Origin: Chlorobiota bacterium
Lineage (GTDB): Bacteria > Bacteroidota > Ignavibacteria > OLB7
NCBI GenBank assembly: GCA_016788565.1
Contig: JAEUSP010000136.1
Location: forward strand, 1 to 64,000
DNA: 64,000 nt
Reading direction: 5' to 3'
Positions 1 to 64,000 of this stretch are shown piece by piece. The position numbers and the translations under genes were made by a program. Numbering within the stretch: the first letter of the stretch is position 1; each line of letters starts with the position of its first letter. A model generated the notes under the pieces. The model had not been told where the DNA came from. It searched no databases and saw nothing but the letters and a program-made list of their open reading frames with translations.

Positions 1-1010
1 GTGACATCGCTGAACAGAGCGAACTCGCTGCCGGAGGATCGGACGTTAATCGCCTCAATGTCAGTCGTATCAATCCACGGAGTTTCGGATCGTTGATAGG
101 CAACAAAGACATCAATGATGTTGTTGCCGAAGATATTACCATCGCCATCAAAGAAGATCAGATCATTCTCGCCAGAACAATCGTGGTCACGATACTCAAT
201 CCCCTTATCACCAGGTGGATACCACCAGCGTTGCATAGGGGAATAGTCTCGGCCATTGCGTCCCCATCGCTTCCCCCGTTCTCCTGCAAACACATAGATT
301 CTTGGAATCTTCACTAATCCACCGCGGGTGAACCCTGACCCTGTTCCTCGCACCAACAGATCGTCTATCTGATCTCCGTTAAAATCACCACTGATGCCTC
401 GGTTTGGGGTAATCCAAATCGGTGCATCGCAGGGGAGTTGGGCGGTATCAGCGGTAGAATAGCCTCCATTGGGTTGTCCCCAGAAGACGATGGGCATACC
501 GATGTCTCTTCCAGTTGGCCCTTGTGAGGTGTCGTTATAGAGATGGATACCGCAGACGATGTCGAAGAATCCGTCTGCATCAAAATCCCCCGTACAGAGG
601 AAGGTAGAAATGGAACCGATTTCGGTTGGCCCAATACGGATACCTTCAGCAGGGGTTGGGAGTTTGTTTTTCTTGCCGTAGAACAGCAGCAACTCGTTGC
701 CACGAGTAGTTTTGTCCGACCCAAATGCGGTGTCACAACGGGTTCGTTCGATGATGTAGTCAGCCATCGCGTCGTTATTCAGATCACCCGTTGGGATGAT
801 CTGTATGCCAAACAGTTCTCCGGTTTCGCCAACCCATCCGGGCAGGCACTTCAGGGTAGCTCCATCCATGGTTCCCCACTCCTGTAAGTAGGCAACGGAA
901 GGGTGTCGGGGGTCAATGCGGGTTTGGGCGTGGGTTTGTGTTTGCCCAAGCAGGAGTGCTGCTGTTGTGAGCAGCAGGAGAAGGGTGGGTTTGTTCGTTT
1001 GTTTTGTCAT
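1..1010 (-). CDS. Secreted FG-GAP/VCBS repeat protein (3' end outside window)
   Basis: Reading the minus strand from an ATG at 1010 gives about 336 codons without a stop, running off the left edge. The N-terminus is a clear signal peptide (poly-Leu core, then a THAQ-type cleavage site). The body contains calcium-binding FG-GAP/VCBS-like motifs such as GDLNNDAMADYII, GDFDADGFFDIV and GDFNGDQIDDLLV, at the spacing expected for an integrin-alpha-like beta-propeller. Known family members are extracellular or surface proteins, often carried by T9SS in this phylum. Any sorting domain would lie beyond position 1, so that is not testable here. It is divergent from the XRE regulator at 1190. No enzymatic motif is visible. 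Confidence 0.85.
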   Translation of the reverse strand, partial: MTKQTNKPTLLLLLTTAALLLGQTQTHAQTRIDPRHPSVAYLQEWGTMDGATLKCLPGWVGETGELFGIQIIPTGDLNNDAMADYIIERTRCDTAFGSDKTTRGNELLLFYGKKNKLPTPAEGIRIGPTEIGSISTFLCTGDFDADGFFDIVCGIHLYNDTSQGPTGRDIGMPIVFWGQPNGGYSTADTAQLPCDAPIWITPNRGISGDFNGDQIDDLLVRGTGSGFTRGGLVKIPRIYVFAGERGKRWGRNGRDYSPMQRWWYPPGDKGIEYRDHDCSGENDLIFFDGDGNIFGNNIIDVFVAYQRSETPWIDTTDIEAINVRSSGSEFALFSDV

Positions 1011-1141
1011 TATCTACTCCTATCAATGCTGTTGAATAGCCAGCGTTCATACTGCTAACACAGGCAATCGGCGCTTTGTTAGCTACTACCGTTTGCTCTC
1101 AAGTAAATCTACTGCTTCAAATTTTCCTCAGCAAGCATAAT

Positions 1142-1155
1142 GTGCATTTATGCAC
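1142..1155. promoter_or_regulatory. Perfect palindrome GTGCAT-TT-ATGCAC, candidate operator
   Basis: A perfect 14-bp dyad lies in the 180-bp intergenic region between the divergent FG-GAP gene and the XRE regulator, about 35 bp before the regulator's start. Small XRE proteins usually bind such short dyads and often autoregulate. The link to this regulator is inference from position only. Confidence 0.35.
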
Positions 1156-1189
1156 TCTTCCTCTATGACCCCGCATCTACCTTCCTTTC

Positions 1190-1462
1190 ATGCCTTCGGC
1201 TTCCCGTCCTCGTCGGCCTTCACGCCGCGTTCCTATGCTACCCGAAGTTGCGTTTGGCCTTGTGCTACGCCAACTTCGGCTTGAGCGTGGATTGACCCAA
1301 GCTGACCTTGAAGGTGATGATATCATGGAACGTTCCTACATTAGCCGTGTAGAAAGTGGACGTACCCAGATTTGCCTTCGCGGCATTCTTCACCTTGCCG
1401 AAAAACTTCAACTAACTCCTGCTGAATTGATGGCCGCTGTTTCCGAGAAAATGCACAGGTAG
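1190..1462 (+). CDS. Small XRE-family helix-turn-helix regulator
   Basis: The 90-residue product is almost entirely one Cro/C1-type HTH domain (about residues 20-80): RLERGLTQADL forms the first helices, and SYISRVESGRTQICLRGIL matches the recognition helix and following turn. The first 15 residues are basic (RPRRPSRR). A second in-frame ATG at 1235 (MLPEVAFG) would give a 75-residue protein starting right at the domain, so the start is uncertain; no clear Shine-Dalgarno supports either. There is no sensor domain. Such proteins act as repressors or as controller proteins of restriction or toxin systems. No intact partner is adjacent, only a gene remnant on the opposite strand. Confidence 0.8.
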   Translation: MPSASRPRRPSRRVPMLPEVAFGLVLRQLRLERGLTQADLEGDDIMERSYISRVESGRTQICLRGILHLAEKLQLTPAELMAAVSEKMHR

Positions 1463-1643
1463 TCACAGCATCAGCCTTCTGCCGAAAGTCAGTCATGCTC
1501 ACGGTGTCCGAACGGAAATCGAAGTAGGTCTCCAACGAGTTGGCAACACGACCCGGCCAGAAATTGAACACATTCTTCGGCGCATATACCACCTTTACTC
1601 CATGCGCTGCGGCCTCCAAGAGGATCGAAGATTGCACCTCTCC
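1463..1643 (-). pseudogene. Possible degraded gene fragment
   Basis: The minus strand between the XRE stop and a C-rich repeat reads as about 60 residues of protein-like sequence (SSILLEAAAHGVKVVYAP, then FNFWPGRVANSLETYFDF). The rest of that frame is the repeat at one end and antisense XRE at the other. The SS-LLEA-A-G-V-VY pattern resembles the donor-binding end of GT-B glycosyltransferases or glycerophosphotransferases; this is a weak resemblance, not an identification. No start, signal or complete domain remains. It may be a remnant of a displaced gene or chance. Confidence 0.25.
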
Positions 1644-1649
1644 CACCCC

Positions 1650-1684
1650 CCGATCCCCGACTCCCGACCCCCGACCCCCGACCC
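1650..1684. repeat. Heptanucleotide repeat, CCGACCC type, 5 units
   Basis: Five in-phase 7-bp units (CCGATCC, CCGACTC, then three CCGACCC). Read on the other strand this is TCGGGNN, the same family as the TCGGGAA tract at 61586-61655. Confidence 0.7.
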
Positions 1685-1691
1685 AGCAGAA

Positions 1692-1736
1692 CACACCCGC
1701 GCCCCCTTCAACGTGCTGTTGAAGGGGGCGCGGTGT
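1692..1736. terminator. Strong hairpin, probable terminator
   Basis: A perfect 15-bp stem (1698-1712 with 1718-1732) closes a 5-nt GTGCT loop. Four more A/T-C/G pairs can form outside a one-base bulge. It lies about 110 bp downstream of the minus-strand gene ending at 1851 and is symmetric enough to serve either strand. There is no long U tract, so intrinsic termination is likely but not certain. Confidence 0.6.
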
Positions 1737-1850
1737 TGTTAGGAAGGAAGTTTTTCACCCCCTCACGGTTCGCCTGATTCTCTTGCAGGGCCTTGCTCCA
1801 ACAGGCCTCCCCCCGCCTCTGGCTTCCTCCCTCCCCTCTTCTTGATTCGC

Positions 1851-4800
1851 TTACTTCACTACTTGCAAAGCACCTGTTTCGATGGTGGCTCCCACGCGCA
1901 GTGTGTAGCGGTAGGTTCCGCTTGGCAGGCCCGATACGTCAAGCCCAACAATGTGCGTTCCAGCGTTCAGGTTTTGGCCGTTGATTGGGCGGGAGATTTC
2001 GCGCCCCGTTGCGTCATTTAGCGTCAGCATCACGTTCTCTGCGCTTTGTGGCAGCGTGAACTCGATGGTGGCTTCGCCGCTGGTTGGGTTCGGATAAGCC
2101 GACCGCAGCAGCGTTGTGTGTGCGTCGTCGTTCATCACCTCAATCCCCGATGTTGCGCCCCCCTGCAAACCCAACTCACCATTGCTGATCACCGTGCCAT
2201 CGGCATTGTAGGTGGTGAAGCGGATGGTTGCGCCGTTGGCAACGTTGGCAAGCGTCAGGTAAATCGGCTTGTGCGATTCGCCGCTGGCAAGCTCTTCGCC
2301 GTTGGCGATTGCCTCGGCCACAAAGCTGCGGCCCTCGTTGCTGCCAAAGCTAAGCGTGGCGTGTGTTGGGTCGGCGGTTGGGCCAACAGCAACAATCTCC
2401 GCTCCGTTCACCGATTCAATCACCACCCGTGCGATTGGCTCCTTGGAACCGTTGGCATTGGTGAGGTGGATGGCGTAGGTCTTCAGGTCGTTCAGCCCCA
2501 TTGCTGCCGATTCCACAAGGTCGCCACCGGTTAGCTCGCCACGGCGCAACGTGATGTCAAGCTCTTCCTGCAAGGTGTCGTCTGGGTTGTTGGCCAGCAC
2601 GTAGTGGAACGTCACACGGTGTGTTGCGCTGATCCCTCCGTCCAGGTTTGCGTAATCTATTGCGAACGCTGCGGTCTGGCCTGGCGTTGCCGTGAAGTTG
2701 AATCGTTGCGCGCCGTCGAACTCTTGCGTTCCAATAAGGCTCCGCTCCGTTTCGGTCGCGCTGCTGATTGCCACATCGTTGGCTGCAATGCTGATTCCGG
2801 TGTAGGTGATGCCACCAAGTTCGGCCGGGGCCTGCGGGAAGTTGACGTTCATCACGCTGCTGTTGTCGCCGGTAAGCTGGCCGGCCACTGCTGGCTGGTT
2901 GCTTCCCAGGAAGCTGCTGCTGTTTTTCTGGTTGCTGCGGCCTGGCAGTGTCACCAATGTTGGGTCGGCAAGAATCCATCCGTAGCGTGTGCGTTTGAAG
3001 CAGATCACGGTATCGCAGGTGACGCAGTTGATGTCGGTGTAGCGAACGCGAACGCAGTAGCTGATGACATCATATTTCTGGTACCACGATTTTGCCGGGA
3101 AGCGCAAGCGGAACTGGAACGGAGTTGGAACGCCAAGATTGGAGTATGGGCTGTTCGTCCAGAAGAACTCGTGCATGTAGGGGATTGTTCCGCCAACAAA
3201 GTTGATGTGATTGCCTGGGTTGATGAACTGGCCAACCACTGGCACACCGTTGATGCGCGCATCAATCAACGTTGCCGATACCTTCACGATTGGTGCTGGC
3301 CCTGCGGCAAGGAATCCGTTGATGGTTGCAAAACCGTTTGCGGAAGCCGAGCTTGAAAGCCGCCAGAATTTTTTCTGGAACTCGCTGCAGCAATCGGGGA
3401 TTGGGATTTGGCACTCTGGCACTTTAATCTGGAACGAATCGCGGCAGCAATACTCGCGGGTCTTGTCGCACAGTGTGGCGTAGATGGTCAGCGGGCCAGG
3501 CGTCGCGCCGGTGAAGTTCACCACCACGCTGGTTGAGCCACCGATTGGAAGCGTGCTAAGGCCCACTGGGTTCGGGGCAAAGGTCACGCCCGATGCGTTC
3601 AGCGTAAGCCACTCGGCTGCTGGTGCAATTCCTAAGTTGGTGACGGTCATCCAAGCGGTGTACTGCTGCACGCCGGTTGCGGGATCAAGGACGCATTTCA
3701 CGGAATCGGCCCGCACGATGGCGCAACGTTGCGGTGGGCACTCTGGCAACTTGATGCTGATGGTGTCCTCGCAGCACTCCACGGTTCCGTTTGGCGTTGG
3801 GCAGCAAATTTTGATTGCGAACGTGACGGTTGCGCCAGCCACAGCACCCGGGCCGTAGATGGTAAGCGATTGCGGCGCGAAGGAGTTGCTGACGCTGAAG
3901 CTACCTGGCGAGAAGCTGATACCAGCTGGGCTAACCACCGACACGCTGGCCGATTGGGTTGTTGCGCAGTTCCGCAGGCTGCGGATGAAGAAGGACCATG
4001 AGTAGGCGGGGATTGTGCTCCCTTGCACGGTGGTGCATTTCACTTGCTGCTCAACAATCTGGAAGCAAGGCTCGGTTTGCTTGCGGCAGTTGCCGAAGTC
4101 AATGTGGTTCACAACTTGGCCGTTGGCAACGCTAATGGTGTAGGTGTTCGGGACCGGATAGGTTTGGGTGTAGCCCGATTGCTGAATTTCGCTGACGGAG
4201 TAGCTGCCCGGGGGAAGCCCGTTCAGATAGTAGTTTCCGTAGATGTCGGTGACGGCGGTGTAGGTGTTGCTTCCGTTGGTTGCGGTGATTGTCCATCCGG
4301 GAAGCCCAGGCTCGCCAGCATCCCATTTGCCATTGCAGTTTTTGTCCCAGAACTTGGTTCCAATAATGCTCCCTTTTTCCACGCAGCAGCTTGGATTGGT
4401 CAGCGCCACCGAAGTACCCGGCGCGGTGATGTAGCCAGCAAGATCAAACCCCATTGCTACGCTGCTGGTGTTCCACACCTCTACCCGAAGAACATTCTTG
4501 TAGGTGGTGATGGGGACCGAGACGTTGATGGTGGATTTGTTGCCGCACAAGAATCCATAGCTGGGTGCCGATGCCCCAATCTGCACGCCGTTGAAATAGA
4601 CCCGTGCGTAGTCGTCGGCGAACAGCTCCAGATGCACCTGGGCCTTCTGTATTTGCGGCGATATGCAAACCGTGTCGTCAAAAATGTAAATCCCATTGGT
4701 GTCGTTGTTGGCCGATGGGTAGGAACTTAACCATTGGCTGTTCGGCAGCGGGTTGCACCATGCCGGGTGTTTGGTGATAACCGAGGCCGGGCGTGGTTCG

Positions 4801-5027
4801 GTGGTGCTGGCCGAGGGGTCGGAAACTACGGTCCAGTAGATCGTCTGCGAGCCGACTGGGCTGAGTGAGTTTGTGGCGTGGTTCCATCCGGTGTTCACCC
4901 GAAGCGTGTCGGTGAAGCACCTGTCGGTCTGTGCAGATGCGGGGATGAAACAACAGAGCAGTGCTGTTAGCATCAGCATCATCAGGGCGGTTGGTCGCCA
5001 GCCTACGGTGTTCGATTGCGTTGTCAT
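1851..5027 (-). CDS. Large secreted protein with SdrD B-like domain and T9SS sorting domain
   Basis: I place the start at the ATG at 5027, which has AGGAG about 10 nt upstream; an in-frame TTG at 5048 is less likely. The order is: signal peptide (ends ASAQ); a 180-residue N-terminal beta domain with FADDYARVYFNG, reminiscent of adhesive jelly rolls; a SdrD B-like/carboxypeptidase-regulatory fold (GTKFWDKNCNGKWDAGEPG to GNYYLNGLPPGSYSV, roughly residues 220-310); repeated Cys-rich Ig-like modules containing CCEDTISIKLPEC-type ends; and a C-terminal T9SS type-A domain (AYPNPTSGEATIEF, GLPSGTYRYTLRVG, final VVK). It is likely exported through Sec, crosses the outer membrane by T9SS and stays surface-attached. 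An adhesin-like role is inferred from architecture; no catalytic site is seen. Confidence 0.88.
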   Translation of the reverse strand: MTTQSNTVGWRPTALMMLMLTALLCCFIPASAQTDRCFTDTLRVNTGWNHATNSLSPVGSQTIYWTVVSDPSASTTEPRPASVITKHPAWCNPLPNSQWLSSYPSANNDTNGIYIFDDTVCISPQIQKAQVHLELFADDYARVYFNGVQIGASAPSYGFLCGNKSTINVSVPITTYKNVLRVEVWNTSSVAMGFDLAGYITAPGTSVALTNPSCCVEKGSIIGTKFWDKNCNGKWDAGEPGLPGWTITATNGSNTYTAVTDIYGNYYLNGLPPGSYSVSEIQQSGYTQTYPVPNTYTISVANGQVVNHIDFGNCRKQTEPCFQIVEQQVKCTTVQGSTIPAYSWSFFIRSLRNCATTQSASVSVVSPAGISFSPGSFSVSNSFAPQSLTIYGPGAVAGATVTFAIKICCPTPNGTVECCEDTISIKLPECPPQRCAIVRADSVKCVLDPATGVQQYTAWMTVTNLGIAPAAEWLTLNASGVTFAPNPVGLSTLPIGGSTSVVVNFTGATPGPLTIYATLCDKTREYCCRDSFQIKVPECQIPIPDCCSEFQKKFWRLSSSASANGFATINGFLAAGPAPIVKVSATLIDARINGVPVVGQFINPGNHINFVGGTIPYMHEFFWTNSPYSNLGVPTPFQFRLRFPAKSWYQKYDVISYCVRVRYTDINCVTCDTVICFKRTRYGWILADPTLVTLPGRSNQKNSSSFLGSNQPAVAGQLTGDNSSVMNVNFPQAPAELGGITYTGISIAANDVAISSATETERSLIGTQEFDGAQRFNFTATPGQTAAFAIDYANLDGGISATHRVTFHYVLANNPDDTLQEELDITLRRGELTGGDLVESAAMGLNDLKTYAIHLTNANGSKEPIARVVIESVNGAEIVAVGPTADPTHATLSFGSNEGRSFVAEAIANGEELASGESHKPIYLTLANVANGATIRFTTYNADGTVISNGELGLQGGATSGIEVMNDDAHTTLLRSAYPNPTSGEATIEFTLPQSAENVMLTLNDATGREISRPINGQNLNAGTHIVGLDVSGLPSGTYRYTLRVGATIETGALQVVK

Positions 5028-5096
5028 GGTTGCTGTTCTCCTGTTCAAGGTTAATGGTTGCTGTTGTGTATTTGTGGACTGCTGTTTTGTGTTCGG

Positions 5097-5246
5097 TTAT
5101 CCGGCGATGTAGTTGTCAAGGTCTTCCTGCGAATTGGCGGCTGCACGTTCGGCAAGCGGATACAGGCCTAAGCCCGCCACGGCCACGCAAACGGCAAGGC
5201 CCAGGATCATTCGGAAAAGCGTCGGGAGGTTCAGTTCGGCGTTCAT
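5097..5246 (-). CDS. 49-residue single-pass membrane protein
   Basis: A short ORF from the ATG at 5246 to the TAA at 5097 starts MNAELNLPTLFRMILGLAVC. A hydrophobic helix at about residues 12-32 (ILGLAVCVAVAGLGLYPLA) is followed by a polar, acidic tail ending in EDLDNYIAG. It lies 69 bp upstream of the large T9SS protein on the same strand, with no terminator between, so co-transcription is plausible. Codon use resembles the neighbours. I do not recognise a family; the size and topology fit a small membrane or accessory protein. Confidence 0.5.
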   Translation of the reverse strand: MNAELNLPTLFRMILGLAVCVAVAGLGLYPLAERAAANSQEDLDNYIAG

Positions 5247-5590
5247 ATTCGGTTTGGTGTATTCAGTTGGTTGTTCGTGTTAGCGCGATGATCGGTGGCC
5301 ATTGTTGGGCAGAAGATCATCAACACTTTTCACGCTATCCGCCGGACTTAAAAAGGGCTTAAACGGGGTTGGGGTGGGGTGGGTGGGAAGGAAGATTTTT
5401 TTTGTGGATGGTGGCTCTATTGAATACCTACACGTAGCTTTGCGTTCCCCATCCTCCATGCAATCAACTCCTTCGCTCCCCTCTCTCTCGACTCCTGCTA
5501 CCCAATCAACTGGCTGATGCCGATAGACACGTCGGTGCCTACGGCCCAGTCTTCTGCTCTCAACCATTTCATCGTTAGGAGGATTCAGCT
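5247..5590. promoter_or_regulatory. Intergenic region with candidate TAnnTTTG promoter and strong RBS for the + gene
   Basis: This 344-bp spacer separates divergent genes. TAGCTTTG at 5435-5442 matches the Bacteroidota -7 consensus TAnnTTTG on the plus strand, but I see no good -33 TTG at the usual distance. AGGAGG at 5578-5583 precedes the ATG at 5591 with a suitable spacer. I see no other gene or repeat here. Confidence 0.35.
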
Positions 5591-6007
5591 ATGAAGAAAA
5601 CCGTTTGGTGGCTACGGGTGGTTGGTGGGTTCTACCTGCTGCTAACCCTGATGAACCTGTATGGGCTTTTCCTTTCGGATGGGCAATTGTTCCGTGATAT
5701 TCTGCCGTATGCTAGCGAAGGCACTGTTGTCAGGGCGTTTATGGATGCTTGGATGGTGTTCATTTTTGAGCTTGCCGCCTTAGCAGTGGCAATGCTGTAC
5801 GCGGCGCGGCAGCCAGAACAAAGCCGGATGCTGATGCTTGCGGTGATTGCCGCAGAAATTCTTCGTGGTGTTGTGGCCGATGCTATCTGGATTACACGGG
5901 GGTATTCAGCAGCAAGCTACATCCCGTTTATCGTCATCCATCTGGTTATCATCGTTACAGGGATTATGGCATTGCCGAAGAAGGTAGAGAAAGCAGGGGA
6001 GCCGTAG
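5591..6007 (+). CDS. BphX-like four-helix membrane protein
   Basis: The 138-residue protein has four hydrophobic helices (about residues 7-27, 51-70, 79-96 and 107-128) separated by short polar loops, and starts MKKTVWWLRVVGGFYLLL. Length, topology and the N-terminal W-LR-VGGFY pattern resemble the BphX-like family (first noted in biphenyl operons, function unknown). An AGGAGG Shine-Dalgarno sits just before the ATG. The neighbours (an OsmC protein downstream, 157 bp away) do not suggest a pathway. The family call is by eye; no substrate can be proposed. Confidence 0.65.
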   Translation: MKKTVWWLRVVGGFYLLLTLMNLYGLFLSDGQLFRDILPYASEGTVVRAFMDAWMVFIFELAALAVAMLYAARQPEQSRMLMLAVIAAEILRGVVADAIWITRGYSAASYIPFIVIHLVIIVTGIMALPKKVEKAGEP

Positions 6008-6164
6008 AGCCTGATACTCTCCTGTCACGTTTCCGTAACCCTTCTCAACGGCTGAACCGATGCCGCCTCGGTTCATGTATATTGTGGCGGGATGACGGTG
6101 GGCAACCGCCACATCCGATGAACCAATTCGATCTCTATCAACTATCCATAAGGAGAACACAACA

Positions 6165-6599
6165 ATGCCAACACGCACCGCAAACGCCGCTTGGAACGGG
6201 AACCTTTTAGAAGGGAACGGGAAAGTACAGCTTGCCGGAGGGGCATTCGAGGGGCAGTACAACTTCACGTCGCGCTTTCAGGAAGGGGTGGGAACAAACC
6301 CGGAAGAACTTCTGGCCGCCGCCGAAGCCGCTTGCTTCTCGATGGCGCTTTCTGCCGATTTGGGGAACGCTGGCTACGCCCCCGTGAGCGTGGAAACCGT
6401 GGCCAACGTGACGGTGGAAAAAGTGGATGGTGGTTTCAGCATCACCACCGTGAAGTTGCAGTCCCAGGCGAACGTTCCGGGGATCACACAGGAGCAGTTG
6501 CAGGAAATCGCCAACGGGACAAAGAAGAACTGCCCTGTAGCGCGCGCGCTTGCCGCAATCCCGAACTGGGAGCTGACCGTGACGTTGGTTGGGGAATAG
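6165..6599 (+). CDS. OsmC-family organic hydroperoxide reductase
   Basis: The 144-residue protein matches the OsmC subgroup in length. It carries both redox cysteines: Cys57 in AEAACFSMAL and Cys123 in KNCPVARAL. Known members reduce organic and fatty-acid hydroperoxides with two cysteines, re-reduced by dihydrolipoyl proteins, in the cytoplasm. The start has AAGGAG at 6150-6155, 9 nt upstream. It stands as a single gene closed by a strong hairpin terminator, typical of an independently induced stress gene. A second, more divergent OsmC protein lies at 8359. Confidence 0.92.
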   Translation: MPTRTANAAWNGNLLEGNGKVQLAGGAFEGQYNFTSRFQEGVGTNPEELLAAAEAACFSMALSADLGNAGYAPVSVETVANVTVEKVDGGFSITTVKLQSQANVPGITQEQLQEIANGTKKNCPVARALAAIPNWELTVTLVGE

Positions 6600-6628
6600 T
6601 TGCCGCCACAGCAGCGGCAAAAAAAAAC

Positions 6629-6668
6629 GCTGCCGGAATCGGGATCAAGCAATCCCGATTCCGGCAGC
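6629..6668. terminator. Bidirectional intrinsic terminator
   Basis: A perfect 17-bp stem (6629-6645 with 6652-6668) around a 6-nt loop has an A-run just before it (minus-strand U tract) and CGTTTT after it. It ends the OsmC gene and could also stop minus-strand transcripts from the FKBP gene at 6846. Confidence 0.85.
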
Positions 6669-6702
6669 ATCGTTTTGGCCGGAAATTGGCTTATCTCCAG
6701 TT

Positions 6703-6813
6703 AGTGTGCAACGGCCACCGAATCTGGCCCCCGCTCATGCTGAGCCTGTCGAAGTATGAGCGGAGCCACCGAATGTAGAAGCTACTGATACCCACTTACC
6801 GAGCACACTCACT
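6703..6813. repeat. MITE-like palindromic element, copy 1
   Basis: The element begins AGTGTGCAACGGC and ends GAGCACACTCACT, so its ends form 7-bp inverted repeats. The core is a dyad, CCGCTCATGCTGAG...AGTATGAGCGG (about 6731-6762), bordered by CACCGAAT-type sequence on both sides. The same ends and an inverted core recur at 53776-53899. It has no coding capacity. Confidence 0.65.
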
Positions 6814-6845
6814 GTAGATAATCCAAAAATTTTCTGCCGAAGTGA

Positions 6846-7682
6846 TTACTGGTTAATTCCCAGCAACTCAACATCAAACACCAACGTGGCGTTTGGGCCA
6901 ATCGCTCCGCCGGCTCCTTTTGCCCCGTACGCAAGCTGCGGCGGGATAAAGAAGCGATATTTGGAGCCAACGTTCATCAGTTGCACCCCTTCTTGCCAGC
7001 CGGCAATCACGTTCCCCAAGTAGGTGGAAAAGGGTTGGTTGCGTTTCACCGAGCTATCGAAGACCGTTCCATCCAGCAGCATCCCAGTGTAGTGAACCGT
7101 GACCTTGTCGGTCCCCTTCGGGGTTGCGCCAGTACCCTGCGTAATCACCCCATACTGCAAGCCGCTGGGGCGGGTGATAATTCCCTTGCGGGTTCCGTTC
7201 TCGGCAAGGAACGCCTCACCCTGCTTCTTGTTGTTCGCCGCGATTTGCTCCGGCGTAAGCTGCGGCTTTGGCGCGGTTGGCTGGGTTGTGGATTGTGCTG
7301 TGCCTTGTTGTGTTGTCCCTTGCTGGGCCGTGCCTTGTTGGTTTGGTTGCTCTGCTTGGCGTTTCTGGGCCAACGCTTGTTGCAGTTGTGCAATCAGCAG
7401 CTGCACTTGCTCTGGGGTTAGCCCAGGTTTCCCTTTGGCGGCATCGTTAATGCCAGCAATGATAAAATTCGGTTCGGCATTCACCCCCTGCTGCTTCAAG
7501 GTGGTGAGCATGTTGATCCCCAGGGCGTAGTTCACGCTGTCGGCCACCGTCTTCATCTGAAGCGGGGCGGCGGGTTGTGGGGTGGTGGTTTTTGCTGCCG
7601 GCGTTCCCCCTTTCTGGGCGATTGCTGGCGTGATAGCCAACGCCAGCAGAAGTGCTGGCAGCGTCATCCAAAGTTTTTTCAT
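6846..7682 (-). CDS. Exported FKBP-type peptidyl-prolyl cis-trans isomerase
   Basis: The 278-residue protein has a signal peptide (cleavage near AIAQ, residue 22), an N-terminal helical region resembling the FkpA/Mip dimerisation domain (VADSVNYALGINM onward), a Gln/Thr-rich low-complexity linker with repeated QQGT units (about residues 110-140), and a C-terminal FKBP domain (VTVHYTGMLLDGTVFDSS, FFIPPQLAYGAKG, LVFDVELLGI). Family members assist folding of envelope proteins. With so many secreted T9SS clients nearby this fits a periplasmic chaperone, though the link is inference. The linker repeats may vary in length between strains. Confidence 0.93.
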   Translation of the reverse strand: MKKLWMTLPALLLALAITPAIAQKGGTPAAKTTTPQPAAPLQMKTVADSVNYALGINMLTTLKQQGVNAEPNFIIAGINDAAKGKPGLTPEQVQLLIAQLQQALAQKRQAEQPNQQGTAQQGTTQQGTAQSTTQPTAPKPQLTPEQIAANNKKQGEAFLAENGTRKGIITRPSGLQYGVITQGTGATPKGTDKVTVHYTGMLLDGTVFDSSVKRNQPFSTYLGNVIAGWQEGVQLMNVGSKYRFFIPPQLAYGAKGAGGAIGPNATLVFDVELLGINQ

Positions 7683-7763
7683 GGTTGTTTTTTGGGAAAA
7701 ATGGTATTCCGTGAATTGTCTGTTGTTCTTCAGCCGAACATCTAACTCCGGCGGGTATTCCGG

Positions 7764-8246
7764 CTACGCCGCCACTTTGCTGCATCCTTCATCAACAAGA
7801 AGCTCAGGCCCTTTTGCTGCTTGCACAGCAAGGAAATCGCAGCGTTCGTTCTCAACATTTGCACTGTGGCCACGCACCCATTGGAAGGTGACGGTGTGGC
7901 GTTTCAGCAACGGCAGCAACTGCTCCCACAAATCTACATTCAGTGCTGGCGATTTATCCGATTTGCGCCAGCCGCGCTGCTGCCAGCCATAGACCCAGCG
8001 TTGGGTGATGGCATCAATCACATATTTGGAGTCGCTGTACAACGTCACGGCGCAAGGCTGCTTCAGGGTTTGCAGCGCGGTAATCACCGCCAGCAGTTCC
8101 ATCCGATTGTTGGTTGTCAGGCGGTATCCGGCCGAAAGCTCGCGGCGGTGGTCGCCGTGCATCATCACCACGCCGTAACCGCCGGGGCCGGGATTGCCGG
8201 AACAAGCGCCATCGGTGTAGATGATGACCTGGGAAGGTTTGTTCAT
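7764..8246 (-). CDS. rnhA: Ribonuclease HI
   Basis: Starting at [20 protein letters not shown] (ATG at 8246; an upstream in-frame ATG at 8330 only adds non-conserved sequence) gives a 160-residue RNase HI of normal length. The catalytic residues are visible: Asp12 (YTDGACSGN), Glu50 (NRMELLAV), Asp72 (YSDSKYV) and Asp137, with the loop histidine in [13 protein letters not shown]. It cleaves RNA in RNA-DNA hybrids in the cytoplasm (R-loops, primer removal). The gene lies head-to-head with the OsmC-like gene at 8359. Confidence 0.95.
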
Positions 8247-8358
8247 GCGCACAAAATTAGCCCAATCGCGGAAGCAGCACGCAGCAAGGCCGTCCCATTT
8301 CGTATCATTGCAGCCCAATCGCGGTTTCAAAAAAGCAATCCGAACTCACATCTCTTTT

Positions 8359-8778
8359 ATGGCATCAGTCACAGCCATGCTTGGCAGCGGGTATCGTGTG
8401 GAGGTTAGCAACCAACGGCATCGGTGGTTTGCCGATGAGCCTGCCGACATTGGCGGCACCGACACCGCACCTTCCCCCTACGAACTGCTGTTGGGAAGCC
8501 TTGCCGCTTGCACGCTGATAACCTTGCGGATGTACGCCCAGCGGAAAGGGATCACGCTTGATTGGGTGAAAGCAGAATACCGGTTTGGACGGCATCACGT
8601 AGAGGAAGGTTCCGAAAAGATTGAGCGGATTGATTCCCACATTACTCTGGGGGGAATCTTCAGCGAAGCTGAACGCCAACGATTGCGCCAGATTGCCGCC
8701 CGCTGCCCTGTCCACCGCACGTTGGCCAATGGGGTGGAGATGATTGATACCGTAAGTTTTGGCGAACCACTTCCATAG
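8359..8778 (+). CDS. Second OsmC-family protein (YhfA-like subgroup)
   Basis: I start at MASVTAMLGSGYRVEVSN (8359) because the upstream 46 codons overlap the rnhA start and look unlike the family; the result is 139 residues. OsmC cysteines are at Cys51 (GSLAACTLITLRMYA) and Cys116 (ARCPVHRTL). The GTDTAPSPYELLLGSLAACT block is typical of the OsmC/YhfA group, whose physiological substrate is less clear than that of OsmC/Ohr. It is followed 18 bp later by the HD-domain gene on the same strand, so these two probably form an operon. Confidence 0.88.
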   Translation: MASVTAMLGSGYRVEVSNQRHRWFADEPADIGGTDTAPSPYELLLGSLAACTLITLRMYAQRKGITLDWVKAEYRFGRHHVEEGSEKIERIDSHITLGGIFSEAERQRLRQIAARCPVHRTLANGVEMIDTVSFGEPLP

Positions 8779-8796
8779 CGAACTCCATAGCGAACA

Positions 8797-9390
8797 ATGG
8801 CAAAACGTGAAATAAAAAAGAAAGCATCCCCCCCGGCTGTTGTGGCTACTGCTGCGGCCACCACCGTGGCCGCCGTGGCACCAGCAACCAAAGCAAAGCC
8901 AACAAAAACCCAACGCCGCAGGGAATTGACATCGGCACAGATGATGGAGTTAGCGGTGGAGGTTGCGGCAAAAGGGCACCGGGGACAGACCGACAAATAC
9001 CGCCAGCCGTACATTCTTCATGTGCTGGGGGTGATGGGGCGTTGCCGGACGATCGAGGAGAAAACGGTCGCGCTGCTGCACGACGTTGTGGAGGATGGCC
9101 ACACAACCTTTGCCGCGCTTCGGCGCAAGGGATTTTCCGAACGAATTTTGGAAGCGGTGGAACGCCTCACCCGCCGCCCGGGGGAACGCTACGATGACTT
9201 TGTGGAGCGGATTGCCCCCGACCCATTAGCCCGCGCAGTGAAGTTGGCCGACCTTGAAGACAACATGGATGTGCGCCGAAGCAATCGGGCAATGGGGCAG
9301 AAGGATGCCGAACGGATGGAAAAATACCGCCGTGCTTGGCAACGCTTGGCGCGCCTGCACGGCGGTATGGATTATGACTCTTCCAAATAA
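8797..9390 (+). CDS. HD-domain phosphohydrolase, SpoT/MESH1-like
   Basis: The 197-residue protein has an Ala/Thr/Lys-rich N-terminal tail (residues 1-40) and then a compact HD domain: GHRGQTDKYRQPYILHVLGV, the metal-binding LLHDVVEDGHTT, and VKLADLEDNMD. These match the hydrolase half of RelA/SpoT proteins and stand-alone MESH1-like enzymes, with no synthetase or TGS domain. The substrate may be (p)ppGpp or another nucleotide; sequence alone does not decide. It sits just downstream of an OsmC gene, consistent with a stress role. Confidence 0.8.
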   Translation: MAKREIKKKASPPAVVATAAATTVAAVAPATKAKPTKTQRRRELTSAQMMELAVEVAAKGHRGQTDKYRQPYILHVLGVMGRCRTIEEKTVALLHDVVEDGHTTFAALRRKGFSERILEAVERLTRRPGERYDDFVERIAPDPLARAVKLADLEDNMDVRRSNRAMGQKDAERMEKYRRAWQRLARLHGGMDYDSSK

Positions 9391-9422
9391 GCTAATTGCC
9401 CCACGGCAAAGGCATTGCTGCT

Positions 9423-10460
9423 TTACAAAATCAACATGGCATCGCCGTAGCTGTAGAAGCGGTAGCCAGCCTTCGCCGCATACTTGTACGATTTCAGCAC
9501 CCGCTCGCGTCCGCCAAAGGCACACACCATCATCAGCACCGTGCTTTCTTGCTGGTGGAAATTGGTGATAAGGCGGTTGACAATTTTGAAATCGTACGGT
9601 GGATAGATGAACTTATCGGTCCAATTCCGGTTTGGCTTCACCGTGCCCGATGTTAGCACCGAGCTTTCCAGAGCCCGCACCACCGAAGCCCCCACAGCGA
9701 ACACCTTCCCTTTCCCCTTAATCGTTTTGTTGATTGTCTCGGCAGCCGCCGGGGTGATCTCGAAAAACTCCGAGTGCATCTTGTGCTTGGTCAAATCCTC
9801 CACCTCCACCGGGTCGAACGTTGAGCGGTTGATGTGAAGGGTGATTCTTGCAACGCGCACCCCTTTGCGCTCCAGTCGGGCAATCAATTTTTTGGTAAAG
9901 TGAAGCCCAGCGGTTGGTGCGGCAACCGATCCGTTGGTTTTGGCGAAAATCGTCTGGTAGTATTCGCGGTCGTCCTCCACGGTTTCCCGACCGATGTACG
10001 GTGGAAGCGGCATCAGCCCGATCCGCTCGATGGTTTTGAACAGATCCCCGGTGTGGTTGAACCGAACCGTCCGCCCGCGCGAGGTGGTGTTGTCAATCAC
10101 CTCACAGTACAGCTTGTTGTCGTCGAAGTAGATTTTGTTGCCGATGCGGACTTTCCGCGCTGGATCCACAATCACATCCCACAGGGCATCCTTCTGTGAC
10201 AACTCCCGCAGCAGCATCACCTCAATTTGTGCGTTGGTCTTTTCCTTCTTTCCAATAAGCCGTGCAGGGAACACCCGCGACTCGTTCACCACCAAGCAGT
10301 CCCCTTTCTTGAAAAAACTGACGATGTCGGTGAAGTTGTGGTCGGTCATCTCGCCGGTTTTCCGGTCAAGAGCAAGAAGTTTAGAAGAGTCGCGAGGGTC
10401 GGCGGGGTACTTAGCAGTTGCGGATTTTGGAGCGGTGAACCGGAAGTCGGATAATTTCAT
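9423..10460 (-). CDS. queA: S-adenosylmethionine:tRNA ribosyltransferase-isomerase
   Basis: Starting at MKLSDFRF (ATG at 10460; the 38 upstream codons are not family-like) gives 345 residues, the usual QueA length. Family hallmarks are DCLVVNESRVFPARLIG near the N-terminus, APTAGLHFTKKL in the middle, and ITNFHQQESTVLMMVCAFGG near the end. QueA transfers the ribosyl of SAM to preQ1 in tRNA to make epoxyqueuosine. The next enzyme, QueG, is encoded separately at 44820-45767, so the queuosine genes are scattered here. Confidence 0.95.
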   Translation of the reverse strand: MKLSDFRFTAPKSATAKYPADPRDSSKLLALDRKTGEMTDHNFTDIVSFFKKGDCLVVNESRVFPARLIGKKEKTNAQIEVMLLRELSQKDALWDVIVDPARKVRIGNKIYFDDNKLYCEVIDNTTSRGRTVRFNHTGDLFKTIERIGLMPLPPYIGRETVEDDREYYQTIFAKTNGSVAAPTAGLHFTKKLIARLERKGVRVARITLHINRSTFDPVEVEDLTKHKMHSEFFEITPAAAETINKTIKGKGKVFAVGASVVRALESSVLTSGTVKPNRNWTDKFIYPPYDFKIVNRLITNFHQQESTVLMMVCAFGGRERVLKSYKYAAKAGYRFYSYGDAMLIL

Positions 10461-11280
10461 GGAAGCGCGATCCGTAAACGTAGGTAGAACAAGGCGTGCA
10501 GAGTTGGCTGATGCCGCAGGGCGTTTCCGGGCTGACATTTTGCTGTGAAAGCTGGCAGCACCGCGCCCCACCAACGCCTTCTGGTAGGAACGAATATGCG
10601 AAGTTACAAAATCAGAGAGGGGGGGCGCAACGGAGGGAAGAGGGAAAATGGTGCACCTTGGGGCGCAGTTGCATCAAAAACTGCGTATTACTCAAAAAAA
10701 CTTCGGTTTTGCTTGTTCGGAAGAATGAAAATTCCTGATGATACGACCTACTGGTTCACAGCTTTAGGTAATTAAACGAACACCGCCACAAGTAAAGCTC
10801 CAATGATAGCTCCTCCTTGGTTGTCACCGGCTATCGTAAAGAATCCGTTGTCGCCATCACTATCACGGCTACCCTGCTGCGCAACGGCGGCTACTAAAAT
10901 CAGCCGCGGCGGCAGAAATATCTGTTGAAGCATGGGCGTTTTTAATAGTAAGTTGTCGGTTTCCGAACCGCAACGGACTGTGCAATGTGCAATTCATTTG
11001 CCGCGATCCTTGCACATACCGCGACGAATTAGGAAATTCGCCGGGTATTGTACGCGCAGCAGGTTCTGCATACTATCACACGATTGAAAAATGAAGGCGG
11101 ATAGATGGGAACCATAGCGAAAATTCTGGGTTTCCAGAACGCCATCTGGAAGCATCGGCGCGCCCGCCCTTCCGGCCTTTCGTAGAAAACGACACACGTC
11201 CATTGAACCAGACTATCAGCTGCCATGAAATGCACAACGAACGCAGAGACACATAGCACACAACGCAAGGACTACATCTG
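10461..11280. other. 820-bp intergenic region, mostly without recognisable features
   Basis: Apart from the short ORF at 10772-10933, I see no gene. The stretch is richer in A/T than its neighbours. Near 11226-11262 it holds a degenerate copy of the CAGAG/CACAG-type repeat found elsewhere in the window (ACGCAGAGACACATAG). Long overlapping minus-strand frames at 10994-11324 lack protein-like composition. Confidence 0.4.
10772..10933 (-). CDS. Possible 53-residue hydrophobic small protein
   Basis: A short ORF starts at the ATG at 10933 (MLQQIFLPPRLILVAAVAQQ) and ends with TAA at 10772. Two hydrophobic stretches (RLILVAAVA and GGAIIGALLVAVFV) flank an acidic SRDSDGDNG turn. No Shine-Dalgarno is visible, and the region has lower GC than its surroundings. 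It could be a real small membrane protein or a chance ORF. I do not recognise a family. Confidence 0.25.
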   Translation of the reverse strand: MLQQIFLPPRLILVAAVAQQGSRDSDGDNGFFTIAGDNQGGAIIGALLVAVFV

Positions 11281-14200
11281 ATGAACTCACTGCGACTTTC
11301 CCTTCTTGGATTGCTTGTTGCCACTATCCTACCGGCATCGGCAACCGCACAAGTACTTGGGGCAACCGCCCCCCAACAATCAGCACAAGCCGCACGGCTA
11401 ACGTATATCGAAAATCGTGGCCAGTGGGCCGCCGAAGCGCGCTACCTGCTGCAAACCCCAGGGCTGAACTACTGGATTAACAACAGCGGCATCACCTACG
11501 ATGCCTACCGCGTTAGCTCCAACCCCGAAGCCGAGGTGGTTGGTGAAGTAGTGAAGATGAGCTTTGTGGGAGCAAGCCCTTCGGCCAACGCTGTTGGTGT
11601 TGGGCCCCTTCCCGGAACCTTCAACTACATTCTTGGAAACGACCCGTCGGTATGGGCCACCAATGTCCGCCGTTTCAGCGGGATGACCATTTCCCGCCTG
11701 TATGATAAAGTCCAAGCTGTCTTCTACCTTGACCAAGGGAAGCCGCGCTACGATTTGATCGTTGGCGCAGGGGGCGATCCATCGGTAGTGAAAATGGCTT
11801 ACCAGGGAAGCGGACACGCAACCGTGAACCGCAACGGCGAAGCTGTTTATCAAACCTCGGTCGGGATCAACATTCACCAGGGTGGATTGTTCGCCTACCA
11901 GATGGTGAACGATGTGAAGCAGGAAATCGCCTGCTCCTTCCGCCAAAACAGCGACGGCACGCTTGGCTTCCAGCTTGGCAGCTACGACCGCACAAAACCG
12001 CTGGTGATTGACCCGCTGCTGTACAGCACCTACATCGCCACCAGCGAGATGGAGACCCCGTACGACATCAAGACCGATGCACAGGGGAACGCCTACATCA
12101 CTGGCATGACCCAATCCACCACGTATCCCACCAGTCCTGGCCCATACCAAGCACAGTATGGTGGTGGCTCGCGCGATGCCTTCGTCACAAAAATCAGCCC
12201 CGACGGCAGCATGCTTGTGTACTCCACATTTATCGGTGCTTCCGGCCAGGACATCGCCTACGGAATTGAGGTGGATGGCAGCGGTGATGCCTACATCACC
12301 GGAACCACAAGCTCAACAAACTTCCCAACAACCTCTGGCGCATACCAGGCCGCACCAACATCCGGCACACACGGTTTTGTGGTAAAACTGAACGCCAACG
12401 GAACCGCACCTGCATACAGCACCTGCCTTCTGAGCACCACACCAAGCGACATTGCCATTGACCAATTCGGCAATGCCTACATCACCGGCAGTTGCACCGC
12501 TGGGCTTGCAAACACCACCGGTTTCTGGAAGCCAACGTACGGCGGTGGCACAAGCGATGCCTTCGCGCTGAAATTGGAGATTGCTGGCGGAACCCGTGCT
12601 TACGCCACCTTTATCGGGGGGAACGGAGCCGACCGCGGCGTAGCAATCGCGCTGGATGCCGAGAACAATGCCTACATCACCGGAACCACCGACAGCAGCA
12701 GCTTCCCTTCGGCTGCCGGGGCCTACAGCAACACCGTGAAAGGTAACCGCGACGTGTTTATCACCAAGCTGAACGGAGCCGGAACCGGGATGCAGTACTC
12801 CACCTTAATTGGCGGCACACTCAACGACATGGTGGAAGACATTGCTGTTGATATCAACGGTAGCGCGTACATCACCGGCTCCACCGTTTCGCAGAATTAT
12901 CCAACATCTCCCAAAACAAAGCCATTCCAGGATAACCAAGCTGGGAACGACGTGAACAACCAGTACGGCGATGCTTTCGTGACGAAGTTCAATCCCGCAG
13001 GAACAGGCATTGATTACAGCACCTATCTGGGCGGCGTTACTGGCGATGGCGGAACCGGAATCTACGTGGACCGCCGCGGCTATGCGTACGTCACTGGCTT
13101 CACCGGCTCGGTGAACTTCCCGGTACGGATTGGCGATTACGACAGCGAGTTTGAAGCCACCGGGGAAGACCCCATCAACTACCAAGCTGATGCCTTCTAC
13201 ACCAAGCTCAATCAAGATGGAAGCAACGTGCTGTACAGCACGTTCTTGGGTGGCGAAGATGCCGACACCGCAACGGCCATCACCGTTAGCAAAATGGGGG
13301 ACATCTTCGTGACGGGCCACACCCGCTCCACCCAATATCCCACCACCGACGGAGCTTACCAGACCACCTTCGGCGACAAAAAAGATGTGTTCGTCACAAA
13401 GTTCCCCGGCGTGCTGGTCAGCGTTCCGAACGGACTGGAGCAATGGTGCGCTGGCACCGTTCAGCAGATCACCTGGGAAAGCTCCGGCATCCCAGCCTTC
13501 GACGTGTACATCTCCAGCGACAGCGGAAAAACCTACAGCTTGCTGGCTTCGCAAGTGCGCGACCACTACTACGAGTGGCCGATCCCGCCAACCCAAAAAG
13601 CTGGTACCACATACCGCGTGCGGGTGGAAGAAAGTGGCGACCCGGTGTTGGGGTCGTACAGTGATTTGGGGGATATGACTTTCACAATCAGCTCGCTTCC
13701 ACAGATTACGTTGGAACCCGGAAACACCGTGCAGCCGGCTGGCGGCACAGCCGTTTTTCGCGCTGGTTCCACCAGTATCCCCGCGCCAACCGTGTTGTGG
13801 CAAGTAAGCGGCGATGGTGGCCAAACGTGGACCGATGTCCCGAACGCCACAACCCCGACACTAACTCTGAACAGCTTGCAGGTGGACCAAAACAACACCA
13901 TCTACCGTGCAATTTTCACCAACCTTTGCGGATCGGACACCACGGTAAATGCAGGGCTGACGGTGATTGGCCTGACGTTGCTGGAACCAAACGGTGGCGA
14001 GAAATTCTGCACCGGAAGCAAAGTGAAAATCCGCTGGGGACTTGCCAACTACACCGGGTCACCAGTCTATAATCTTGCAGCATCAAGCGATGGCGGAAAA
14101 ACTTGGGCAACGATCATCAACGGTATCCTTGCCAACGATTATGAGTGGACCCTGCCGCGTGCCCTTGCCGCAAGCGCGCAGTACCGCATCCGCGTAACGC

Positions 14201-14856
14201 TTACCAGCGGCGCGGTGATTGATGTCAGCGACTCCAACTTCACCGTCAACGGCCAAGCGGCGGTGACACGCAACCCGGGCAACGCTTCGGTTGAGTTGTT
14301 CGAGAAAGCCTCCTTCACCGCCGAAGCTGGCGGGTTGCCGGAGCCACAAGTGCAATGGCAAATCAGCACCAACAAGGGGCAGACCTGGACCAACGTCAAC
14401 GGCGGATCGCGCACGATCACCGACCAGGGTCGCGTGAACTCACGGTTCGATTTGCCGCGCGCGAACTCAGCCGACAGCGGAACCATGTACCGCGCAATTT
14501 TCATCAACGAGTGCGGAAGCGACACCACTGCGCCGGCCACGTTAGTGGTCTATTCCTTCAACCCATCTGGGGTGGATGACATGGATGCCGGAGCAAGCGG
14601 GCTTACCATCTCCGCGTTGCCAAACCCAGCCGCCGGTGATGTTGTGGTTGCGCTGAACCTGCCACGCAGCGGCAACGTCAGCGTGATGCTGAACGATGTG
14701 AACGGCCGCCTTGTGCGCCGCATTGCCCAGGAGGAGCTGAGTGCTGGCCAACATCAGTTCACACTTGATGCGGCATCGCTGCCAAACGGAACCTACACCT
14801 GCACCCTGCTGTTCGGAAACCAACGCCGCACAGTGAAAATGCAGGTGGTGAAGTAA
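11281..14856 (+). CDS. SBBP-repeat beta-propeller/Ig-like protein with T9SS sorting domain
   Basis: The 1191-residue protein has a signal peptide (LPASATAQ), an N-terminal domain with YIENRGQWAAEARYLLQ and VIDPLLYSTYIA typical of proteins that carry SBBP repeats, then about eight SBBP repeats (each with YSTFIGG-type and NAYITGTT-type motifs, residues about 245-715). Two Ig-like modules follow, each opening with a P-N-G-x2-WCxGT or EKFCTGSKVKIRW-type strand and ending GTMYRAIFINECGSDTT. The C-terminus is a T9SS type-A domain (ALPNPAAGDVVVAL ... MQVVK). It should be a secreted or surface-attached protein; its ligand is unknown. A paralogue of its Ig half is the next gene. Confidence 0.9.
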   Translation: MNSLRLSLLGLLVATILPASATAQVLGATAPQQSAQAARLTYIENRGQWAAEARYLLQTPGLNYWINNSGITYDAYRVSSNPEAEVVGEVVKMSFVGASPSANAVGVGPLPGTFNYILGNDPSVWATNVRRFSGMTISRLYDKVQAVFYLDQGKPRYDLIVGAGGDPSVVKMAYQGSGHATVNRNGEAVYQTSVGINIHQGGLFAYQMVNDVKQEIACSFRQNSDGTLGFQLGSYDRTKPLVIDPLLYSTYIATSEMETPYDIKTDAQGNAYITGMTQSTTYPTSPGPYQAQYGGGSRDAFVTKISPDGSMLVYSTFIGASGQDIAYGIEVDGSGDAYITGTTSSTNFPTTSGAYQAAPTSGTHGFVVKLNANGTAPAYSTCLLSTTPSDIAIDQFGNAYITGSCTAGLANTTGFWKPTYGGGTSDAFALKLEIAGGTRAYATFIGGNGADRGVAIALDAENNAYITGTTDSSSFPSAAGAYSNTVKGNRDVFITKLNGAGTGMQYSTLIGGTLNDMVEDIAVDINGSAYITGSTVSQNYPTSPKTKPFQDNQAGNDVNNQYGDAFVTKFNPAGTGIDYSTYLGGVTGDGGTGIYVDRRGYAYVTGFTGSVNFPVRIGDYDSEFEATGEDPINYQADAFYTKLNQDGSNVLYSTFLGGEDADTATAITVSKMGDIFVTGHTRSTQYPTTDGAYQTTFGDKKDVFVTKFPGVLVSVPNGLEQWCAGTVQQITWESSGIPAFDVYISSDSGKTYSLLASQVRDHYYEWPIPPTQKAGTTYRVRVEESGDPVLGSYSDLGDMTFTISSLPQITLEPGNTVQPAGGTAVFRAGSTSIPAPTVLWQVSGDGGQTWTDVPNATTPTLTLNSLQVDQNNTIYRAIFTNLCGSDTTVNAGLTVIGLTLLEPNGGEKFCTGSKVKIRWGLANYTGSPVYNLAASSDGGKTWATIINGILANDYEWTLPRALAASAQYRIRVTLTSGAVIDVSDSNFTVNGQAAVTRNPGNASVELFEKASFTAEAGGLPEPQVQWQISTNKGQTWTNVNGGSRTITDQGRVNSRFDLPRANSADSGTMYRAIFINECGSDTTAPATLVVYSFNPSGVDDMDAGASGLTISALPNPAAGDVVVALNLPRSGNVSVMLNDVNGRLVRRIAQEELSAGQHQFTLDAASLPNGTYTCTLLFGNQRRTVKMQVVK

Positions 14857-14913
14857 GCACATCGGTGCGAAAAGAAGGCCGGGGCTAATTCAAAGCCTTG
14901 CCCAAACAAACAA

Positions 14914-14949
14914 ACAGAGGGCCAAGCCAGCAACGGCTTGGCCCTCTGT
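14914..14949. terminator. Intrinsic terminator
   Basis: A perfect 15-bp stem (14914-14928 with 14935-14949) with a 6-nt loop is followed by TCTGTTTTG. It separates the two T9SS genes, so the second needs its own promoter. Confidence 0.8.
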
Positions 14950-15071
14950 TCTGTTTTGTGGGAGCAACGTGGAAGCAACGTTCCGTGACTTCCCGAACAA
15001 CTGCGGCGGGTTATTTTGGAACCCTGTTTGCAGAGAAATCATTTCCGTTGCATCATCCAATCTCTCAGAAA

Positions 15072-16601
15072 ATGCTTCTTTCAATCCGCAGTCTTGCGCT
15101 GCTACTGATGCTTCTGCTGGTTCACGGTGTGGCGGCGGCCCAAGCTGAGCCTGCAATCACGCTCACCGCCCCAGCCGCTGGCGACCAATGGTGTGCTGGT
15201 GCTTCCCAGGTAATCACATGGGACACGGCGAACGCCGGCGAAACGTTCGACGTTCTGCTATCCAGCAACGGCGGGGTGACGTACAACGTGATTGCGCCAA
15301 ACGTCACCGGAACCATGCACCAGTGGCAAGTTCCCATCAATATCAACGCTGACTCGATGTACCGAATCAGCGTGCGGCGCAGCGGCGGCGGGCTTGCCGA
15401 CACCAGCGGGATGTTCCGCATCAACCGCCCGCCAACCCCAACGCTGCAACCGCTGAACATCTCCATCCCGGTCAATAACCACGCCATGTTCACGGCCCAA
15501 ACCAGTGGCTGGCCAAAACCCGCAGTGGTCTGGCAGGTAAGCACCGACACCGGGAAAACATGGAAGAACGTGACCGGGAACCAAGCCGTTGGGGTGGAAA
15601 CCGAACGGCTGACCTTGTACTACGTTGATGCCAAGATGGATGGGAATCTGTACCGCGCCACCTTCAGCAACCAATGCGGAAGCGACACCAGCAAGCCAGC
15701 TTCACTGGCGGTGACATGGCTGGAAATTGTTGAGCCGAACGGAGGCGAGATTGCTTGTGCCGGCCAGCCAATCACCATTCGCTGGAAGCTGCAAGGGTTC
15801 ACCGGGCAACCCCAGTACGCCCTGACCTACACCCCCGACAGCGGCAAAACCTGGAAATCGCTGGCCACCGTTCTGCAAAGCGAAACCTACACGTGGAACA
15901 CCGTGCTGCAACAGGCCCCGAGCCTGAACTACCGCGTGCGGGTGCAGCTTACGAACAACCCCATCGTGAGCGACACCACCGACACAACGTTCATCCTGTA
16001 CGCAAAACCAACCGTTGCCGCCAACCCACGCGACACCGCCGCAAACCAGGGGCGATTGGTCTCCTTTGCCGCTGCCTCCTACGGGCTACCGTTGCCGGAA
16101 GTGGAGTGGCAAGGAAGCGATGACAACGGGAAGAATTGGGTCCGGTTTTCCAGCACCACAAGCACCGAAGTAAACGGGCGGGTGGAAACGTCGCTGCGAA
16201 CCTCGGCCATTGCCACCAACGATAGCGGAACCCTGTACCGCGCCATTTTTCGCAACCAGTGCGGAGCCGACACCACCCGCCCGGCATTGCTGCGGGTGAT
16301 AAAAGACCCAGTGTCGGGGGTCGAAACGCCTTCTGAATCGCGGGCGTTCGCGGCCAGCATCTCCCCGAACCCATCGCACGAAGCGCCCACCCTTACGCTG
16401 CGGCTGGCAGCCGGCGCGCCGGTGAAGGTTCTGATTGCCGAACCAACTGGAAAAATTATCGCCACTCCATTTTCTTCCCCCTTCCTGCCAGCGGGCAAGC
16501 ACCTTATCACGTTGCCAAGCGGGTTGCCTTCGGGTGGGTTTGCGTGCGTGGTGCGGGTTGGAAGTCAGCAGCAGATTTTGCCGATGGTGGTGGTGCGGTA
16601 A
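15072..16601 (+). CDS. Ig-like module protein with T9SS sorting domain
   Basis: I choose the ATG at 15072 (MLLSIRSLALLLMLLLVHG), which begins a good signal peptide; the frame upstream runs through the terminator hairpin. The 509-residue product has two or three copies of the module found in the preceding gene (DQWCAGASQVITW, EIACAGQPITIRWKL; ends NLYRATFSNQCGSDTS and TLYRAIFRNQCGADTT) and a T9SS C-terminal domain (SISPNPSHEAPTLTLRL ... MVVVR). It is effectively the C-terminal half of the preceding protein without the SBBP propeller, and probably arose by duplication and loss of the propeller. Extracellular; binding partner unknown. Confidence 0.85.
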   Translation: MLLSIRSLALLLMLLLVHGVAAAQAEPAITLTAPAAGDQWCAGASQVITWDTANAGETFDVLLSSNGGVTYNVIAPNVTGTMHQWQVPININADSMYRISVRRSGGGLADTSGMFRINRPPTPTLQPLNISIPVNNHAMFTAQTSGWPKPAVVWQVSTDTGKTWKNVTGNQAVGVETERLTLYYVDAKMDGNLYRATFSNQCGSDTSKPASLAVTWLEIVEPNGGEIACAGQPITIRWKLQGFTGQPQYALTYTPDSGKTWKSLATVLQSETYTWNTVLQQAPSLNYRVRVQLTNNPIVSDTTDTTFILYAKPTVAANPRDTAANQGRLVSFAAASYGLPLPEVEWQGSDDNGKNWVRFSSTTSTEVNGRVETSLRTSAIATNDSGTLYRAIFRNQCGADTTRPALLRVIKDPVSGVETPSESRAFAASISPNPSHEAPTLTLRLAAGAPVKVLIAEPTGKIIATPFSSPFLPAGKHLITLPSGLPSGGFACVVRVGSQQQILPMVVVR

Positions 16602-16637
16602 GCGGTGGGGCGATAGAGTAGGAAGATGAGATCAACA

Positions 16638-16677
16638 AAAAACGCCGATGCTTTTTAAGATGAGCATCGGCGTTTTT
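16638..16677. terminator. Bidirectional intrinsic terminator
   Basis: A 15-bp stem (16638-16652 with 16663-16677) begins with five A and ends with five T, so each strand has a U tract. It lies between convergent genes ending at 16601 and 16707. Confidence 0.9.
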
Positions 16678-16706
16678 GCATTCAGGCTGCTGCAGAGTTT
16701 CGGCGG

Positions 16707-18110
16707 CTATTGCTTCATCAGCCCTTCAATCTCTTCTGCGGTGCGTTCCAGTGCTGCGGACATATTCACCGGCCCTTGCGCGGTCACCAGAATATCATCT
16801 TCGATACGAATGCCGATATTCCACCACTTCGGGTCGCAGGGGCTTCCGGCTTTGATATAGACCCCTGGCTCCACCGTCAGCACAACGCCCGGAACCAGCG
16901 TGCCGTAATCGCCAACATCATGCACGTCAAGCCCCAAATAGTGCGAAGTCCCGTGCATGAAATATCGCCCCACTTGGCCGCTGTTTTGGATAATGCCCAA
17001 CGTCACCAACCCATCGGCAATCACCTTGTTGGCGGCACGGTGCGGGTCGCGGAAATTGTTCCCGGAACGGCATTCGGCAATGCCGGCATTCTGCGCTTTC
17101 AACACCAAGTCGTAGAGGGTTCGCTGCTCGGCAGTGAACTTCCCGCTTACCGGAAACGTGCGGGTGATGTCGGCACTGTAGCCGTGATACTCGGCCCCGC
17201 AATCCATCAGCACCACATCCCCCGGCTCCGATTTCCGGCGGTTGGTTTCGTAGTGAAGAATGCAGGTGTTTGGCCCCGAACCAACAATGCTTGGATACCC
17301 GGGCCAGCGCGCTCCGTTCCGCTGGAAGGCGTACTCCATCACCGCCTCGAACTCATACTCGTGCATCCCCGGCTTGGCCGCCTGGATTGTTTGGCGATGC
17401 CCTTCGATGGAAGCATCAATCGCCCGCTGCATCAACGCAAGCTCCTTCGGCGATTTCACCAGCCGCATCGGGTTCAGGATAATCCCCGCGTTTTTCACAA
17501 CAAGGCTTGGTGCGGCCGCTTCCACCGGCTTTGTCATCTCCTCCTCCCAAGCGTATGCCGCCCCGGTGAGCGGCTCGCGCTCGGTGCCAAATTTCCAATC
17601 GTCGTAGTAGAGTGTGGTGATCTGCGGGAACAGTTGCTTCATCTGCGGTGCAAGCTGGGAATAGGGGAGCACCGTTTGGATTCCGGTGACGGTTGCCGCC
17701 GTTGCTGGCCCCAGGGTGATGCCTGTCCACGTTTCGCTTTGCGGGCTGCGCTCTTTCACGAACAACACCTGGTGCACCACCGCGCCGTTGATGATTATCC
17801 CTTTTGGAACAAGCAGCAGCGCGCTTTCATCTTCCGTCACCCCGGTCAGATAGAGTAGGTTGTTCCGTTGGCGGAATTCGTAATCAACATCGTTCGAGCG
17901 GTTTTTCACATCGGCAGCGCGGACCAGCAATGCCGAGCGGTCATCCATTGCTGCAATCGCTTGGCTGCGGCGGGCGGCGTACTCGGCACGTGTGGGAAGG
18001 TCGGTGTCGTAGATGGTGTAGTGGTCGTACTTGCCAGCTTCCTGGGCGGTGCTGGTTGCCGCAACTGCAAAGGTGAGTACGGTGGCCAAGCTGAACAACT
18101 GCAATCTCAT
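16707..18110 (-). CDS. Exported Xaa-Pro aminopeptidase (M24B)
   Basis: The start at 18110 (MRLQLFSLATVLTFAVAATS) gives a signal peptide and a 467-residue enzyme. An N-terminal creatinase-like domain (YAARRSQAIAAMDDRSALLV, FRQRNNLLYLTG) precedes the pita-bread catalytic domain. All five metal ligands of aminopeptidase P are visible: two Asp in VLMDCGAEYHGYSADITRTF, His in MHGTSHYLGLDVHD, Glu in LTVEPGVYI and Glu in GIRIEDDIL. It removes N-terminal residues ahead of proline, here in the periplasm. Its ATG overlaps the stop of the upstream gene by 4 bp (ATGA), so the two are translationally coupled. Confidence 0.93.
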   Translation of the reverse strand: MRLQLFSLATVLTFAVAATSTAQEAGKYDHYTIYDTDLPTRAEYAARRSQAIAAMDDRSALLVRAADVKNRSNDVDYEFRQRNNLLYLTGVTEDESALLLVPKGIIINGAVVHQVLFVKERSPQSETWTGITLGPATAATVTGIQTVLPYSQLAPQMKQLFPQITTLYYDDWKFGTEREPLTGAAYAWEEEMTKPVEAAAPSLVVKNAGIILNPMRLVKSPKELALMQRAIDASIEGHRQTIQAAKPGMHEYEFEAVMEYAFQRNGARWPGYPSIVGSGPNTCILHYETNRRKSEPGDVVLMDCGAEYHGYSADITRTFPVSGKFTAEQRTLYDLVLKAQNAGIAECRSGNNFRDPHRAANKVIADGLVTLGIIQNSGQVGRYFMHGTSHYLGLDVHDVGDYGTLVPGVVLTVEPGVYIKAGSPCDPKWWNIGIRIEDDILVTAQGPVNMSAALERTAEEIEGLMKQ

Positions 18111-19000
18111 TTCTGATCCTCCGGCATCAGCCAATACTCCATCCCAATAATGTGGCGGCCCGTTGCGCGCTGCCCGGTGCTGGTCTGGAACTCGATGTTC
18201 CCGAACGTCACGTAGCTTCCGCCAAGAACCTGGCCTTGCGCCGGGGAAAAGTAGTAGTGGCCGGCGGCGTTCACCGCTGTTGTTGTTGTCACTTTCTGGT
18301 TATCTGGGTTGGTGATGGAATAGACCACATTCCCCGCATCGGAAAACGCCAAGCGGACGGTCGGCTGGCCCAGGGTGTCCAGCCGCTGTTCGGTGGCGCG
18401 GGCCATAAGGTTCTGGGCCTGCATGGTTGGATAGACGGTTTCCAGCAACAGCGGGTCGGTTCGCATCGTTCGCGATTCCCCGATAAAGGAATGTTCGGGG
18501 CCAAGCTCCGGCAACAGCAATGGCTGGAACGGCGCGCCGGGCGCGGTTCCGTAGGCTTGGGGCGTTGCCGATGGAATCCCCCGCAACCGCTTCCCCGTTG
18601 GCGACATCACAAAGCTGATGTAGCGTCCAACCCAGGGGTGGTTGTCGCGGGTGACGGAGGGGAGTGTGTCGGCGCGTTCGTTGGCCAAGTAGCTCATCAC
18701 GGTCATCGTCATGGCGTATCCATCGGAGACGATGGAGTCGCAGCGGTAGCGGACAACTTCCACCCGCTCGCGCACAATCAACCGGTTGGTGCGGCTGAAA
18801 ATCATGATGGAGTCGTAGGAAAGGGAGCGGTAGCGGACCTCCTGCCCCGGCGTAAACCGGTACCGAATCAGGACGCTATCAAGCTGGGGGATGTCGGGAT
18901 GAAGGTTATCGGCTTGGGGCGATTGTTGGGCTTGGGCCAGCAACGGAAGCAGAGCCAGCAGAGAAGAAAGCCAGATGTTGTTTCGCAGAAATTGAGTCAT
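18107..19000 (-). CDS. Exported protein of unknown function, coupled to M24B peptidase
   Basis: The start at 19000 (MTQFLRNNIWLSSLLALLPL) gives a signal peptide and about 297 residues; the longer frame adds 19 unlikely codons. After cleavage near AQAQ, the protein is predicted beta-rich with no recognised catalytic motif (YRFTPGQEVRYRSLSYDSI, MTVMSYLANERADTLP, GRHIIGMEYWLMPEDQK at the end). Many DUF-type exported Bacteroidota proteins share the GQ--YR-L-YDS start. Its last 4 bp overlap the M24B peptidase start. It may be a periplasmic partner or lipid-binding beta protein, but function is not known. Confidence 0.75.
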   Translation of the reverse strand: MTQFLRNNIWLSSLLALLPLLAQAQQSPQADNLHPDIPQLDSVLIRYRFTPGQEVRYRSLSYDSIMIFSRTNRLIVRERVEVVRYRCDSIVSDGYAMTMTVMSYLANERADTLPSVTRDNHPWVGRYISFVMSPTGKRLRGIPSATPQAYGTAPGAPFQPLLLPELGPEHSFIGESRTMRTDPLLLETVYPTMQAQNLMARATEQRLDTLGQPTVRLAFSDAGNVVYSITNPDNQKVTTTTAVNAAGHYYFSPAQGQVLGGSYVTFGNIEFQTSTGQRATGRHIIGMEYWLMPEDQK

Positions 19001-19071
19001 AGAAAGTTCAGACGGGATCAAGATTGATGCGGCATTCGGTTGGCCAAAATACCACACTGGAACAGCAGCGG

Positions 19072-20457
19072 TTACACCAGCACAATGCGGGTGATTTCTG
19101 GCGGGCAGTTTAGCCGCATCGGAATGCCGACGGTGCCAATCCCGCGCGAGACGTAGAGTTGGGAAGTCCGGTTGCTGCGGGCGCGGTACAATCCGGCCAC
19201 ATACTTGGACGCAAGCGAAGCGAACGAGACGTTGATGTTATCCAAATGCGCCAGCACCACTTGCCCGCCATGCGTGTGGCCGCTGAACATTGCGTGGATT
19301 CCAAGCTGGCTGTACTCCTCGAACGGATACGGCTTGTGGCACAGGAAGAGTTTGGTTCCGTTGTCGGGGATTCCTTTCACCAAATTTTCCAGCGTTCCGG
19401 TTTCGGTTTTGCCATCCTTCAGGTAGCCGTTGATGTCGTAGATGCGGTCGTCGTCCATCCCCATCAGCCACAGCTTGGCTCCATTCCGTTCAATCGCCAA
19501 ATTTTCGTTCCGCAGCAATCGGATTCCCCCCTGCTCAACTTCCTTTGCCACCGTGGCGATGTCGCGGGTGTAGTAGTCGTGGTTGCCGGTTACGCCAAAC
19601 ACGCCAAGCGGAGCTTGAAGCAGGGAGAATGCTTCGGCGAAAGGATAGACTTCATCCACCTTGCTGTTGACAAAATCGCCGGTAACAAAGATCAGATCAG
19701 GCTTCAGCTTCATCGTCTCGGCGGCATATTGCTCCATCTGCTGGCGGCCCATGAACACCGACGAATGGATGTCGGTCAGCAGCGCAATCGTTGTCCCCTT
19801 GAACGGTTCGGGAAGGCCGGGGAGTTTTATCACCACTTGCTCAACCTTGTGTTCGTGGGTTGTGCCAAGCGCTTTCAGCATGGTGTTGTTGGCTATCACA
19901 CCGCCGGTGGCCAGCGCGGCGGTCTGCAGAAAGCGACGGCGCGAAGCTGGGATCACCAACGGCTGTGGTACTGACTGCGGCACTAACTGTGGCACTAACT
20001 GCGGCGTGGCATGGACGACGGGTGAGGTTAGCTCCGCCACGGCTTGGCTGGGCAGTGCCCCCTTCTGTGCTTCGATCTTCTGTGCTTCGATTGATGAAGG
20101 TTGTTTGCTCCGTTTTGCGCGCCACTGTTTCCGCCACAGTTTCCACCATCCATGCAGCATCCATCCCCCGCCAAACGCCGCAACGTTGAGATGAAGCAGC
20201 ACCAGCGGGGCCGCAAAATTCTGCATGAATTGATCCAAGAAATGGGGGTTCCAGAGTTTATACACCAGCAGGGTGTGGGCAATCGGGAAATCGAGGAAGA
20301 GTATCAGAAGAGCAATCCCACCAACCAAGAAGACTTTGGATTTTGGTGTAGCAGGGGCAACCGCACGGATCACCTTTCGGGCAAGCACCAGGTGGAACCC
20401 AAGCGACAAACCAACAGAGATGCAGAACGAGAGATAGAGGGCTAAACGGCTTGACAT
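19072..20457 (-). CDS. Membrane-anchored metallophosphoesterase with internal twin-Arg motif
   Basis: The start at 20457 (MSSRLALYLSF) gives 461 residues. Three or so hydrophobic helices (about 5-25, 41-62, 80-100) precede a charged and low-complexity linker containing QLVPQLVPQSVPQP (153-166). SRRRFLQTAALATGG (172-186), a textbook Tat motif, comes next, then a calcineurin-like phosphoesterase domain with all metal motifs: LLTDIHSS, FVTGDFVNS, VTGNHDYYT, LCHKPYP and SGHTHGGQV. YkuE/YaeI-type relatives hydrolyse phosphodiesters, including UDP-sugars or cyclic nucleotides, at the membrane. The Tat-like motif in mid-protein is unusual; the enzyme domain probably faces the periplasm. Confidence 0.87.
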   Translation of the reverse strand: MSSRLALYLSFCISVGLSLGFHLVLARKVIRAVAPATPKSKVFLVGGIALLILFLDFPIAHTLLVYKLWNPHFLDQFMQNFAAPLVLLHLNVAAFGGGWMLHGWWKLWRKQWRAKRSKQPSSIEAQKIEAQKGALPSQAVAELTSPVVHATPQLVPQLVPQSVPQPLVIPASRRRFLQTAALATGGVIANNTMLKALGTTHEHKVEQVVIKLPGLPEPFKGTTIALLTDIHSSVFMGRQQMEQYAAETMKLKPDLIFVTGDFVNSKVDEVYPFAEAFSLLQAPLGVFGVTGNHDYYTRDIATVAKEVEQGGIRLLRNENLAIERNGAKLWLMGMDDDRIYDINGYLKDGKTETGTLENLVKGIPDNGTKLFLCHKPYPFEEYSQLGIHAMFSGHTHGGQVVLAHLDNINVSFASLASKYVAGLYRARSNRTSQLYVSRGIGTVGIPMRLNCPPEITRIVLV

Positions 20458-20517
20458 GATGCTGATGATGACGCGGAAGCTATCGGCTGAATTTTGCTTT
20501 CTGGCAGAAGAGAAAAA

Positions 20518-20549
20518 AAGAGGAGCCACACAGCAGTGCGGCTCCTCTT
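20518..20549. terminator. Intrinsic terminator
   Basis: A 10-bp stem (20518-20527 with 20540-20549), extendable by CAC/GTG inside, lies just downstream of the minus-strand S74/T9SS gene. On the minus strand it is followed by CTTTTTTTCTC, a good U tract. Confidence 0.8.
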
Positions 20550-20577
20550 CGTGAAAATCACCGATGGAAGCGATGAA

Positions 20578-22620
20578 TTACTTCACCACAATCATCTTCT
20601 CGCTGCCAACGATTTTGCCATCGGCAACAAGGCTATAGACGTAGGTTCCTGCGCGCATTCCCTTGACGCTGATGGTCACTTTTGCGTTGCCACGGTCGGC
20701 AAGCGGGATGCGCTGAAGCTCTTTGCCGTTCACGTCGGCGATAACAATCTCACCAGCTTTGGTGGTGGTTGGCAGTGCGTAGCCGATGGTGGTTTCCTCG
20801 CTGAACGGGTTTGGCGTGTTCTGGCCAAGTGCCGCAACCGAGTTGCTGATTGGCGTGCCTGGGGCATCGGAAACACGGTTTGCGCTCAGCAACGAATCAA
20901 CCGAGTGGCGCAGGTTTTTCAGTTCGGCGATAGCGTCGGCCATCTGCTTTTTCAGGTCGTTGTTCTCGGCTTTCAGGTCGGCAACATCGCTTTTCAGCGT
21001 GCTGTTTTCGCTGTTGAGAGTTTCGATCTGCTTTTTGATGTTAGCATCTTCGGTTGCCAGCGCGCCAACTTGGGTTGTCAGGTTGCTAACGTTGCTTTTG
21101 ACTTCGTTGACATCGTTTTTCAGGTTGGTCACTTCGGTCTGGTTGGTGGCAACAACGTCGCGCTGTTCGCGGATTGCCTCGGCCATCACCGGCACAAGGC
21201 CGATGTAGTTGATCCCTTTGTACTCCGTTGAGCTTTGCTCATCGGCACCGGGAACAAAGTTGGTGGTGACAAGTTCTGGGAAGACTTTCTCCACTTCCTG
21301 GGCAATGAAACCAACCTGCTTTCCGGTTGGAAGGTTCATGCCGGCGATGTCGGTCTTGAAGGTGTAGCTTTTTGGAGCAAGCTGGGAAACTTTATCCAGC
21401 ATTCCGGTCAGTGGCTCCACGTTTTCTTTCAGGCGGGCATCGGAGACGCTGCTGAGAGTTCCGGTGTATTTCAGGTTGCCGTTGGCATAGACAGCGGCGT
21501 AGTCGGCTTTTGCGTTGCTGCCGACGGTGGTTCCATACACACCATAAACCTGGCCAAGCCCGGTTCCGGTCGCGCTTCCCCACACACCGACTTTCATTCC
21601 GTTGGTGCCGGCGCCGTCGGCAATGCCGTTCACGCCACGGGTGGAGGACCAGAAATTACCGGCGGTTCCGGTTCCCGATGCGGCATAGACATCCAACTGG
21701 CTGGTTGGAGCAGTGGTGTTGATACCAACTTTGCCGCTGTTCTTCACATACACACCGTTGATCCAGTTGATCGGTTTTCCGGTGCCAAGAAGTTCGCCTG
21801 TGCGAAGAAAAATGTCGCCATCGCGGGTCATGCCGATGCTGGCGGCTTCATCTTGGGTGATGCGTTTGTCCACAAGGTCCGTGTAGGTGTTGTAGGACAT
21901 CGCCTTGTAGGCGGGATTGTTCTGGAAAGTCCAGCGGTCGCCAATCTGAAGAATTTCTTGTGGATCGCTGTTGGCGATACCGACGCGCCCTTGCGCGGTG
22001 ATGCGCATCCGTTCGGTGGTTCCGTTGGTGGTGTTCACACGGAAGCGAAGTCCGTCGTTCTGGACGGTGGTTTTCACGTCAATGAAGCCGGCTTGTGTGA
22101 TGCCGTCAACCAGCCCGCCAAAAATTCTCATGCCGTTCTGGCCGAACTCTGGCGTTCCACCGAAATAGAGGTTGCCATCGGTTGAGCCGCTGCCGGAAGG
22201 GAGCAGAACGTTGCCGTTAGCAAGGGTCAGGCGTTGGGTTGGATCCATGGTTCCGATGCCCAAGCTGCCGGCACCGGTGAAAGTGAAGCGGGGCATATTT
22301 TCCCCTTGCACCATCACAATGTAGTTGGTGTAGCTCCAGAAATCCACATCCACCAACCCAAAACGGGCTTGGCTGAATTTCAGGTAGTGGCTGGCATCCA
22401 ACGACCCGCGAAGTTTCAACGGAAAGTCGTTCATGGCCAGATCGCCCAATACATCAAGTTTGGCGATTGGATATTTACCGATACCGACTTTGCCGCCCCG
22501 CCATATCGGATCTTCCAGTGTAGCTTGGCCATCCCACTGCTGTGCACGGGCCGTGCCCGACAGAGCCAGCAGTGCCAGTGCCGATGCACCCAGCAATTGC
22601 ATGTTTCTCACGATTCGCAT
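20578..22620 (-). CDS. S74 intramolecular-chaperone (tail-fibre type) protein with T9SS sorting domain
   Basis: The 680-residue protein has a signal peptide (SGTARAQQ), then beta-rich repeats of the kind found before S74 domains (KVGIGKYPIAKLDVLGD, GSLGIGTMDPTQRLTL, GRVGIANSDPQEILQIGD, GKVGINTTAPTSQLDVYAA). The peptidase S74 motif follows (SDARLKENVEPL, residues 393-404; QVGFIAQEVEKVFPELV; INYIGLVPVMAEAI), then a long heptad coiled coil (about 483-580), and a T9SS domain (NTPNPFSEETTIGYAL ... MIVVK). S74 domains trimerise tail spikes and cut themselves at the conserved Ser; Ser393 and Lys398 are both present. It is probably a trimeric surface fibre. Upstream is a long, unannotated leader. Confidence 0.9.
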   Translation of the reverse strand: MRIVRNMQLLGASALALLALSGTARAQQWDGQATLEDPIWRGGKVGIGKYPIAKLDVLGDLAMNDFPLKLRGSLDASHYLKFSQARFGLVDVDFWSYTNYIVMVQGENMPRFTFTGAGSLGIGTMDPTQRLTLANGNVLLPSGSGSTDGNLYFGGTPEFGQNGMRIFGGLVDGITQAGFIDVKTTVQNDGLRFRVNTTNGTTERMRITAQGRVGIANSDPQEILQIGDRWTFQNNPAYKAMSYNTYTDLVDKRITQDEAASIGMTRDGDIFLRTGELLGTGKPINWINGVYVKNSGKVGINTTAPTSQLDVYAASGTGTAGNFWSSTRGVNGIADGAGTNGMKVGVWGSATGTGLGQVYGVYGTTVGSNAKADYAAVYANGNLKYTGTLSSVSDARLKENVEPLTGMLDKVSQLAPKSYTFKTDIAGMNLPTGKQVGFIAQEVEKVFPELVTTNFVPGADEQSSTEYKGINYIGLVPVMAEAIREQRDVVATNQTEVTNLKNDVNEVKSNVSNLTTQVGALATEDANIKKQIETLNSENSTLKSDVADLKAENNDLKKQMADAIAELKNLRHSVDSLLSANRVSDAPGTPISNSVAALGQNTPNPFSEETTIGYALPTTTKAGEIVIADVNGKELQRIPLADRGNAKVTISVKGMRAGTYVYSLVADGKIVGSEKMIVVK

Positions 22621-23073
22621 GTTGTTTCCCAGAATGGTTTATGTGTGCGTGATCTTTCTTCTTGTCTAAAAATTCAATCCCCGACGCTCAATGCTTGGAG
22701 CATTCTGTGCGGGTTAGCGATGACCGATGGAGGTTCGCCAGCGCGTTGATTGCTTGGGGGCCGATTACTGCAAGAGAGGTTCGGCAGCAACCAGCACGCA
22801 GGCCACAAAGCAAGCCTCCGTAAAAACGGCTGCAATGTTATTGAATTTTCGGCAGATATTCAATAACTGTTCCGTTTTCCTTCGTCTGGCCGAAAACATT
22901 ACAGGATGTGGGATTGCGTTCTGTTCTCTCTACTTATATCAATATCCAAGCGTGCAAAAATTTCACGATGTGTGAAGTAGCCGCACACTCTCCCTTGTTT
23001 TTCCCTGCCTGGGAACACGATTCGTTGCGTAATTCCAGTTTTGCCCGCTGCTGATTTGGCCTTGTTCGTTGTG
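22621..23073. other. Long leader/intergenic region with one inverted repeat
   Basis: About 450 bp separate the S74 gene start and the tRNA. I find no ORF with protein-like composition. A perfect 9-bp inverted repeat, TTATTGAAT (22838-22846) and ATTCAATAA (22858-22866), is spaced 11 bp apart, compatible with a dimeric regulator site for the minus-strand S74 gene. That role is speculative. Confidence 0.35.
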
Positions 23074-23081
23074 TATATTTG
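23074..23081 (+). promoter_or_regulatory. Bacteroidota-type -7 element for tRNA-Ser
   Basis: TATATTTG matches the TAnnTTTG -7 consensus and ends 10 bp before the tRNA 5' end, the right distance for a short leader. A TTTGG at 23055-23059 is too close to be a classical -33 box, so the upstream half is weak. Confidence 0.55.
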
Positions 23082-23091
23082 CAGCCCTTCG

Positions 23092-23178
23092 GGAGGGGTG
23101 CCAGAGTGGTTGAATGGGACGGTCTCGAAAACCGTTGTACTCGCAAGGGTACCGTGAGTTCGAATCTCACCCCCTCCG
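23092..23178 (+). tRNA. tRNA-Ser (anticodon CGA)
   Basis: A full cloverleaf is visible: acceptor GGAGGGG (23092-23098) pairs with CCCCTCC (23171-23177), discriminator G at 23178. The anticodon loop CTCGAAA gives CGA, reading UCG. A long class II variable arm is present, and the T arm GTGAG-TTCGAAT-CTCAC is perfect. CCA is not encoded. The serine assignment rests on the anticodon and the long variable arm together. Confidence 0.95.
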
Positions 23179-23185
23179 CAAAAAC

Positions 23186-23234
23186 CAGAAAGCCTTGATG
23201 TTGCTGCTTGCGCAGCAGACATCAAGGCTTTCTG
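23186..23234. terminator. Strong bidirectional terminator after tRNA-Ser
   Basis: A perfect 16-bp stem (23186-23201 with 23219-23234) encloses a further GCTGC/GCAGC stem. It ends the tRNA transcript on the plus strand and, 22 bp beyond the stop at 23257, the minus-strand IgGFc-like array. Confidence 0.88.
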
Positions 23235-23256
23235 TTTGGCGATATGCCGATTGGCA

Positions 23257-26250
23257 TCACCTGTTCAAGATCAGTTTTTGGGTGAAGGCTTCGCCGTGGT
23301 CGGTTCGCAGACGAACGAAGTACTGGCCGCTGGGAAGATGCTCAACGGAGTATTCCACGCGATGCACGCCAGCGCGCAGCACAACATTCCCCAACACTTC
23401 TCCCCTGCTGTTCCCTTGCTGATCCACAACGTCAAGCCAGACGTGGCTGGGCTGGGCTAAGGCAACATCAACCCGGCTGGTGGAGTTGGCACCCGGGTTC
23501 GGCGTTGGCAACCCCAAGAAGGTGCGCCGCGCCGCAGCAAACATCTGCACCCGAAGCGCGTTGTTGCAGCCATCCTGGCCCGTTCCGTTTAGCCAAGTTA
23601 CCGGCAACTTCAGCGCAACCTCTTCCCCGATACCGCACTGGTTGGACAACTCCAACGTATCAGCTTGCAGGCTGTTGCCGTCGGCAGTTGGAAGCAAGCA
23701 GATCATCAGCTTGCGCGATTCCCCCGGGGCCAGGGAAAACGGCAACTGCGTTGGTGGGATGCTGAAATTGAGGTTCCCCCGCATCCGTGCTTGGGTAATC
23801 TCAAGCCGACGCAAGCCGTTGTTGGTTAGGGTGATGCTGTCGCAGCGGAAATCGCCGTAGGTGATGCTATCGGCCTGCCAATCCCGTTCCAGCCGCACCG
23901 CTACTTGCTGCTGGGCTGCATCGTAGGCGGCCAGCGTAAACCCACCGATGGTGTCGCGGCGGATGGTCTTGTTGCCAACAGCATCCACCACGGTAATCTG
24001 GTAGATCATGTCCTGCCGTGGATCAATGCGGCGAAGCGAAAGCGATAGGCTGCGGAGTGCCGGGCTGAACTGCTGCAGGGGAACATCCGTGGTGCAGTTC
24101 ACCAACTGGTCGTACTCCACCTGCACAATTCCCGACCCCGCCCACTGCTCTCCAGTTTCCAAATTCACTCCATTCACGCACGGGTCGGCAACGCCCAAAA
24201 TTGCTGGGCCAACGGTATCCACTCTGTGGTTCAGCGGCAGCTGGGCTACTATTCGGGTCACGCATTGATTTTGAAGCTCCAATTGCACCACAAGGCTGGT
24301 GTCGTTGGTTGCCGCGTAGCAGACTTCCACCGCCGCACTCTCCCCCGGAAGCACCTGGGTGGTCGGAATTTTCAGCGTTACGCCACTTCCTCCGCCAGCA
24401 ATCCGAGTCTTCGAGAGGTCCTGGGGGAAGGCTCCATAATTCTCAATCATCACCGTCTGGCAGAAGGTCTGGTTGTTGAACGTGACCAACGTATCCAGCA
24501 GCAGCGGCGTGTTGCCGTTCATCCCCACGGCGCGCACCGTGAAGCCGGGGATGCGGGTCATCTGGAATCGGGAGCGTCCGCCGCTATCAATTGCTTTTAG
24601 TGCCACCATTCCATCTTGGTAGGGGTCCATCAGCGTTGCCCAGTAGTGGACGGTATCGTCGCCGGGGGTGAACGGCTCGATCACCGCGTTCATATTCTGG
24701 GTTGCGGTGATGAACAAGGAATCAATTCCGCTATCGGTGATGTGGGCATCGGTGACAACCCCCGACACCCCATTGCACGTATCCACCGAAGCAAGTTCCG
24801 GCGGCTGGAAATCGGTCAGCAACGTTCTGAACAGCATCCCACCTGGGTAGCCGTAGGAGTTTGCAACGCCGTAGCCGTAGCTGTACAATCCAAACGCCGA
24901 ATCAGCCCGGGCGGTGTGGGAACCGGCACTGAGACGGATTTGAGCATAGCTGAAACGGGTGCTTCCAATAGGGCTGAAACTTGACGGCGGCGTAGCCCCA
25001 TCAATCGTCAGCGACGGAATCGCATTGGTGGGAATCACCACGTTCACAAAATGGGTGGTGAACTCCTGATGCGCCACCGATTGAAAGGAGTACGCGGTGT
25101 CGAACTGCTCGGGCGGGGGGATCAACATCATAAACGGGTCGCCAACTTCCGTGACGTTATTTCCAAAGTTCACGTCCCCGGCCGAGTGCTCATACTGCGC
25201 CACCATAATCGGCCCATTGGCTTGGATGAACATCGGCCCATTCAGGGTGACTTCCCTTGATCGCCCCACCCGAAGCGGCGATTGCGCCACTCCATCAATC
25301 GTCCATGTTGTGCCATCCAGCGCGGCAAGCACACGGATCACCGCTGTGTAGGGGGAGTTGGGGGAGATTCGGTAGAATGGAGTAATCAGCGCGCTGGTTC
25401 CCCAGGCTTCCAGTGGTATCATCTGCTCCACCAAGTGGTCGCGGTAACTACCAACCGAGCTGGGGACGCTGGTTCGCCGATTTCCCGAGAAGATGGCCAC
25501 CGGCTTGTTTGCCAGCACTTCGGTTCCACTAACATCATATCCAACTTCCAAATTCGCCTGCCCAAAATAGACTTCGCCACGGTTCAGGTTCACTGTAAAA
25601 GGGGTAGTATTCAGGCGGTTGTTGATACGGGTGGAAGGGGAGATTTTCAGTTGGGTGTTATCCTCGGTGGCAATCACCGCAAACTCCGATGCCATATCGG
25701 GAAAACTTGAGCCATTCTGATTGCGTGTGATACCAGTTGGATAGGCCAGAATGATGTAGCGGCGGGTGATGATGTCATCGGGAAGACCCAAAAAACCATC
25801 CGAGGACATCTGGCGGATGTTCACCCCGTACAACGTCACTTCGTGTTCGGCGGTGATCCTGAAGGCTTTGCGGGTAACGCCTTGATCGCCGGTTGAAAGC
25901 TCGGTGTAAAAGCCAAAAATCGCGGGGATGTTGACCTCTACTGGGACGTTAGGAACGGGGATATCAATCTGGACGGAATCATCGCCCAAAAAATAATGGA
26001 TGGTGGCCTTGGTGACAGTATCACAACTGATATAAAGCCGCAAATCCGAAGTTTCGGATTCGCCTTTCGATCCATAATTTTCCAAAAACGCCACCCAAAA
26101 CAGCGTCCCTTTCGAGTCCCGCCCGGAGATTCCAGCTGGCTGGGCAAGGGTGAGTAGTGGGCAAAGCGAAGCAAGCACCACAAGGGCGAAGGCAAGCGCT
26201 GGAACACGTTGGCAGAAACTACCAAAGGGGAATAGGTATCGTGATTTCAT
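23257..26250 (-). CDS. IgGFc-binding-like T9SS surface protein, paralogue 1 of 4
   Basis: The 997-residue protein has a signal peptide (LTLAQ) and then an N-terminal domain of about 430 residues resembling the IgGFc-binding protein N-terminal domain. Its landmarks are GRDSKGTLFWVAFLENYG, EVTLYGVNIRQMSSDGFLGL, DIITRRYIILAYP, SEFAVIATEDNT, YRDHLVEQMIPLEAWGT and GDPFMMLIPPPEQFDT. A middle region has three Ig/HYDIN-like modules (VLPGESAAVEVCYAAT, LAPGESRKLMICLLP). The T9SS tail is GLPTPNPGANSTSRVDVAL ... LILNR. The family name derives from a mucin-like human protein; antibody binding is not implied here. It is the last gene of a same-strand array of four, ended by the tRNA-side terminator. Confidence 0.88.
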   Translation of the reverse strand: MKSRYLFPFGSFCQRVPALAFALVVLASLCPLLTLAQPAGISGRDSKGTLFWVAFLENYGSKGESETSDLRLYISCDTVTKATIHYFLGDDSVQIDIPVPNVPVEVNIPAIFGFYTELSTGDQGVTRKAFRITAEHEVTLYGVNIRQMSSDGFLGLPDDIITRRYIILAYPTGITRNQNGSSFPDMASEFAVIATEDNTQLKISPSTRINNRLNTTPFTVNLNRGEVYFGQANLEVGYDVSGTEVLANKPVAIFSGNRRTSVPSSVGSYRDHLVEQMIPLEAWGTSALITPFYRISPNSPYTAVIRVLAALDGTTWTIDGVAQSPLRVGRSREVTLNGPMFIQANGPIMVAQYEHSAGDVNFGNNVTEVGDPFMMLIPPPEQFDTAYSFQSVAHQEFTTHFVNVVIPTNAIPSLTIDGATPPSSFSPIGSTRFSYAQIRLSAGSHTARADSAFGLYSYGYGVANSYGYPGGMLFRTLLTDFQPPELASVDTCNGVSGVVTDAHITDSGIDSLFITATQNMNAVIEPFTPGDDTVHYWATLMDPYQDGMVALKAIDSGGRSRFQMTRIPGFTVRAVGMNGNTPLLLDTLVTFNNQTFCQTVMIENYGAFPQDLSKTRIAGGGSGVTLKIPTTQVLPGESAAVEVCYAATNDTSLVVQLELQNQCVTRIVAQLPLNHRVDTVGPAILGVADPCVNGVNLETGEQWAGSGIVQVEYDQLVNCTTDVPLQQFSPALRSLSLSLRRIDPRQDMIYQITVVDAVGNKTIRRDTIGGFTLAAYDAAQQQVAVRLERDWQADSITYGDFRCDSITLTNNGLRRLEITQARMRGNLNFSIPPTQLPFSLAPGESRKLMICLLPTADGNSLQADTLELSNQCGIGEEVALKLPVTWLNGTGQDGCNNALRVQMFAAARRTFLGLPTPNPGANSTSRVDVALAQPSHVWLDVVDQQGNSRGEVLGNVVLRAGVHRVEYSVEHLPSGQYFVRLRTDHGEAFTQKLILNR

Positions 26251-26332
26251 GCTGCATCATCTTGGCTACTTGGTTGCGAATTTCATGGGTGCGAACGTTT
26301 TCTTTGAGGATGCAGCAGTATCAAGGATTTTT

Positions 26333-29317
26333 TCACCGCGCAACCACCATCCGCTGCATTCCCGATTTGCCCGATGCTGTGACCATCCGAACGGCATAAA
26401 CTCCGCTGGGCAACCCCTGATGACTGAACTCCACGCGGTGAACTCCTCCTTTCAATTCCATCCCGTCCAGCAACGTTAGCACGGTGTTACCCTGGTCGTC
26501 CAGCACTTGCAGGCGAACGCGGTCATCCTGCTGCAATGCCACATCCACAAAGCCTTCTGTTCCCGGCGAGGGGTTTGGCGCGGGAAGCCCCAAGTAGGTG
26601 CGTTTGGCCTGGGCGAACATCTGGATGCGGAGGGTGTTGTTGCAACCATCCTGGCCGTTTGCCACCAGCCACGTTACCGGCAGCTTCAGGGCGATTGCTT
26701 CGCTGATGCCGCAAATATCGGTCAGCACCAGCGTATCCCCTTGCTGGCTTCCTCCAACTAATCCTTCCAAGCAGACATTGATCCGGCGTTCTTCCCCGGG
26801 CGGAATCGTTATCGGCAGCTGGGACGGCGGCACGCTGAACCCCAAGTTCCCCAACATCTGCGCGTTTTGCAGGGTGAGCGTGCGGCGGCCTGGGTTGGAA
26901 AGGGTGATGGTGTCGCAGCGATGCAGCCCAACGGTCATGCTGTCGGCAATCCAATCGCGGTTCAGCCGAATGGCCACTGGCTGGTGCGCAGCATCCAGGG
27001 CTTGCAAGGTGAACCCACCGATTGTGTCGCGGCGGACAACGCCGTTGCCGGCGGCATCCCACAACGTGATCTCGAAGATCATATCCTTGTACGGATCAAC
27101 CCGATTCAGCGAGATGTTGACGTTCTGCACCGACGGCGCAAACGTTTGCGCTGGCGTGGAAGCGGTGCAGTTTTCCAGATAGTTGTATTGCAGTTCGGCA
27201 ATCCCGCTGGCGTTGTTTTGTTCTTGCAGTTTCAGCACAAGATCGCGCCCGCAGGGGTCGCTTGTGCGTGAGATTGAAGGAGCCGTGGTGTCAATCCGGT
27301 GGATGAACGGAATGACTGCCACACGCCGCTGGTTGCAATCCCCTTCTAACAACAGTTCCACTGTTTGCAAGGTGTCGGTGGTTCCTTCGTAGCAGATTTC
27401 GATCACCCCTTTCTCCCCCGGCTCGATTGTTTGCGGAACGCTGCGAAGCACAATGCCGGAATCCTGTTTGTTCAGCAATCGCACGTTGCTAAGCCGCTGC
27501 TGGAACATGCCGTAGTTCTCAATTTCCAACCGCCGGCAGAACGATCCGCCGTTGTAGGCAATCAAGGTATCGGTGATAATAAGGCCATTGGTGCCACCGC
27601 TTGCACGAAGCGTAAAGCCGGGGAATCGGCTCATCTGGAAACGGGAACGCCCGCTGCTGTCAATCGCTTTTACGGCCACGGTTCCATCTTGGTAGGGATC
27701 AATCAGCGTGGCACGGAATCGGACGGTATCGGCACCCGGCGTGAACTGGTCAATCACCACGTTGGCGTTTTGGGTTTGGCCGGTGGTGAATAGTGAATCA
27801 ATCCCATCATCGGTGATGCGGCTATCGCTCACAATACCGATGATGCCGTCACACGTATCCACGGTGGAAAGCTCCGGCGGCTGGAAATCTGTCACTAACG
27901 TCTTGAACAGCATCCCGCCGGAGTAGCCGTAGGAGTTTGCCGGGCCATAACCGTAGCTGTACAATCCGAATGTGGAATCGGCACGGGCAAAATGCGCGCC
28001 GGCGGATAGCTCAATTTGGGCAAAACTGAAGCGGGTTCCCGGTACCGGGACAAACGGTTCAACAACCGGATTCCCATCAATCCGAACCGACGCAGTGGCA
28101 TTGGTATCAATCACAACGTTGACGAAATGGCGGAGGAACTCGGGGTGATCCACGCACTGGAAGGAATAGACTGAGTCGAACTGCTGCGGCGGGGGAATCA
28201 GCATCATAAACGGATCCCCCAATCCCGACTGCTGACCAGGTCCACCAACGTTTACCGAGTGCTCGTACTGTGCCACCAACACTGGGCCATCGGCAATCAG
28301 CGGCATCGCTTTGGTGAGCTTAAATTCCACCGATCGCCCGGCCATCAGCGGTGGTTGTGGCTGGCCGTCCAGCGTCCAGTTGGTGTTGTCGAACGCGGCC
28401 AACACGCGCCCCACTGCTTGTTCGAATGATGATGGAGTAATCGGATAGTGGGGCGTAACGATAGCCTCCGTCCCCCATGCTTCCAATGGCGGCATCTGCT
28501 CCACAAGGTGATCCCGGTAGTTGCCCACCGCGGTCGGAACAGCCGTGCGCTTTACTCCACCATACACCGCCACCGGTTTGTTCGCCACAATCTCCGTTCC
28601 GCTCACATCCTGAAGTAGCCCCAGCCGTGCTTGCCCAAAAAAAACTTGGCCGCTATCCAATTGGACTGTGAATGGTGTTCGTGCAGCTCGTGCATTAATG
28701 TTGGCAGGGGAAGTGATGCGGATGGTTGTCCCATCTTCAATCGCAATTACCGCAAACTCCGAAGGGGTGTCGTAGGTAAAGCTGACTTGCTTATCGTATC
28801 CGTTGGGATACGCAAGAACGATATACCGTCCCGTCAGCACATCCACCGGCAAGGACATAAACGCATCGGCAGATTTTGTGCGGATGCTTGCGCCGTACAG
28901 CGTAATCTCATCCTTGCACGTCACCTTGATAGATTTTGCGGTGATCTCATTTCGGAGGTCTGGCTGGATATCCTCAAGCTCGGCATCGGAACCAAACTGA
29001 GTGGCGATAGCAACACGCACCGGGACGTTGGCTTGGGGAATTTGAACGGTGATGCTGCTTCCATCTTCATGGTAGGTGACGGTTGCTGTGGTTGGGCGGT
29101 CGCAGGTTAGGAACAGGTCCATCTGGGAGGTCTCGTTGGTTTCCGACCCCAGGTTCGTCATGAATGTCACCCAGAACTCCTTCCCCCGGTTATCGCGTGC
29201 TGTGGTTTGCGCCGATGACCGCATGGAACTCACCACAGCCATAACAAGCACCGCAAGCAACAGCATAGCCGCCGTGCGAATCGTGATACTTTTAGGGGAA
29301 ACGGTCGCAAGTTTCAT
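26333..29317 (-). CDS. IgGFc-binding-like T9SS surface protein, paralogue 2 of 4
   Basis: I prefer the ATG at 29317 (MKLATVSPKSITIRTAAMLL) over 29383, because it gives a normal n-region before the hydrophobic core; the product is about 994 residues. Domain order equals paralogue 1: RDNRGKEFWVTFMTNLGS, DEITLYGASIRTKSADAFMSL, VDVLTGRYIVLAYPNG, SEFAVIAIEDGT, YRDHLVEQMPPLEAWGT, GDPFMMLIPPPQQFDS, then Ig/HYDIN-like modules (IEPGEKGVIEICYEG, IPPGEERRINVCLEG) and a T9SS tail (GLPAPNPSPGTEGFVDVAL ... MVVAR). It is closest to paralogue 1 over the middle region. Gaps of 80-90 bp separate the array members, with no obvious terminators, so they may be one transcript. Confidence 0.88.
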   Translation of the reverse strand: MKLATVSPKSITIRTAAMLLLAVLVMAVVSSMRSSAQTTARDNRGKEFWVTFMTNLGSETNETSQMDLFLTCDRPTTATVTYHEDGSSITVQIPQANVPVRVAIATQFGSDAELEDIQPDLRNEITAKSIKVTCKDEITLYGASIRTKSADAFMSLPVDVLTGRYIVLAYPNGYDKQVSFTYDTPSEFAVIAIEDGTTIRITSPANINARAARTPFTVQLDSGQVFFGQARLGLLQDVSGTEIVANKPVAVYGGVKRTAVPTAVGNYRDHLVEQMPPLEAWGTEAIVTPHYPITPSSFEQAVGRVLAAFDNTNWTLDGQPQPPLMAGRSVEFKLTKAMPLIADGPVLVAQYEHSVNVGGPGQQSGLGDPFMMLIPPPQQFDSVYSFQCVDHPEFLRHFVNVVIDTNATASVRIDGNPVVEPFVPVPGTRFSFAQIELSAGAHFARADSTFGLYSYGYGPANSYGYSGGMLFKTLVTDFQPPELSTVDTCDGIIGIVSDSRITDDGIDSLFTTGQTQNANVVIDQFTPGADTVRFRATLIDPYQDGTVAVKAIDSSGRSRFQMSRFPGFTLRASGGTNGLIITDTLIAYNGGSFCRRLEIENYGMFQQRLSNVRLLNKQDSGIVLRSVPQTIEPGEKGVIEICYEGTTDTLQTVELLLEGDCNQRRVAVIPFIHRIDTTAPSISRTSDPCGRDLVLKLQEQNNASGIAELQYNYLENCTASTPAQTFAPSVQNVNISLNRVDPYKDMIFEITLWDAAGNGVVRRDTIGGFTLQALDAAHQPVAIRLNRDWIADSMTVGLHRCDTITLSNPGRRTLTLQNAQMLGNLGFSVPPSQLPITIPPGEERRINVCLEGLVGGSQQGDTLVLTDICGISEAIALKLPVTWLVANGQDGCNNTLRIQMFAQAKRTYLGLPAPNPSPGTEGFVDVALQQDDRVRLQVLDDQGNTVLTLLDGMELKGGVHRVEFSHQGLPSGVYAVRMVTASGKSGMQRMVVAR

Positions 29318-29404
29318 CGGTAAAGCCGTTAGAGATGTTGCTGAAAGGGATGGACGAAGCCGGCAAGAAATAGAACCCGACAATCGGGAAACCGTTTCCG
29401 GTTT

Positions 29405-31132
29405 TTAGCGGGCTATCAGAAGTTTCTGGGTGAGTACATCGCCGCTGCTGGTCCGCAACTGCACAAAGTACTCACCTTGCGGAAGCTCATCTAACCGAAG
29501 CTGAAGCTGGCCAACACCACCACGCATCGGCAGATTATCGAACGGACGAAGCCGCACGTTGCCGAACGGATCGCTCACCACAACCGTGATAATCTGGTCG
29601 GACGAAAGCCCAACATACAGCGTCGCGCTGGTGCCGGGGTTGGGGTTTGGGAACGGAGCCATCATGTTGTTCCGCCGCGCCATCCCGCCCGATTGAAAGA
29701 TCAGTTGATTGCCGCAATTATCGGCCCAGCGAAGGCTGTCAACCGCAGGCGGGGGCTGGGTCAGGTCTTTCAGAAGCATCCCCCCCGGGTAGCCGTAGGA
29801 GTTTGCCACACCGTAGCCGTAAACGTACAACCCGAAGGTGGAATCTGCACGGGCAAAATGCGCGCCGGCGGCTAACGGAATCTGTGCGTAGCTGAATCGT
29901 GTGCCGGAAATAGCGCGGAATGTTGCCGGCACGGTGGCCCCATCAATCCGAAGCGAACTGGTGGCGTTGCTTGGGATCACCACGTTGGCGTAATGTGCCA
30001 TGAACTCATCGTTGGCCACACACTGGAAGGAGTAGATGGAATCGAACTGTTCCGGCGGGGGAATCAGCATCATAAAGGGGTCGCCTAACAACTGGCTTTC
30101 AGGGTTCGACGAGTGTTCGTACTGCGCCACCAGTATCGGCCCCGAAGCAACGATATGCTGTGCCTGCGTCAGCGGAATTTCCACCGGTTTCCTTGCCGAT
30201 AGCATCGGCTGCCGAACGCCATCCAGGGTCCACGTGGTGCTGTCGTTGGCGGCGATCACCCGCGCTACTGCGTTGTATCTGGCCCCCGGGGCAATGGCAA
30301 AATGGGGTGTGAGCAACGCTTCTTTCCCCCAGGTCTGCAACGGCGGCAACTGCTCAACAAGGTGATCGCGATTATTCCCAACGGTGCGCGGAATCGAAAC
30401 CCGTTTTGCACCGCTGTACAGAGCAACGGGCTTATCAGCACTGATGGTGGTTCCGCTCACATCTTGCCCGCCGTTCAGCGATGCTTGCGCAAAGTAGGCT
30501 TGGCCGCTATCCAACCGAACCGAAAACGCCTGGTTTGCTGGCCGCCCATTGATAGCCGCCGGGGATTGAATCGTGACGGTTGTTCCGTTCTTGGTAGCGA
30601 TCACTGCAAACTCGGAAGGCATGTCGTCCCCCCTATCCCAGCCTACATTGATATAGCCATTCGGGTACGCCAGCACAATGTAGTTTCCCCCCAACACATC
30701 GGTGGGCAACGACATAAACGCATCGGCTGATTTGATCCGGACGTTTGAGCCGTACAGGGAGATTTCATCATCGGCCACCACCTTCAAGGTTTTGCGGCTG
30801 ACGGAGTCGGCGGCTGCGCTGGCAAGTTCCACGTTGGTTCCGAACATTGCCGAAATATCAACCACAACGGAACGATCAGCTTGTGGAATTGGAACCCGAA
30901 CGGTGCGGCCATTCCGGTGGTAGGTGATTGCAACGTTGGTTGGGCGTTCGCAACTGATGTACAACTCCATCTGGGAAGTTTCATCAGCATCTCCCGAGCC
31001 ATTATTCGCCATAAACGCTACCCAAAACTCTGTTCCCCGGTTATCACGGGTTTGGGCGTTGGCGGCCTGGGTTGCGGTAACCAGAATCAGGATCAGAAGA
31101 AGGGAGCGCGGAACGTTGGACCAAAGGCTCAT
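29405..31132 (-). CDS. IgGFc-binding-like T9SS surface protein, paralogue 3 of 4 (short form)
   Basis: At 575 residues it keeps the signal peptide (TQAANAQ), the complete IgGFc-like domain (RDNRGTEFWVAFMANNG, DEISLYGSNVRIKSADAFMSL, NRDHLVEQLPPLQTWGK, GDPFMMLIPPPEQFDS) and the T9SS tail (APFPNPNPGTSATLYVGL ... LLIAR). It lacks the roughly 400-residue Ig-like middle of its three paralogues. After GYPGGMLLKDLTQPPP it resumes at NCGNQLIFQSGGMARRNN, which matches RCGNALTFLVGGFARRNY in paralogue 4. So it looks like a clean internal deletion, not a truncation. Expected to be surface-exposed with the head domain close to the membrane. Confidence 0.88.
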   Translation of the reverse strand: MSLWSNVPRSLLLILILVTATQAANAQTRDNRGTEFWVAFMANNGSGDADETSQMELYISCERPTNVAITYHRNGRTVRVPIPQADRSVVVDISAMFGTNVELASAAADSVSRKTLKVVADDEISLYGSNVRIKSADAFMSLPTDVLGGNYIVLAYPNGYINVGWDRGDDMPSEFAVIATKNGTTVTIQSPAAINGRPANQAFSVRLDSGQAYFAQASLNGGQDVSGTTISADKPVALYSGAKRVSIPRTVGNNRDHLVEQLPPLQTWGKEALLTPHFAIAPGARYNAVARVIAANDSTTWTLDGVRQPMLSARKPVEIPLTQAQHIVASGPILVAQYEHSSNPESQLLGDPFMMLIPPPEQFDSIYSFQCVANDEFMAHYANVVIPSNATSSLRIDGATVPATFRAISGTRFSYAQIPLAAGAHFARADSTFGLYVYGYGVANSYGYPGGMLLKDLTQPPPAVDSLRWADNCGNQLIFQSGGMARRNNMMAPFPNPNPGTSATLYVGLSSDQIITVVVSDPFGNVRLRPFDNLPMRGGVGQLQLRLDELPQGEYFVQLRTSSGDVLTQKLLIAR

Positions 31133-31222
31133 GGTTGGCTGCTGGATAGACGTGCTCAGTGTGGATTTTTTAGTGATCCAGTTCCAGCCGTTTGGTCACG
31201 CCCAACGTTGCTTGGCACGCAT

Positions 31223-34168
31223 CTACCGTGTAATCACCAGTTTTTGCGCCCTCACATCGCCACTGCTGGTCTGCATCTGCAGGAAGTACAGCCCTTGCGG
31301 TAGCTTCGTTACATCCATCTGGATTTGCGCCACCCCGCCGGGCATCGGGTCGTTATCCAACATCCGCTGCTTCTCGTTTCCGAACTCATCCAATAGCACC
31401 AACGTCACCTGCTGGTTGGCATCCAGCCCAAAACTGACGGTTGCGGTGCTGCTGGCGGTGGGGTTTGGGAACGGAGTCATCAGGTAGTTGCGCCGCGCAA
31501 ACCCACCAACCAGGAACGTGAGCGCGTTGCCGCAGCGGTCGGCGCCGCTTCCGGCCAGCGGCAGCACGTTCACTTTCAGCTCCACAAGCTCCGAGTACGC
31601 ACCGCAGTTAAAATCTACCACCAGCGTATCTATCCGCTGGCCCACCCCGCGCGGCCGCACGCACACCATCAGCCGGCGAGTTTCCCCCGGGAGCAGAGAA
31701 ATGGGGAGTTGATCGGGAGGGATGGAGTACTCAAGATTCCCAAACAGCCGCAACGACGAAAGGTCCAACCGGCGCAGCCCATAATTTTCCAGCGTCACCG
31801 AGTCGCACTGCTGGTCCCCGTAGATAGCTTCCTGATACTCCCACGGGCTGTTGATCCGCATCCCCAACTCGGTTCCGTTGATCCGCGCCACCGCAAGGGT
31901 CGCGCCGCCGATGGTGTCGCTTAGCGTCACCCGATTCCCCACCAAGTCCTCCACAACAATGGTGTAGATCACATCCCTCCGTGGGTCGCGGCGTTGCAGC
32001 GTTAGCTGAGTTTGCCGTGTGGGAAGATTGTTCGGGTTCAGGATTGGATCGGCATTTTCCAGCGTGATGTACTCAATGGATTTAATCCCGGCATTCCTGA
32101 TCCCAAGCTCCTTCAAGCTGAAGCTGCGCGACGGCGCGCACGGCTCGCTATCCCACGTGATGACAGGGTAGGTGGAGTCAATCCCGCTCATCAACGGAAG
32201 CAGTGCAAGCTCACGCTGCAAACAGCCGTTGCCAATCCGCAGGCTTGCGGTGAACGCTGTGTCGCCAACGTGCTGGTAGCAGAGGGTGAGTTCCCGCTCC
32301 TCGCCTGGCTGCAAGGTTATTGGCAACTGGTCGGAAATGGTTAGCCCGGGGTCGGAAGAATTGAAGTTGAGGCTGGTAAGAGTTTGCGGGAAACCGCCGT
32401 AGTTCCGCAGGCGAATCGAGGTGCAGAATTGGAGACCATTCAGCGAGGCCAGGGTGTCCAATTGCAGCGGAATCGGGCCGCCAGCCGCCACCGAGACGGT
32501 GAAACCTTTCACCGGGAATTTCACTTTGCTATCCAGCCCTGCGGTATCCACCACGGTCATCTCCGCCTGGCCGTCGTTGAACGGGTCGTTCAGGGCCACG
32601 CGGAATCGCACCGAATCCACCCCTGCGAGAAATGGCTCCACCGATAACGCCACATTCCGCGATGCGGAGTCCAGCCGGACGCTCTCCACGCCGAAATCGT
32701 AGGTACTGTCATCGTAGGCATATCCCACCACCCCTTCGCAGGAATCTATCACCGAAACCAGCGGCGGCTTCTGGTCCTTGAAGAGTGTGTCGAACACCAC
32801 CGCGCCCGGTGTGCCGTAGGAATTGTAAGGGCCATAGCCGTAGATGTACAACCCAAACGGGACACGCGCCCTGATGTAGTGCGTGCCGGCACTCATCGCA
32901 ATCTGGGCGTAGCTGTAGCTGGTTTTGGGGATTCGGGTCCAGTTGGGCGAAATCTGCCGCCCGTCCAACTCCACCGATGTTGCGCGCTCGGTTGGGATCA
33001 CCACGTTGATGAAGTGGAAGAAGAAATCCCGTGTGGCGTAGCTCTCGAACGCATACGCCGTGTCGAACTGTTCGGGGGCGAACGCCTGCATCATAAACGG
33101 GTCGCCGATGGTGTCGTTCGGCAAACGGGCTTTGCTGGCATCCATGGTGGAGTGTTGGTACTGCGCCACTTGAATGGGGCCACTGGCGGTTACCAGCATC
33201 CCCCTATCCAACGGAATTTCAACAAACTGCCGGGCGTTCAGCGTTCGGATGACAACGCTATCAACACGGATTTCGGTGTTGTCGTTCAAGGCAACAATGC
33301 GGGCGATGTTGGCATCGGGAATTGTTTTCCGAATCTGAAAATGGGGGGTCAAAATTGGGCGATTAGTCCAGCGATTCACCGGAAGCAGATGCTCCACAAG
33401 GTGGTCGCGCCCAACCGCTTCGTTGTAGGGGATGTTGGTGCGTTGGTGGCTTCCATACACCCCAATCGGTTTGTCGGAAGCGATGCGCGTTCCGGTGAGG
33501 TCCAGCCCCACTTTGTCATCGGCCTGAACAAACAGAATCTCGCCAGCGTTCAGAAGTTTTGTGAACGGGTTGGTGTTTGTGCGGCTTACCAGGCGTGCGG
33601 TGGGCCACACTGTGACGTTGGTTGCGTCGTGGTAGGCAATCACCGCAAGCTGCGAAGGGAAATCCGATTGGTCGAACAGTTGCCCGCCGGCCGATGGGGA
33701 GATGGTGTTCGGGTAGGAAATCACCACATACTCGGTTCCCAGCACCTCCTCCGGCAACGCCACCCAAGCGTCGCTGCTCCAGCGTTGGGTGTTGATGCCG
33801 TACAGCGTTACCTCATCATCGAACATTGCATGAAGCGTGTACTTGCTTGTTTCACTGTTGATGCTGGCGGGGCGGGGAAGGATCAGTTTGGAGGGATTCA
33901 ATGGAATTTGCACCGGGACGTTGGGGGTCGGGATATCCACCGCAAACGATTCCCCCGAACTCATGTACGTGAACACCCCGCGGGTCGGCTTTGTGCACCA
34001 GACGGTCACGTAAAATCGTGGCGTGTCCTCGGCACCGTTGGTGTGAAGAAAAGCCAGCCGGAACTCCTTGCCACGATTATCCACACGGTTGCGGGTGGTC
34101 TGCGCGGTGGCCACCGCACAGGCCGCAAGCAACAAGCCCAGGATATACACACTCAATCTATGCTGCAT
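31223..34168 (-). CDS. IgGFc-binding-like T9SS surface protein, paralogue 4 of 4
   Basis: The 981-residue protein starts MQHRLSVYILGLLLAACAVA with a signal peptide (VATAQ). The head domain is more divergent than in the other three (VDNRGKEFRLAFLHTNG, DEVTLYGINTQRWSSDAWVAL, EVLGTEYVVISYPN, GRDHLVEHLLPVNRWTN, GDPFMMQAFAPEQFDT). The middle has the same Ig/HYDIN-like modules (LQPGEERELTLCYQHVG, LLPGETRRLMVCVRPRG), and the tail is a T9SS domain (TPFPNPTASSTATVSFGL ... LVITR). It is the promoter-proximal member of the array; the shared C-terminal end suggests it is the parent of the short paralogue 3. Confidence 0.88.
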   Translation of the reverse strand: MQHRLSVYILGLLLAACAVATAQTTRNRVDNRGKEFRLAFLHTNGAEDTPRFYVTVWCTKPTRGVFTYMSSGESFAVDIPTPNVPVQIPLNPSKLILPRPASINSETSKYTLHAMFDDEVTLYGINTQRWSSDAWVALPEEVLGTEYVVISYPNTISPSAGGQLFDQSDFPSQLAVIAYHDATNVTVWPTARLVSRTNTNPFTKLLNAGEILFVQADDKVGLDLTGTRIASDKPIGVYGSHQRTNIPYNEAVGRDHLVEHLLPVNRWTNRPILTPHFQIRKTIPDANIARIVALNDNTEIRVDSVVIRTLNARQFVEIPLDRGMLVTASGPIQVAQYQHSTMDASKARLPNDTIGDPFMMQAFAPEQFDTAYAFESYATRDFFFHFINVVIPTERATSVELDGRQISPNWTRIPKTSYSYAQIAMSAGTHYIRARVPFGLYIYGYGPYNSYGTPGAVVFDTLFKDQKPPLVSVIDSCEGVVGYAYDDSTYDFGVESVRLDSASRNVALSVEPFLAGVDSVRFRVALNDPFNDGQAEMTVVDTAGLDSKVKFPVKGFTVSVAAGGPIPLQLDTLASLNGLQFCTSIRLRNYGGFPQTLTSLNFNSSDPGLTISDQLPITLQPGEERELTLCYQHVGDTAFTASLRIGNGCLQRELALLPLMSGIDSTYPVITWDSEPCAPSRSFSLKELGIRNAGIKSIEYITLENADPILNPNNLPTRQTQLTLQRRDPRRDVIYTIVVEDLVGNRVTLSDTIGGATLAVARINGTELGMRINSPWEYQEAIYGDQQCDSVTLENYGLRRLDLSSLRLFGNLEYSIPPDQLPISLLPGETRRLMVCVRPRGVGQRIDTLVVDFNCGAYSELVELKVNVLPLAGSGADRCGNALTFLVGGFARRNYLMTPFPNPTASSTATVSFGLDANQQVTLVLLDEFGNEKQRMLDNDPMPGGVAQIQMDVTKLPQGLYFLQMQTSSGDVRAQKLVITR

Positions 34169-34530
34169 CGGTTCGATTCGGTTACTCGGTGAACATCACA
34201 TCGTTTGCGGGGCATCGTGGGGGCGATATGACGCGCCGCCCGTGATTGCCGCGTGCTTGTGTATCTACGAACAACGGCGCAGATTGGCCGTTTGTCACGC
34301 TGCCAGTGATGAGGGAAATCCTTTTCCCATCACACAAAAGAGTTAGCGGAGATTTTCCCCGCCACACACGAAGTTTTCTGCCGCTGGTAATTTGGCGTAT
34401 CGCGCCCGGAAAAGCAATCACTAAATGGCCGCACAACGCTATCTTTTTTTCCCGCAAACGCAGCCGATTGGGGGGATTACTCCACCTGCTGCCAAAACCT
34501 TTTCTATCCATCCGTTGTTTCGTACCAGCA
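34169..34530. other. Intergenic region between divergent genes, no clear features
   Basis: About 360 bp between the IgGFc-like array and the FabK-like gene. A frame open through this stretch from 34246 has no family-like sequence before 34531. I see no repeat, tRNA or convincing TAnnTTTG promoter. Confidence 0.4.
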
Positions 34531-35481
34531 GTGACACCAAACACACGAATCACCAAACTGTTTGCCATCCGCTACCCGATTATCCAAGCTGGGATGGTGT
34601 GGTGCAGCGGCGCAAAACTTGCCGCTGCCGCTGCCAATGCCGGCGCGTTGGGCCTGATTGGAGCTGGCTCGATGAAGCCGGAGTTGCTGATTGAGCATAT
34701 CCGCAAGTGCCGCCAGCGAACCAATGCTCCGTTTGGCGTGAACATACCCTTGATTCGCGGAGATGTTGCCAAGCTGATTGATGCCACGTTGTCGGAAGGG
34801 GTGCGGATCGTCTTCACCTCCGCCGGAAATCCTGCGCTCCACATAGACAAGTTCAAGGCGGCGGGAGTTACAGTAGTCCACGTGGTTGCTTCGGTGAAAC
34901 ACGCGCTGAAAGCACAATCGGTTGGGGTGGATGCAGTGGTGGCCGAAGGGTTCGAGGCCGGCGGGCACAACGGGCTGGATGAGATCACCACCTTCTGCCT
35001 GATCCCCCAAGTGGCCGACGCAGTAACAATCCCGGTGATTGCCGCTGGCGGAATTGCCGACGGGCGCGGAATGGCCGCCGCCCTGGCACTGGGTGCCGAT
35101 GGCGTGCAAGTGGGAACACGCTTTGCCGCAACCACCGAATCTTCGGCTCACCCCGATTACAAACAAGCCATCATCCAAGCCAGCGATACTGGAACGGTGC
35201 TGACGCTGAAATCTGTCACCCCGGTTCGGCTGATAAAAAATGATTTTGCCTTGCAAGCCGTTGCCGCCGAACGCGCCGGAGCCACCCCGGAACAGTTGCG
35301 TGAGTTACTGGGAGCCAAGCGGGAGCGGCGTGGAATTTTTGAAGGCGACCTTGCTGAAGGTGAGTTGGAAGCAGGGCAAATTGCAGGAATGGTGAAGGAG
35401 ATTGTTTCCGCCGAAGAAGTGGTGCAGCAGATGGTGCAGGAGTATCAATCGGCAGTGCAACGATTACGGGGAGATCAGTAG
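34531..35481 (+). CDS. FabK-like/nitronate monooxygenase-family flavoprotein
   Basis: A GTG at 34531 (VTPNTRITKLFAIRYPIIQA) gives 316 residues, the normal family length; the 95 upstream codons do not resemble the family. The FMN TIM barrel is clear: YPIIQAGMVWCSGAKLAAA, ANAGALGLIGAG, VVAEGFEAGGHNG, PVIAAGGIADGRGMAAALALGADGVQVGTRF, ESSAHPDYKQAI, and PVRLIKNDF. The last blocks match enoyl-ACP reductase II (FabK) closely, while nitronate monooxygenases share the fold and the EAGGH motif. So fatty-acid elongation (reducing enoyl-ACP with NAD(P)H) is my first choice; nitroalkane oxidation is the alternative. No fab genes are adjacent. Confidence 0.85.
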   Translation: MTPNTRITKLFAIRYPIIQAGMVWCSGAKLAAAAANAGALGLIGAGSMKPELLIEHIRKCRQRTNAPFGVNIPLIRGDVAKLIDATLSEGVRIVFTSAGNPALHIDKFKAAGVTVVHVVASVKHALKAQSVGVDAVVAEGFEAGGHNGLDEITTFCLIPQVADAVTIPVIAAGGIADGRGMAAALALGADGVQVGTRFAATTESSAHPDYKQAIIQASDTGTVLTLKSVTPVRLIKNDFALQAVAAERAGATPEQLRELLGAKRERRGIFEGDLAEGELEAGQIAGMVKEIVSAEEVVQQMVQEYQSAVQRLRGDQ

Positions 35482-35529
35482 CCAGCACGCACCAGCGCAG
35501 AGTGTGCGGCTGATGCCGGGATTCTACAC

Positions 35530-35626
35530 CCTCTCTTCTTCCCCTCTCTGTGCCCTCTGTGTCTCTGTGGTTCATTCTTAAAAAAACCACAGAGGCACAG
35601 AGATCACAGAGGGAAGAAAAGAGAGG
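35530..35626. repeat. Long imperfect inverted repeat of CTCTGTG-type units
   Basis: The left arm (35530-35572) and right arm (35585-35626) are nearly exact reverse complements of about 42 bp, separated by about 12 bp. Each arm has three CTCTGTG (or CACAGAG) cores. Single arms of the same sequence occur at 44380-44424 and 53904-53951. It would form a very long hairpin after the FabK-like gene. Confidence 0.75.
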
Positions 35627-35665
35627 GGCGCGGCTGGCTACCTCTCCATAGTTGAGAAAAACAGC

Positions 35666-35695
35666 AGGGGAGCCCGGGTTTCCCCGCGCTCCCCT
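35666..35695 (-). terminator. Intrinsic terminator for the small minus-strand gene
   Basis: On the minus strand the stem AGGGGAGC/GCTCCCCT, extended by a CGGG/CCCG inner stem, is followed shortly by TTTTTCTC. It lies 24 bp beyond the stop at 35719. Confidence 0.75.
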
Positions 35696-35718
35696 TGTTG
35701 CAGCGATTGCACGCCAGT

Positions 35719-35934
35719 TTATCCAAACATCTTCCCAACAGAATCTAGGATATTTCCGCTGTCGCCCCCTTCCTTGTTGCCGTCGCCGCTGCTGCCGGTA
35801 AGCCCATCAAGCTGGCTGGCAAGCGGTGCGGGGAGCTTGTCTTTCAGGAAGCCAATGACAGTGGTGACAGCGGTTTTTGCGGTGTCGGCTGGGATGCCGG
35901 TTTTATCGGCCACCAATTTGATCAGTTCGTCCAT
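35719..35934 (-). CDS. Small helical protein (DUF2267-like)
   Basis: The 71-residue product starts MDELIKLVADKTGIPADTAK and continues with GFLKDKLPAPLASQLDGLTG, then a Gly/Ser/Asp-rich tail ending DSVGKMFG. The pattern of an amphipathic start, TGI-xxxA-xAV-TVxxFLKDKLP and PLA-Q resembles small DUF2267-type or related cytoplasmic proteins of unknown function. It is monocistronic, with its own terminator. No signal peptide and no catalytic residues are seen. Confidence 0.7.
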   Translation of the reverse strand: MDELIKLVADKTGIPADTAKTAVTTVIGFLKDKLPAPLASQLDGLTGSSGDGNKEGGDSGNILDSVGKMFG

Positions 35935-36119
35935 TGTGGTTATTGGTTAGTGTGTGTTTGTAGGATTGCGCCTAGCTTAGGCTGCTTCAAAATGGCACTG
36001 AGCATCCACGCAGGCAAATAAATTTTCTGTAAAATTTCCATGGGGTTATCAACGGCATCGGTATTGCTCAACTCAAGCGACCTACAATTCCCATGAAATT
36101 TGCGTACGCCCTAATAAAC

Positions 36120-36157
36120 AACAGCGGCACGGAACGCTAACGCTCCGTGCCGCTGTT
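36120..36157. terminator. Hairpin terminator
   Basis: A perfect 14-bp stem (36120-36133 with 36144-36157), continuing into ACG/CGT pairs, lies 27 bp beyond the stop of the lipoprotein gene at 36184. Only short T runs flank it. Confidence 0.7.
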
Positions 36158-36183
36158 CTGCGTGGTTCGCGGTTGCTCTCTCT

Positions 36184-36834
36184 CTACTTCCCGTCCAATT
36201 TCTTGGCGATATCCATTGCGATGGCCGTTGCCTTTTGGGTTTGGTCATCAGTCTGGTTGTCGGCGCGGACGTTGATGATGTAGCGGTAGCGGGTCCCCAT
36301 TGTCACGGTTGCTTCCTTCGTGTCCTTGCGGAAGACTTCGGCAGCGAAGGTGTAGGGGTAATCCGTTTTGTAGGTGCGCATTTTTTGGGTGTTGTCTTCA
36401 CTTTGTGATTGGATGGTGAAGGCCAATCCAGCCACGCCATATCCGGCGCCGGTTCCGCCGTAATCGGAAAGGATCACGTGGATTCGGGCGGGATTGTTGG
36501 TGTCGCCGGTGGTGCTCACCCAATTTTGCTCGGCCATGGACATGGAGAAGGCCCCCATGCTTTGCTGGCTTCCGCCCGGTTCTCCGTCCAACTTATAACC
36601 ATCCATAGATGTTGGAAGAAATTTTTGGAGTTCGGTGTAGGGCATTGCCACCGTATCCCCTTTTGCGGCCCGTTCAGCCATGAATTTTTCCATCTCGTTC
36701 TGGTTTTGCTCAAGATTCTCGGCAATCTTTGGCAGTTCCTGAACGGTTTTCATTGCCTCGGAAATCTCTTTGGCTTTCTCACCGCATCCGGCAACAAGTG
36801 CCCCGGCAAGCAAGAATGTTCCAACGTACTTCAT
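36184..36834 (-). CDS. Lipoprotein of unknown function
   Basis: The 216-residue protein has an N-terminal lipoprotein signal (MKYVGTFLLAGALVAGCGEK, lipobox LVAGC with Cys17). A helical segment follows (residues 20-65; KEISEAMKTVQELPKIAENLEQ), then a mixed domain (FLPTSMDGYKLDGEPGGSQQ, IHVILSDYGGTGAGYGVAGL, VTMGTRYRYIINVRADNQ). It resembles small transport- or stress-related lipoproteins with a DUF-type C-terminal domain, but I cannot name a family. It is monocistronic. Confidence 0.8.
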   Translation of the reverse strand: MKYVGTFLLAGALVAGCGEKAKEISEAMKTVQELPKIAENLEQNQNEMEKFMAERAAKGDTVAMPYTELQKFLPTSMDGYKLDGEPGGSQQSMGAFSMSMAEQNWVSTTGDTNNPARIHVILSDYGGTGAGYGVAGLAFTIQSQSEDNTQKMRTYKTDYPYTFAAEVFRKDTKEATVTMGTRYRYIINVRADNQTDDQTQKATAIAMDIAKKLDGK

Positions 36835-36962
36835 GGAGTTGTCCCTCCCCTTTTTGGTTGTTCGGTTAGTGTCTGGTTGTTCTGTCGGGAATCCCGTAAT
36901 GTGGCTGGCAATATAGCACGGTAATGTGGGTTGCGGCCAACAAGCAGGGGAAGCATTTTTTG

Positions 36963-37406
36963 CTACTCTTCTTCCTCTTCGGTGTTGTCGGTGTACTTCC
37001 GTTCGTTCTGCACCCCTTTGAACACGCCAAGATCGTGAGCCAGATCAACAAGATTCCGCAGGCTTCCCTGGGTCATGGCGTAGTACTGGGTGTTGAACCG
37101 TTCCACCTGCTCGTCGGAAGCCTGAACAAGCAGCTGGGCAATGGCCTCGCGAAGGCGTTCGGCGGTTGCGGAAAACTCACGCTGGACGGTATCGTAGCCC
37201 TGGCCGCCAGCCGAAGATTTGCGAAGAGTGGAGTAAAGATTGTGCAGTTGGCGACCTTCAAAAATCACAAGGTTCATCTGCTCGGGAGCGTCCAACGCAA
37301 CGGCCTGCTGCAACAACGTCCCAATGTCGTTTCGTTTCCGAAGCCCTTTCCCTGCGGCTTGGTCAAGGAAGTCAAGGACGTGTTCGATTTCGTCGGAGAA
37401 AGGCAT
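36963..37406 (-). CDS. Conserved helical protein of unknown function upstream of dnaB reading direction
   Basis: The start at 37406 (MPFSDEIEHVLDFLDQAAGK) gives 147 residues; the longer frame is antisense to dnaB. The protein is almost all alpha-helical with charged heptads (LRKRNDIGTLLQQAVALDAP, TAERLREAIAQLLVQASDEQ) and ends in an acidic tail NTEEEEE. No membrane segment or motif is visible. It lies 82 bp downstream of dnaB on the same strand and may be co-transcribed. Function unknown. Confidence 0.7.
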   Translation of the reverse strand: MPFSDEIEHVLDFLDQAAGKGLRKRNDIGTLLQQAVALDAPEQMNLVIFEGRQLHNLYSTLRKSSAGGQGYDTVQREFSATAERLREAIAQLLVQASDEQVERFNTQYYAMTQGSLRNLVDLAHDLGVFKGVQNERKYTDNTEEEEE

Positions 37407-37488
37407 AGAGCATTCAGGATTGGTGGAAGGCAATGCGCAGTTGGGGAAGCAAGCACGGGTGAATGCACGCAGCCACTGCGCAGAAGTT

Positions 37489-38988
37489 TTAGAACGGCTG
37501 CTCGTCGGTTGCTGGCGGCAGGTAGGCGGGCGCGTCGTCGTACTGGAAGGCAAGATTTTCGAAGCGGGCGAACTCCTTGATGAACGCCGTTTGGGTGATC
37601 CCCGTTGGGCCGTTACGCTGCTTGCCGATGATGACTTCGGCAATCCCATTTGTTGGCCGCCCTTCTTCATCCACGGTAATGCCGTAGTATTCCGGGCGAT
37701 GAACAAACATCACAACATCAGCATCTTGCTCGATTGATCCCGACTCGCGAAGATCACTCAACATTGGCCGCTTGTCGCTGCGGGATTCTACCGAACGGTT
37801 CAGCTGCGATAACGCAATTACCGGGATGTTCAGCTCCTTGGCTAATTGCTTCAGCCCGCGCGAGATTACCGAGATTTCCCGCTCGCGGCTTTCGGCTTTT
37901 GCGGCGTGCATCAGCTGCAAGTAATCCACCATCACCATCTCGATGTTGTGCTCGCGCTTCATTTGGCGGCAACGTGCGCGCAACTCCATGATCCCCATTG
38001 CGGGGGTGTCGTCAATAAAAATTGGCGCGTCGGTAAGGCGGTGGATGGTGCTGGCGATGGATTGCCAATGCTCATCTTTCAAGTCCCCTTTCCGCAGCAA
38101 CGACGCATCTATTTTTGCTTCGGCAGCAATCAAACGCATCACCAGCTGCGGGGCGGCCATTTCCAGCGAGAAGAATGCGACCGCTTTTTTGTAATCCACC
38201 GCAGCGTTACGGGCGATTGACATTGCCAACGCGGTTTTTCCCATCGAAGGGCGGGCCGCAAGGATCACCAAATCGCTCCGCTGAAACCCTCCCAACAGGT
38301 TGTCCAATTTCACCAGCCCGGTTGGCACGCCAATCACCCCGTTGCCGTCGCGGTGGCGGTGGGCGATTGCTTCCAACATCTCCACCGTCTCCACCGCCAG
38401 CCGTTTCATGGATTGGTAGCTGCGTGTGCTGCGGCTTTCGCCAATCTCGAACATCCTCTGCTCGGCGTGGTCAAGTTCCTCGAACGCATCGGTGGATTCG
38501 GTGTAGCAGTTTTCCAGGATGCCGTTGGCCGCGCTAATCAGCATCCGTTTCAGCGCACGCTCGAACACGATGCGGGCGTGATGCTCCACGTTGGCCGCCG
38601 AAGGGGTCCGCCGGTTGAGTTCGGAAAGGTAGTGCGATCCGCCAACATCCCCCAGCCGCCCAAGCCGGCGAAGCTCGTCGTTCAGGGTGATGATGTCAAT
38701 CGGTTGGTTGCGGTCGGCAAGGGAGATCATCGCCTCGTAGATCAGGCGGTGGGTCTCGCGGTAGAAGTGGTCTTTGCCAAGGATTTGCATCGCCTTTGCG
38801 GCGGCTTCTTTCTCCAGCATCATGGCCCCCAACACCGCCATTTCGGCTTCGTTGGAATGTGGGGGAATGCGGTCAGGGGTCGCGCCCATCGGCACGATCT
38901 TCTGACGGCCACGCCCACCGTTCAGCATCCGCTCAAGCGGATACTCTGGGGCGTTCCCTTCGTTAAGGATTCCTCCTGCGTTTGTCAC
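37489..38988 (-). CDS. dnaB: Replicative DNA helicase
   Basis: The 499-residue protein has the N-terminal DnaB domain (PPHSNEAEMAVLGAMMLEKE) and the RecA-like ATPase with Walker A ARPSMGKT (residues 245-252), FFSLEM, Walker B VMVDYLQLM, and SGSIEQDADVVMFVHRPEYY. It unwinds DNA ahead of the replication fork as a hexamer. The GTG at 38988 makes a 20-30-residue N-terminal extension; an AGGAGG lies inside this extension (38972-38977), and the next in-frame ATG is 38928, so the true start may be internal. Next to it is a small helical gene; no other replication genes are nearby. Confidence 0.95.
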   Translation of the reverse strand: MTNAGGILNEGNAPEYPLERMLNGGRGRQKIVPMGATPDRIPPHSNEAEMAVLGAMMLEKEAAAKAMQILGKDHFYRETHRLIYEAMISLADRNQPIDIITLNDELRRLGRLGDVGGSHYLSELNRRTPSAANVEHHARIVFERALKRMLISAANGILENCYTESTDAFEELDHAEQRMFEIGESRSTRSYQSMKRLAVETVEMLEAIAHRHRDGNGVIGVPTGLVKLDNLLGGFQRSDLVILAARPSMGKTALAMSIARNAAVDYKKAVAFFSLEMAAPQLVMRLIAAEAKIDASLLRKGDLKDEHWQSIASTIHRLTDAPIFIDDTPAMGIMELRARCRQMKREHNIEMVMVDYLQLMHAAKAESREREISVISRGLKQLAKELNIPVIALSQLNRSVESRSDKRPMLSDLRESGSIEQDADVVMFVHRPEYYGITVDEEGRPTNGIAEVIIGKQRNGPTGITQTAFIKEFARFENLAFQYDDAPAYLPPATDEQPF

Positions 38989-39447
38989 GGGCGGGACTTG
39001 TTAGGCCTAAGCTGAAGTTCTGGTTTACGACGTGCGAAAAAAATCGGGCAGTGCGTTTTGTGCGCGTGGCAGCCGGCTGCGTTGGGGGCAATGCGGCCGG
39101 CTGTGAAGTCTGTTGGCGCGGCAATCTTACGGGGTTTGCCGTGATCGGCAAACCGTTTTCTTTCAACAACTTTTCCACAAAGTTATCCACTGCCATGCGC
39201 GCCCTAAATCCCCTCTTCCTTCTGAATCTGCTGGTTATCGCACTTCCCTTCTTTTCGGCCCCTAACTTAGGGTTATCTTTGAAACGGGCAAGCGGTTTTG
39301 GTGGGGGGATGAACACTTCTTTGCGGAAGCCATCCGCTCCAAGAATCGGCGTAACAATTCTCGTGGTTCGGTATCTATTGGCCATCCCCTTTCGCTTGTG
39401 TACTCAGCTTGCTCAACCAACCATCCAGCATTCATCACACACGATTT
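38989..39447. other. 460-bp intergenic region with a hairpin and a TAnnTTTG box
   Basis: Between divergent dnaB and a lipoprotein gene. On the plus strand GGTTTGCC/GGCAAACC (39134-39155) forms a tight hairpin followed by GTTTTCTTTC, terminator-like although no gene precedes it. TATCTTTG at 39274-39281 fits the -7 consensus for the lipoprotein gene but without a -33 TTG. A minus-strand frame at 38963-39385 is basic and low-complexity and not convincing as a gene. Confidence 0.35.
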
Positions 39448-40206
39448 ATGAAGCACACTCACTCATGGTCAGCATCTGCACTCCTGTTGGGGGTCTCTAT
39501 CTGCATAATTTCTGGCTGGATATTTTCCGGCTGTGGCCACACGCCGATTGCCCCGGGAATTCCGGGGAATATTCCGTTCGATCTGTTGATCCCCGGCAAC
39601 ACACCCCGTGGAGATTACCAAGCTATCAGCGGGATGCGGGTGATCCAGACCACCAACCGCGTTGGCGATTCAACGATCACCTCCACTGCCCAATCGTTCC
39701 ACGGGCAGTTCACCGGAACACCATTGCCGGGGAAAGTTTTGCTGAACAACACCCCCCTTGCGCGCTACCTTGCCACCACCGACACACTTCGGCTTGGCAG
39801 CGGCGATGCCAGCATTTACGGCCCCAACACGTGGGCACTTGTGGATTCCCTGAGCGGCGACACCACGCGGTTTCCGGCAATCACGCTGGACCCGATCACC
39901 ACCATCGGCCCGTTTGCTATCAACAGCACTGTCCGCGCCGATACCTCGCTTCAGCTGACGTGGCCGCCGCCAAAAACCGGAAGCGGCGGTGTGCTGATTA
40001 CCTGGGTTGCCACCGACACCACGTTCCAGCAGTACGTCCAAGATGTTGGATTTGCCACGATATCTTCAGCCAAACTTCAACTTCTGCGCGGGAAAGGGAA
40101 AGTCACCTTAACCAGATTCCGCAACGACCAGCACGTGTGGAAAGGGAAACGGGTGATTATCACGCGGCTGGCAGAATGCCAATATGGGGCGTATGTTTCG
40201 TTGTAG
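39448..40206 (+). CDS. Lipoprotein of unknown function
   Basis: The ATG at 39448 (MKHTHSWSASALLLGVSI) begins a lipoprotein signal with lipobox FSGC, giving about 252 residues; the upstream 13 codons weaken the signal. The mature part is Thr/Pro-rich and beta-like (IPFDLLIPGNTPRGDYQ, GVLITWVATDTTFQQYVQD, VTLTRFRNDQHVWKGKRVII). I recognise no family. It is a single gene with its own bidirectional terminator. Surface or periplasmic location is inferred. Confidence 0.78.
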   Translation: MKHTHSWSASALLLGVSICIISGWIFSGCGHTPIAPGIPGNIPFDLLIPGNTPRGDYQAISGMRVIQTTNRVGDSTITSTAQSFHGQFTGTPLPGKVLLNNTPLARYLATTDTLRLGSGDASIYGPNTWALVDSLSGDTTRFPAITLDPITTIGPFAINSTVRADTSLQLTWPPPKTGSGGVLITWVATDTTFQQYVQDVGFATISSAKLQLLRGKGKVTLTRFRNDQHVWKGKRVIITRLAECQYGAYVSL

Positions 40207-40242
40207 AAAAGGGGGAGCAGCGTTGCCAGAAAAATTCCAAAC

Positions 40243-40277
40243 AAAGAAGAAGCCCGGTGGTGCCGGGCTTCTTCTTT
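40243..40277. terminator. Bidirectional intrinsic terminator
   Basis: A perfect 15-bp stem (40243-40257 with 40263-40277), starting AAAGAAG and ending CTTCTTT, sits between the convergent lipoprotein gene and purL. Confidence 0.88.
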
Positions 40278-40304
40278 CTGTGAATTGCTGGGGCGTGCTG
40301 GCGA

Positions 40305-43300
40305 TTATCCAACCCACACCCTTGCGTTGCGGAACATCCGCATCCACGGGCTATCCCCCGCCCATTCTTCCGGGTGCCACGACATGGTGAGGGCGCGGAA
40401 CACACGCTCAGGGTGCGGCATCAGAATCGTCACGCGGCCATCGCTGCTGCAAAGGCCCGCAATTCCGTTTGGCGAGCCGTTCGGGTTGGCGGGATAGCGT
40501 TCGGTTGGCGCGCCGTGGTTATCCACAAACCGCGCAACGATTGCTCCGGCAGCCTCGGCATCGGCAAGCGTCCCCCCACCGCTGAACTCCGCCAGCCCCT
40601 CGCCGTGCGCAACCGCAATCGGTATCCGCGATCCCTCCATCCCAGCAAGCAAAATTGATGGGGATTGCTCCACCCGCACCAGCGAAAGCCGCCCCTCGAA
40701 CTGCTCCGAACGGTTCCGCACAAAGCGTGGCCAGTGCGCCGTGCCGGGGATAATCTCCTTCAAATTGCTGAACATCTGGCAGCCGTTGCAGACCCCCAAC
40801 GCGAACGTGTCGGGGCGGTGGAAGAAATCAAAAAACTGCTGGCGAGCACGCTCGATAAACAGCCCCGATTTTGCCCAGCCCCCCCCCGCGCCAAGCACGT
40901 CGCCGTAGCTGAATCCGCCGCAAGCAACAACCCCTTTGAACTGATCCAACGTCACCCTGCCTTCAATCAGGTCGGTCATGTGAACATCAATGCTGGCAAA
41001 GCCTGCGCGGTGGAACGCTGCGGCCATCTCAATCTGGCCGTTCACCCCTTGCTCCCGCAAAATTGCCACACGCGGACGCGCCCCGGTTGCGATGAACGGC
41101 GCGGCAATGTCCTCGCCAATCTCAAACGTCAGCGTACAGTTCATCCCGGGGTTGGAAGCATCCAATTTCGTTTCATGCTCCTGGCGGGCGCACTCTGGAT
41201 TGTCGCGAAATTCCTGCATCCTGAAGGTGGTTTCGGACCACCAGCCGCGCAGTGTTGTGCGCGATTGCTGCAATATCACCTGGTCGTTGTGCCGGAAGCT
41301 GATCCGATCCTCATCAGCCACTGTTCCGATGATGTGGCAGTTGAAGCCCAACCCATGCTCGGCAAGGATTGCCAGCACTTCCTCACGATGCTCGGCCCCC
41401 ACCTGAATCACCGCACCAAGCTCCTCGCTGAACAATGCGGCAACGGGGTCGGGATCAAGGTTGGTGAGGTCAATATCCAACCCAACATTTCCGGCAAAGG
41501 CCATTTCAGAAAGGGTGGCAAGCAAGCCGCCGTCGGAGCGGTCGTGGTAGGCAAGGATCAGTCCTTGCTTGTTGAGTTCTTGCACTGCATCAAAAAACCC
41601 GATCAGCAACTCTGGGTCGTCAAGGTCGGGAGCTTGGCTTCCCAACGAATCATAGACTTGTGCCAGTGCCGATCCTCCCAAACGGTTCTGCCCGTTTCCA
41701 AGATCAATCAGTATCAACTCCGATTCCCCTTTGTCCTGCCGAAGCTGCGGCGTAAGGGTGTGGCGCACGTCAGCCACCGGAGCAAACGCGCTGATAATCA
41801 GCGAGACCGGCGCGGTGACGCTCTGCGGTTCGCCATCCTCCCCCTGCCACACCGTCCGCATGGACATGGAGTCCTTGCCGACCGGGATGGTGATGCCCAA
41901 CGCGGGGCACAACTCCATTCCAACAGCGCGGACGGTGTCGAACAGTGCGGCATCTTCGCCCGGGTAGCCGGCGGGGGCCATCCAGTTGGCGGAAAGTTTC
42001 ACATCGCCAAGGTGTTCGATTCGTGCGGCGGCGATGTTGGTGATCGCTTCGGCAATCGCCATTCGCCCCGATGCTGGCGCGTTCAGCAACGCAAGCGGTG
42101 TCCGTTCCCCCATTGCCATCCCCTCGCCAGTGAAGCCTTCGTAGGCGGTGGTGGTGACGGCAACATCGGCAACGGGAACTTGCCAGGGTCCCACCATCTG
42201 ATCGCGCACCACCATTCCGGTGATGGTCCGGTCGCCGATGGTAATCAGGAACGACTTATCGGCAACGGCGGGGAACTTCAGCACCCGCTGGGCTGCGTCG
42301 CTCAGGTCAATCTGGTCGGTTGAGAATGGGGGAATCGGGCGTTCAAGATGAGCAGCAACGCGGTGCATTTTTGGGGGCTTCCCCAGCAGCACGTTCAGCG
42401 GCATATCAATCGGGCGGTTGCCAAACGCGGAGTCGTCCAACTGAAGCTGAGGTTCCTGGGTTGCCGCGCCAAGAACGGCGAACGGCGCGCGCTCGCGGCG
42501 GCAGATTTCTTCAAACGCGGCAATGGCATCGGCACGGATTGCCAGCACGTACCGCTCCTGCGATTCGTTGCACCAAATCTCCATCGGCGACATCCCCGGC
42601 TCGGCATTCGGCACAGCGCGCAGTTGGAATTGCGCGCCGCGTCCGGCATCGTTCACAAGCTCGGGAAGTGCGTTGCTCAATCCCCCCGCGCCAACGTCGT
42701 GGATGGACTCAATCGGGTTATCGGAACCCAACGCCCAACAGCGGTCAATCACTTCTTGGCAGCGGCGTTCCATCTCGGCATTGTCGCGCTGGACGCTGGC
42801 AAAATCCAAATCCTCGTCGGAGCTTCCGGTGGACATGGAGCTTGCCGCGCCCCCCCCCAAGCCGATCAGCATTGCCGGGCCGCCAAGCACCACAAGGTAA
42901 GTTCCCGGCGGGAACAAATTTTTCCTCACATGCTCTTCGCGGATGTTGCCGTAGCCGCCAGCAATCATAATTGGCTTGTGGTAGCCACGGGTTTCTGGGC
43001 CGTTGGGGCCGGGGATTGTTTGCTCGAACGTGCGGAAATATCCGGCCAGCGCGGGGCGGCCAAACTCGTTGTTGAACGCCGCGCCGCCGATTGGCCCTTC
43101 GGTCATAATCTCCAACGGCGAAGCGATTCTGTTCGGCTTCCGTTCGGGACCTTCCCAGGGTTGCTCAAATCCGGGAATGCGAAGGTGCGAGACGGTGAAG
43201 CCGGTCAATCCGGCTTTTGGTTTCGCGCCCCGCCCGGTTGCCCCTTCGTCGCGGATTTCGCCGCCGGAACCGGTGGATGCGCCAGGGTAGGGTGAGATTG

Positions 43301-44201
43301 CGGTGGGGTGATTGTGGGTTTCCACTTTCATCAGAATGTGCGTTGGCTCACTCTGGAACTGATACTGGCTTGCCCCCGGCTTCGGGAAAAACCGGTTAGC
43401 ATCGAACCCTCGGATCACCGCCGAGTTATCGCTGTAGGCCGACAGGACATCCTTGCCGCCAACGTTGTAGGTGTTGCGGATCATCCCGAACAGTGAGTGC
43501 TCCTGTTCCTGGCCATCAATGGTCCAGCTTGCGTTGAAAATTTTGTGGCGGCAGTGCTCGCTGTTGGCTTGTGCGAACATCATCAACTCAATGTCGTTCG
43601 GGTTGCGGCCAAGCGTGGTAAAACTCTGCAGCAGGTAGTCAATTTCGTCGCTGGCAAGGGCAAGCCCAAGTTGGCGGTTGGCTTCTTCCAGCGCGGCGCG
43701 CCCGCCGGCCAGCAGGTCAATGGTGGCGAAAGGCTGCGGCGTTGCGTGGCGGAACAAGCCTTCGGCAGACTCCATCTGGGTGAAGACCGTTTGGGTCATC
43801 CGGTCGTGAAGTTGGCGGGCAATCTGGCGAAGTTCTTCGGCGGTCAGTTCGTGCGATGAAGCGATGTAGTAGGCGGTTCCCCGCTCAATCCGGGCTACGG
43901 CATCCAGCCCGCAATTTTGGGCAATGTCGGTTGCCTTGCTGGACCAGGGGGAGATTGTCCCGGGCCGCGGTGTCACCAGCAGAAGTTCCCCATCCGGCGT
44001 GTGCGATTCCAGCGCGGGGCCGTAGTGCAACAGCCGGTTCAGCATGGTGTGTTCGGCTTCGGTCAGTGGCCGCGAAGTCTCCACAAAGTGAACGAACTCG
44101 GCATAAACGGAAGCGACGTGGGGCGCCTGGCGCGAAAGCACCGAAAGCAGGCGAGCAATGCGGAACGGAGAGAGAGCAGGTGCGCCGCGAAGAATAAGCA
44201 T
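40305..44201 (-). CDS. purL: Phosphoribosylformylglycinamidine synthase, single-chain form
   Basis: At 1298 residues this is the long proteobacterial/eukaryotic type of FGAM synthase: PurS-like N-terminus, FGAM synthase core ([39 protein letters not shown] with [19 protein letters not shown]-type repeats) and a C-terminal class I glutaminase with Cys1138 (GVCNGCQMF), His1263 and Glu1265 (MPHPERVF). It converts FGAR and glutamine to FGAM in the fourth step of purine synthesis, using ATP, in the cytoplasm. No other pur gene is adjacent. Upstream is a block of tandem repeats. Confidence 0.97.
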
Positions 44202-44379
44202 GGTTGTGCAGAAATCAGGTGTGGAGCCGTAGCTGGATCACGTGGGGAAGGGAAAACGGCGAACGGCTGCCGCCCCCATTTCCCGAACGCCACAAACTTA
44301 CGCCAGCCCCGGAATCAGGGGAGGTGAAGTTTGGTTTCATGGGGAGGGCATAGAGTGAGCAAGCCGTGAGACTCTCCCC
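44202..44379. other. Intergenic stretch between purL and the repeat block
   Basis: No gene is seen. It ends with the TAGAGTGAGCAAGC stretch that leads into the CTCTGTG-type repeat. Confidence 0.35.
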
Positions 44380-44424
44380 CCTCTCTTCTCTTCCCTCTGT
44401 GCACTCTGTGTCTCTGTGGTTCTA
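44380..44424. repeat. CTCTGTG-type repeat arm, copy 2
   Basis: This 45-bp stretch (CCTCTCTTCTCTTCCCTCTG then GCACTCTGTGTCTCTGTGG) matches the left arm of the inverted repeat at 35530. It stands upstream of the heptamer block. Confidence 0.7.
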
Positions 44425-44434
44425 TCTCTTCATT

Positions 44435-44512
44435 GTTGTCAGTTGTCAGTGGCAAGAACCTATTTGGTCATTAGTCAGTGGTCATTGGTCATTAGTCAGT
44501 GGTCAGTAGTCA
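44435..44512. repeat. Heptanucleotide repeat, KTRGTCA family
   Basis: Two GTTGTCA units (44435-44448) and, after a 15-bp break, seven in-phase units of KTRGTCA (44464-44512: TTGGTCA, TTAGTCA, GTGGTCA and so on). A CAAGARCCTATT-type sequence borders the second block on both sides. Two to three units in the other orientation lie at 61659-61676. Confidence 0.8.
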
Positions 44513-44529
44513 GTTGCAAGAGCCTATTC

Positions 44530-44815
44530 GACATTCGGCATTCGACATTCGACATTCGACATTCGGCATTCGGCATTCGACATTCGACATTCGGCATTCG
44601 GCATTCGACATTCGGCATTCGGCATTCGGCATTCGGCATTCGACATTCGACATTCGGCATTCGGCATTCGACATTCGGCATTCGACATTCGGCATTCGAC
44701 ATTCGGCATTCGACATTCGGCATTCGGCATTCGACATTCGACATTCGACATTCGACATTCGACATTCGACATTCGGCATTCGGCATTCGACATTCGACAT
44801 TCGGCATTCGACATT
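44530..44815. repeat. 40-unit heptanucleotide tandem repeat, GRCATTC
   Basis: Forty complete 7-bp units (44530-44809) plus a partial one. Every unit is either GACATTC or GGCATTC; no other base varies. Because the unit has no stop in any frame, long open frames appear on both strands, but their products (FDIRHSA- or MPNVECR-type repeats) are artefacts of the repeat. Confidence 0.95.
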
Positions 44816-44819
44816 TTCC

Positions 44820-45767
44820 TCATTCCCCATTCCCCCGCCCGTTCCTCCTGAATCCTTCCGGTTTTGCGCGGCGGACGGGGCTTCCTTGAAAGCGTTCTTG
44901 GAATTCATCATCCGGCATTGAACGGACTTGCTCCAGAGTTAATTCCAAAACGCCCGGACGCGGCTGAAAATCGGGTTCGGTGGTGGGTTGCTGGAAGCGA
45001 TTCCAGGGGCAGACCTCCTGGCAGATGTCGCAGCCGAACACCCAGTTCTCCATCTGCTGGCCGTACTCCGTTGGGATTTCTTCTTTCGGCAGTTGCTCAA
45101 TCGTCACGTAGCTGATGCAGCGGGTGGCATCCAGCACGTAGGGTTGCGGGAATGCGTTGGTGGGGCAGGCATCAAGGCAGCGGGTGCAGCTTCCGCAGAA
45201 ATCACCAATGGGGGAATCGTACTCCAATTCCAGCGACGAAATCAGCACCCCCAAAAACAGCCAGCTCCCCATTTTTCGGTTGATGATGTTGGTGTGTTTT
45301 CCCATCCATCCCAGCCCTGCCCGCACCGCCCATTGTTTCTCCAAAATTGGTCCGGTATCCACGTACCAACGGCTTTCGGCGTTTGGCTCCAGCGTCTGGA
45401 TGAACTGGTGAAGTTGCTTCAGTTTTTTTGGAAGGATGTTGTGGTAATCGCGCCCCCAAGCGTAGCGGCTGATTTTTGCGTGATCGGGTTGGGTGCTGTG
45501 TTGGTGGGGAGTGAAGTAGTTGCGGGCAACCACAATCACCGAGCGTGCCGAGGGAAGAATTTGGCGGACATCGCGGCGTTTGTGGTTGTTGCGGGCAATC
45601 CATTCCATGCTTCCGTGGTGGCCGCGCGCCAGCCATTCCTGGAACAGATCGGCTTCGCGTTCCATCCGTTCGGCGGGGGCAATTCCAACAAGGTCAAACC
45701 CTAATTGGTCGGTGATGAATTGGCGGATGGCGGGGGTGTGGGTGGTGGTTGGCAATGGCGACCTCAT
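44820..45767 (-). CDS. queG: Epoxyqueuosine reductase
   Basis: The 315-residue protein carries catalytic Asp137 (WYVDTGPILEKQWA) and two ferredoxin-like [4Fe-4S] sets, Cys191/194/197 (CGSCTRCLDACP) and Cys246/249/253 (CDICQEVCPW), plus Cys201 and Cys217 of the crossed ligation. QueG uses cobalamin and the clusters to reduce epoxyqueuosine to queuosine in tRNA. It is about 60 residues shorter than the Gram-negative long forms, as common in this group. The last codons and the TGA are made by GGGGAAT-type heptamers next to the repeat block, so the tail (RRNGRGNGE) is repeat-derived. Confidence 0.95.
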   Translation of the reverse strand: MRSPLPTTTHTPAIRQFITDQLGFDLVGIAPAERMEREADLFQEWLARGHHGSMEWIARNNHKRRDVRQILPSARSVIVVARNYFTPHQHSTQPDHAKISRYAWGRDYHNILPKKLKQLHQFIQTLEPNAESRWYVDTGPILEKQWAVRAGLGWMGKHTNIINRKMGSWLFLGVLISSLELEYDSPIGDFCGSCTRCLDACPTNAFPQPYVLDATRCISYVTIEQLPKEEIPTEYGQQMENWVFGCDICQEVCPWNRFQQPTTEPDFQPRPGVLELTLEQVRSMPDDEFQERFQGSPVRRAKPEGFRRNGRGNGE

Positions 45768-45786
45768 AGAAAAAAACCAAAATTGA

Positions 45787-46422
45787 TTACCGCTGGCTAC
45801 TACTCCGCCGAATCACTCTTACCGCACTGATCTGGCTGCGGAAACGGCGTAGCGGTTCGGCGATGATCCCTTCCCCCAACGGGTCGTTCATCAGATACTC
45901 AGTCCCCTGTTTCCCAACAACCAGCACCCAGTGGGGGATTGCCGCGCCGATCATCACCCGAACGATAACGGGGTTGCCAGCCTTCAGCGCGTCGTCAATT
46001 TCTTGGTGGCTTGGGTATGGCGTGTCAATGGTGATTGCGTTGCCCGTAAGCTCCTCCACCGCACGCCAACGCAGCCACCCCCGCTCGGTGAATCCAGATT
46101 TCAGTGCCAGCCGTGCGTTCAGTTCGTCGGGGGGGATGATGATTCCGTGGTGGGCCAGCGCCATGCTAACGCAGCAGACCACGCAGCCGGTCGCGCTGAA
46201 GGCTTCGTTGCTTCCCCCTAACCGAACTTCTTTCCACCGGGGCGCGGTTTGCAGGTAGATGGGAGTTGCCAGAACTATCTGCAGGGCTTCCCCTCCGCTG
46301 ATGTTGATTGGCGCAGCAAGTCGGTCGCGGATAACCGCAGCCGCAACCCCAGCCACCACCAACAGCACACTGCCGATCAGCAGTGCGCGTTTTCCTATCG
46401 ATGGATGTGGGCTGCCGAACAT
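45787..46422 (-). CDS. Membrane-anchored C39-like (papain-fold) peptidase or domain protein
   Basis: The 211-residue protein has an N-terminal hydrophobic segment (ALLIGSVLLVVAGVAAAV, residues 13-30) and a C39-like domain: substrate-side motif WKEVRLGGSNEAFSATGCVV with Cys80 as probable nucleophile, then His164 in IPHWVLVVG and Asp180 in MNDPLG. This Cys-His-Asp set matches the peptidase C39-like_2 family (including bacteriocin-type double-Gly proteases and many uncharacterised proteins). Here there is no ABC transporter, so substrate is unknown. It lies 20 bp upstream of queG on the same strand and could be co-transcribed. Confidence 0.78.
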   Translation of the reverse strand: MFGSPHPSIGKRALLIGSVLLVVAGVAAAVIRDRLAAPINISGGEALQIVLATPIYLQTAPRWKEVRLGGSNEAFSATGCVVCCVSMALAHHGIIIPPDELNARLALKSGFTERGWLRWRAVEELTGNAITIDTPYPSHQEIDDALKAGNPVIVRVMIGAAIPHWVLVVGKQGTEYLMNDPLGEGIIAEPLRRFRSQISAVRVIRRSSSQR

Positions 46423-46440
46423 TGCCGTTTATGAAAGAGG

Positions 46441-46500
46441 GTTCACGCAAAGACGCAAAGCGAAGAACGCAAAGGGCGCGAAGAAGAAGGAAGAGAGAGG
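46441..46500. repeat. CGCAAAG-type short repeat
   Basis: Irregular copies of ACGCAAAG spaced 8-12 bp apart lie upstream of the C39-like gene. The layout is like that of the CTCTGTG-type repeats but the core differs. Confidence 0.5.
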
Positions 46501-46536
46501 AAGAAAAGATGCCGCCGCTTGCGGTTAGTTCAGGGG

Positions 46537-47139
46537 TTACATCCCAACCGATTTCAGTGCTTCAACTTCCGATTTCCCAAGCTGGCGTTGCAGCCGGATT
46601 TCTTGAACCTGCTGGTAGCTTCCCCCTTTGCGGGCAAATTGAAGAATACTGGCATCGGACATTTGCACCGGCTTCAGCGTGGAGTATTCCAGCCCGGAAA
46701 GCATCGTTTTTTTCTCCTTGAACTTCATCTTGGAAAGCTCCAAGATTGCTTCCTCACCAATCCCCGCGCTTTTCATTGCCCGGATGTCGTCGGCCCAGTT
46801 TGGCAGCGCGCCCATTTCGGTTAGCTGGGTCATTGCGGTGGGGCTTAGTCCCAGCGGCGACATTGCCTCGACGGTGCTTCCCAAATCGAACTTCAGGCTT
46901 CGTTCGTGCATACTTTTCACCATCTCCACCGCAGCGGCTTCGTCAAGCCCGGCGCGTTTTGCTTGGCCAAGCTCTTGGATTTCTTGCTCGGTCAGTTTCA
47001 TGCTGCTCAGTTCAGCAGCTTTTTCCTGGGTGAAACCTTGCTGCTGAAGTTGCTGCTTCAATGCTTCGTCCTCGCCGCTTCCGCAGGCAATCAGTGTGGC
47101 CGAAAGGAGCATGGCGATCAAGCGTAGTTGGGTCTTCAT
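46537..47139 (-). CDS. Helical lipoprotein of unknown function
   Basis: The 200-residue product begins with a lipoprotein signal (MKTQLRLIAMLLSATLIACG, Cys19). The rest is helical with repeated, SHOCT/UBA-like short motifs that mirror one another: GFTQEKAAELSSMKLTEQE, GLDEAAAVEMVKSM, GIGEEAILELSKMKFKE, and QLGKSEVEALKSVGM. This suggests four or five repeats of about 35 residues. No enzymatic motif. It is 42 bp downstream of scpB on the same strand. Confidence 0.75.
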   Translation of the reverse strand: MKTQLRLIAMLLSATLIACGSGEDEALKQQLQQQGFTQEKAAELSSMKLTEQEIQELGQAKRAGLDEAAAVEMVKSMHERSLKFDLGSTVEAMSPLGLSPTAMTQLTEMGALPNWADDIRAMKSAGIGEEAILELSKMKFKEKKTMLSGLEYSTLKPVQMSDASILQFARKGGSYQQVQEIRLQRQLGKSEVEALKSVGM

Positions 47140-47180
47140 CGGTGTATCGGTTGGATTGATGTATTGGCGTACTGCTGCTG

Positions 47181-48152
47181 CTACTGCGGCTGCTCGGAAG
47201 CCCCTTCTATTTGGTTGGGTTCGGCTTCGGCAAGCTCTGGTTCTTCGGATATTTCGGGTGTTTCGATTGCGGTGATTGATTCCTCCGTCGCATTCCCGGC
47301 CGCGCCAACGCGGGCTTCAATTTCGGCAACCTCGGTGGCCTCATCAACCGTGATGACTTGGACCCGTTCGGCACTGAAGGCGTCTTCTTCCATCAGCTCC
47401 TCAATCTCGCGCAGTTTCGGCAGATCGGTCACGTTGTTCAGCCCAAAACAGCGGAGGAAGTCGTCGCTGGTTCCGTACAGCAGTGGGCGGCCAACCCCTT
47501 CGCTTCGCCCGGTGATGGCCACCAAATTTTTTTCCAGCAACGAGAGCAAAACTTGGTCGCAGTTCACGCCACGTATCTGCTCAATTTCTGGTTTGGAAAC
47601 CGGCTGGCGGTAGGCGATAATGGCCAACGTCTCCAGCGCGGCGGGGGAAAGTCGGCGGCGAAGTTTCTCCTTGGAGAGCATCGCCACCCACTCGCCATAC
47701 TCACGGATGGTGGCGTACTGGAATCCACCGGCAACCTCAACAATACGGAATGCGCGCCCCGATTCATCATACTCAAGGTTCAGCTCCTCGATCAGTCGCC
47801 GGATATATTTCTGGTTGATGCTTTCGGCTCGGGTGCTGCGCGATGGCCGCCCGCTGGAACGCGCTTCGGCTTCCTCGAACGCTTCCGCAAGGTCGTCGGC
47901 TTCGGCCTCAAGGCTCTCCTCGGCGTTCGTTGCGGGTTGCTCCGGGGCATCGTTTGGCGGGGCAGCTTCGGCGGTGTTTTGTTCGGCAAACAGCGGTGGG
48001 ATTTCTTCTCGCAGCTTCCCGTCCGGTTGGTCGCCAACGATTAGCCGTATCAGCATTCGTGGCGGAAGCGGTTCTTCGCTGGCAAAAATCAGTGCTTCCA
48101 GCACTGGCTTCAGCAGTTGTGGGTCGTCGGTAATGTATGGTTGTCGGGCCAT
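47181..48152 (-). CDS. scpB: Segregation and condensation protein B
   Basis: The 323-residue protein has two winged-helix domains typical of ScpB: DDPQLLKPVLEALIFASEEP at the start, and in the second half SPAALETLAIIAYRQPVSKP, EIEQIRGVNCDQVLLSLLEK, GRSEGVGRPLLYGTSDDFL. Between them lies an unusual acidic, Ala/Glu-rich insertion (about residues 55-105), and the C-terminus adds a further acidic tail, which makes it longer than most ScpB proteins (usually about 180-250). ScpB with ScpA and SMC forms the bacterial condensin. scpA is the next gene upstream. Confidence 0.93.
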   Translation of the reverse strand: MARQPYITDDPQLLKPVLEALIFASEEPLPPRMLIRLIVGDQPDGKLREEIPPLFAEQNTAEAAPPNDAPEQPATNAEESLEAEADDLAEAFEEAEARSSGRPSRSTRAESINQKYIRRLIEELNLEYDESGRAFRIVEVAGGFQYATIREYGEWVAMLSKEKLRRRLSPAALETLAIIAYRQPVSKPEIEQIRGVNCDQVLLSLLEKNLVAITGRSEGVGRPLLYGTSDDFLRCFGLNNVTDLPKLREIEELMEEDAFSAERVQVITVDEATEVAEIEARVGAAGNATEESITAIETPEISEEPELAEAEPNQIEGASEQPQ

Positions 48153-48210
48153 CGGTTCAATGTTCGTGCTTGGGGAAAAGGATTATCGGCGGCTGCATCG
48201 GCGTGTTGGG

Positions 48211-48942
48211 TTAGAGCTTGTACAGCAGGACATCCTCAAAATTGTCATCTTGGTGGAAGGCAATGAACTTATTTTTAATCAGCTCCAGCAATGCCAGCAT
48301 GGTGACGATAATTCCCATCCGATCCAAGCGGTCAATCAGTTCAAAAAACGTCACCTGGGAGCGGTGATTGAAGATGGAAAGAATGTAGTCGGTTTGTTCC
48401 TCCACCGTGTAGGCAATCCGCTCCACAACGTGAATATCTTTCCGCCGGCGCGAGCGGTCCACCGCCTTTTTGAACGCGGTCAGCAAATCGAACAGGGTGA
48501 CGTTCCGCAAGGTTTCTTCGGGGGTTTCCGGCTCAATCACCCGTTCGTCGGCAAGGAAATTTTGGCGGTAGAACACCAACCGGTGGTCTTCTTCACGTCC
48601 GCGCAGCTGTTCTGCGATTTCCTTATACTGCTTGTACTCCAGCAACCGGCGAACAAGCTCGGCACGCGGGTCTTCCTCTTCTTCTTCATCGCTGACGCGC
48701 TCTGGTTTTGGCAGAAGCATTTTGGCTTTAATCTGCATCAGCGTGGCGGCCATCACGATAAACTCCCCCGCCTGCTCCAGATCAAGCATCTGCAGGGCGT
48801 GAGTATAAACCAGAAACTCCTCGGTAATCTGGGCAATGGGGATGTCGTAAATATCCAGCTCATCCCGCTTGATGAAAAACAGGAGCAAGTCCAGCGGCCC
48901 CTCGAAATTCGGCAGCGAGACAACATATTGGGTAACGTTCAT
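48211..48942 (-). CDS. scpA: Segregation and condensation protein A
   Basis: The ATG at 48942 (MNVTQYVVSLPNFEGPLDLL) gives 243 residues; the longer frame runs into the ECF gene's antisense. The kleisin N-terminus FEGPLDLLLFFIKRDELDIY and IAQITEEFL, the AGEFIVMAATLMQIKAKMLL block, and the C-terminal winged helix (VTFFELIDRLDR, LALLELIKNKFIAF) are all present, as is an acidic linker. ScpA bridges SMC heads. It is 58 bp upstream of scpB, in the conserved scpA-scpB order. Confidence 0.95.
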   Translation of the reverse strand: MNVTQYVVSLPNFEGPLDLLLFFIKRDELDIYDIPIAQITEEFLVYTHALQMLDLEQAGEFIVMAATLMQIKAKMLLPKPERVSDEEEEEDPRAELVRRLLEYKQYKEIAEQLRGREEDHRLVFYRQNFLADERVIEPETPEETLRNVTLFDLLTAFKKAVDRSRRRKDIHVVERIAYTVEEQTDYILSIFNHRSQVTFFELIDRLDRMGIIVTMLALLELIKNKFIAFHQDDNFEDVLLYKL

Positions 48943-49110
48943 TGCCGCGAAGATACTACGTTGTTCCGCTAAAGGGGAAAGAAAGAATTTTTTTTTGGGG
49001 GGGGTGAGAATTTTTGGGGTGATCGGTGTCTTCATACAGTAACCGGCAACCGTAGCGGGCAGCCTTCCATGAAACGCCCGACGACAGATTGAATTGCAGG
49101 AGAAACAGGG

Positions 49111-49683
49111 GTGGCAGCAACGGCAACGTATCCAACCAAAGCTCAGCACGGCGCAAGCGACAAGGACGACGAGGTTCTTGTTGAGCGGATTCGTGCTGGG
49201 GATCATGCGGCCTTTGCCACACTGTTCCAGAAATACAAAACAGGGATTTACCGTTTCTGCCTGCTGATGTTGGGGGAATCCCAAGCTGCCGAAGACATCT
49301 ACCAGGACATCTTCCTGAATTTCTACAGCACCTGCCGCCAGGGGCAGCCAATCCGCAACGCGCGCCACTACCTGTTTGGCGCGGCCCGAAACCGCTGCTT
49401 GCGGCAACTGCAAATTTCACGAAGAATGGAGCCGTTGCCAGACTTTGAGACGTTGGAGTATGCCACCGATGAACGGGAGGCCGAGATCAAAGTGCAGCTG
49501 GACGAAGCCTTGCAGCGGATTAACCCGGTCTATCGGGAAGCCTTCCTGTTGTTCGAGCTGGAGGACTACTCATACGAAGAAATTGCTGCCCAGCTTGAGG
49601 TCACGCGCGAGGTGGTGCGGAACCGAATTTACCGGGCAAAGCAGGCGTTGCAGAAGATTTTGCGGAAATCGCTGGGGGAGTAG
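49111..49683 (+). CDS. ECF-type RNA polymerase sigma factor
   Basis: A GTG start at 49111 has AGGAG at 49098-49102. The 190-residue protein has sigma-2 (LVERIRAGDHAAFATLFQKY, YRFCLLMLGESQAAEDIYQD) and sigma-4 (LDEALQRINPVYREAFLLFE, YSYEEIAAQLEVTREVVRNR, IYRAKQALQKIL) with a short linker, as usual for ECF factors. Such factors direct polymerase to stress or envelope genes and are held by a membrane anti-sigma partner; the next gene, 61 bp on, has that position. Confidence 0.93.
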   Translation: MAATATYPTKAQHGASDKDDEVLVERIRAGDHAAFATLFQKYKTGIYRFCLLMLGESQAAEDIYQDIFLNFYSTCRQGQPIRNARHYLFGAARNRCLRQLQISRRMEPLPDFETLEYATDEREAEIKVQLDEALQRINPVYREAFLLFELEDYSYEEIAAQLEVTREVVRNRIYRAKQALQKILRKSLGE

Positions 49684-49744
49684 CGGAAACCAGCAGGGGA
49701 GAGACCGAACACTTTGTTTTGAGAGAAAGTAGAGCATTACATCA

Positions 49745-51109
49745 ATGACCATACAAGAACAGATTATCGCACTGCTGAACGGTGACCTTACCAACCAACC
49801 GGAGGCTGCCGAACTGCTGCACGTGCTGTCGGTCTCTCCCGAGAAGCAGGCATTGCTGATCGAGCAGATTCGGATGGCGCGTGGATATGCCAATCTGCGG
49901 GCCAACCTAACCCCGCCCCCCGCTGCCGATGCCGCAATTCTGCAAGGGCTTGCGGGGATTGATGCAGCGATTGGCGCGCCGGTTGTGGCTCCAACTCTAT
50001 CCCCAACTCCATCTACACTTCCGGCAAATTCTTCGGCTTCGGTTGCTTCTTCGTTATCGTGGTATTCACGGCCTTCCATCCGTGCGGTCGCGGCCAGCTT
50101 GCTGCTTGTTGCTGGCGTTGGGATTGGCTATCTGCTCTTTCACCGTACGGATGCCACAATCGCTGAATCTGCTTCCGGCCAATCGGGGGCGCAGGTGCAA
50201 CTGCAAACGGGGGGTGATGGAGTTTCGCAAGCCGATTCGGCGGCGATGCTTCGGGGATATGTCGGCCAACTTCAACAACAGCTTGCCACGGCTAACCAGA
50301 ATTACGGCGTTGCGCTTGCGCAGATAGAATCGTTGCGGAATCGCCCAACACAAACCCGCACCATCACCCTGCGCAACATCGTGCACGACACCGTGCACGA
50401 CACCGTCCTGATTGCCGCCACCCCGCCAGCCGCAATGGCTACGGCTGATGTTTCCGGCGGCGTTGATAGTTCTTCAGCAGTTCAGCCGTTATCGTTGCAT
50501 GGGCCGTCGCATCCGGCGATTGTGTTGGATAGCCTGATGCTGATCAATGCCCCGGCGATTGCGTTGCGCTCACCCTCGGTGGCTTCGCAGGGGGACGCCG
50601 CAAGCAAGCACCGCTGGCAGGTGGGGTTGCGGAATCACTTCAGAATGTCGTTGCCGAAGATTGAGGGGCTGCCAAACCTTCAGAACACCTTAACCGACCG
50701 CGAAGGCTTCATCAGCTACGCAATGCAGAACCAGCAGGGATTGCCGCAACTGAACATTGGCGCGGCTGTGGGGGAGACTCAGTTCGGGTTGATGTACCAC
50801 ACCAACACTGGCGGCGCGCAAACCGACACGGTATTTCTCACCACACCAATTCTGAACTATGGCCGGCTTTGGGTTGCCCCAACGTTGCTCACCATTGGCG
50901 AACATCTGAGTGCTTCGGTGGAGCTTGGCGGCGGCGGAACGGAGATCGGGCCGTTTGGCACTGCGGGCGTAGCAATGGAGTATCAAGCTGGGGAGCGAGC
51001 CACGTTGCACGCCGGGCTTGCCTCCTGGTTTTTGTGGACTGCATTCCGCGACCAACTCTACACCAGCACCAATCTGAACGGCTCAATCGGCATCGCTTTC
51101 CGCTGGTGA
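49745..51109 (+). CDS. Putative membrane-spanning sigma-factor regulator with barrel-like C-terminus
   Basis: The 454-residue protein has a cytoplasmic N-terminal helical part (residues 1-50, MTIQEQIIALLNGDLTNQPE), a Pro/Ser/Thr-rich linker, one transmembrane helix (112-132), a coiled-coil-like stretch (SAAMLRGYVGQLQQQLATAN), and a beta-rich C-terminal region (about 290-454) that ends GSIGIAFRW, with alternating hydrophobic strands and a terminal aromatic as in outer-membrane barrels. Position after an ECF gene and the 1-TM topology suggest an anti-sigma factor, but no ZAS zinc motif is seen. The combination with an outer-membrane-like tail is atypical. Confidence 0.65.
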   Translation: MTIQEQIIALLNGDLTNQPEAAELLHVLSVSPEKQALLIEQIRMARGYANLRANLTPPPAADAAILQGLAGIDAAIGAPVVAPTLSPTPSTLPANSSASVASSLSWYSRPSIRAVAASLLLVAGVGIGYLLFHRTDATIAESASGQSGAQVQLQTGGDGVSQADSAAMLRGYVGQLQQQLATANQNYGVALAQIESLRNRPTQTRTITLRNIVHDTVHDTVLIAATPPAAMATADVSGGVDSSSAVQPLSLHGPSHPAIVLDSLMLINAPAIALRSPSVASQGDAASKHRWQVGLRNHFRMSLPKIEGLPNLQNTLTDREGFISYAMQNQQGLPQLNIGAAVGETQFGLMYHTNTGGAQTDTVFLTTPILNYGRLWVAPTLLTIGEHLSASVELGGGGTEIGPFGTAGVAMEYQAGERATLHAGLASWFLWTAFRDQLYTSTNLNGSIGIAFRW

Positions 51110-51175
51110 TACGGCCATTATGGGGCGCACCGAAAAGCCCCACCGTTACATCTGCAAATTTATTTTTGCAAAGGG

Positions 51176-51207
51176 TTGCTTTTCGCATTCCGCCGCCATT
51201 ATATTTG
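51176..51207 (+). promoter_or_regulatory. Bacteroidota-type promoter (TTG, 21 bp, TATATTTG)
   Basis: TTG at 51176-51178 and TATATTTG at 51200-51207 match the -33/-7 consensus with a 21-bp spacer. Transcription would begin near 51213, right before the hairpin series. Confidence 0.6.
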
Positions 51208-51212
51208 CCACC

Positions 51213-51370
51213 GAAGAATCCGGGGCACCAACCCCCGGCCTTCGTTCGGGACTTTAGAGTTTGGGGTGAGCTCTCTAGTCCTTTGGGAACTATACTGTGT
51301 GGGGTGAGCGGTATAGTTCCGTTTTTTTCAGAGTAGCATCGCTATCGCAGCGGTGCTACTCTCTTTTTTA
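51213..51370 (+). ncRNA. Candidate structured small RNA or gatC leader with repeated hairpin loop
   Basis: Four hairpins follow the promoter. H1: CCGGGG/CCCCGG (51220-51238). H2: GGACT/AGTCC (51249-51253 with 51277-51281) plus AGAG/CTCT. H3: GGAACTATAC/GTATAGTTCC (51286-51320), followed by seven T. H4: AGAGTAGCA/TGCTACTCT (51330-51362), followed by a run of T. H2 and H3 show the identical 10-nt loop sequence TGGGGTGAGC (51262-51271, 51300-51309) on stems of different sequence, as expected for a conserved, functional motif. H3 and H4 look like intrinsic terminators. The unit may be an independent sRNA or a terminating leader of gatC, 49 bp on. I match it to no known riboswitch. Confidence 0.5.
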
Positions 51371-51418
51371 TCCCCACCCTATCGTTATTTTCTTCCCCAC
51401 AATACCGAACATCAAGCC

Positions 51419-51721
51419 ATGTCCCAGATTACATCCAACCAAGTTCAGCACATCGCACGCCTGGCAAAGCTCCGGTTTACGCCGGAGGAGTTAGAAGACT
51501 TCACGGCACAGTTCAACCAGATTGTTGCTTACGTGGAGCAGCTGGAGCAGGCCGACACCGAAGGCGTTACGCCGATGACCAGTTCGCTGGAAGAACTCAA
51601 CATCATGCGGGATGACGTTCCCGGGCCAATGCTTCCCGCGCCCGAAGCCTTGCGGAACGCGCCAAAAAAAACAGAAGGCTTTTTCACCGTTCCCAAAGTG
51701 ATTGGTGAGGTTGAAGAGTGA
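51419..51721 (+). CDS. gatC: Asp-tRNA(Asn)/Glu-tRNA(Gln) amidotransferase subunit C
   Basis: The ATG at 51419 gives 100 residues, the usual GatC length. Family features are QVQHIARLAKLRFTPEELED near the N-terminus, FNQIVAYVEQLEQADTEGV, the MRDDVPGP block, and FFTVPKVIGE at the end. GatC wraps GatA and GatB in the complex that amidates misacylated Glu-tRNA(Gln) and/or Asp-tRNA(Asn). gatA and gatB are not in this window. kdsB follows after 73 bp. Confidence 0.95.
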   Translation: MSQITSNQVQHIARLAKLRFTPEELEDFTAQFNQIVAYVEQLEQADTEGVTPMTSSLEELNIMRDDVPGPMLPAPEALRNAPKKTEGFFTVPKVIGEVEE

Positions 51722-51794
51722 GCTGCCAAGCAAGCAAGGGGCGCGCACGGCAGCACCGGGCACGCATCAATCATTGCACCAACTGCAATCTGAG

Positions 51795-52550
51795 ATGAAC
51801 GTTCTGGCTGTAATTCCCGCCCGGTTTGCCAGCAGCCGATTCCCCGGCAAGCCGCTTGTGCCGATTGCTGGCATCACCTTGATCGAGCGGGTGTATCGGC
51901 GGGTTTGCCAAGCGGAGCGGGTAAGCCACGTGCTTGTTGCCACCGACGACCAGCAAATCCTTGACCATGTTCATGCCTTTGGCGGAAATGGAGTAATGAC
52001 CCAAGCCAACCACCCCAGCGGATCGGATCGGATTGCCGAGGCGGCCCAGAAATACGGCACTGCCGACCTTGTGGTGAACGTGCAAGGGGATGAGCCGCTG
52101 GTGGAACCAGCGTTGATTGACAGCATGATTGCAGCAGTTGCATCCGGGCCGTTCGGTTGCGCAACGCCGGTGGCCCCAATCACCAACCCACACGATCTGC
52201 TGAACCCAAACGTTGTGAAAGTGGCCATGCGGTCCGATGGCGTTCCACTCTACTTTTCCCGCAGCCCCATCCCCCACTGCCGGGGGAAGCAACCGGAAGA
52301 ATGGCTGGCCGAAGGAACCTGGTTCCGGCATATCGGCCTGTACGCCTACCGCGCCGAAGCACTCCGCCAGTTTGTGGCCGCCCCGCCAGCAATGATTGAA
52401 CAAACCGAACAACTTGAGCAGTTGCGAATGATGGAGTTGGGAATCCCGATGATCTGCGTGAAAACTGACTACGCCAGCATTGGGGTGGATACGCCAGAAG
52501 ATGTGGCCGCCGTTGAGCAAGCCCTTGCTGCTGCTGAACGTTTCCCTTGA
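51795..52550 (+). CDS. kdsB: 3-deoxy-manno-octulosonate cytidylyltransferase
   Basis: Starting at MNVLAVIPARFASSRFPGKP (51795) gives 251 residues. Nucleotide-binding IPARFASSRFPGKPL, VATDDQQILD, NHPSGSDRIAEA, VNVQGDEPLVEP, YFSRSPIPHCRG and LEQLRMMELGIPMICV all match KdsB. It couples Kdo to CMP for LPS inner-core synthesis, which shows a Gram-negative outer membrane. The stop codon is part of a short 11-bp repeat (CCCTTGATTGA) that precedes the next gene. Confidence 0.96.
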   Translation: MNVLAVIPARFASSRFPGKPLVPIAGITLIERVYRRVCQAERVSHVLVATDDQQILDHVHAFGGNGVMTQANHPSGSDRIAEAAQKYGTADLVVNVQGDEPLVEPALIDSMIAAVASGPFGCATPVAPITNPHDLLNPNVVKVAMRSDGVPLYFSRSPIPHCRGKQPEEWLAEGTWFRHIGLYAYRAEALRQFVAAPPAMIEQTEQLEQLRMMELGIPMICVKTDYASIGVDTPEDVAAVEQALAAAERFP

Positions 52551-52580
52551 TTGACCCTTGATTGACCCTTGACTGACTGA
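52546..52580 (+). repeat. 11-bp direct repeat, three units, at the kdsB stop
   Basis: Three consecutive copies of CCCTTGATTGA, the last changed to CCCTTGACTGA. The TGA of the first unit is the kdsB stop codon. Probably a small replication-slippage expansion. Confidence 0.75.
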
Positions 52581-52590
52581 CCTTGCGCCG

Positions 52591-53742
52591 ATGAACAACC
52601 ACACCCGCCGGACCTTCCTTCGCGCCGCTGCAACCACGGCGGTTACTGGATTGCTGGGAAGCACATTGCTCCCCAACAACCTCCGCTCCCAACTGCCAGA
52701 CCGCACGCCGGACGACCCCGCAACCCCTGCCGACACAAGCGTCCCCAAACGAACACCACGCCGCCGCAAAAAAGAAGAACCGCGCCAATTGCTGAAACCA
52801 GCAATGCTGAAAACCGGCGACACTATCGCGCTGGTTGCTCCGGCAAGCGGGGTCAGCCGTGGTGAGGTTTTGGAGGCAACCGAGACATTGAAGCGGCTGG
52901 GGTTTGTGGTGAAAGCCGGCGATTATCTGAACAAGGAGTTCGGCTACCTTGCCGGCCCCGACCAGCAGCGCGCCGATGAGTTCATGCGGTTCATCCGTGA
53001 CCCCGAGGTGAAGTGCATCATGGCGGTGCGGGGCGGCTACGGGGTGATGCGGATACTTCCGTTGCTAGATTTTGAGGCGATCCGTGCCAACCCGAAAATC
53101 GTTATTGGCTACTCCGACATCACCGCGTTGGTCAATCCTATTTTCCAGAAATCTGGGGTGATTGCCTTCCACGGCCCGGTGGCCACCTCCACGTTCGACC
53201 GCTACACCCTAAGCTCCTTCCAACGGACGCTGATGGCCCCCCAAGCCGCCGGAACATTTGATGAAAGTGAGGAGTTCAGCGGGATAGCCTTCAGCGAATC
53301 GCGCGCCGCAACCATTGTTCCGGGGAAAGCGCAGGGGCGGCTGGTTGGGGGGAATTTATCGCTGGTGACGGCCTTGATGGGAACCCCGTACCAGATTGAC
53401 CTGCGCGGCAACATCCTTTTCCTGGAAGAAATTGAGGAAGAGCCATACCGGATTGACCGAATGCTGATGCAGCTTGCGCTAAGCGGAAATCTTGGCCAAT
53501 GCGCTGGCGTTGCGTTGGGGCGGTTCACAAAATGCGAGGCGCGCACACGTGGTGGCGAGTTTCAGGTGTCGCTATCGTTAGAGCAGGTGTTGCGTGGGAT
53601 TCTGGAGCCGCTGAAAATCCCTACGGTCTATGGGCTTCCGATTGGGCATATCAAAAGCAAGCTAACGGTTCCGGTTGGCGGGCTGGCCACGCTGGATGCC
53701 GATGCCCGCACGATCACATTGGATGAAGCTGTGGTGGGGTGA
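52591..53742 (+). CDS. LD-carboxypeptidase (S66), Tat-exported
   Basis: The 383-residue protein begins with a twin-Arg signal (HTRRTFLRAAATTAVTGLLG) and a Pro/Arg/Lys-rich spacer (about 30-66). The S66 domain follows: DTIALVAPASGV, AVRGGYGVMRILPLLDFE, nucleophile Ser175 in IVIGYSDITALVN, Glu279/280 in FLEEIEEEPYRIDRML, and His353 in GLPIGHIKSK. LdcA enzymes remove the terminal D-Ala from muropeptide tetrapeptides for wall recycling; classical LdcA is cytoplasmic, so the Tat signal moves this one to the periplasm. It follows kdsB on the same strand. Confidence 0.93.
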   Translation: MNNHTRRTFLRAAATTAVTGLLGSTLLPNNLRSQLPDRTPDDPATPADTSVPKRTPRRRKKEEPRQLLKPAMLKTGDTIALVAPASGVSRGEVLEATETLKRLGFVVKAGDYLNKEFGYLAGPDQQRADEFMRFIRDPEVKCIMAVRGGYGVMRILPLLDFEAIRANPKIVIGYSDITALVNPIFQKSGVIAFHGPVATSTFDRYTLSSFQRTLMAPQAAGTFDESEEFSGIAFSESRAATIVPGKAQGRLVGGNLSLVTALMGTPYQIDLRGNILFLEEIEEEPYRIDRMLMQLALSGNLGQCAGVALGRFTKCEARTRGGEFQVSLSLEQVLRGILEPLKIPTVYGLPIGHIKSKLTVPVGGLATLDADARTITLDEAVVG

Positions 53743-53775
53743 GGTCAGTTCCCAATTTTTGGCTCCCCTGAAAGT

Positions 53776-53899
53776 AGTGTGCAACGGCGGGAAACGGCAG
53801 ATGGGAGATCGGTGGCTGTGATGTTCGGTGGCTCCGCTCATACTTCCACGGATATCAGCATGAGCGGGGACGAAATTCGGTGGCTGCTGCACACTCACT
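53776..53899. repeat. MITE-like palindromic element, copy 2
   Basis: It has the same ends as the element at 6703 (AGTGTGCAACGGC ... TGCACACTCACT), which form perfect 8-bp inverted repeats (53776-53783, 53888-53895). The core dyad (GGCTCCGCTCATACTTCC ... CAGCATGAGCGGGG, about 53829-53868) is inverted relative to copy 1. It carries no ORF. Confidence 0.7.
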
Positions 53900-53903
53900 C
53901 TAT

Positions 53904-53951
53904 CCTCTCTTTCTCTTCCCTCTGTGACCTCTGTGCCTCTGTGTTTTTTTT
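53904..53951. repeat. CTCTGTG-type repeat arm, copy 3
   Basis: CCTCTCTTTCTCTTCCCTCT followed by GACCTCTGTGCCTCTGTG and a run of T; the same sequence as the arms at 35530 and 44380. It begins directly after the MITE-like element. Confidence 0.7.
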
Positions 53952-53982
53952 CCCCTGGGTGGCTGGGCGGATACTTCCCACA

Positions 53983-55518
53983 CTAACCATAGATGCGCTC
54001 AATTTTTTGAGCATCAGCTTTTGGGGAAGTTGCAACCTGGCCCGGTTCATCTTCTGGGATAATGCCATCATGGTTGGTTTTGTGCCACACCAGCGGCGCA
54101 AAAATGTATTCCCGCAGCGACATCACCCCGGCTGCCAGATGCAACGCCCAGTATTGCAGCGTCCCCCCGATCAGCTTGCCAGCACCCATTGCCACCCCCA
54201 TTTGGGCAAACCGGTGGCGGTCGGCAAGGAGTGAGATGGTAAGGCTAAGAACCAAGTTGGCAAGAAGCACAAGGTTTGTCAGCAGAACGTTCGGGTCGCT
54301 AAGCTGGCGGAAGGAGAAGAGGATGAACAGGTAGATGGTGAAGAACGGGGTGAGTGTGCCGCAAATCATCCGCAGCCAGAAGTTTAGCCAGATGCGTCCC
54401 GGGAAATCGGCAAACCCAAACCAGCGTTGCCGCAAGTGGACGATCTGCGTAATCATCAGCCCTTTGTACCAGCGGGTGCGCTGCTGAATCCACGCCTTCG
54501 GTTGTTCGGGGCAGACTTCGTGGGTGATGCTTTCCATCAGCGTCATCCGCACACCCTGGCGCACCAGCCGGACGCTGAGTTCGGCATCTTCGGTAACGTT
54601 GTAGGGGTCCCAACCGCCAACCGCCCGCAAGGTTCCCGTGGCAATGTAGAAGGAGTTTCCCCCCAACCCAAAGGGCATCCCCTTGCGCGACAGCCGGGCA
54701 ATGTGGTGTTCGAACCAATCGTTGTACTCAGCCGCAAAAAACCGGGTCAGCACGTTGTGGTTTCCGTTGCTGATGCGGATCACCGACTGAAGGCACGCCG
54801 GTTCCGGTAAGGCCGCAAAGTGCTTGGCAGCGTTCATCAGCTGTGCAGGGTCGGGGTGGCTTTCGGCATCGAACACCGTCAGATATTTCCCCGTTGCTTC
54901 GGCCAGCCCATACTGCAACGCGCGCCCTTTTGTGAACGGGGGGGCCGGCGGTATCGTTATCACCCGGAACCACTCTGGTAACTCTACGGTCCGCAGGCTT
55001 GCGGCGGTAATCGTGTCCCCTTGCTCAACAATCACCAGCGCCTCTAATAGCTCCGTGGGATACTCCAACCGGCAAAGGCAGGCAATCGTTTGGTGAATCA
55101 CCGGGCCTTCTTCTTTCAGCGGGAACAGGATGGTGAAGGTGGGAAGCTGGTTGGAGGTGAGGGCCGCCGCCGCAACCGATTCGGCGGGTGGCATTCCCCC
55201 TTTCCAGAGGGTGATGCGGAAGGCGAGCATCGCAAGAAAGTTGGCCACCGCGCACCAGAACAGCATCATCCCGATGCCGTTGGCATCCAACGCACCAACC
55301 ACCATCACCGCCAGAATCAACAGCGCGAACGCCGTACGGCTAACCCGATCAATCACCGAGTATGCCGAATCATCCCCCAAACGCTCGGCATGGCGCAGCG
55401 CGGTGGGGTCGTGGCGGGGTGTGGTGGCGGGGTGTGTCTCTATCGGCTGGCTCACTTCGGGCAATGTTCTTGTGAAAAAAAATCTGCGGGAAAAAATTGT
55501 GGAAGTGCGGTTATCCAA
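53983..55518 (-). CDS. Family 2 membrane glycosyltransferase
   Basis: The 511-residue protein has transmembrane helices near the N-terminus (about 60-105) and C-terminus (about 375-450) around a GT2 domain: TFTILFPLKEEGPVIHQTIA, FDAESHPDPAQLM (DxD-like), NSFYIATGTLRAVGGWD, TEDAELSVRLVRQG, and QQRTRWYKG, the QxxRW motif of processive synthases. This resembles cellulose/mannan/XagB-like enzymes for an exported polysaccharide, donor unknown. The frame opens with a TTG at 55518, overlapping the upstream stop by 8 bp; GTG 55455 is an alternative. No Shine-Dalgarno decides it. Confidence 0.88.
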   Translation of the reverse strand: MDNRTSTIFSRRFFFTRTLPEVSQPIETHPATTPRHDPTALRHAERLGDDSAYSVIDRVSRTAFALLILAVMVVGALDANGIGMMLFWCAVANFLAMLAFRITLWKGGMPPAESVAAAALTSNQLPTFTILFPLKEEGPVIHQTIACLCRLEYPTELLEALVIVEQGDTITAASLRTVELPEWFRVITIPPAPPFTKGRALQYGLAEATGKYLTVFDAESHPDPAQLMNAAKHFAALPEPACLQSVIRISNGNHNVLTRFFAAEYNDWFEHHIARLSRKGMPFGLGGNSFYIATGTLRAVGGWDPYNVTEDAELSVRLVRQGVRMTLMESITHEVCPEQPKAWIQQRTRWYKGLMITQIVHLRQRWFGFADFPGRIWLNFWLRMICGTLTPFFTIYLFILFSFRQLSDPNVLLTNLVLLANLVLSLTISLLADRHRFAQMGVAMGAGKLIGGTLQYWALHLAAGVMSLREYIFAPLVWHKTNHDGIIPEDEPGQVATSPKADAQKIERIYG

Positions 55519-57271
55519 ACTGTTGGCTTGGCTCGGTTGGGTTGCTATCCCGTTTCACCACCAACAACGTGATGTCGTCCGATTGCGCCGCGCCCCGCGT
55601 GTGGAGCGTGATGTCGTAGCGGGCGCGCTCCACCGCTTGGTGGGCAGTGGTGGTGCTGAAATCAGCAAACAAGGCCTTCAGCCGGTCGTCGCCATATTCC
55701 TCCCGCTGCTTGCTCATTGCCTCGGTCACGCCGTCGGTATAAAGGATCACCATATCGCCGGGCTGCATCGTGATCTCCCCAACTTGGTAGGGGATCAGCG
55801 TCGGCATAACGCCCAGAATCAGCCCCCCAACATCCAGCGGGTCGGCCCCATTCTGGTGGAAGTGATAGGGCGGGTTGTGTCCAGCGTTCACGTAGCTGAA
55901 GCCCCCGCTGTTTGGGTCCAATATCCCGAAAAATGCGGTGATGAATTTATCCGCCGAAGTGTTGCCGTTGATGATGTCGTTCACCCGCGCCACCAGTTCC
56001 GACAGCGGCAATTTCAGCCCCGCCAACGCCCGCAACGCAGCTTGGAAATTTGCCATCAACAGCGATGCCGGCGTTCCCTTGCCGGAAACATCGGCCACCG
56101 AAACCAGCACGCGGCCTTCGCCAAGCTCGATGGCATCGTAGCAATCACCGCCAACTTGCTGGGTTGGGATTGTGCGCGCCGCAACCTGGTAGCCCGGCAC
56201 CGTCGGCAGCACCAACGGAAGCAACCCTTGCTGGATTTCGGCAGCAATCCGCAAATCCTCTTCCAGCCGATTTTTCTCAATCATCTCCTGCAGCAGTCGT
56301 GCTGTCTCCAGCCCACCGATTGCCAGCGACCCCAGCGCGGCCAGATACTCCAAGTCTTCTTCATCCATTGCCTGGCTTAGCCGTTGGCCAATCAGCAGAA
56401 GCCCGCGCGCTTCCCCTTGCATCTCCATCGGGATTGAGGCGCGGATGCCCAGCCGGTACAACTCAGCAAAGCGCGTATCGGTTGCGGATTCTGGGCCGAA
56501 CATCATCGCCCCATGCTCGGCAAGTGGGGCCAAGCATTCTGCCGATGGAGCCTCGGGGAAGCGGTTGACGGCAAAGCGGTACTGCGGCCCCACGTTCAAC
56601 GCCACGGCGTACTTGCTGATGGCCATTTCCCCCATCAAGGTGTATCCCAGCAATCGTAAAATCCCGTCGTGATCCAGCAGCGCGTTGAACTCCTGGCTGG
56701 CCTCGAACAGCGACCGCAACCGGTGCACACGGCGTTCCAGCTTCCGGTTGGCGTGCCGAAGCGAGCCGCGTGCGTTGCATCCTTCCAACGCAATGGCGGC
56801 AATGGTGCGGACCAGCGCGGCGTAGGTGAGGTCGTCGTGAGTAAGATTGCGGTTGATAAGCGGCTTCCCCAGCAGCACTATCCCGAACGTCCGTTCGCCA
56901 AACTGAATCGGGAGCTGGTACTGGATATGATTCCGCTCCAGCATCGCCTCCGTTTCCGGCGTGAACCCAATGGCTCCGTTGCTTTCCGCTTCGGTGCTTT
57001 GCCGTAGCTGTCCGCCTGCCAACTCACTGCTGCTTCCCCCCCCTTTCGTGATGGTCACGTGGAACAAGTGCGGATCGTTCCCATCGGCCACCGCCACCGC
57101 TGCGCGCCCCAACCCAAATTTCCCCATCAGCGTCAGCAGTAGGTTGTTGAAGATGAAGTCGGGATCATCCGATTCAATCAACAGCCGGCTTAGCTCCAAC
57201 AGCGCGTTGATGTCCAGCGATGCAGTAACGATTTCCTGTTGTGGCAAGATCGGTTCCATCATGGGATTCAT
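55511..57271 (-). CDS. GAF-domain PP2C/SpoIIE-type serine phosphatase
   Basis: The 586-residue protein has two GAF-like sensor domains (about 25-170 and 195-330) and a C-terminal PP2C/SpoIIE phosphatase: IAAEIQQGLLPLVLPTVPGY, QQVGGDCYDAIELGEGRVLV, VADVSGKGTPASLLMANFQA, YVNAGHNPPYHF, MVILYTDGVTEAM, and QSDDITLLVVKR. All metal-site Asp residues are visible. Such RsbU/RsbP-like phosphatases act on anti-anti-sigma proteins, but no STAS or RsbW gene is next to it. The stop overlaps the start of the glycosyltransferase by 8 bp, so the two are translationally coupled. Confidence 0.92.
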   Translation of the reverse strand: MNPMMEPILPQQEIVTASLDINALLELSRLLIESDDPDFIFNNLLLTLMGKFGLGRAAVAVADGNDPHLFHVTITKGGGSSSELAGGQLRQSTEAESNGAIGFTPETEAMLERNHIQYQLPIQFGERTFGIVLLGKPLINRNLTHDDLTYAALVRTIAAIALEGCNARGSLRHANRKLERRVHRLRSLFEASQEFNALLDHDGILRLLGYTLMGEMAISKYAVALNVGPQYRFAVNRFPEAPSAECLAPLAEHGAMMFGPESATDTRFAELYRLGIRASIPMEMQGEARGLLLIGQRLSQAMDEEDLEYLAALGSLAIGGLETARLLQEMIEKNRLEEDLRIAAEIQQGLLPLVLPTVPGYQVAARTIPTQQVGGDCYDAIELGEGRVLVSVADVSGKGTPASLLMANFQAALRALAGLKLPLSELVARVNDIINGNTSADKFITAFFGILDPNSGGFSYVNAGHNPPYHFHQNGADPLDVGGLILGVMPTLIPYQVGEITMQPGDMVILYTDGVTEAMSKQREEYGDDRLKALFADFSTTTAHQAVERARYDITLHTRGAAQSDDITLLVVKRDSNPTEPSQQFG

Positions 57272-57311
57272 GGCGGCAAAGATAGGGGGGGAAGGGGAAG
57301 GGAAGGGAACA

Positions 57312-57423
57312 TTGGAAATTGAAAATTGAAAATGAAGGCATCACTTTCGGTGCGCGTTTCTACTCACACGCGATTTCGCAAGCCACCGCTCCTGCTTCTA
57401 TTTCCTACTTCCTATTTCCTTCC
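57312..57423. repeat. Two short heptanucleotide tracts upstream of the PP2C gene
   Basis: Three TTGRAAA-type units at 57312-57332 (TTGGAAA, TTGAAAA, TTGAAAA) and four TCCTATT-type units at 57396-57423 (TTCTATT, TCCTACT, TCCTATT, TCCTTCC). Both have a 7-bp period, like the longer tracts at 44.5 and 61.6 kb. Confidence 0.6.
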
Positions 57424-57445
57424 TCCCCGGCTCCCAGCGGGTGAG

Positions 57446-58234
57446 TTACTCCCGCCGATAAACCCCGCAGCGCGTCCCGTGTGCGGCAACAAAAATTCCG
57501 TTGCGTAGCAGCACCGCAGCGGCGGGGTGTTCCAGCGGGAGCATATCGGCCCACTGGCGGGCGGTGGTGGAATAGAAGTGGATGGTGGCCGTGTCGGACA
57601 GCAGCAACGTGTCGCCGGCAATGCTCAGGTTGTTGGGAAGGAATTCTGGCGGAAGCGGAAGGTCCCGAACGTAGTTGCCGAACGGATCGAACTGGGCCAC
57701 GCGGCGGGCATCAATCACGTAGATGTTGTCGGCCGGGTCAAGCTCAATCCGTTGCGGGTCCAGAAGCTGCGCCGGGCCGCTGGTTTGGTCGCCAAACGTC
57801 CGCTCCCACATCCCTTGCGTGTTGAACTTCACGATTCTCCGGTTCTCACCATCCACCACAAACAGCTCACCTTGCCGGCTTACTGCAACGTCGCGTGGGT
57901 ATCCAAATTGGGCGCGTTCGTTTGTGCCGTCGCGTGTGGCAATGGTGGTGACGTAATCCAGCATCCGATTGAACCGCTGCACCCGGTGGTTGTTGTGGTC
58001 GGCCACGTAAATATCGTTCCCCTGGCGTGCGGCCACGGCCATCGGCTGGTCGAATTGCAAGGTCCCGCTTCCGTAGCCCCCTATCATCCGGAGTGAGTCG
58101 CCGTTGGGGGCGAACATCACAAGGGTGTTTGCGGCGCAATCGGCAACGATGATGTTCCCCTGCACGTCGGCATCCAGATCGCATGCCCCAGCGAACCGGC
58201 CAAAGAACAGAAGGAATGTGAGTGGAAGGAGCAT
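57446..58234 (-). CDS. Exported NHL-repeat protein
   Basis: The 262-residue protein starts MLLPLTFLLFFGRFAGACDL, a signal peptide. It then has NHL-type repeats: VQGNIIVADCAANTLVMFAP, GNDIYVADHNNHRVQRFN, GELFVVDGENRRIVKFNTQG, and DNIYVIDARRVAQFDPFG, each with the I/VxDxxNxRVxxF pattern. Four to five repeats should form most of a beta-propeller; no catalytic residues. The ATG lies only 4 bp inside the border of a palindromic element (58238-58352), with no Shine-Dalgarno, so the element may have replaced the native leader. Confidence 0.82.
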   Translation of the reverse strand: MLLPLTFLLFFGRFAGACDLDADVQGNIIVADCAANTLVMFAPNGDSLRMIGGYGSGTLQFDQPMAVAARQGNDIYVADHNNHRVQRFNRMLDYVTTIATRDGTNERAQFGYPRDVAVSRQGELFVVDGENRRIVKFNTQGMWERTFGDQTSGPAQLLDPQRIELDPADNIYVIDARRVAQFDPFGNYVRDLPLPPEFLPNNLSIAGDTLLLSDTATIHFYSTTARQWADMLPLEHPAAAVLLRNGIFVAAHGTRCGVYRRE

Positions 58235-58237
58235 GAT

Positions 58238-58352
58238 ATACTCGGTGCAAATTGGTTTGCGAAACTCTACTCAGCCAGGTGCGCTATGGATTCCCGCTTT
58301 CGCGGGAATGACAGTGATTAAGTTTTTCGCACACCACTCTGTTTGGAGTATA
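58238..58352. repeat. Palindromic element of the ATACTC/GAGTAT family, copy A
   Basis: A 115-bp element has ends ATACTC and GAGTAT, subterminal TTGGTTTGCGAAA and TTTTTCGCAcACCA (inverted), and a central dyad ATTCCC-GCTTTCGC-GGGAAT. It is about 85% identical by eye, in reverse orientation, to 61706-61819. The central ATTCCC-N8-GGGAAT matches the dRS3-type repeat known from Neisseria in form; homology is not claimed. Confidence 0.7.
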
Positions 58353-58429
58353 GAAAGCGATGTGTGAGTTACTCACCCTGAGTTTTCGCTGAAGCTGAAT
58401 ACCGCGTGACGGCTGGAGCATGAGTAAAA

Positions 58430-58490
58430 CCGCCGAATGTAGCCCTCCGCTCGTGCTGAGCTTCGTCGAAGTATGAGCGGAGCCACCGAA
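58430..58490. repeat. Core of the CCGCTCATGCTGAG palindrome, copy 3
   Basis: CCGCTCGTGCTGAGCTTCGT then CGAAGTATGAGCGG, bordered by ACCGCCGAATGT and CCACCGAACC, is the core of the element seen at 6703 and 53776, without its AGTGTGCA ends. Confidence 0.6.
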
Positions 58491-58695
58491 CCTCGCGCCC
58501 CCCCTACTGTCTTCCGCGAAGGCGGGAGCCAGCGGCCTGCAGGGCGTACCATGCTTCTTCCTTCGCCAATGCTATTGCTACTCCAATGGATTCCCGCTTT
58601 CGCCCCGACTGGTCGGGGTAAACTGGGAATGACACGGTGGAATGTGTGTGTTCTCAGGGATCATTTTTCCATCCATCGCGCCACCCTTGCTCCGC
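58491..58695. other. Intergenic stretch with a degenerate ATTCCC...GGGAAT element
   Basis: No gene is seen. TGGATTCCCGCTTTCGCC at 58589-58606, then CCCCGACTGGTCGGGG and GGGAATGAC, is an interrupted copy of the central dyad of the 58238 element. Confidence 0.45.
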
Positions 58696-61563
58696 CTACT
58701 GAACAACAAAACTGCCAACTGCGCGCTGGCTTCCGGTTGCAAGCGCCACTTGGTAGAGTCCCGCAGCAAGCCCCTGCAACGGCAGTTGTATTTGCTGAAC
58801 CCCAGCGGCCACGGGAAGCTGCATGATGGTTTCCCCCACCAGATTGTACACCTCCAAAACAGCCGGGCGTTGGGGGCGATTACTCCACCGGATTGTGACG
58901 ACTCCACGAGCCGGGTTTGGGAAGGATTGCAGCATCGTGAAAGAATTTGCTGGCTCTTCGGCTGGGGCCGGACTGCTTCCGTTGTAGGCCACTTTTGCCC
59001 GCACCACACTTTGGCGAAGCGCCTGAAAATCGGTGGCGGCCAGAAGCGCGAACGCCACCGTGGCAGTGTCGCCGGCGGCAATCGCAATCGGCCCGGCGGC
59101 AATCATCATGCTGGCATCGCCGGGGTCGCTAAGGGTGCGCGCAAGCCCGCCGGAGATTTTCCCCCATTTTTTTGCTGGGCTGAAATCTATCTGCACGCCG
59201 TTCTCTGGATCGTCGTTGTTGATGGCGTAGAAGTTATCGCCGTTGCCCTCCAGGATTGCCGCGCCGGTCAGCAATTTCTGCTGCCCTGCGTCTGGGTTTT
59301 GCTGGTATCCCAAACGGGAATCGGGGTCGTAGCCAACAACATCCCCCAACCCATCTAAGCCGATATCCCAATCAAGATAGAGGCCGCAGTGCAGGTTGGT
59401 GAGGGGCGCGCCCGAGATGTTTTTCAGCCGGTAGCGGACAATCACAAAATTATCCAAGTCGGTTTTTCGATACTCGGTGGTCGTCATGGCCACTTCAACG
59501 CCAATGCGCGATTGCGCCAGCATTGCGGAATCGTTGAACAGCGCGTAGCCGGTTTGCACGGAGGAATCGGCGGCCACCGTCAGCCGGTACGGCTTTGCCA
59601 TTTGGAAGCCTTGCGCAGTCCCTTGCGACAGCCCGCCAACCCGCACAACATCGGCAACGTGGCCGGCATCGGTCCCGACCACCAAGCCGCCATGGAACAG
59701 CAACCGGCGGCTGGCCCCGTAGGTAAAGCCATCACCTTGCGTGCGGTTCAGCCCGTTGTAGGCAATGTTCCCGGTGCTGTTGAACGTTGCGGTAATGTTG
59801 TTCAGGTCGGTTGTCTGGTAGGTTGGGGAAATCGGGAGGATGATGTAGTCGTAGTTTGTTCGGTCCAGGGTGATGGTGGCCACTTTCAGAACCAGCTCGC
59901 TGTTGGCAGGAATATCTGCAGGAATGGTGAAACCGAAGTTGCCCGTGGGTGAGGTTGCGGTCCCCCCCGTGGCCAGCCCATTGAACCGCACGCGGTTGTT
60001 CCCAACCACTATCAGTGGGTAGTTGGCCGACTCCATCGTCACGGCTAAGCTATCGCAGGGGGCAAGAAGGTTTTTCACGGTGAGTTGGATGCTGACAAAC
60101 TCACCAGCATCGGCGATTCCATCCCCGCTGTTGTCATTCAGTTTGTACTCAATCATCCGTGCCGAACGGATTGCTGGGCCTTGCGTCACCGCGCGGTACA
60201 GATTCAGCCGCCCCGATCCGAACTTGTTGGCCAACTGTGGCGGAAGCAAGGGGGTGATGTCGTCGCAGCTTGCGCGAAGCACTTCGGCCACTTGCTCTGG
60301 GCTTAGTTCTGGATATTTCTTCATCACCAACGCCGCCGCGCCAGCAACGATTGGGCAAGCGAACGAGGTCCCGTCGTCGCGGCGGTAGCTGTTGCCGATG
60401 TCGGTTGTGAGCAATCGAGTGCCGGGTGCGGCAAGGTCCACGTAGTAGTTGTAGCGGCTGAAGGAGGCGCGTTTGTCCTGGTCATCGGTGGCGGCAACCG
60501 AAAGCGCGCCGCGGTAGCTGGCCGGGTACATCGGCGTTTCCAACCCGTTGTTCCCCGCAGCAACCACCACCAGCGACTTGTAGGTGTTGGTGGCCACATC
60601 AATCACTTCCTGCTCGGCCTGCGAACGGACAATATCACCCCAACTGCAGTTAATCACCCGCGCCCCCATTTTGGCAGCATACAGGATTGACTCATATCCA
60701 CCGATAAGGTCGGGCGAGGCTCCATCGGTGGCAATTTTCAGCGACATCAATCGCGCACCGTAGGCCACGCCGGCAATCCCGCGGTCGTTGTCCCCAATCG
60801 CTGCGGCGATTCCCGCAGATTCAGTCCCGTGAGCTTCGCCGGCGGGGTCGGGGTTGTTGTCGGGATGAAGTCCGTCGTAGCCGGAAAAATCGTAGCCGCG
60901 CCAGTCGTCCACGTAGCCGTTGCCGTCGTCATCTTTCCCGTTGGTGCTTTTCTCCTTCCCTTCGCTGTCGGTTCCGTTCTCGCCGGGGTTTTTCCAGATT
61001 GCTGCGGCAAGGTCCTCGTGGTCCGGTTCAATGCCTGTGTCGCTGATGGCAATCAGCAAGGTGCTATCGGCCTGCACGCTATCCCAGGCATCGAACGCGC
61101 TGATTTGCTGCAGATACCACTGGTCGGCAATGGAGGGATCGTTCGGCGTGCGGAGCAATCGCGGGCGGCTAATCGGCTCGGCATACTCAACCCCTGGCAG
61201 TTTGGCCAACGCTTGGGCAACTTCGCGTGGGGGAAGGGCTGCAGAGTAGCGAACCAGAGCAATCCGTAGCAGCCCGGCTTCTTGGGTTTGGTTGCTTCCT
61301 TTGTAGAAGGGCATCCGCCATTTCACCAGCGTGGGGTTCAGCCAGGGGCCAACATCGCTGATGCCGAACTCCGCCACGGCCCCGCCCAGCAGCAGCGGCG
61401 AAATCCCGCTGCGTGCAGCATCGGGGGTGAACTTGACAATCACCTGGCCGGTAAGCAGAGCGGGCGCAGAATTTTTCTGAGGTTGAGGTTGAGGTTGGGG
61501 CTGCGCCGCAACGGGGGCAGCAACAATCAACAGCAGCAGGAAGAAGAGTTGGAGGGCTTTCAT
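58696..61563 (-). CDS. Subtilisin-family (S8) serine peptidase with T9SS sorting domain
   Basis: The ATG at 61563 (MKALQLFFLLLLIVAAPVAA) begins a signal peptide; the frame open further upstream is translated repeat. The 955-residue protein has a propeptide-like region (to about 135), a catalytic domain with Asp175 (IAISDTGIEP), His245 (GEAHGTESA), oxyanion Asn338 (VVAAGNNG) and Ser400 (RDDGTSFACP). A Ca-binding insertion (GKDDDGNGYVDDWRG) lies between Asp and His. A long beta-rich C-terminal region and a T9SS domain (QSFPNPARGVVTIRW ... SFVVQ) follow. It should be a secreted or surface protease. Confidence 0.93.
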   Translation of the reverse strand: MKALQLFFLLLLIVAAPVAAQPQPQPQPQKNSAPALLTGQVIVKFTPDAARSGISPLLLGGAVAEFGISDVGPWLNPTLVKWRMPFYKGSNQTQEAGLLRIALVRYSAALPPREVAQALAKLPGVEYAEPISRPRLLRTPNDPSIADQWYLQQISAFDAWDSVQADSTLLIAISDTGIEPDHEDLAAAIWKNPGENGTDSEGKEKSTNGKDDDGNGYVDDWRGYDFSGYDGLHPDNNPDPAGEAHGTESAGIAAAIGDNDRGIAGVAYGARLMSLKIATDGASPDLIGGYESILYAAKMGARVINCSWGDIVRSQAEQEVIDVATNTYKSLVVVAAGNNGLETPMYPASYRGALSVAATDDQDKRASFSRYNYYVDLAAPGTRLLTTDIGNSYRRDDGTSFACPIVAGAAALVMKKYPELSPEQVAEVLRASCDDITPLLPPQLANKFGSGRLNLYRAVTQGPAIRSARMIEYKLNDNSGDGIADAGEFVSIQLTVKNLLAPCDSLAVTMESANYPLIVVGNNRVRFNGLATGGTATSPTGNFGFTIPADIPANSELVLKVATITLDRTNYDYIILPISPTYQTTDLNNITATFNSTGNIAYNGLNRTQGDGFTYGASRRLLFHGGLVVGTDAGHVADVVRVGGLSQGTAQGFQMAKPYRLTVAADSSVQTGYALFNDSAMLAQSRIGVEVAMTTTEYRKTDLDNFVIVRYRLKNISGAPLTNLHCGLYLDWDIGLDGLGDVVGYDPDSRLGYQQNPDAGQQKLLTGAAILEGNGDNFYAINNDDPENGVQIDFSPAKKWGKISGGLARTLSDPGDASMMIAAGPIAIAAGDTATVAFALLAATDFQALRQSVVRAKVAYNGSSPAPAEEPANSFTMLQSFPNPARGVVTIRWSNRPQRPAVLEVYNLVGETIMQLPVAAGVQQIQLPLQGLAAGLYQVALATGSQRAVGSFVVQ

Positions 61564-61585
61564 GGAGTTGAAAATACGGTTAGGA

Positions 61586-61694
61586 TTGGGAATCGGGGGG
61601 CGGGAATCGGTTGTCGGGAATCGGGAATCGGGAATCGGATTTCGGTTATCGGGCTTCTGACTAATGACCAATGACTTTTGTCGGGAATCGGGAA
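61586..61694. repeat. Heptanucleotide repeats, TCGGGAA and TGACYAA families
   Basis: Ten in-phase 7-bp units of TCGGGAA type (61586-61655; several perfect), then two to three TGACYAA units (61659-61676, the complement of KTRGTCA), then two more TCGGGAA units (61681-61694). It lies just upstream of the subtilase start. Confidence 0.8.
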
Positions 61695-61705
61695 CTTGAT
61701 CTACT

Positions 61706-61819
61706 ATACTCCAAACAGAGTGGTTTGCGAAAAACCTAGTCGTTGTCATTCCCGCGAAAGCGGGAATCCATACCATACATAGCTGAGTAGAGTTTCGCAA
61801 ACCAATTTCTTTCGAGTAT
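61706..61819. repeat. Palindromic element of the ATACTC/GAGTAT family, copy B
   Basis: A 114-bp element, the reverse complement of copy A with roughly 85% identity: ATACTC end, TGGTTTGCGAAA, the central ATTCCC-GCGAAAGC-GGGAAT dyad, TTTCGCAAACCA, and GAGTAT end. Together with copy A it flanks the subtilase gene in inverted orientation. Confidence 0.72.
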
Positions 61820-62118
61820 AACACATGAATGATGGAAAATGTTAGCCAAGAGGTGATAGAAACAAGGGAGATTTTATTGCCCTCTCGTTAGCCTTTACAC
61901 TTCCCTACCACCTCCCGCTTGCACCGTCACGCGGGGTTGGCGAAGTTGTCGCGCTTCGTAAGAGTAGGGGAATTTCCGCGTTCCGTCCGCTTCCTTCCCG
62001 AAACCCCGCTGCGACGGGGGGCGTAGCCCGGCTCACATTCTCCGCTACGGGCCGCGCTTCGGTGAACACGACCTGCAAGCATAACCAACCATATCCACAT
62101 AGAACCGAGGGTAGCACC
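61820..62118. other. Intergenic region upstream of acnA
   Basis: About 300 bp between the palindromic element and the acnA start. It has GC-rich, low-information sequence. I see no gene, clear promoter or terminator. Confidence 0.4.

Positions 62119-64000
<1,882 letters not shown>

Follow-up and report, generated by a model that had tools for sequence, protein, structure and literature searches.

In the window, that is, the whole 64,000-nt stretch of DNA analysed here, the segment upstream of gatC probably contains a gene for a small RNA (sRNA) of about 117 nt, a member of a new multicopy family that would act in trans through pairing of its loops with a few mRNAs. We assign this reading, drawn from sequence comparison, a probability of roughly 60%. 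Action in trans by way of the loops is indicated by stems that change while the loops stay constant, by a promoter and terminator belonging to the RNA itself, and by copies that lie at unrelated places. The family is new, but its kind is known, namely the multicopy, loop-displaying sRNAs. The genome of the window has one gene for the sRNA, with a doubled loop, and the element is composed as follows.

51153 to 51170, no strand assigned: inverted repeat TGCAAA-N6-TTTGCA, a possible operator that abuts the -33 element on its upstream side
51176 to 51207, plus strand: promoter of the Bacteroidota sigma-A type, with TTG at 51176-51178 separated by 21 bp from TATATTTG at 51200-51207
51212 to 51244, plus strand: hairpin H1, with the 7-nt loop CACCAAC at 51226-51232
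51248 to 51282, plus strand: hairpin H2, an extra hairpin with the terminator-type loop, found only in the window's genus; conserved loop UUUGGGGUGAG at 51260-51270
51286 to 51328, plus strand: hairpin H3 (stem-loop 51286-51320, conserved loop UGUGGGGUGAG at 51298-51308) followed by T7 at 51322-51328
51330 to 51369, plus strand: hairpin H4 (51330-51362) followed by T6, a second, back-up terminator

Both boxes of the promoter-like pair claimed in a preliminary description of this DNA, together with their spacing, can be read directly from the sequence. Because the Bacteroidota -7 box is counted as -12 to -5 (PMC9723704), the predicted +1 falls on the opening base of H1, at about 51212. Folding places the four hairpins reported 3′ of the promoter between 51212 and 51362, and the T runs at the ends of H3 and H4 are present as described. 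H3 with its T7 run is the first predicted Rho-independent terminator, which would set the 3′ end and yield an RNA of about 117 nt. The minimum free energy of the element is -75.1 kcal/mol, compared with -48.7 ± 3.7 kcal/mol in dinucleotide shuffles (z = -7.15, 0/200). In addition, H2 and H3 do combine unrelated stems with a common loop: TGGGGTGAGC occurs only at 51262 and 51300 in the window, for which 0.20 sites are expected, and 12 times genome-wide, compared with 4 for the reversed control. The loop had been called an identical 10-nt sequence; it is indeed shared, but comparison across relatives gives a conserved loop of 11 nt (UnnGGGGUGAR), and the C that ends the 10-mer belongs to the stem as its closing base. 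Other genomic copies of TGGGGTGAGC were discarded as relatives, none of eight folded contexts placing it in a comparable hairpin. A search of the same genome for CACCAA followed by GGGGTGAG gave 19 matches, from which the covariance model introduced below recovered only the one at the element.

Comparison with a second genome of the same genus (G001) is best explained by selection on the element. In G001, too, the locus is flanked by this upstream ORF on one side and gatC on the other, and positions 51240-51324 are identical there, an 85-nt run that is the longest across the aligned 2.8 kb. By comparison, identity in the upstream ORF is 85% as a whole and 75% at third codon positions. The upstream intergenic DNA is also 75% identical. 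H2, H3 and H4 are each 100% identical (36/36 for H4, a hairpin that was not seen among the sister-genus copies described below). H1 has six differences, which leave its loop CACCAAC unchanged and include one compensated pair, G-C to A-U (CCGGGG/CCCCGG to ACGGAG/CTCCGA in G001). The TTG, TATATTTG and their spacing are all conserved in G001, and TGCAAA-N6-TTTGCA is kept despite the roughly 75% identity of the intergenic DNA around it.

Five genomes of one taxonomic family were searched, namely that of the window (G000), G001, two from a sister genus (G002 and G004) and G003. A covariance model (R1) built from seven sequences finds 14 loci in four of them, with per-genome E values between 2.9e-11 and 2.4e-23. 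G000 and G001 have a single locus apiece, G002 has five and G004 seven. No locus was found by the model in G003. The further sister-genus copies were first indicated by BLAST matches. Three G002 copies lie upstream of gatC and two at C10:206770-207192, while G004 has one at gatC and six at C16:189523-194030. The G004 version upstream of gatC is shorter and consists of the hairpin with the CACCAA loop and a single terminator hairpin, the stem of which is wholly different and the loop of which reads UAUGGGGUGAG.

Beyond these genomes, no more loci with the loops were found among 294 genomes of the class and 395 of the phylum (overlapping draws). Searches of more than 40 genomes used stricter filters, so diverged members could be missed. 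A GTDB-wide pattern scan gave none in unrelated genomes; of seven stretches that it returned, five come from the same genomes or very close ones and two look like chance matches. No copy was found in viral contigs, phages or plasmids. Weak matches of the model in the class and phylum were rejected as ordinary terminators or chance stretches that lack the loops, as was a strong ordinary terminator on the minus strand of the window (20514-20586, GAGGAGCCGCAC...), which reaches 26.7 bits and lacks both loops. Judged by the genomes searched, this distribution is best explained if the sRNA family is confined to a single taxonomic family of uncultured bacteria from the Chlorobiota group. Its known members come from four genomes, some or all of which are metagenome-assembled.

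The loops are the constant parts of these RNAs. CACCAA lies in the loop of the H1-type 5′ hairpin at all 14 loci, and each of the 16 terminator-type hairpins has the 11-nt loop UnnGGGGUGAR with GGGGUGA invariant, on nine distinct stems that share a mean identity of about 54%. In the window's genus, the UnnGGGGUGAR hairpin is duplicated (H2 and H3) and the H4 terminator is added. The two G-rich loops had been proposed as the recognition part; the equally invariant CACCAA loop of H1 had been overlooked, and the element, being multicopy, had been underestimated.

The stems are maintained by compensating changes. When the 12 copies of the sister genus are aligned by sequence only, 12 of 22 pairs prove to have changed on both sides (0/500 shuffles), including 4/6 pairs in the 5′ hairpin (helix 2) and 8/12 in the terminator-type hairpin (helix 3), the latter being 100% paired. 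Standard pairs fill 95.1% of pair cells in this alignment, compared with 31-48% when the partner is slid, a control biased in the structure's favour because the structure was derived from these same sequences; the double-sided changes are not accounted for by that bias. For both genera together, the figures are 11 pairs and 96.1% paired. The search of relatives with a covariance model, suggested in the preliminary description, thus found constant loops on compensating stems, which supports the stand-alone sRNA that it had proposed. Terminators are common and generic ones reach 22-33 bits with the model (H3 by itself scores 33.6 bits), so adjacent terminators might share a loop by chance. That explanation is hardly credible, being already contradicted by the comparative data, with 14 loci that have both loops, covariation and promoters.

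The surroundings of the copies bear on whether the RNA acts in cis. The element lies upstream of gatC in G000, G001, G004 and G002, as would suit a leader or attenuator of gatC, which had been offered as the other possible role. This role is highly unlikely because 8 of the 12 sister-genus copies do not adjoin gatC (six at G004:C16 and two at G002:C10). Tandem arrays also disfavour it, as do a promoter-like box for each copy and a terminator in nearly all of them, and no alternative antiterminator pairing is predicted. Intrinsic terminators are present in nearly all copies; at C16:193951-194030 in G004, however, the T run has decayed (TTCATATAT), and termination of this copy may be poor.

In the sister genus, GGGAAC-N18-GTATTC precedes 12/12 copies at exact spacing. 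Elsewhere in G002 and G004, only seven further pairs of GGGAAC and GTATTC stand at N15-20, six of them at other spacings; none of the three of these that were read precedes such an RNA. Many ECF sigma factors use a -35 element of the GGGAAC type. In G000 and G001, a housekeeping-type promoter stands in place of this box. Neighbours of the copies include gatC, a response regulator and a heptosyltransferase nearby, and a T9SS-type protein alongside. In the window, an ECF sigma factor gene (49111-49683) is found upstream of the sRNA, and a gene for a 454-aa protein with no Pfam match, possibly an anti-sigma or membrane protein, lies directly upstream (49745-51109); the latter is in the same place in G001. 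The six G004 copies (L087:3524-8031, the same as G004:C16:189523-194030) lie on either side of the gene for a 935-aa protein of secreted type that has a FlgD-like domain at its C-terminus, and a 408-aa integrase-like ORF with no Pfam match adjoins them. This six-copy region may be a duplicated island.

Our proposal for function is that transcription would start from a regulated promoter, ECF-sigma-like in the sister genus and of housekeeping type in the window's genus, and that the two loops would then be displayed as pre-formed seeds for short pairing in trans with a few target mRNAs. The partner of CACCAA(C) would be (G)UUGGUG, and that of GGGGUGA(G) would be (C)UCACCCC. The dose could be raised either by the loop repeat within one RNA (H2 and H3) or by many gene copies, as in the sister genus. 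We would rank mRNA pairing first among the mechanisms, as it is well documented for such RNAs (PMC4132741, PMC11697453, PMC8295292). Around the approximate starts of 552 genes called in 0.74 Mb of G004, loop complements showed no clear enrichment, which speaks against a broad mRNA-binding role, although a handful of targets would stay invisible in such a sample. Because this start-site analysis named no target, we infer the mRNA-pairing step.

A protein partner may also be involved. Hfq (PF17209) was not found in the five genomes, whereas five control genomes were positive, and CsrA was likewise not detected in the five genomes while its controls were positive. RRM proteins are encoded by all five. 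Since Hfq was not detected, one of the small RRM proteins is a possible partner of the sRNA. Such a protein could instead be the direct ligand, with the RNA acting as a decoy in which repetition of the loop and multiplication of the gene titrate an RNA-binding protein in the manner of CsrB/RsmZ. This is a serious rival, if a rather unlikely one, as loop invariance suits a protein ligand as well as pairing, a loop of exactly 11 nt is retained on unrelated stems, and the loop is doubled in the window's genus and the gene multiplied in the sister genus, with RRM proteins available in each genome. However, CsrA was not detected and the loops have no GGA, each RNA displays one to three loops instead of many, and two different loops would need two sites or two proteins. 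More speculative still, and improbable in our estimate, is a lineage-specific sRNA system in which CACCAA and UnnGGGGUGAR, two different invariant motifs of which one lies within the terminator, would together serve as a dual recognition module, bound either by a dedicated RNA-binding protein or by a site on the ribosome. As part of this idea, the sister-genus promoter, being nearly exclusive to the sRNA, would point to a sigma factor that mainly makes one multicopy sRNA.

The loops could also be constant through binding each other. CACC of the H1 loop is complementary to GGUG of GGGGUGA, both are invariant, and a 4-bp kissing contact (duplex about -6.0 kcal/mol) would make the RNA compact. 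We consider this quite unlikely: the contact accounts for only 4/6 and 4/7 of the invariant bases, the window's genus has two G loops for one C loop, and with both sides invariant there is hence no supporting covariation. Alternatively, GGGGUGA could mimic a Shine-Dalgarno sequence and direct the RNA to the ribosome, pairing with the 16S 3′ end (UCACCUC) over 7 bp, including one G-U, at about -11 kcal/mol against the standard anti-SD. This is very unlikely, as GAGGUGA would pair better and yet G is invariant at that position, and CACCAA is left unexplained. The usual 16S rRNA 3′ end GTTGGATCACCTCCTTT was not found by pattern in the G000, G001, G002 and G004 assemblies, in which the rRNA is missing or its end differs.

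Chlorobi-1 has a layout of stem-loops plus a terminator. Both it (RF01696, Weinberg et al. 2010, PMC2864571) and the present element are structured RNAs predicted in Chlorobi, but it does not match the window element at E<=10. Consistent with the earlier remark that no described family has this layout, Rfam 15 returns nothing over the element at E<=10 except chance matches of 15.3 and 11.3 bits, no sister-genus copy (L087, L090) reaches a gathering score, and no Rfam 15 gathering threshold is reached, including those of Chlorobi-1 and Chlorobi-RRM (RF01697). No description of the family was found in the open-access literature. Its closest parallels are multicopy trans-acting sRNAs of the LhrC and FopS type, with which it shares several copies with their own promoter and terminator (five in G002, seven in G004). 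LhrC1-5 of Listeria monocytogenes likewise comprises five copies at more than one locus, measures 111-114 nt, repeats its recognition motif in a stem-loop and the terminator loop, and works without Hfq (PMC4132741). However, LhrC has CU-rich UCCC motifs, shown targets and LisRK-dependent expression, whereas the loops of the present family read CACCAA and GGGGUGA, and Listeria belongs to an unrelated lineage. FopS/GibS of Bacteroides thetaiotaomicron is also a large paralogous sRNA family with intrinsic terminators, from the wider Bacteroidota/Chlorobiota, and the partner of FopS is the RRM protein RbpB (PMC11697453). The FopS seed lies in a single-stranded 5′ stretch, whereas the present RNAs begin with a hairpin and have their constant parts in the loops. 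RepG of Helicobacter pylori uses its terminator loop as a pairing site, a C/U-rich loop on a G repeat (PMC8295292), so the site here has the opposite base composition; in addition, RepG is not described as a tandem family.

Hardly any work has addressed post-transcriptional control in this branch, in which neither Hfq nor CsrA was detected here. In such a compact, strongly conserved multicopy sRNA, the invariant loops offer a handle for fishing out a protein partner and targets, and GGGAAC-N18-GTATTC, a box nearly exclusive to this RNA, would be of use in finding its sigma factor.

Two further observations concern similar or identical sequences. G000:C75:37452, C80:66285 and C133:46498 have a similar CACCAA(A/T)(A/G)TGAGGCAACCAGCA...TTGGGAGAGGGC(A/G)GGGGGTGAG, which is unrelated to the sRNA and looks like a dispersed repeat. 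The copy in JADZEY010000021.1 (L094), titled Armatimonadetes bacterium SJ842, reads the same as that of G001 over the printed stretch, and the phylum in that title is probably wrong.
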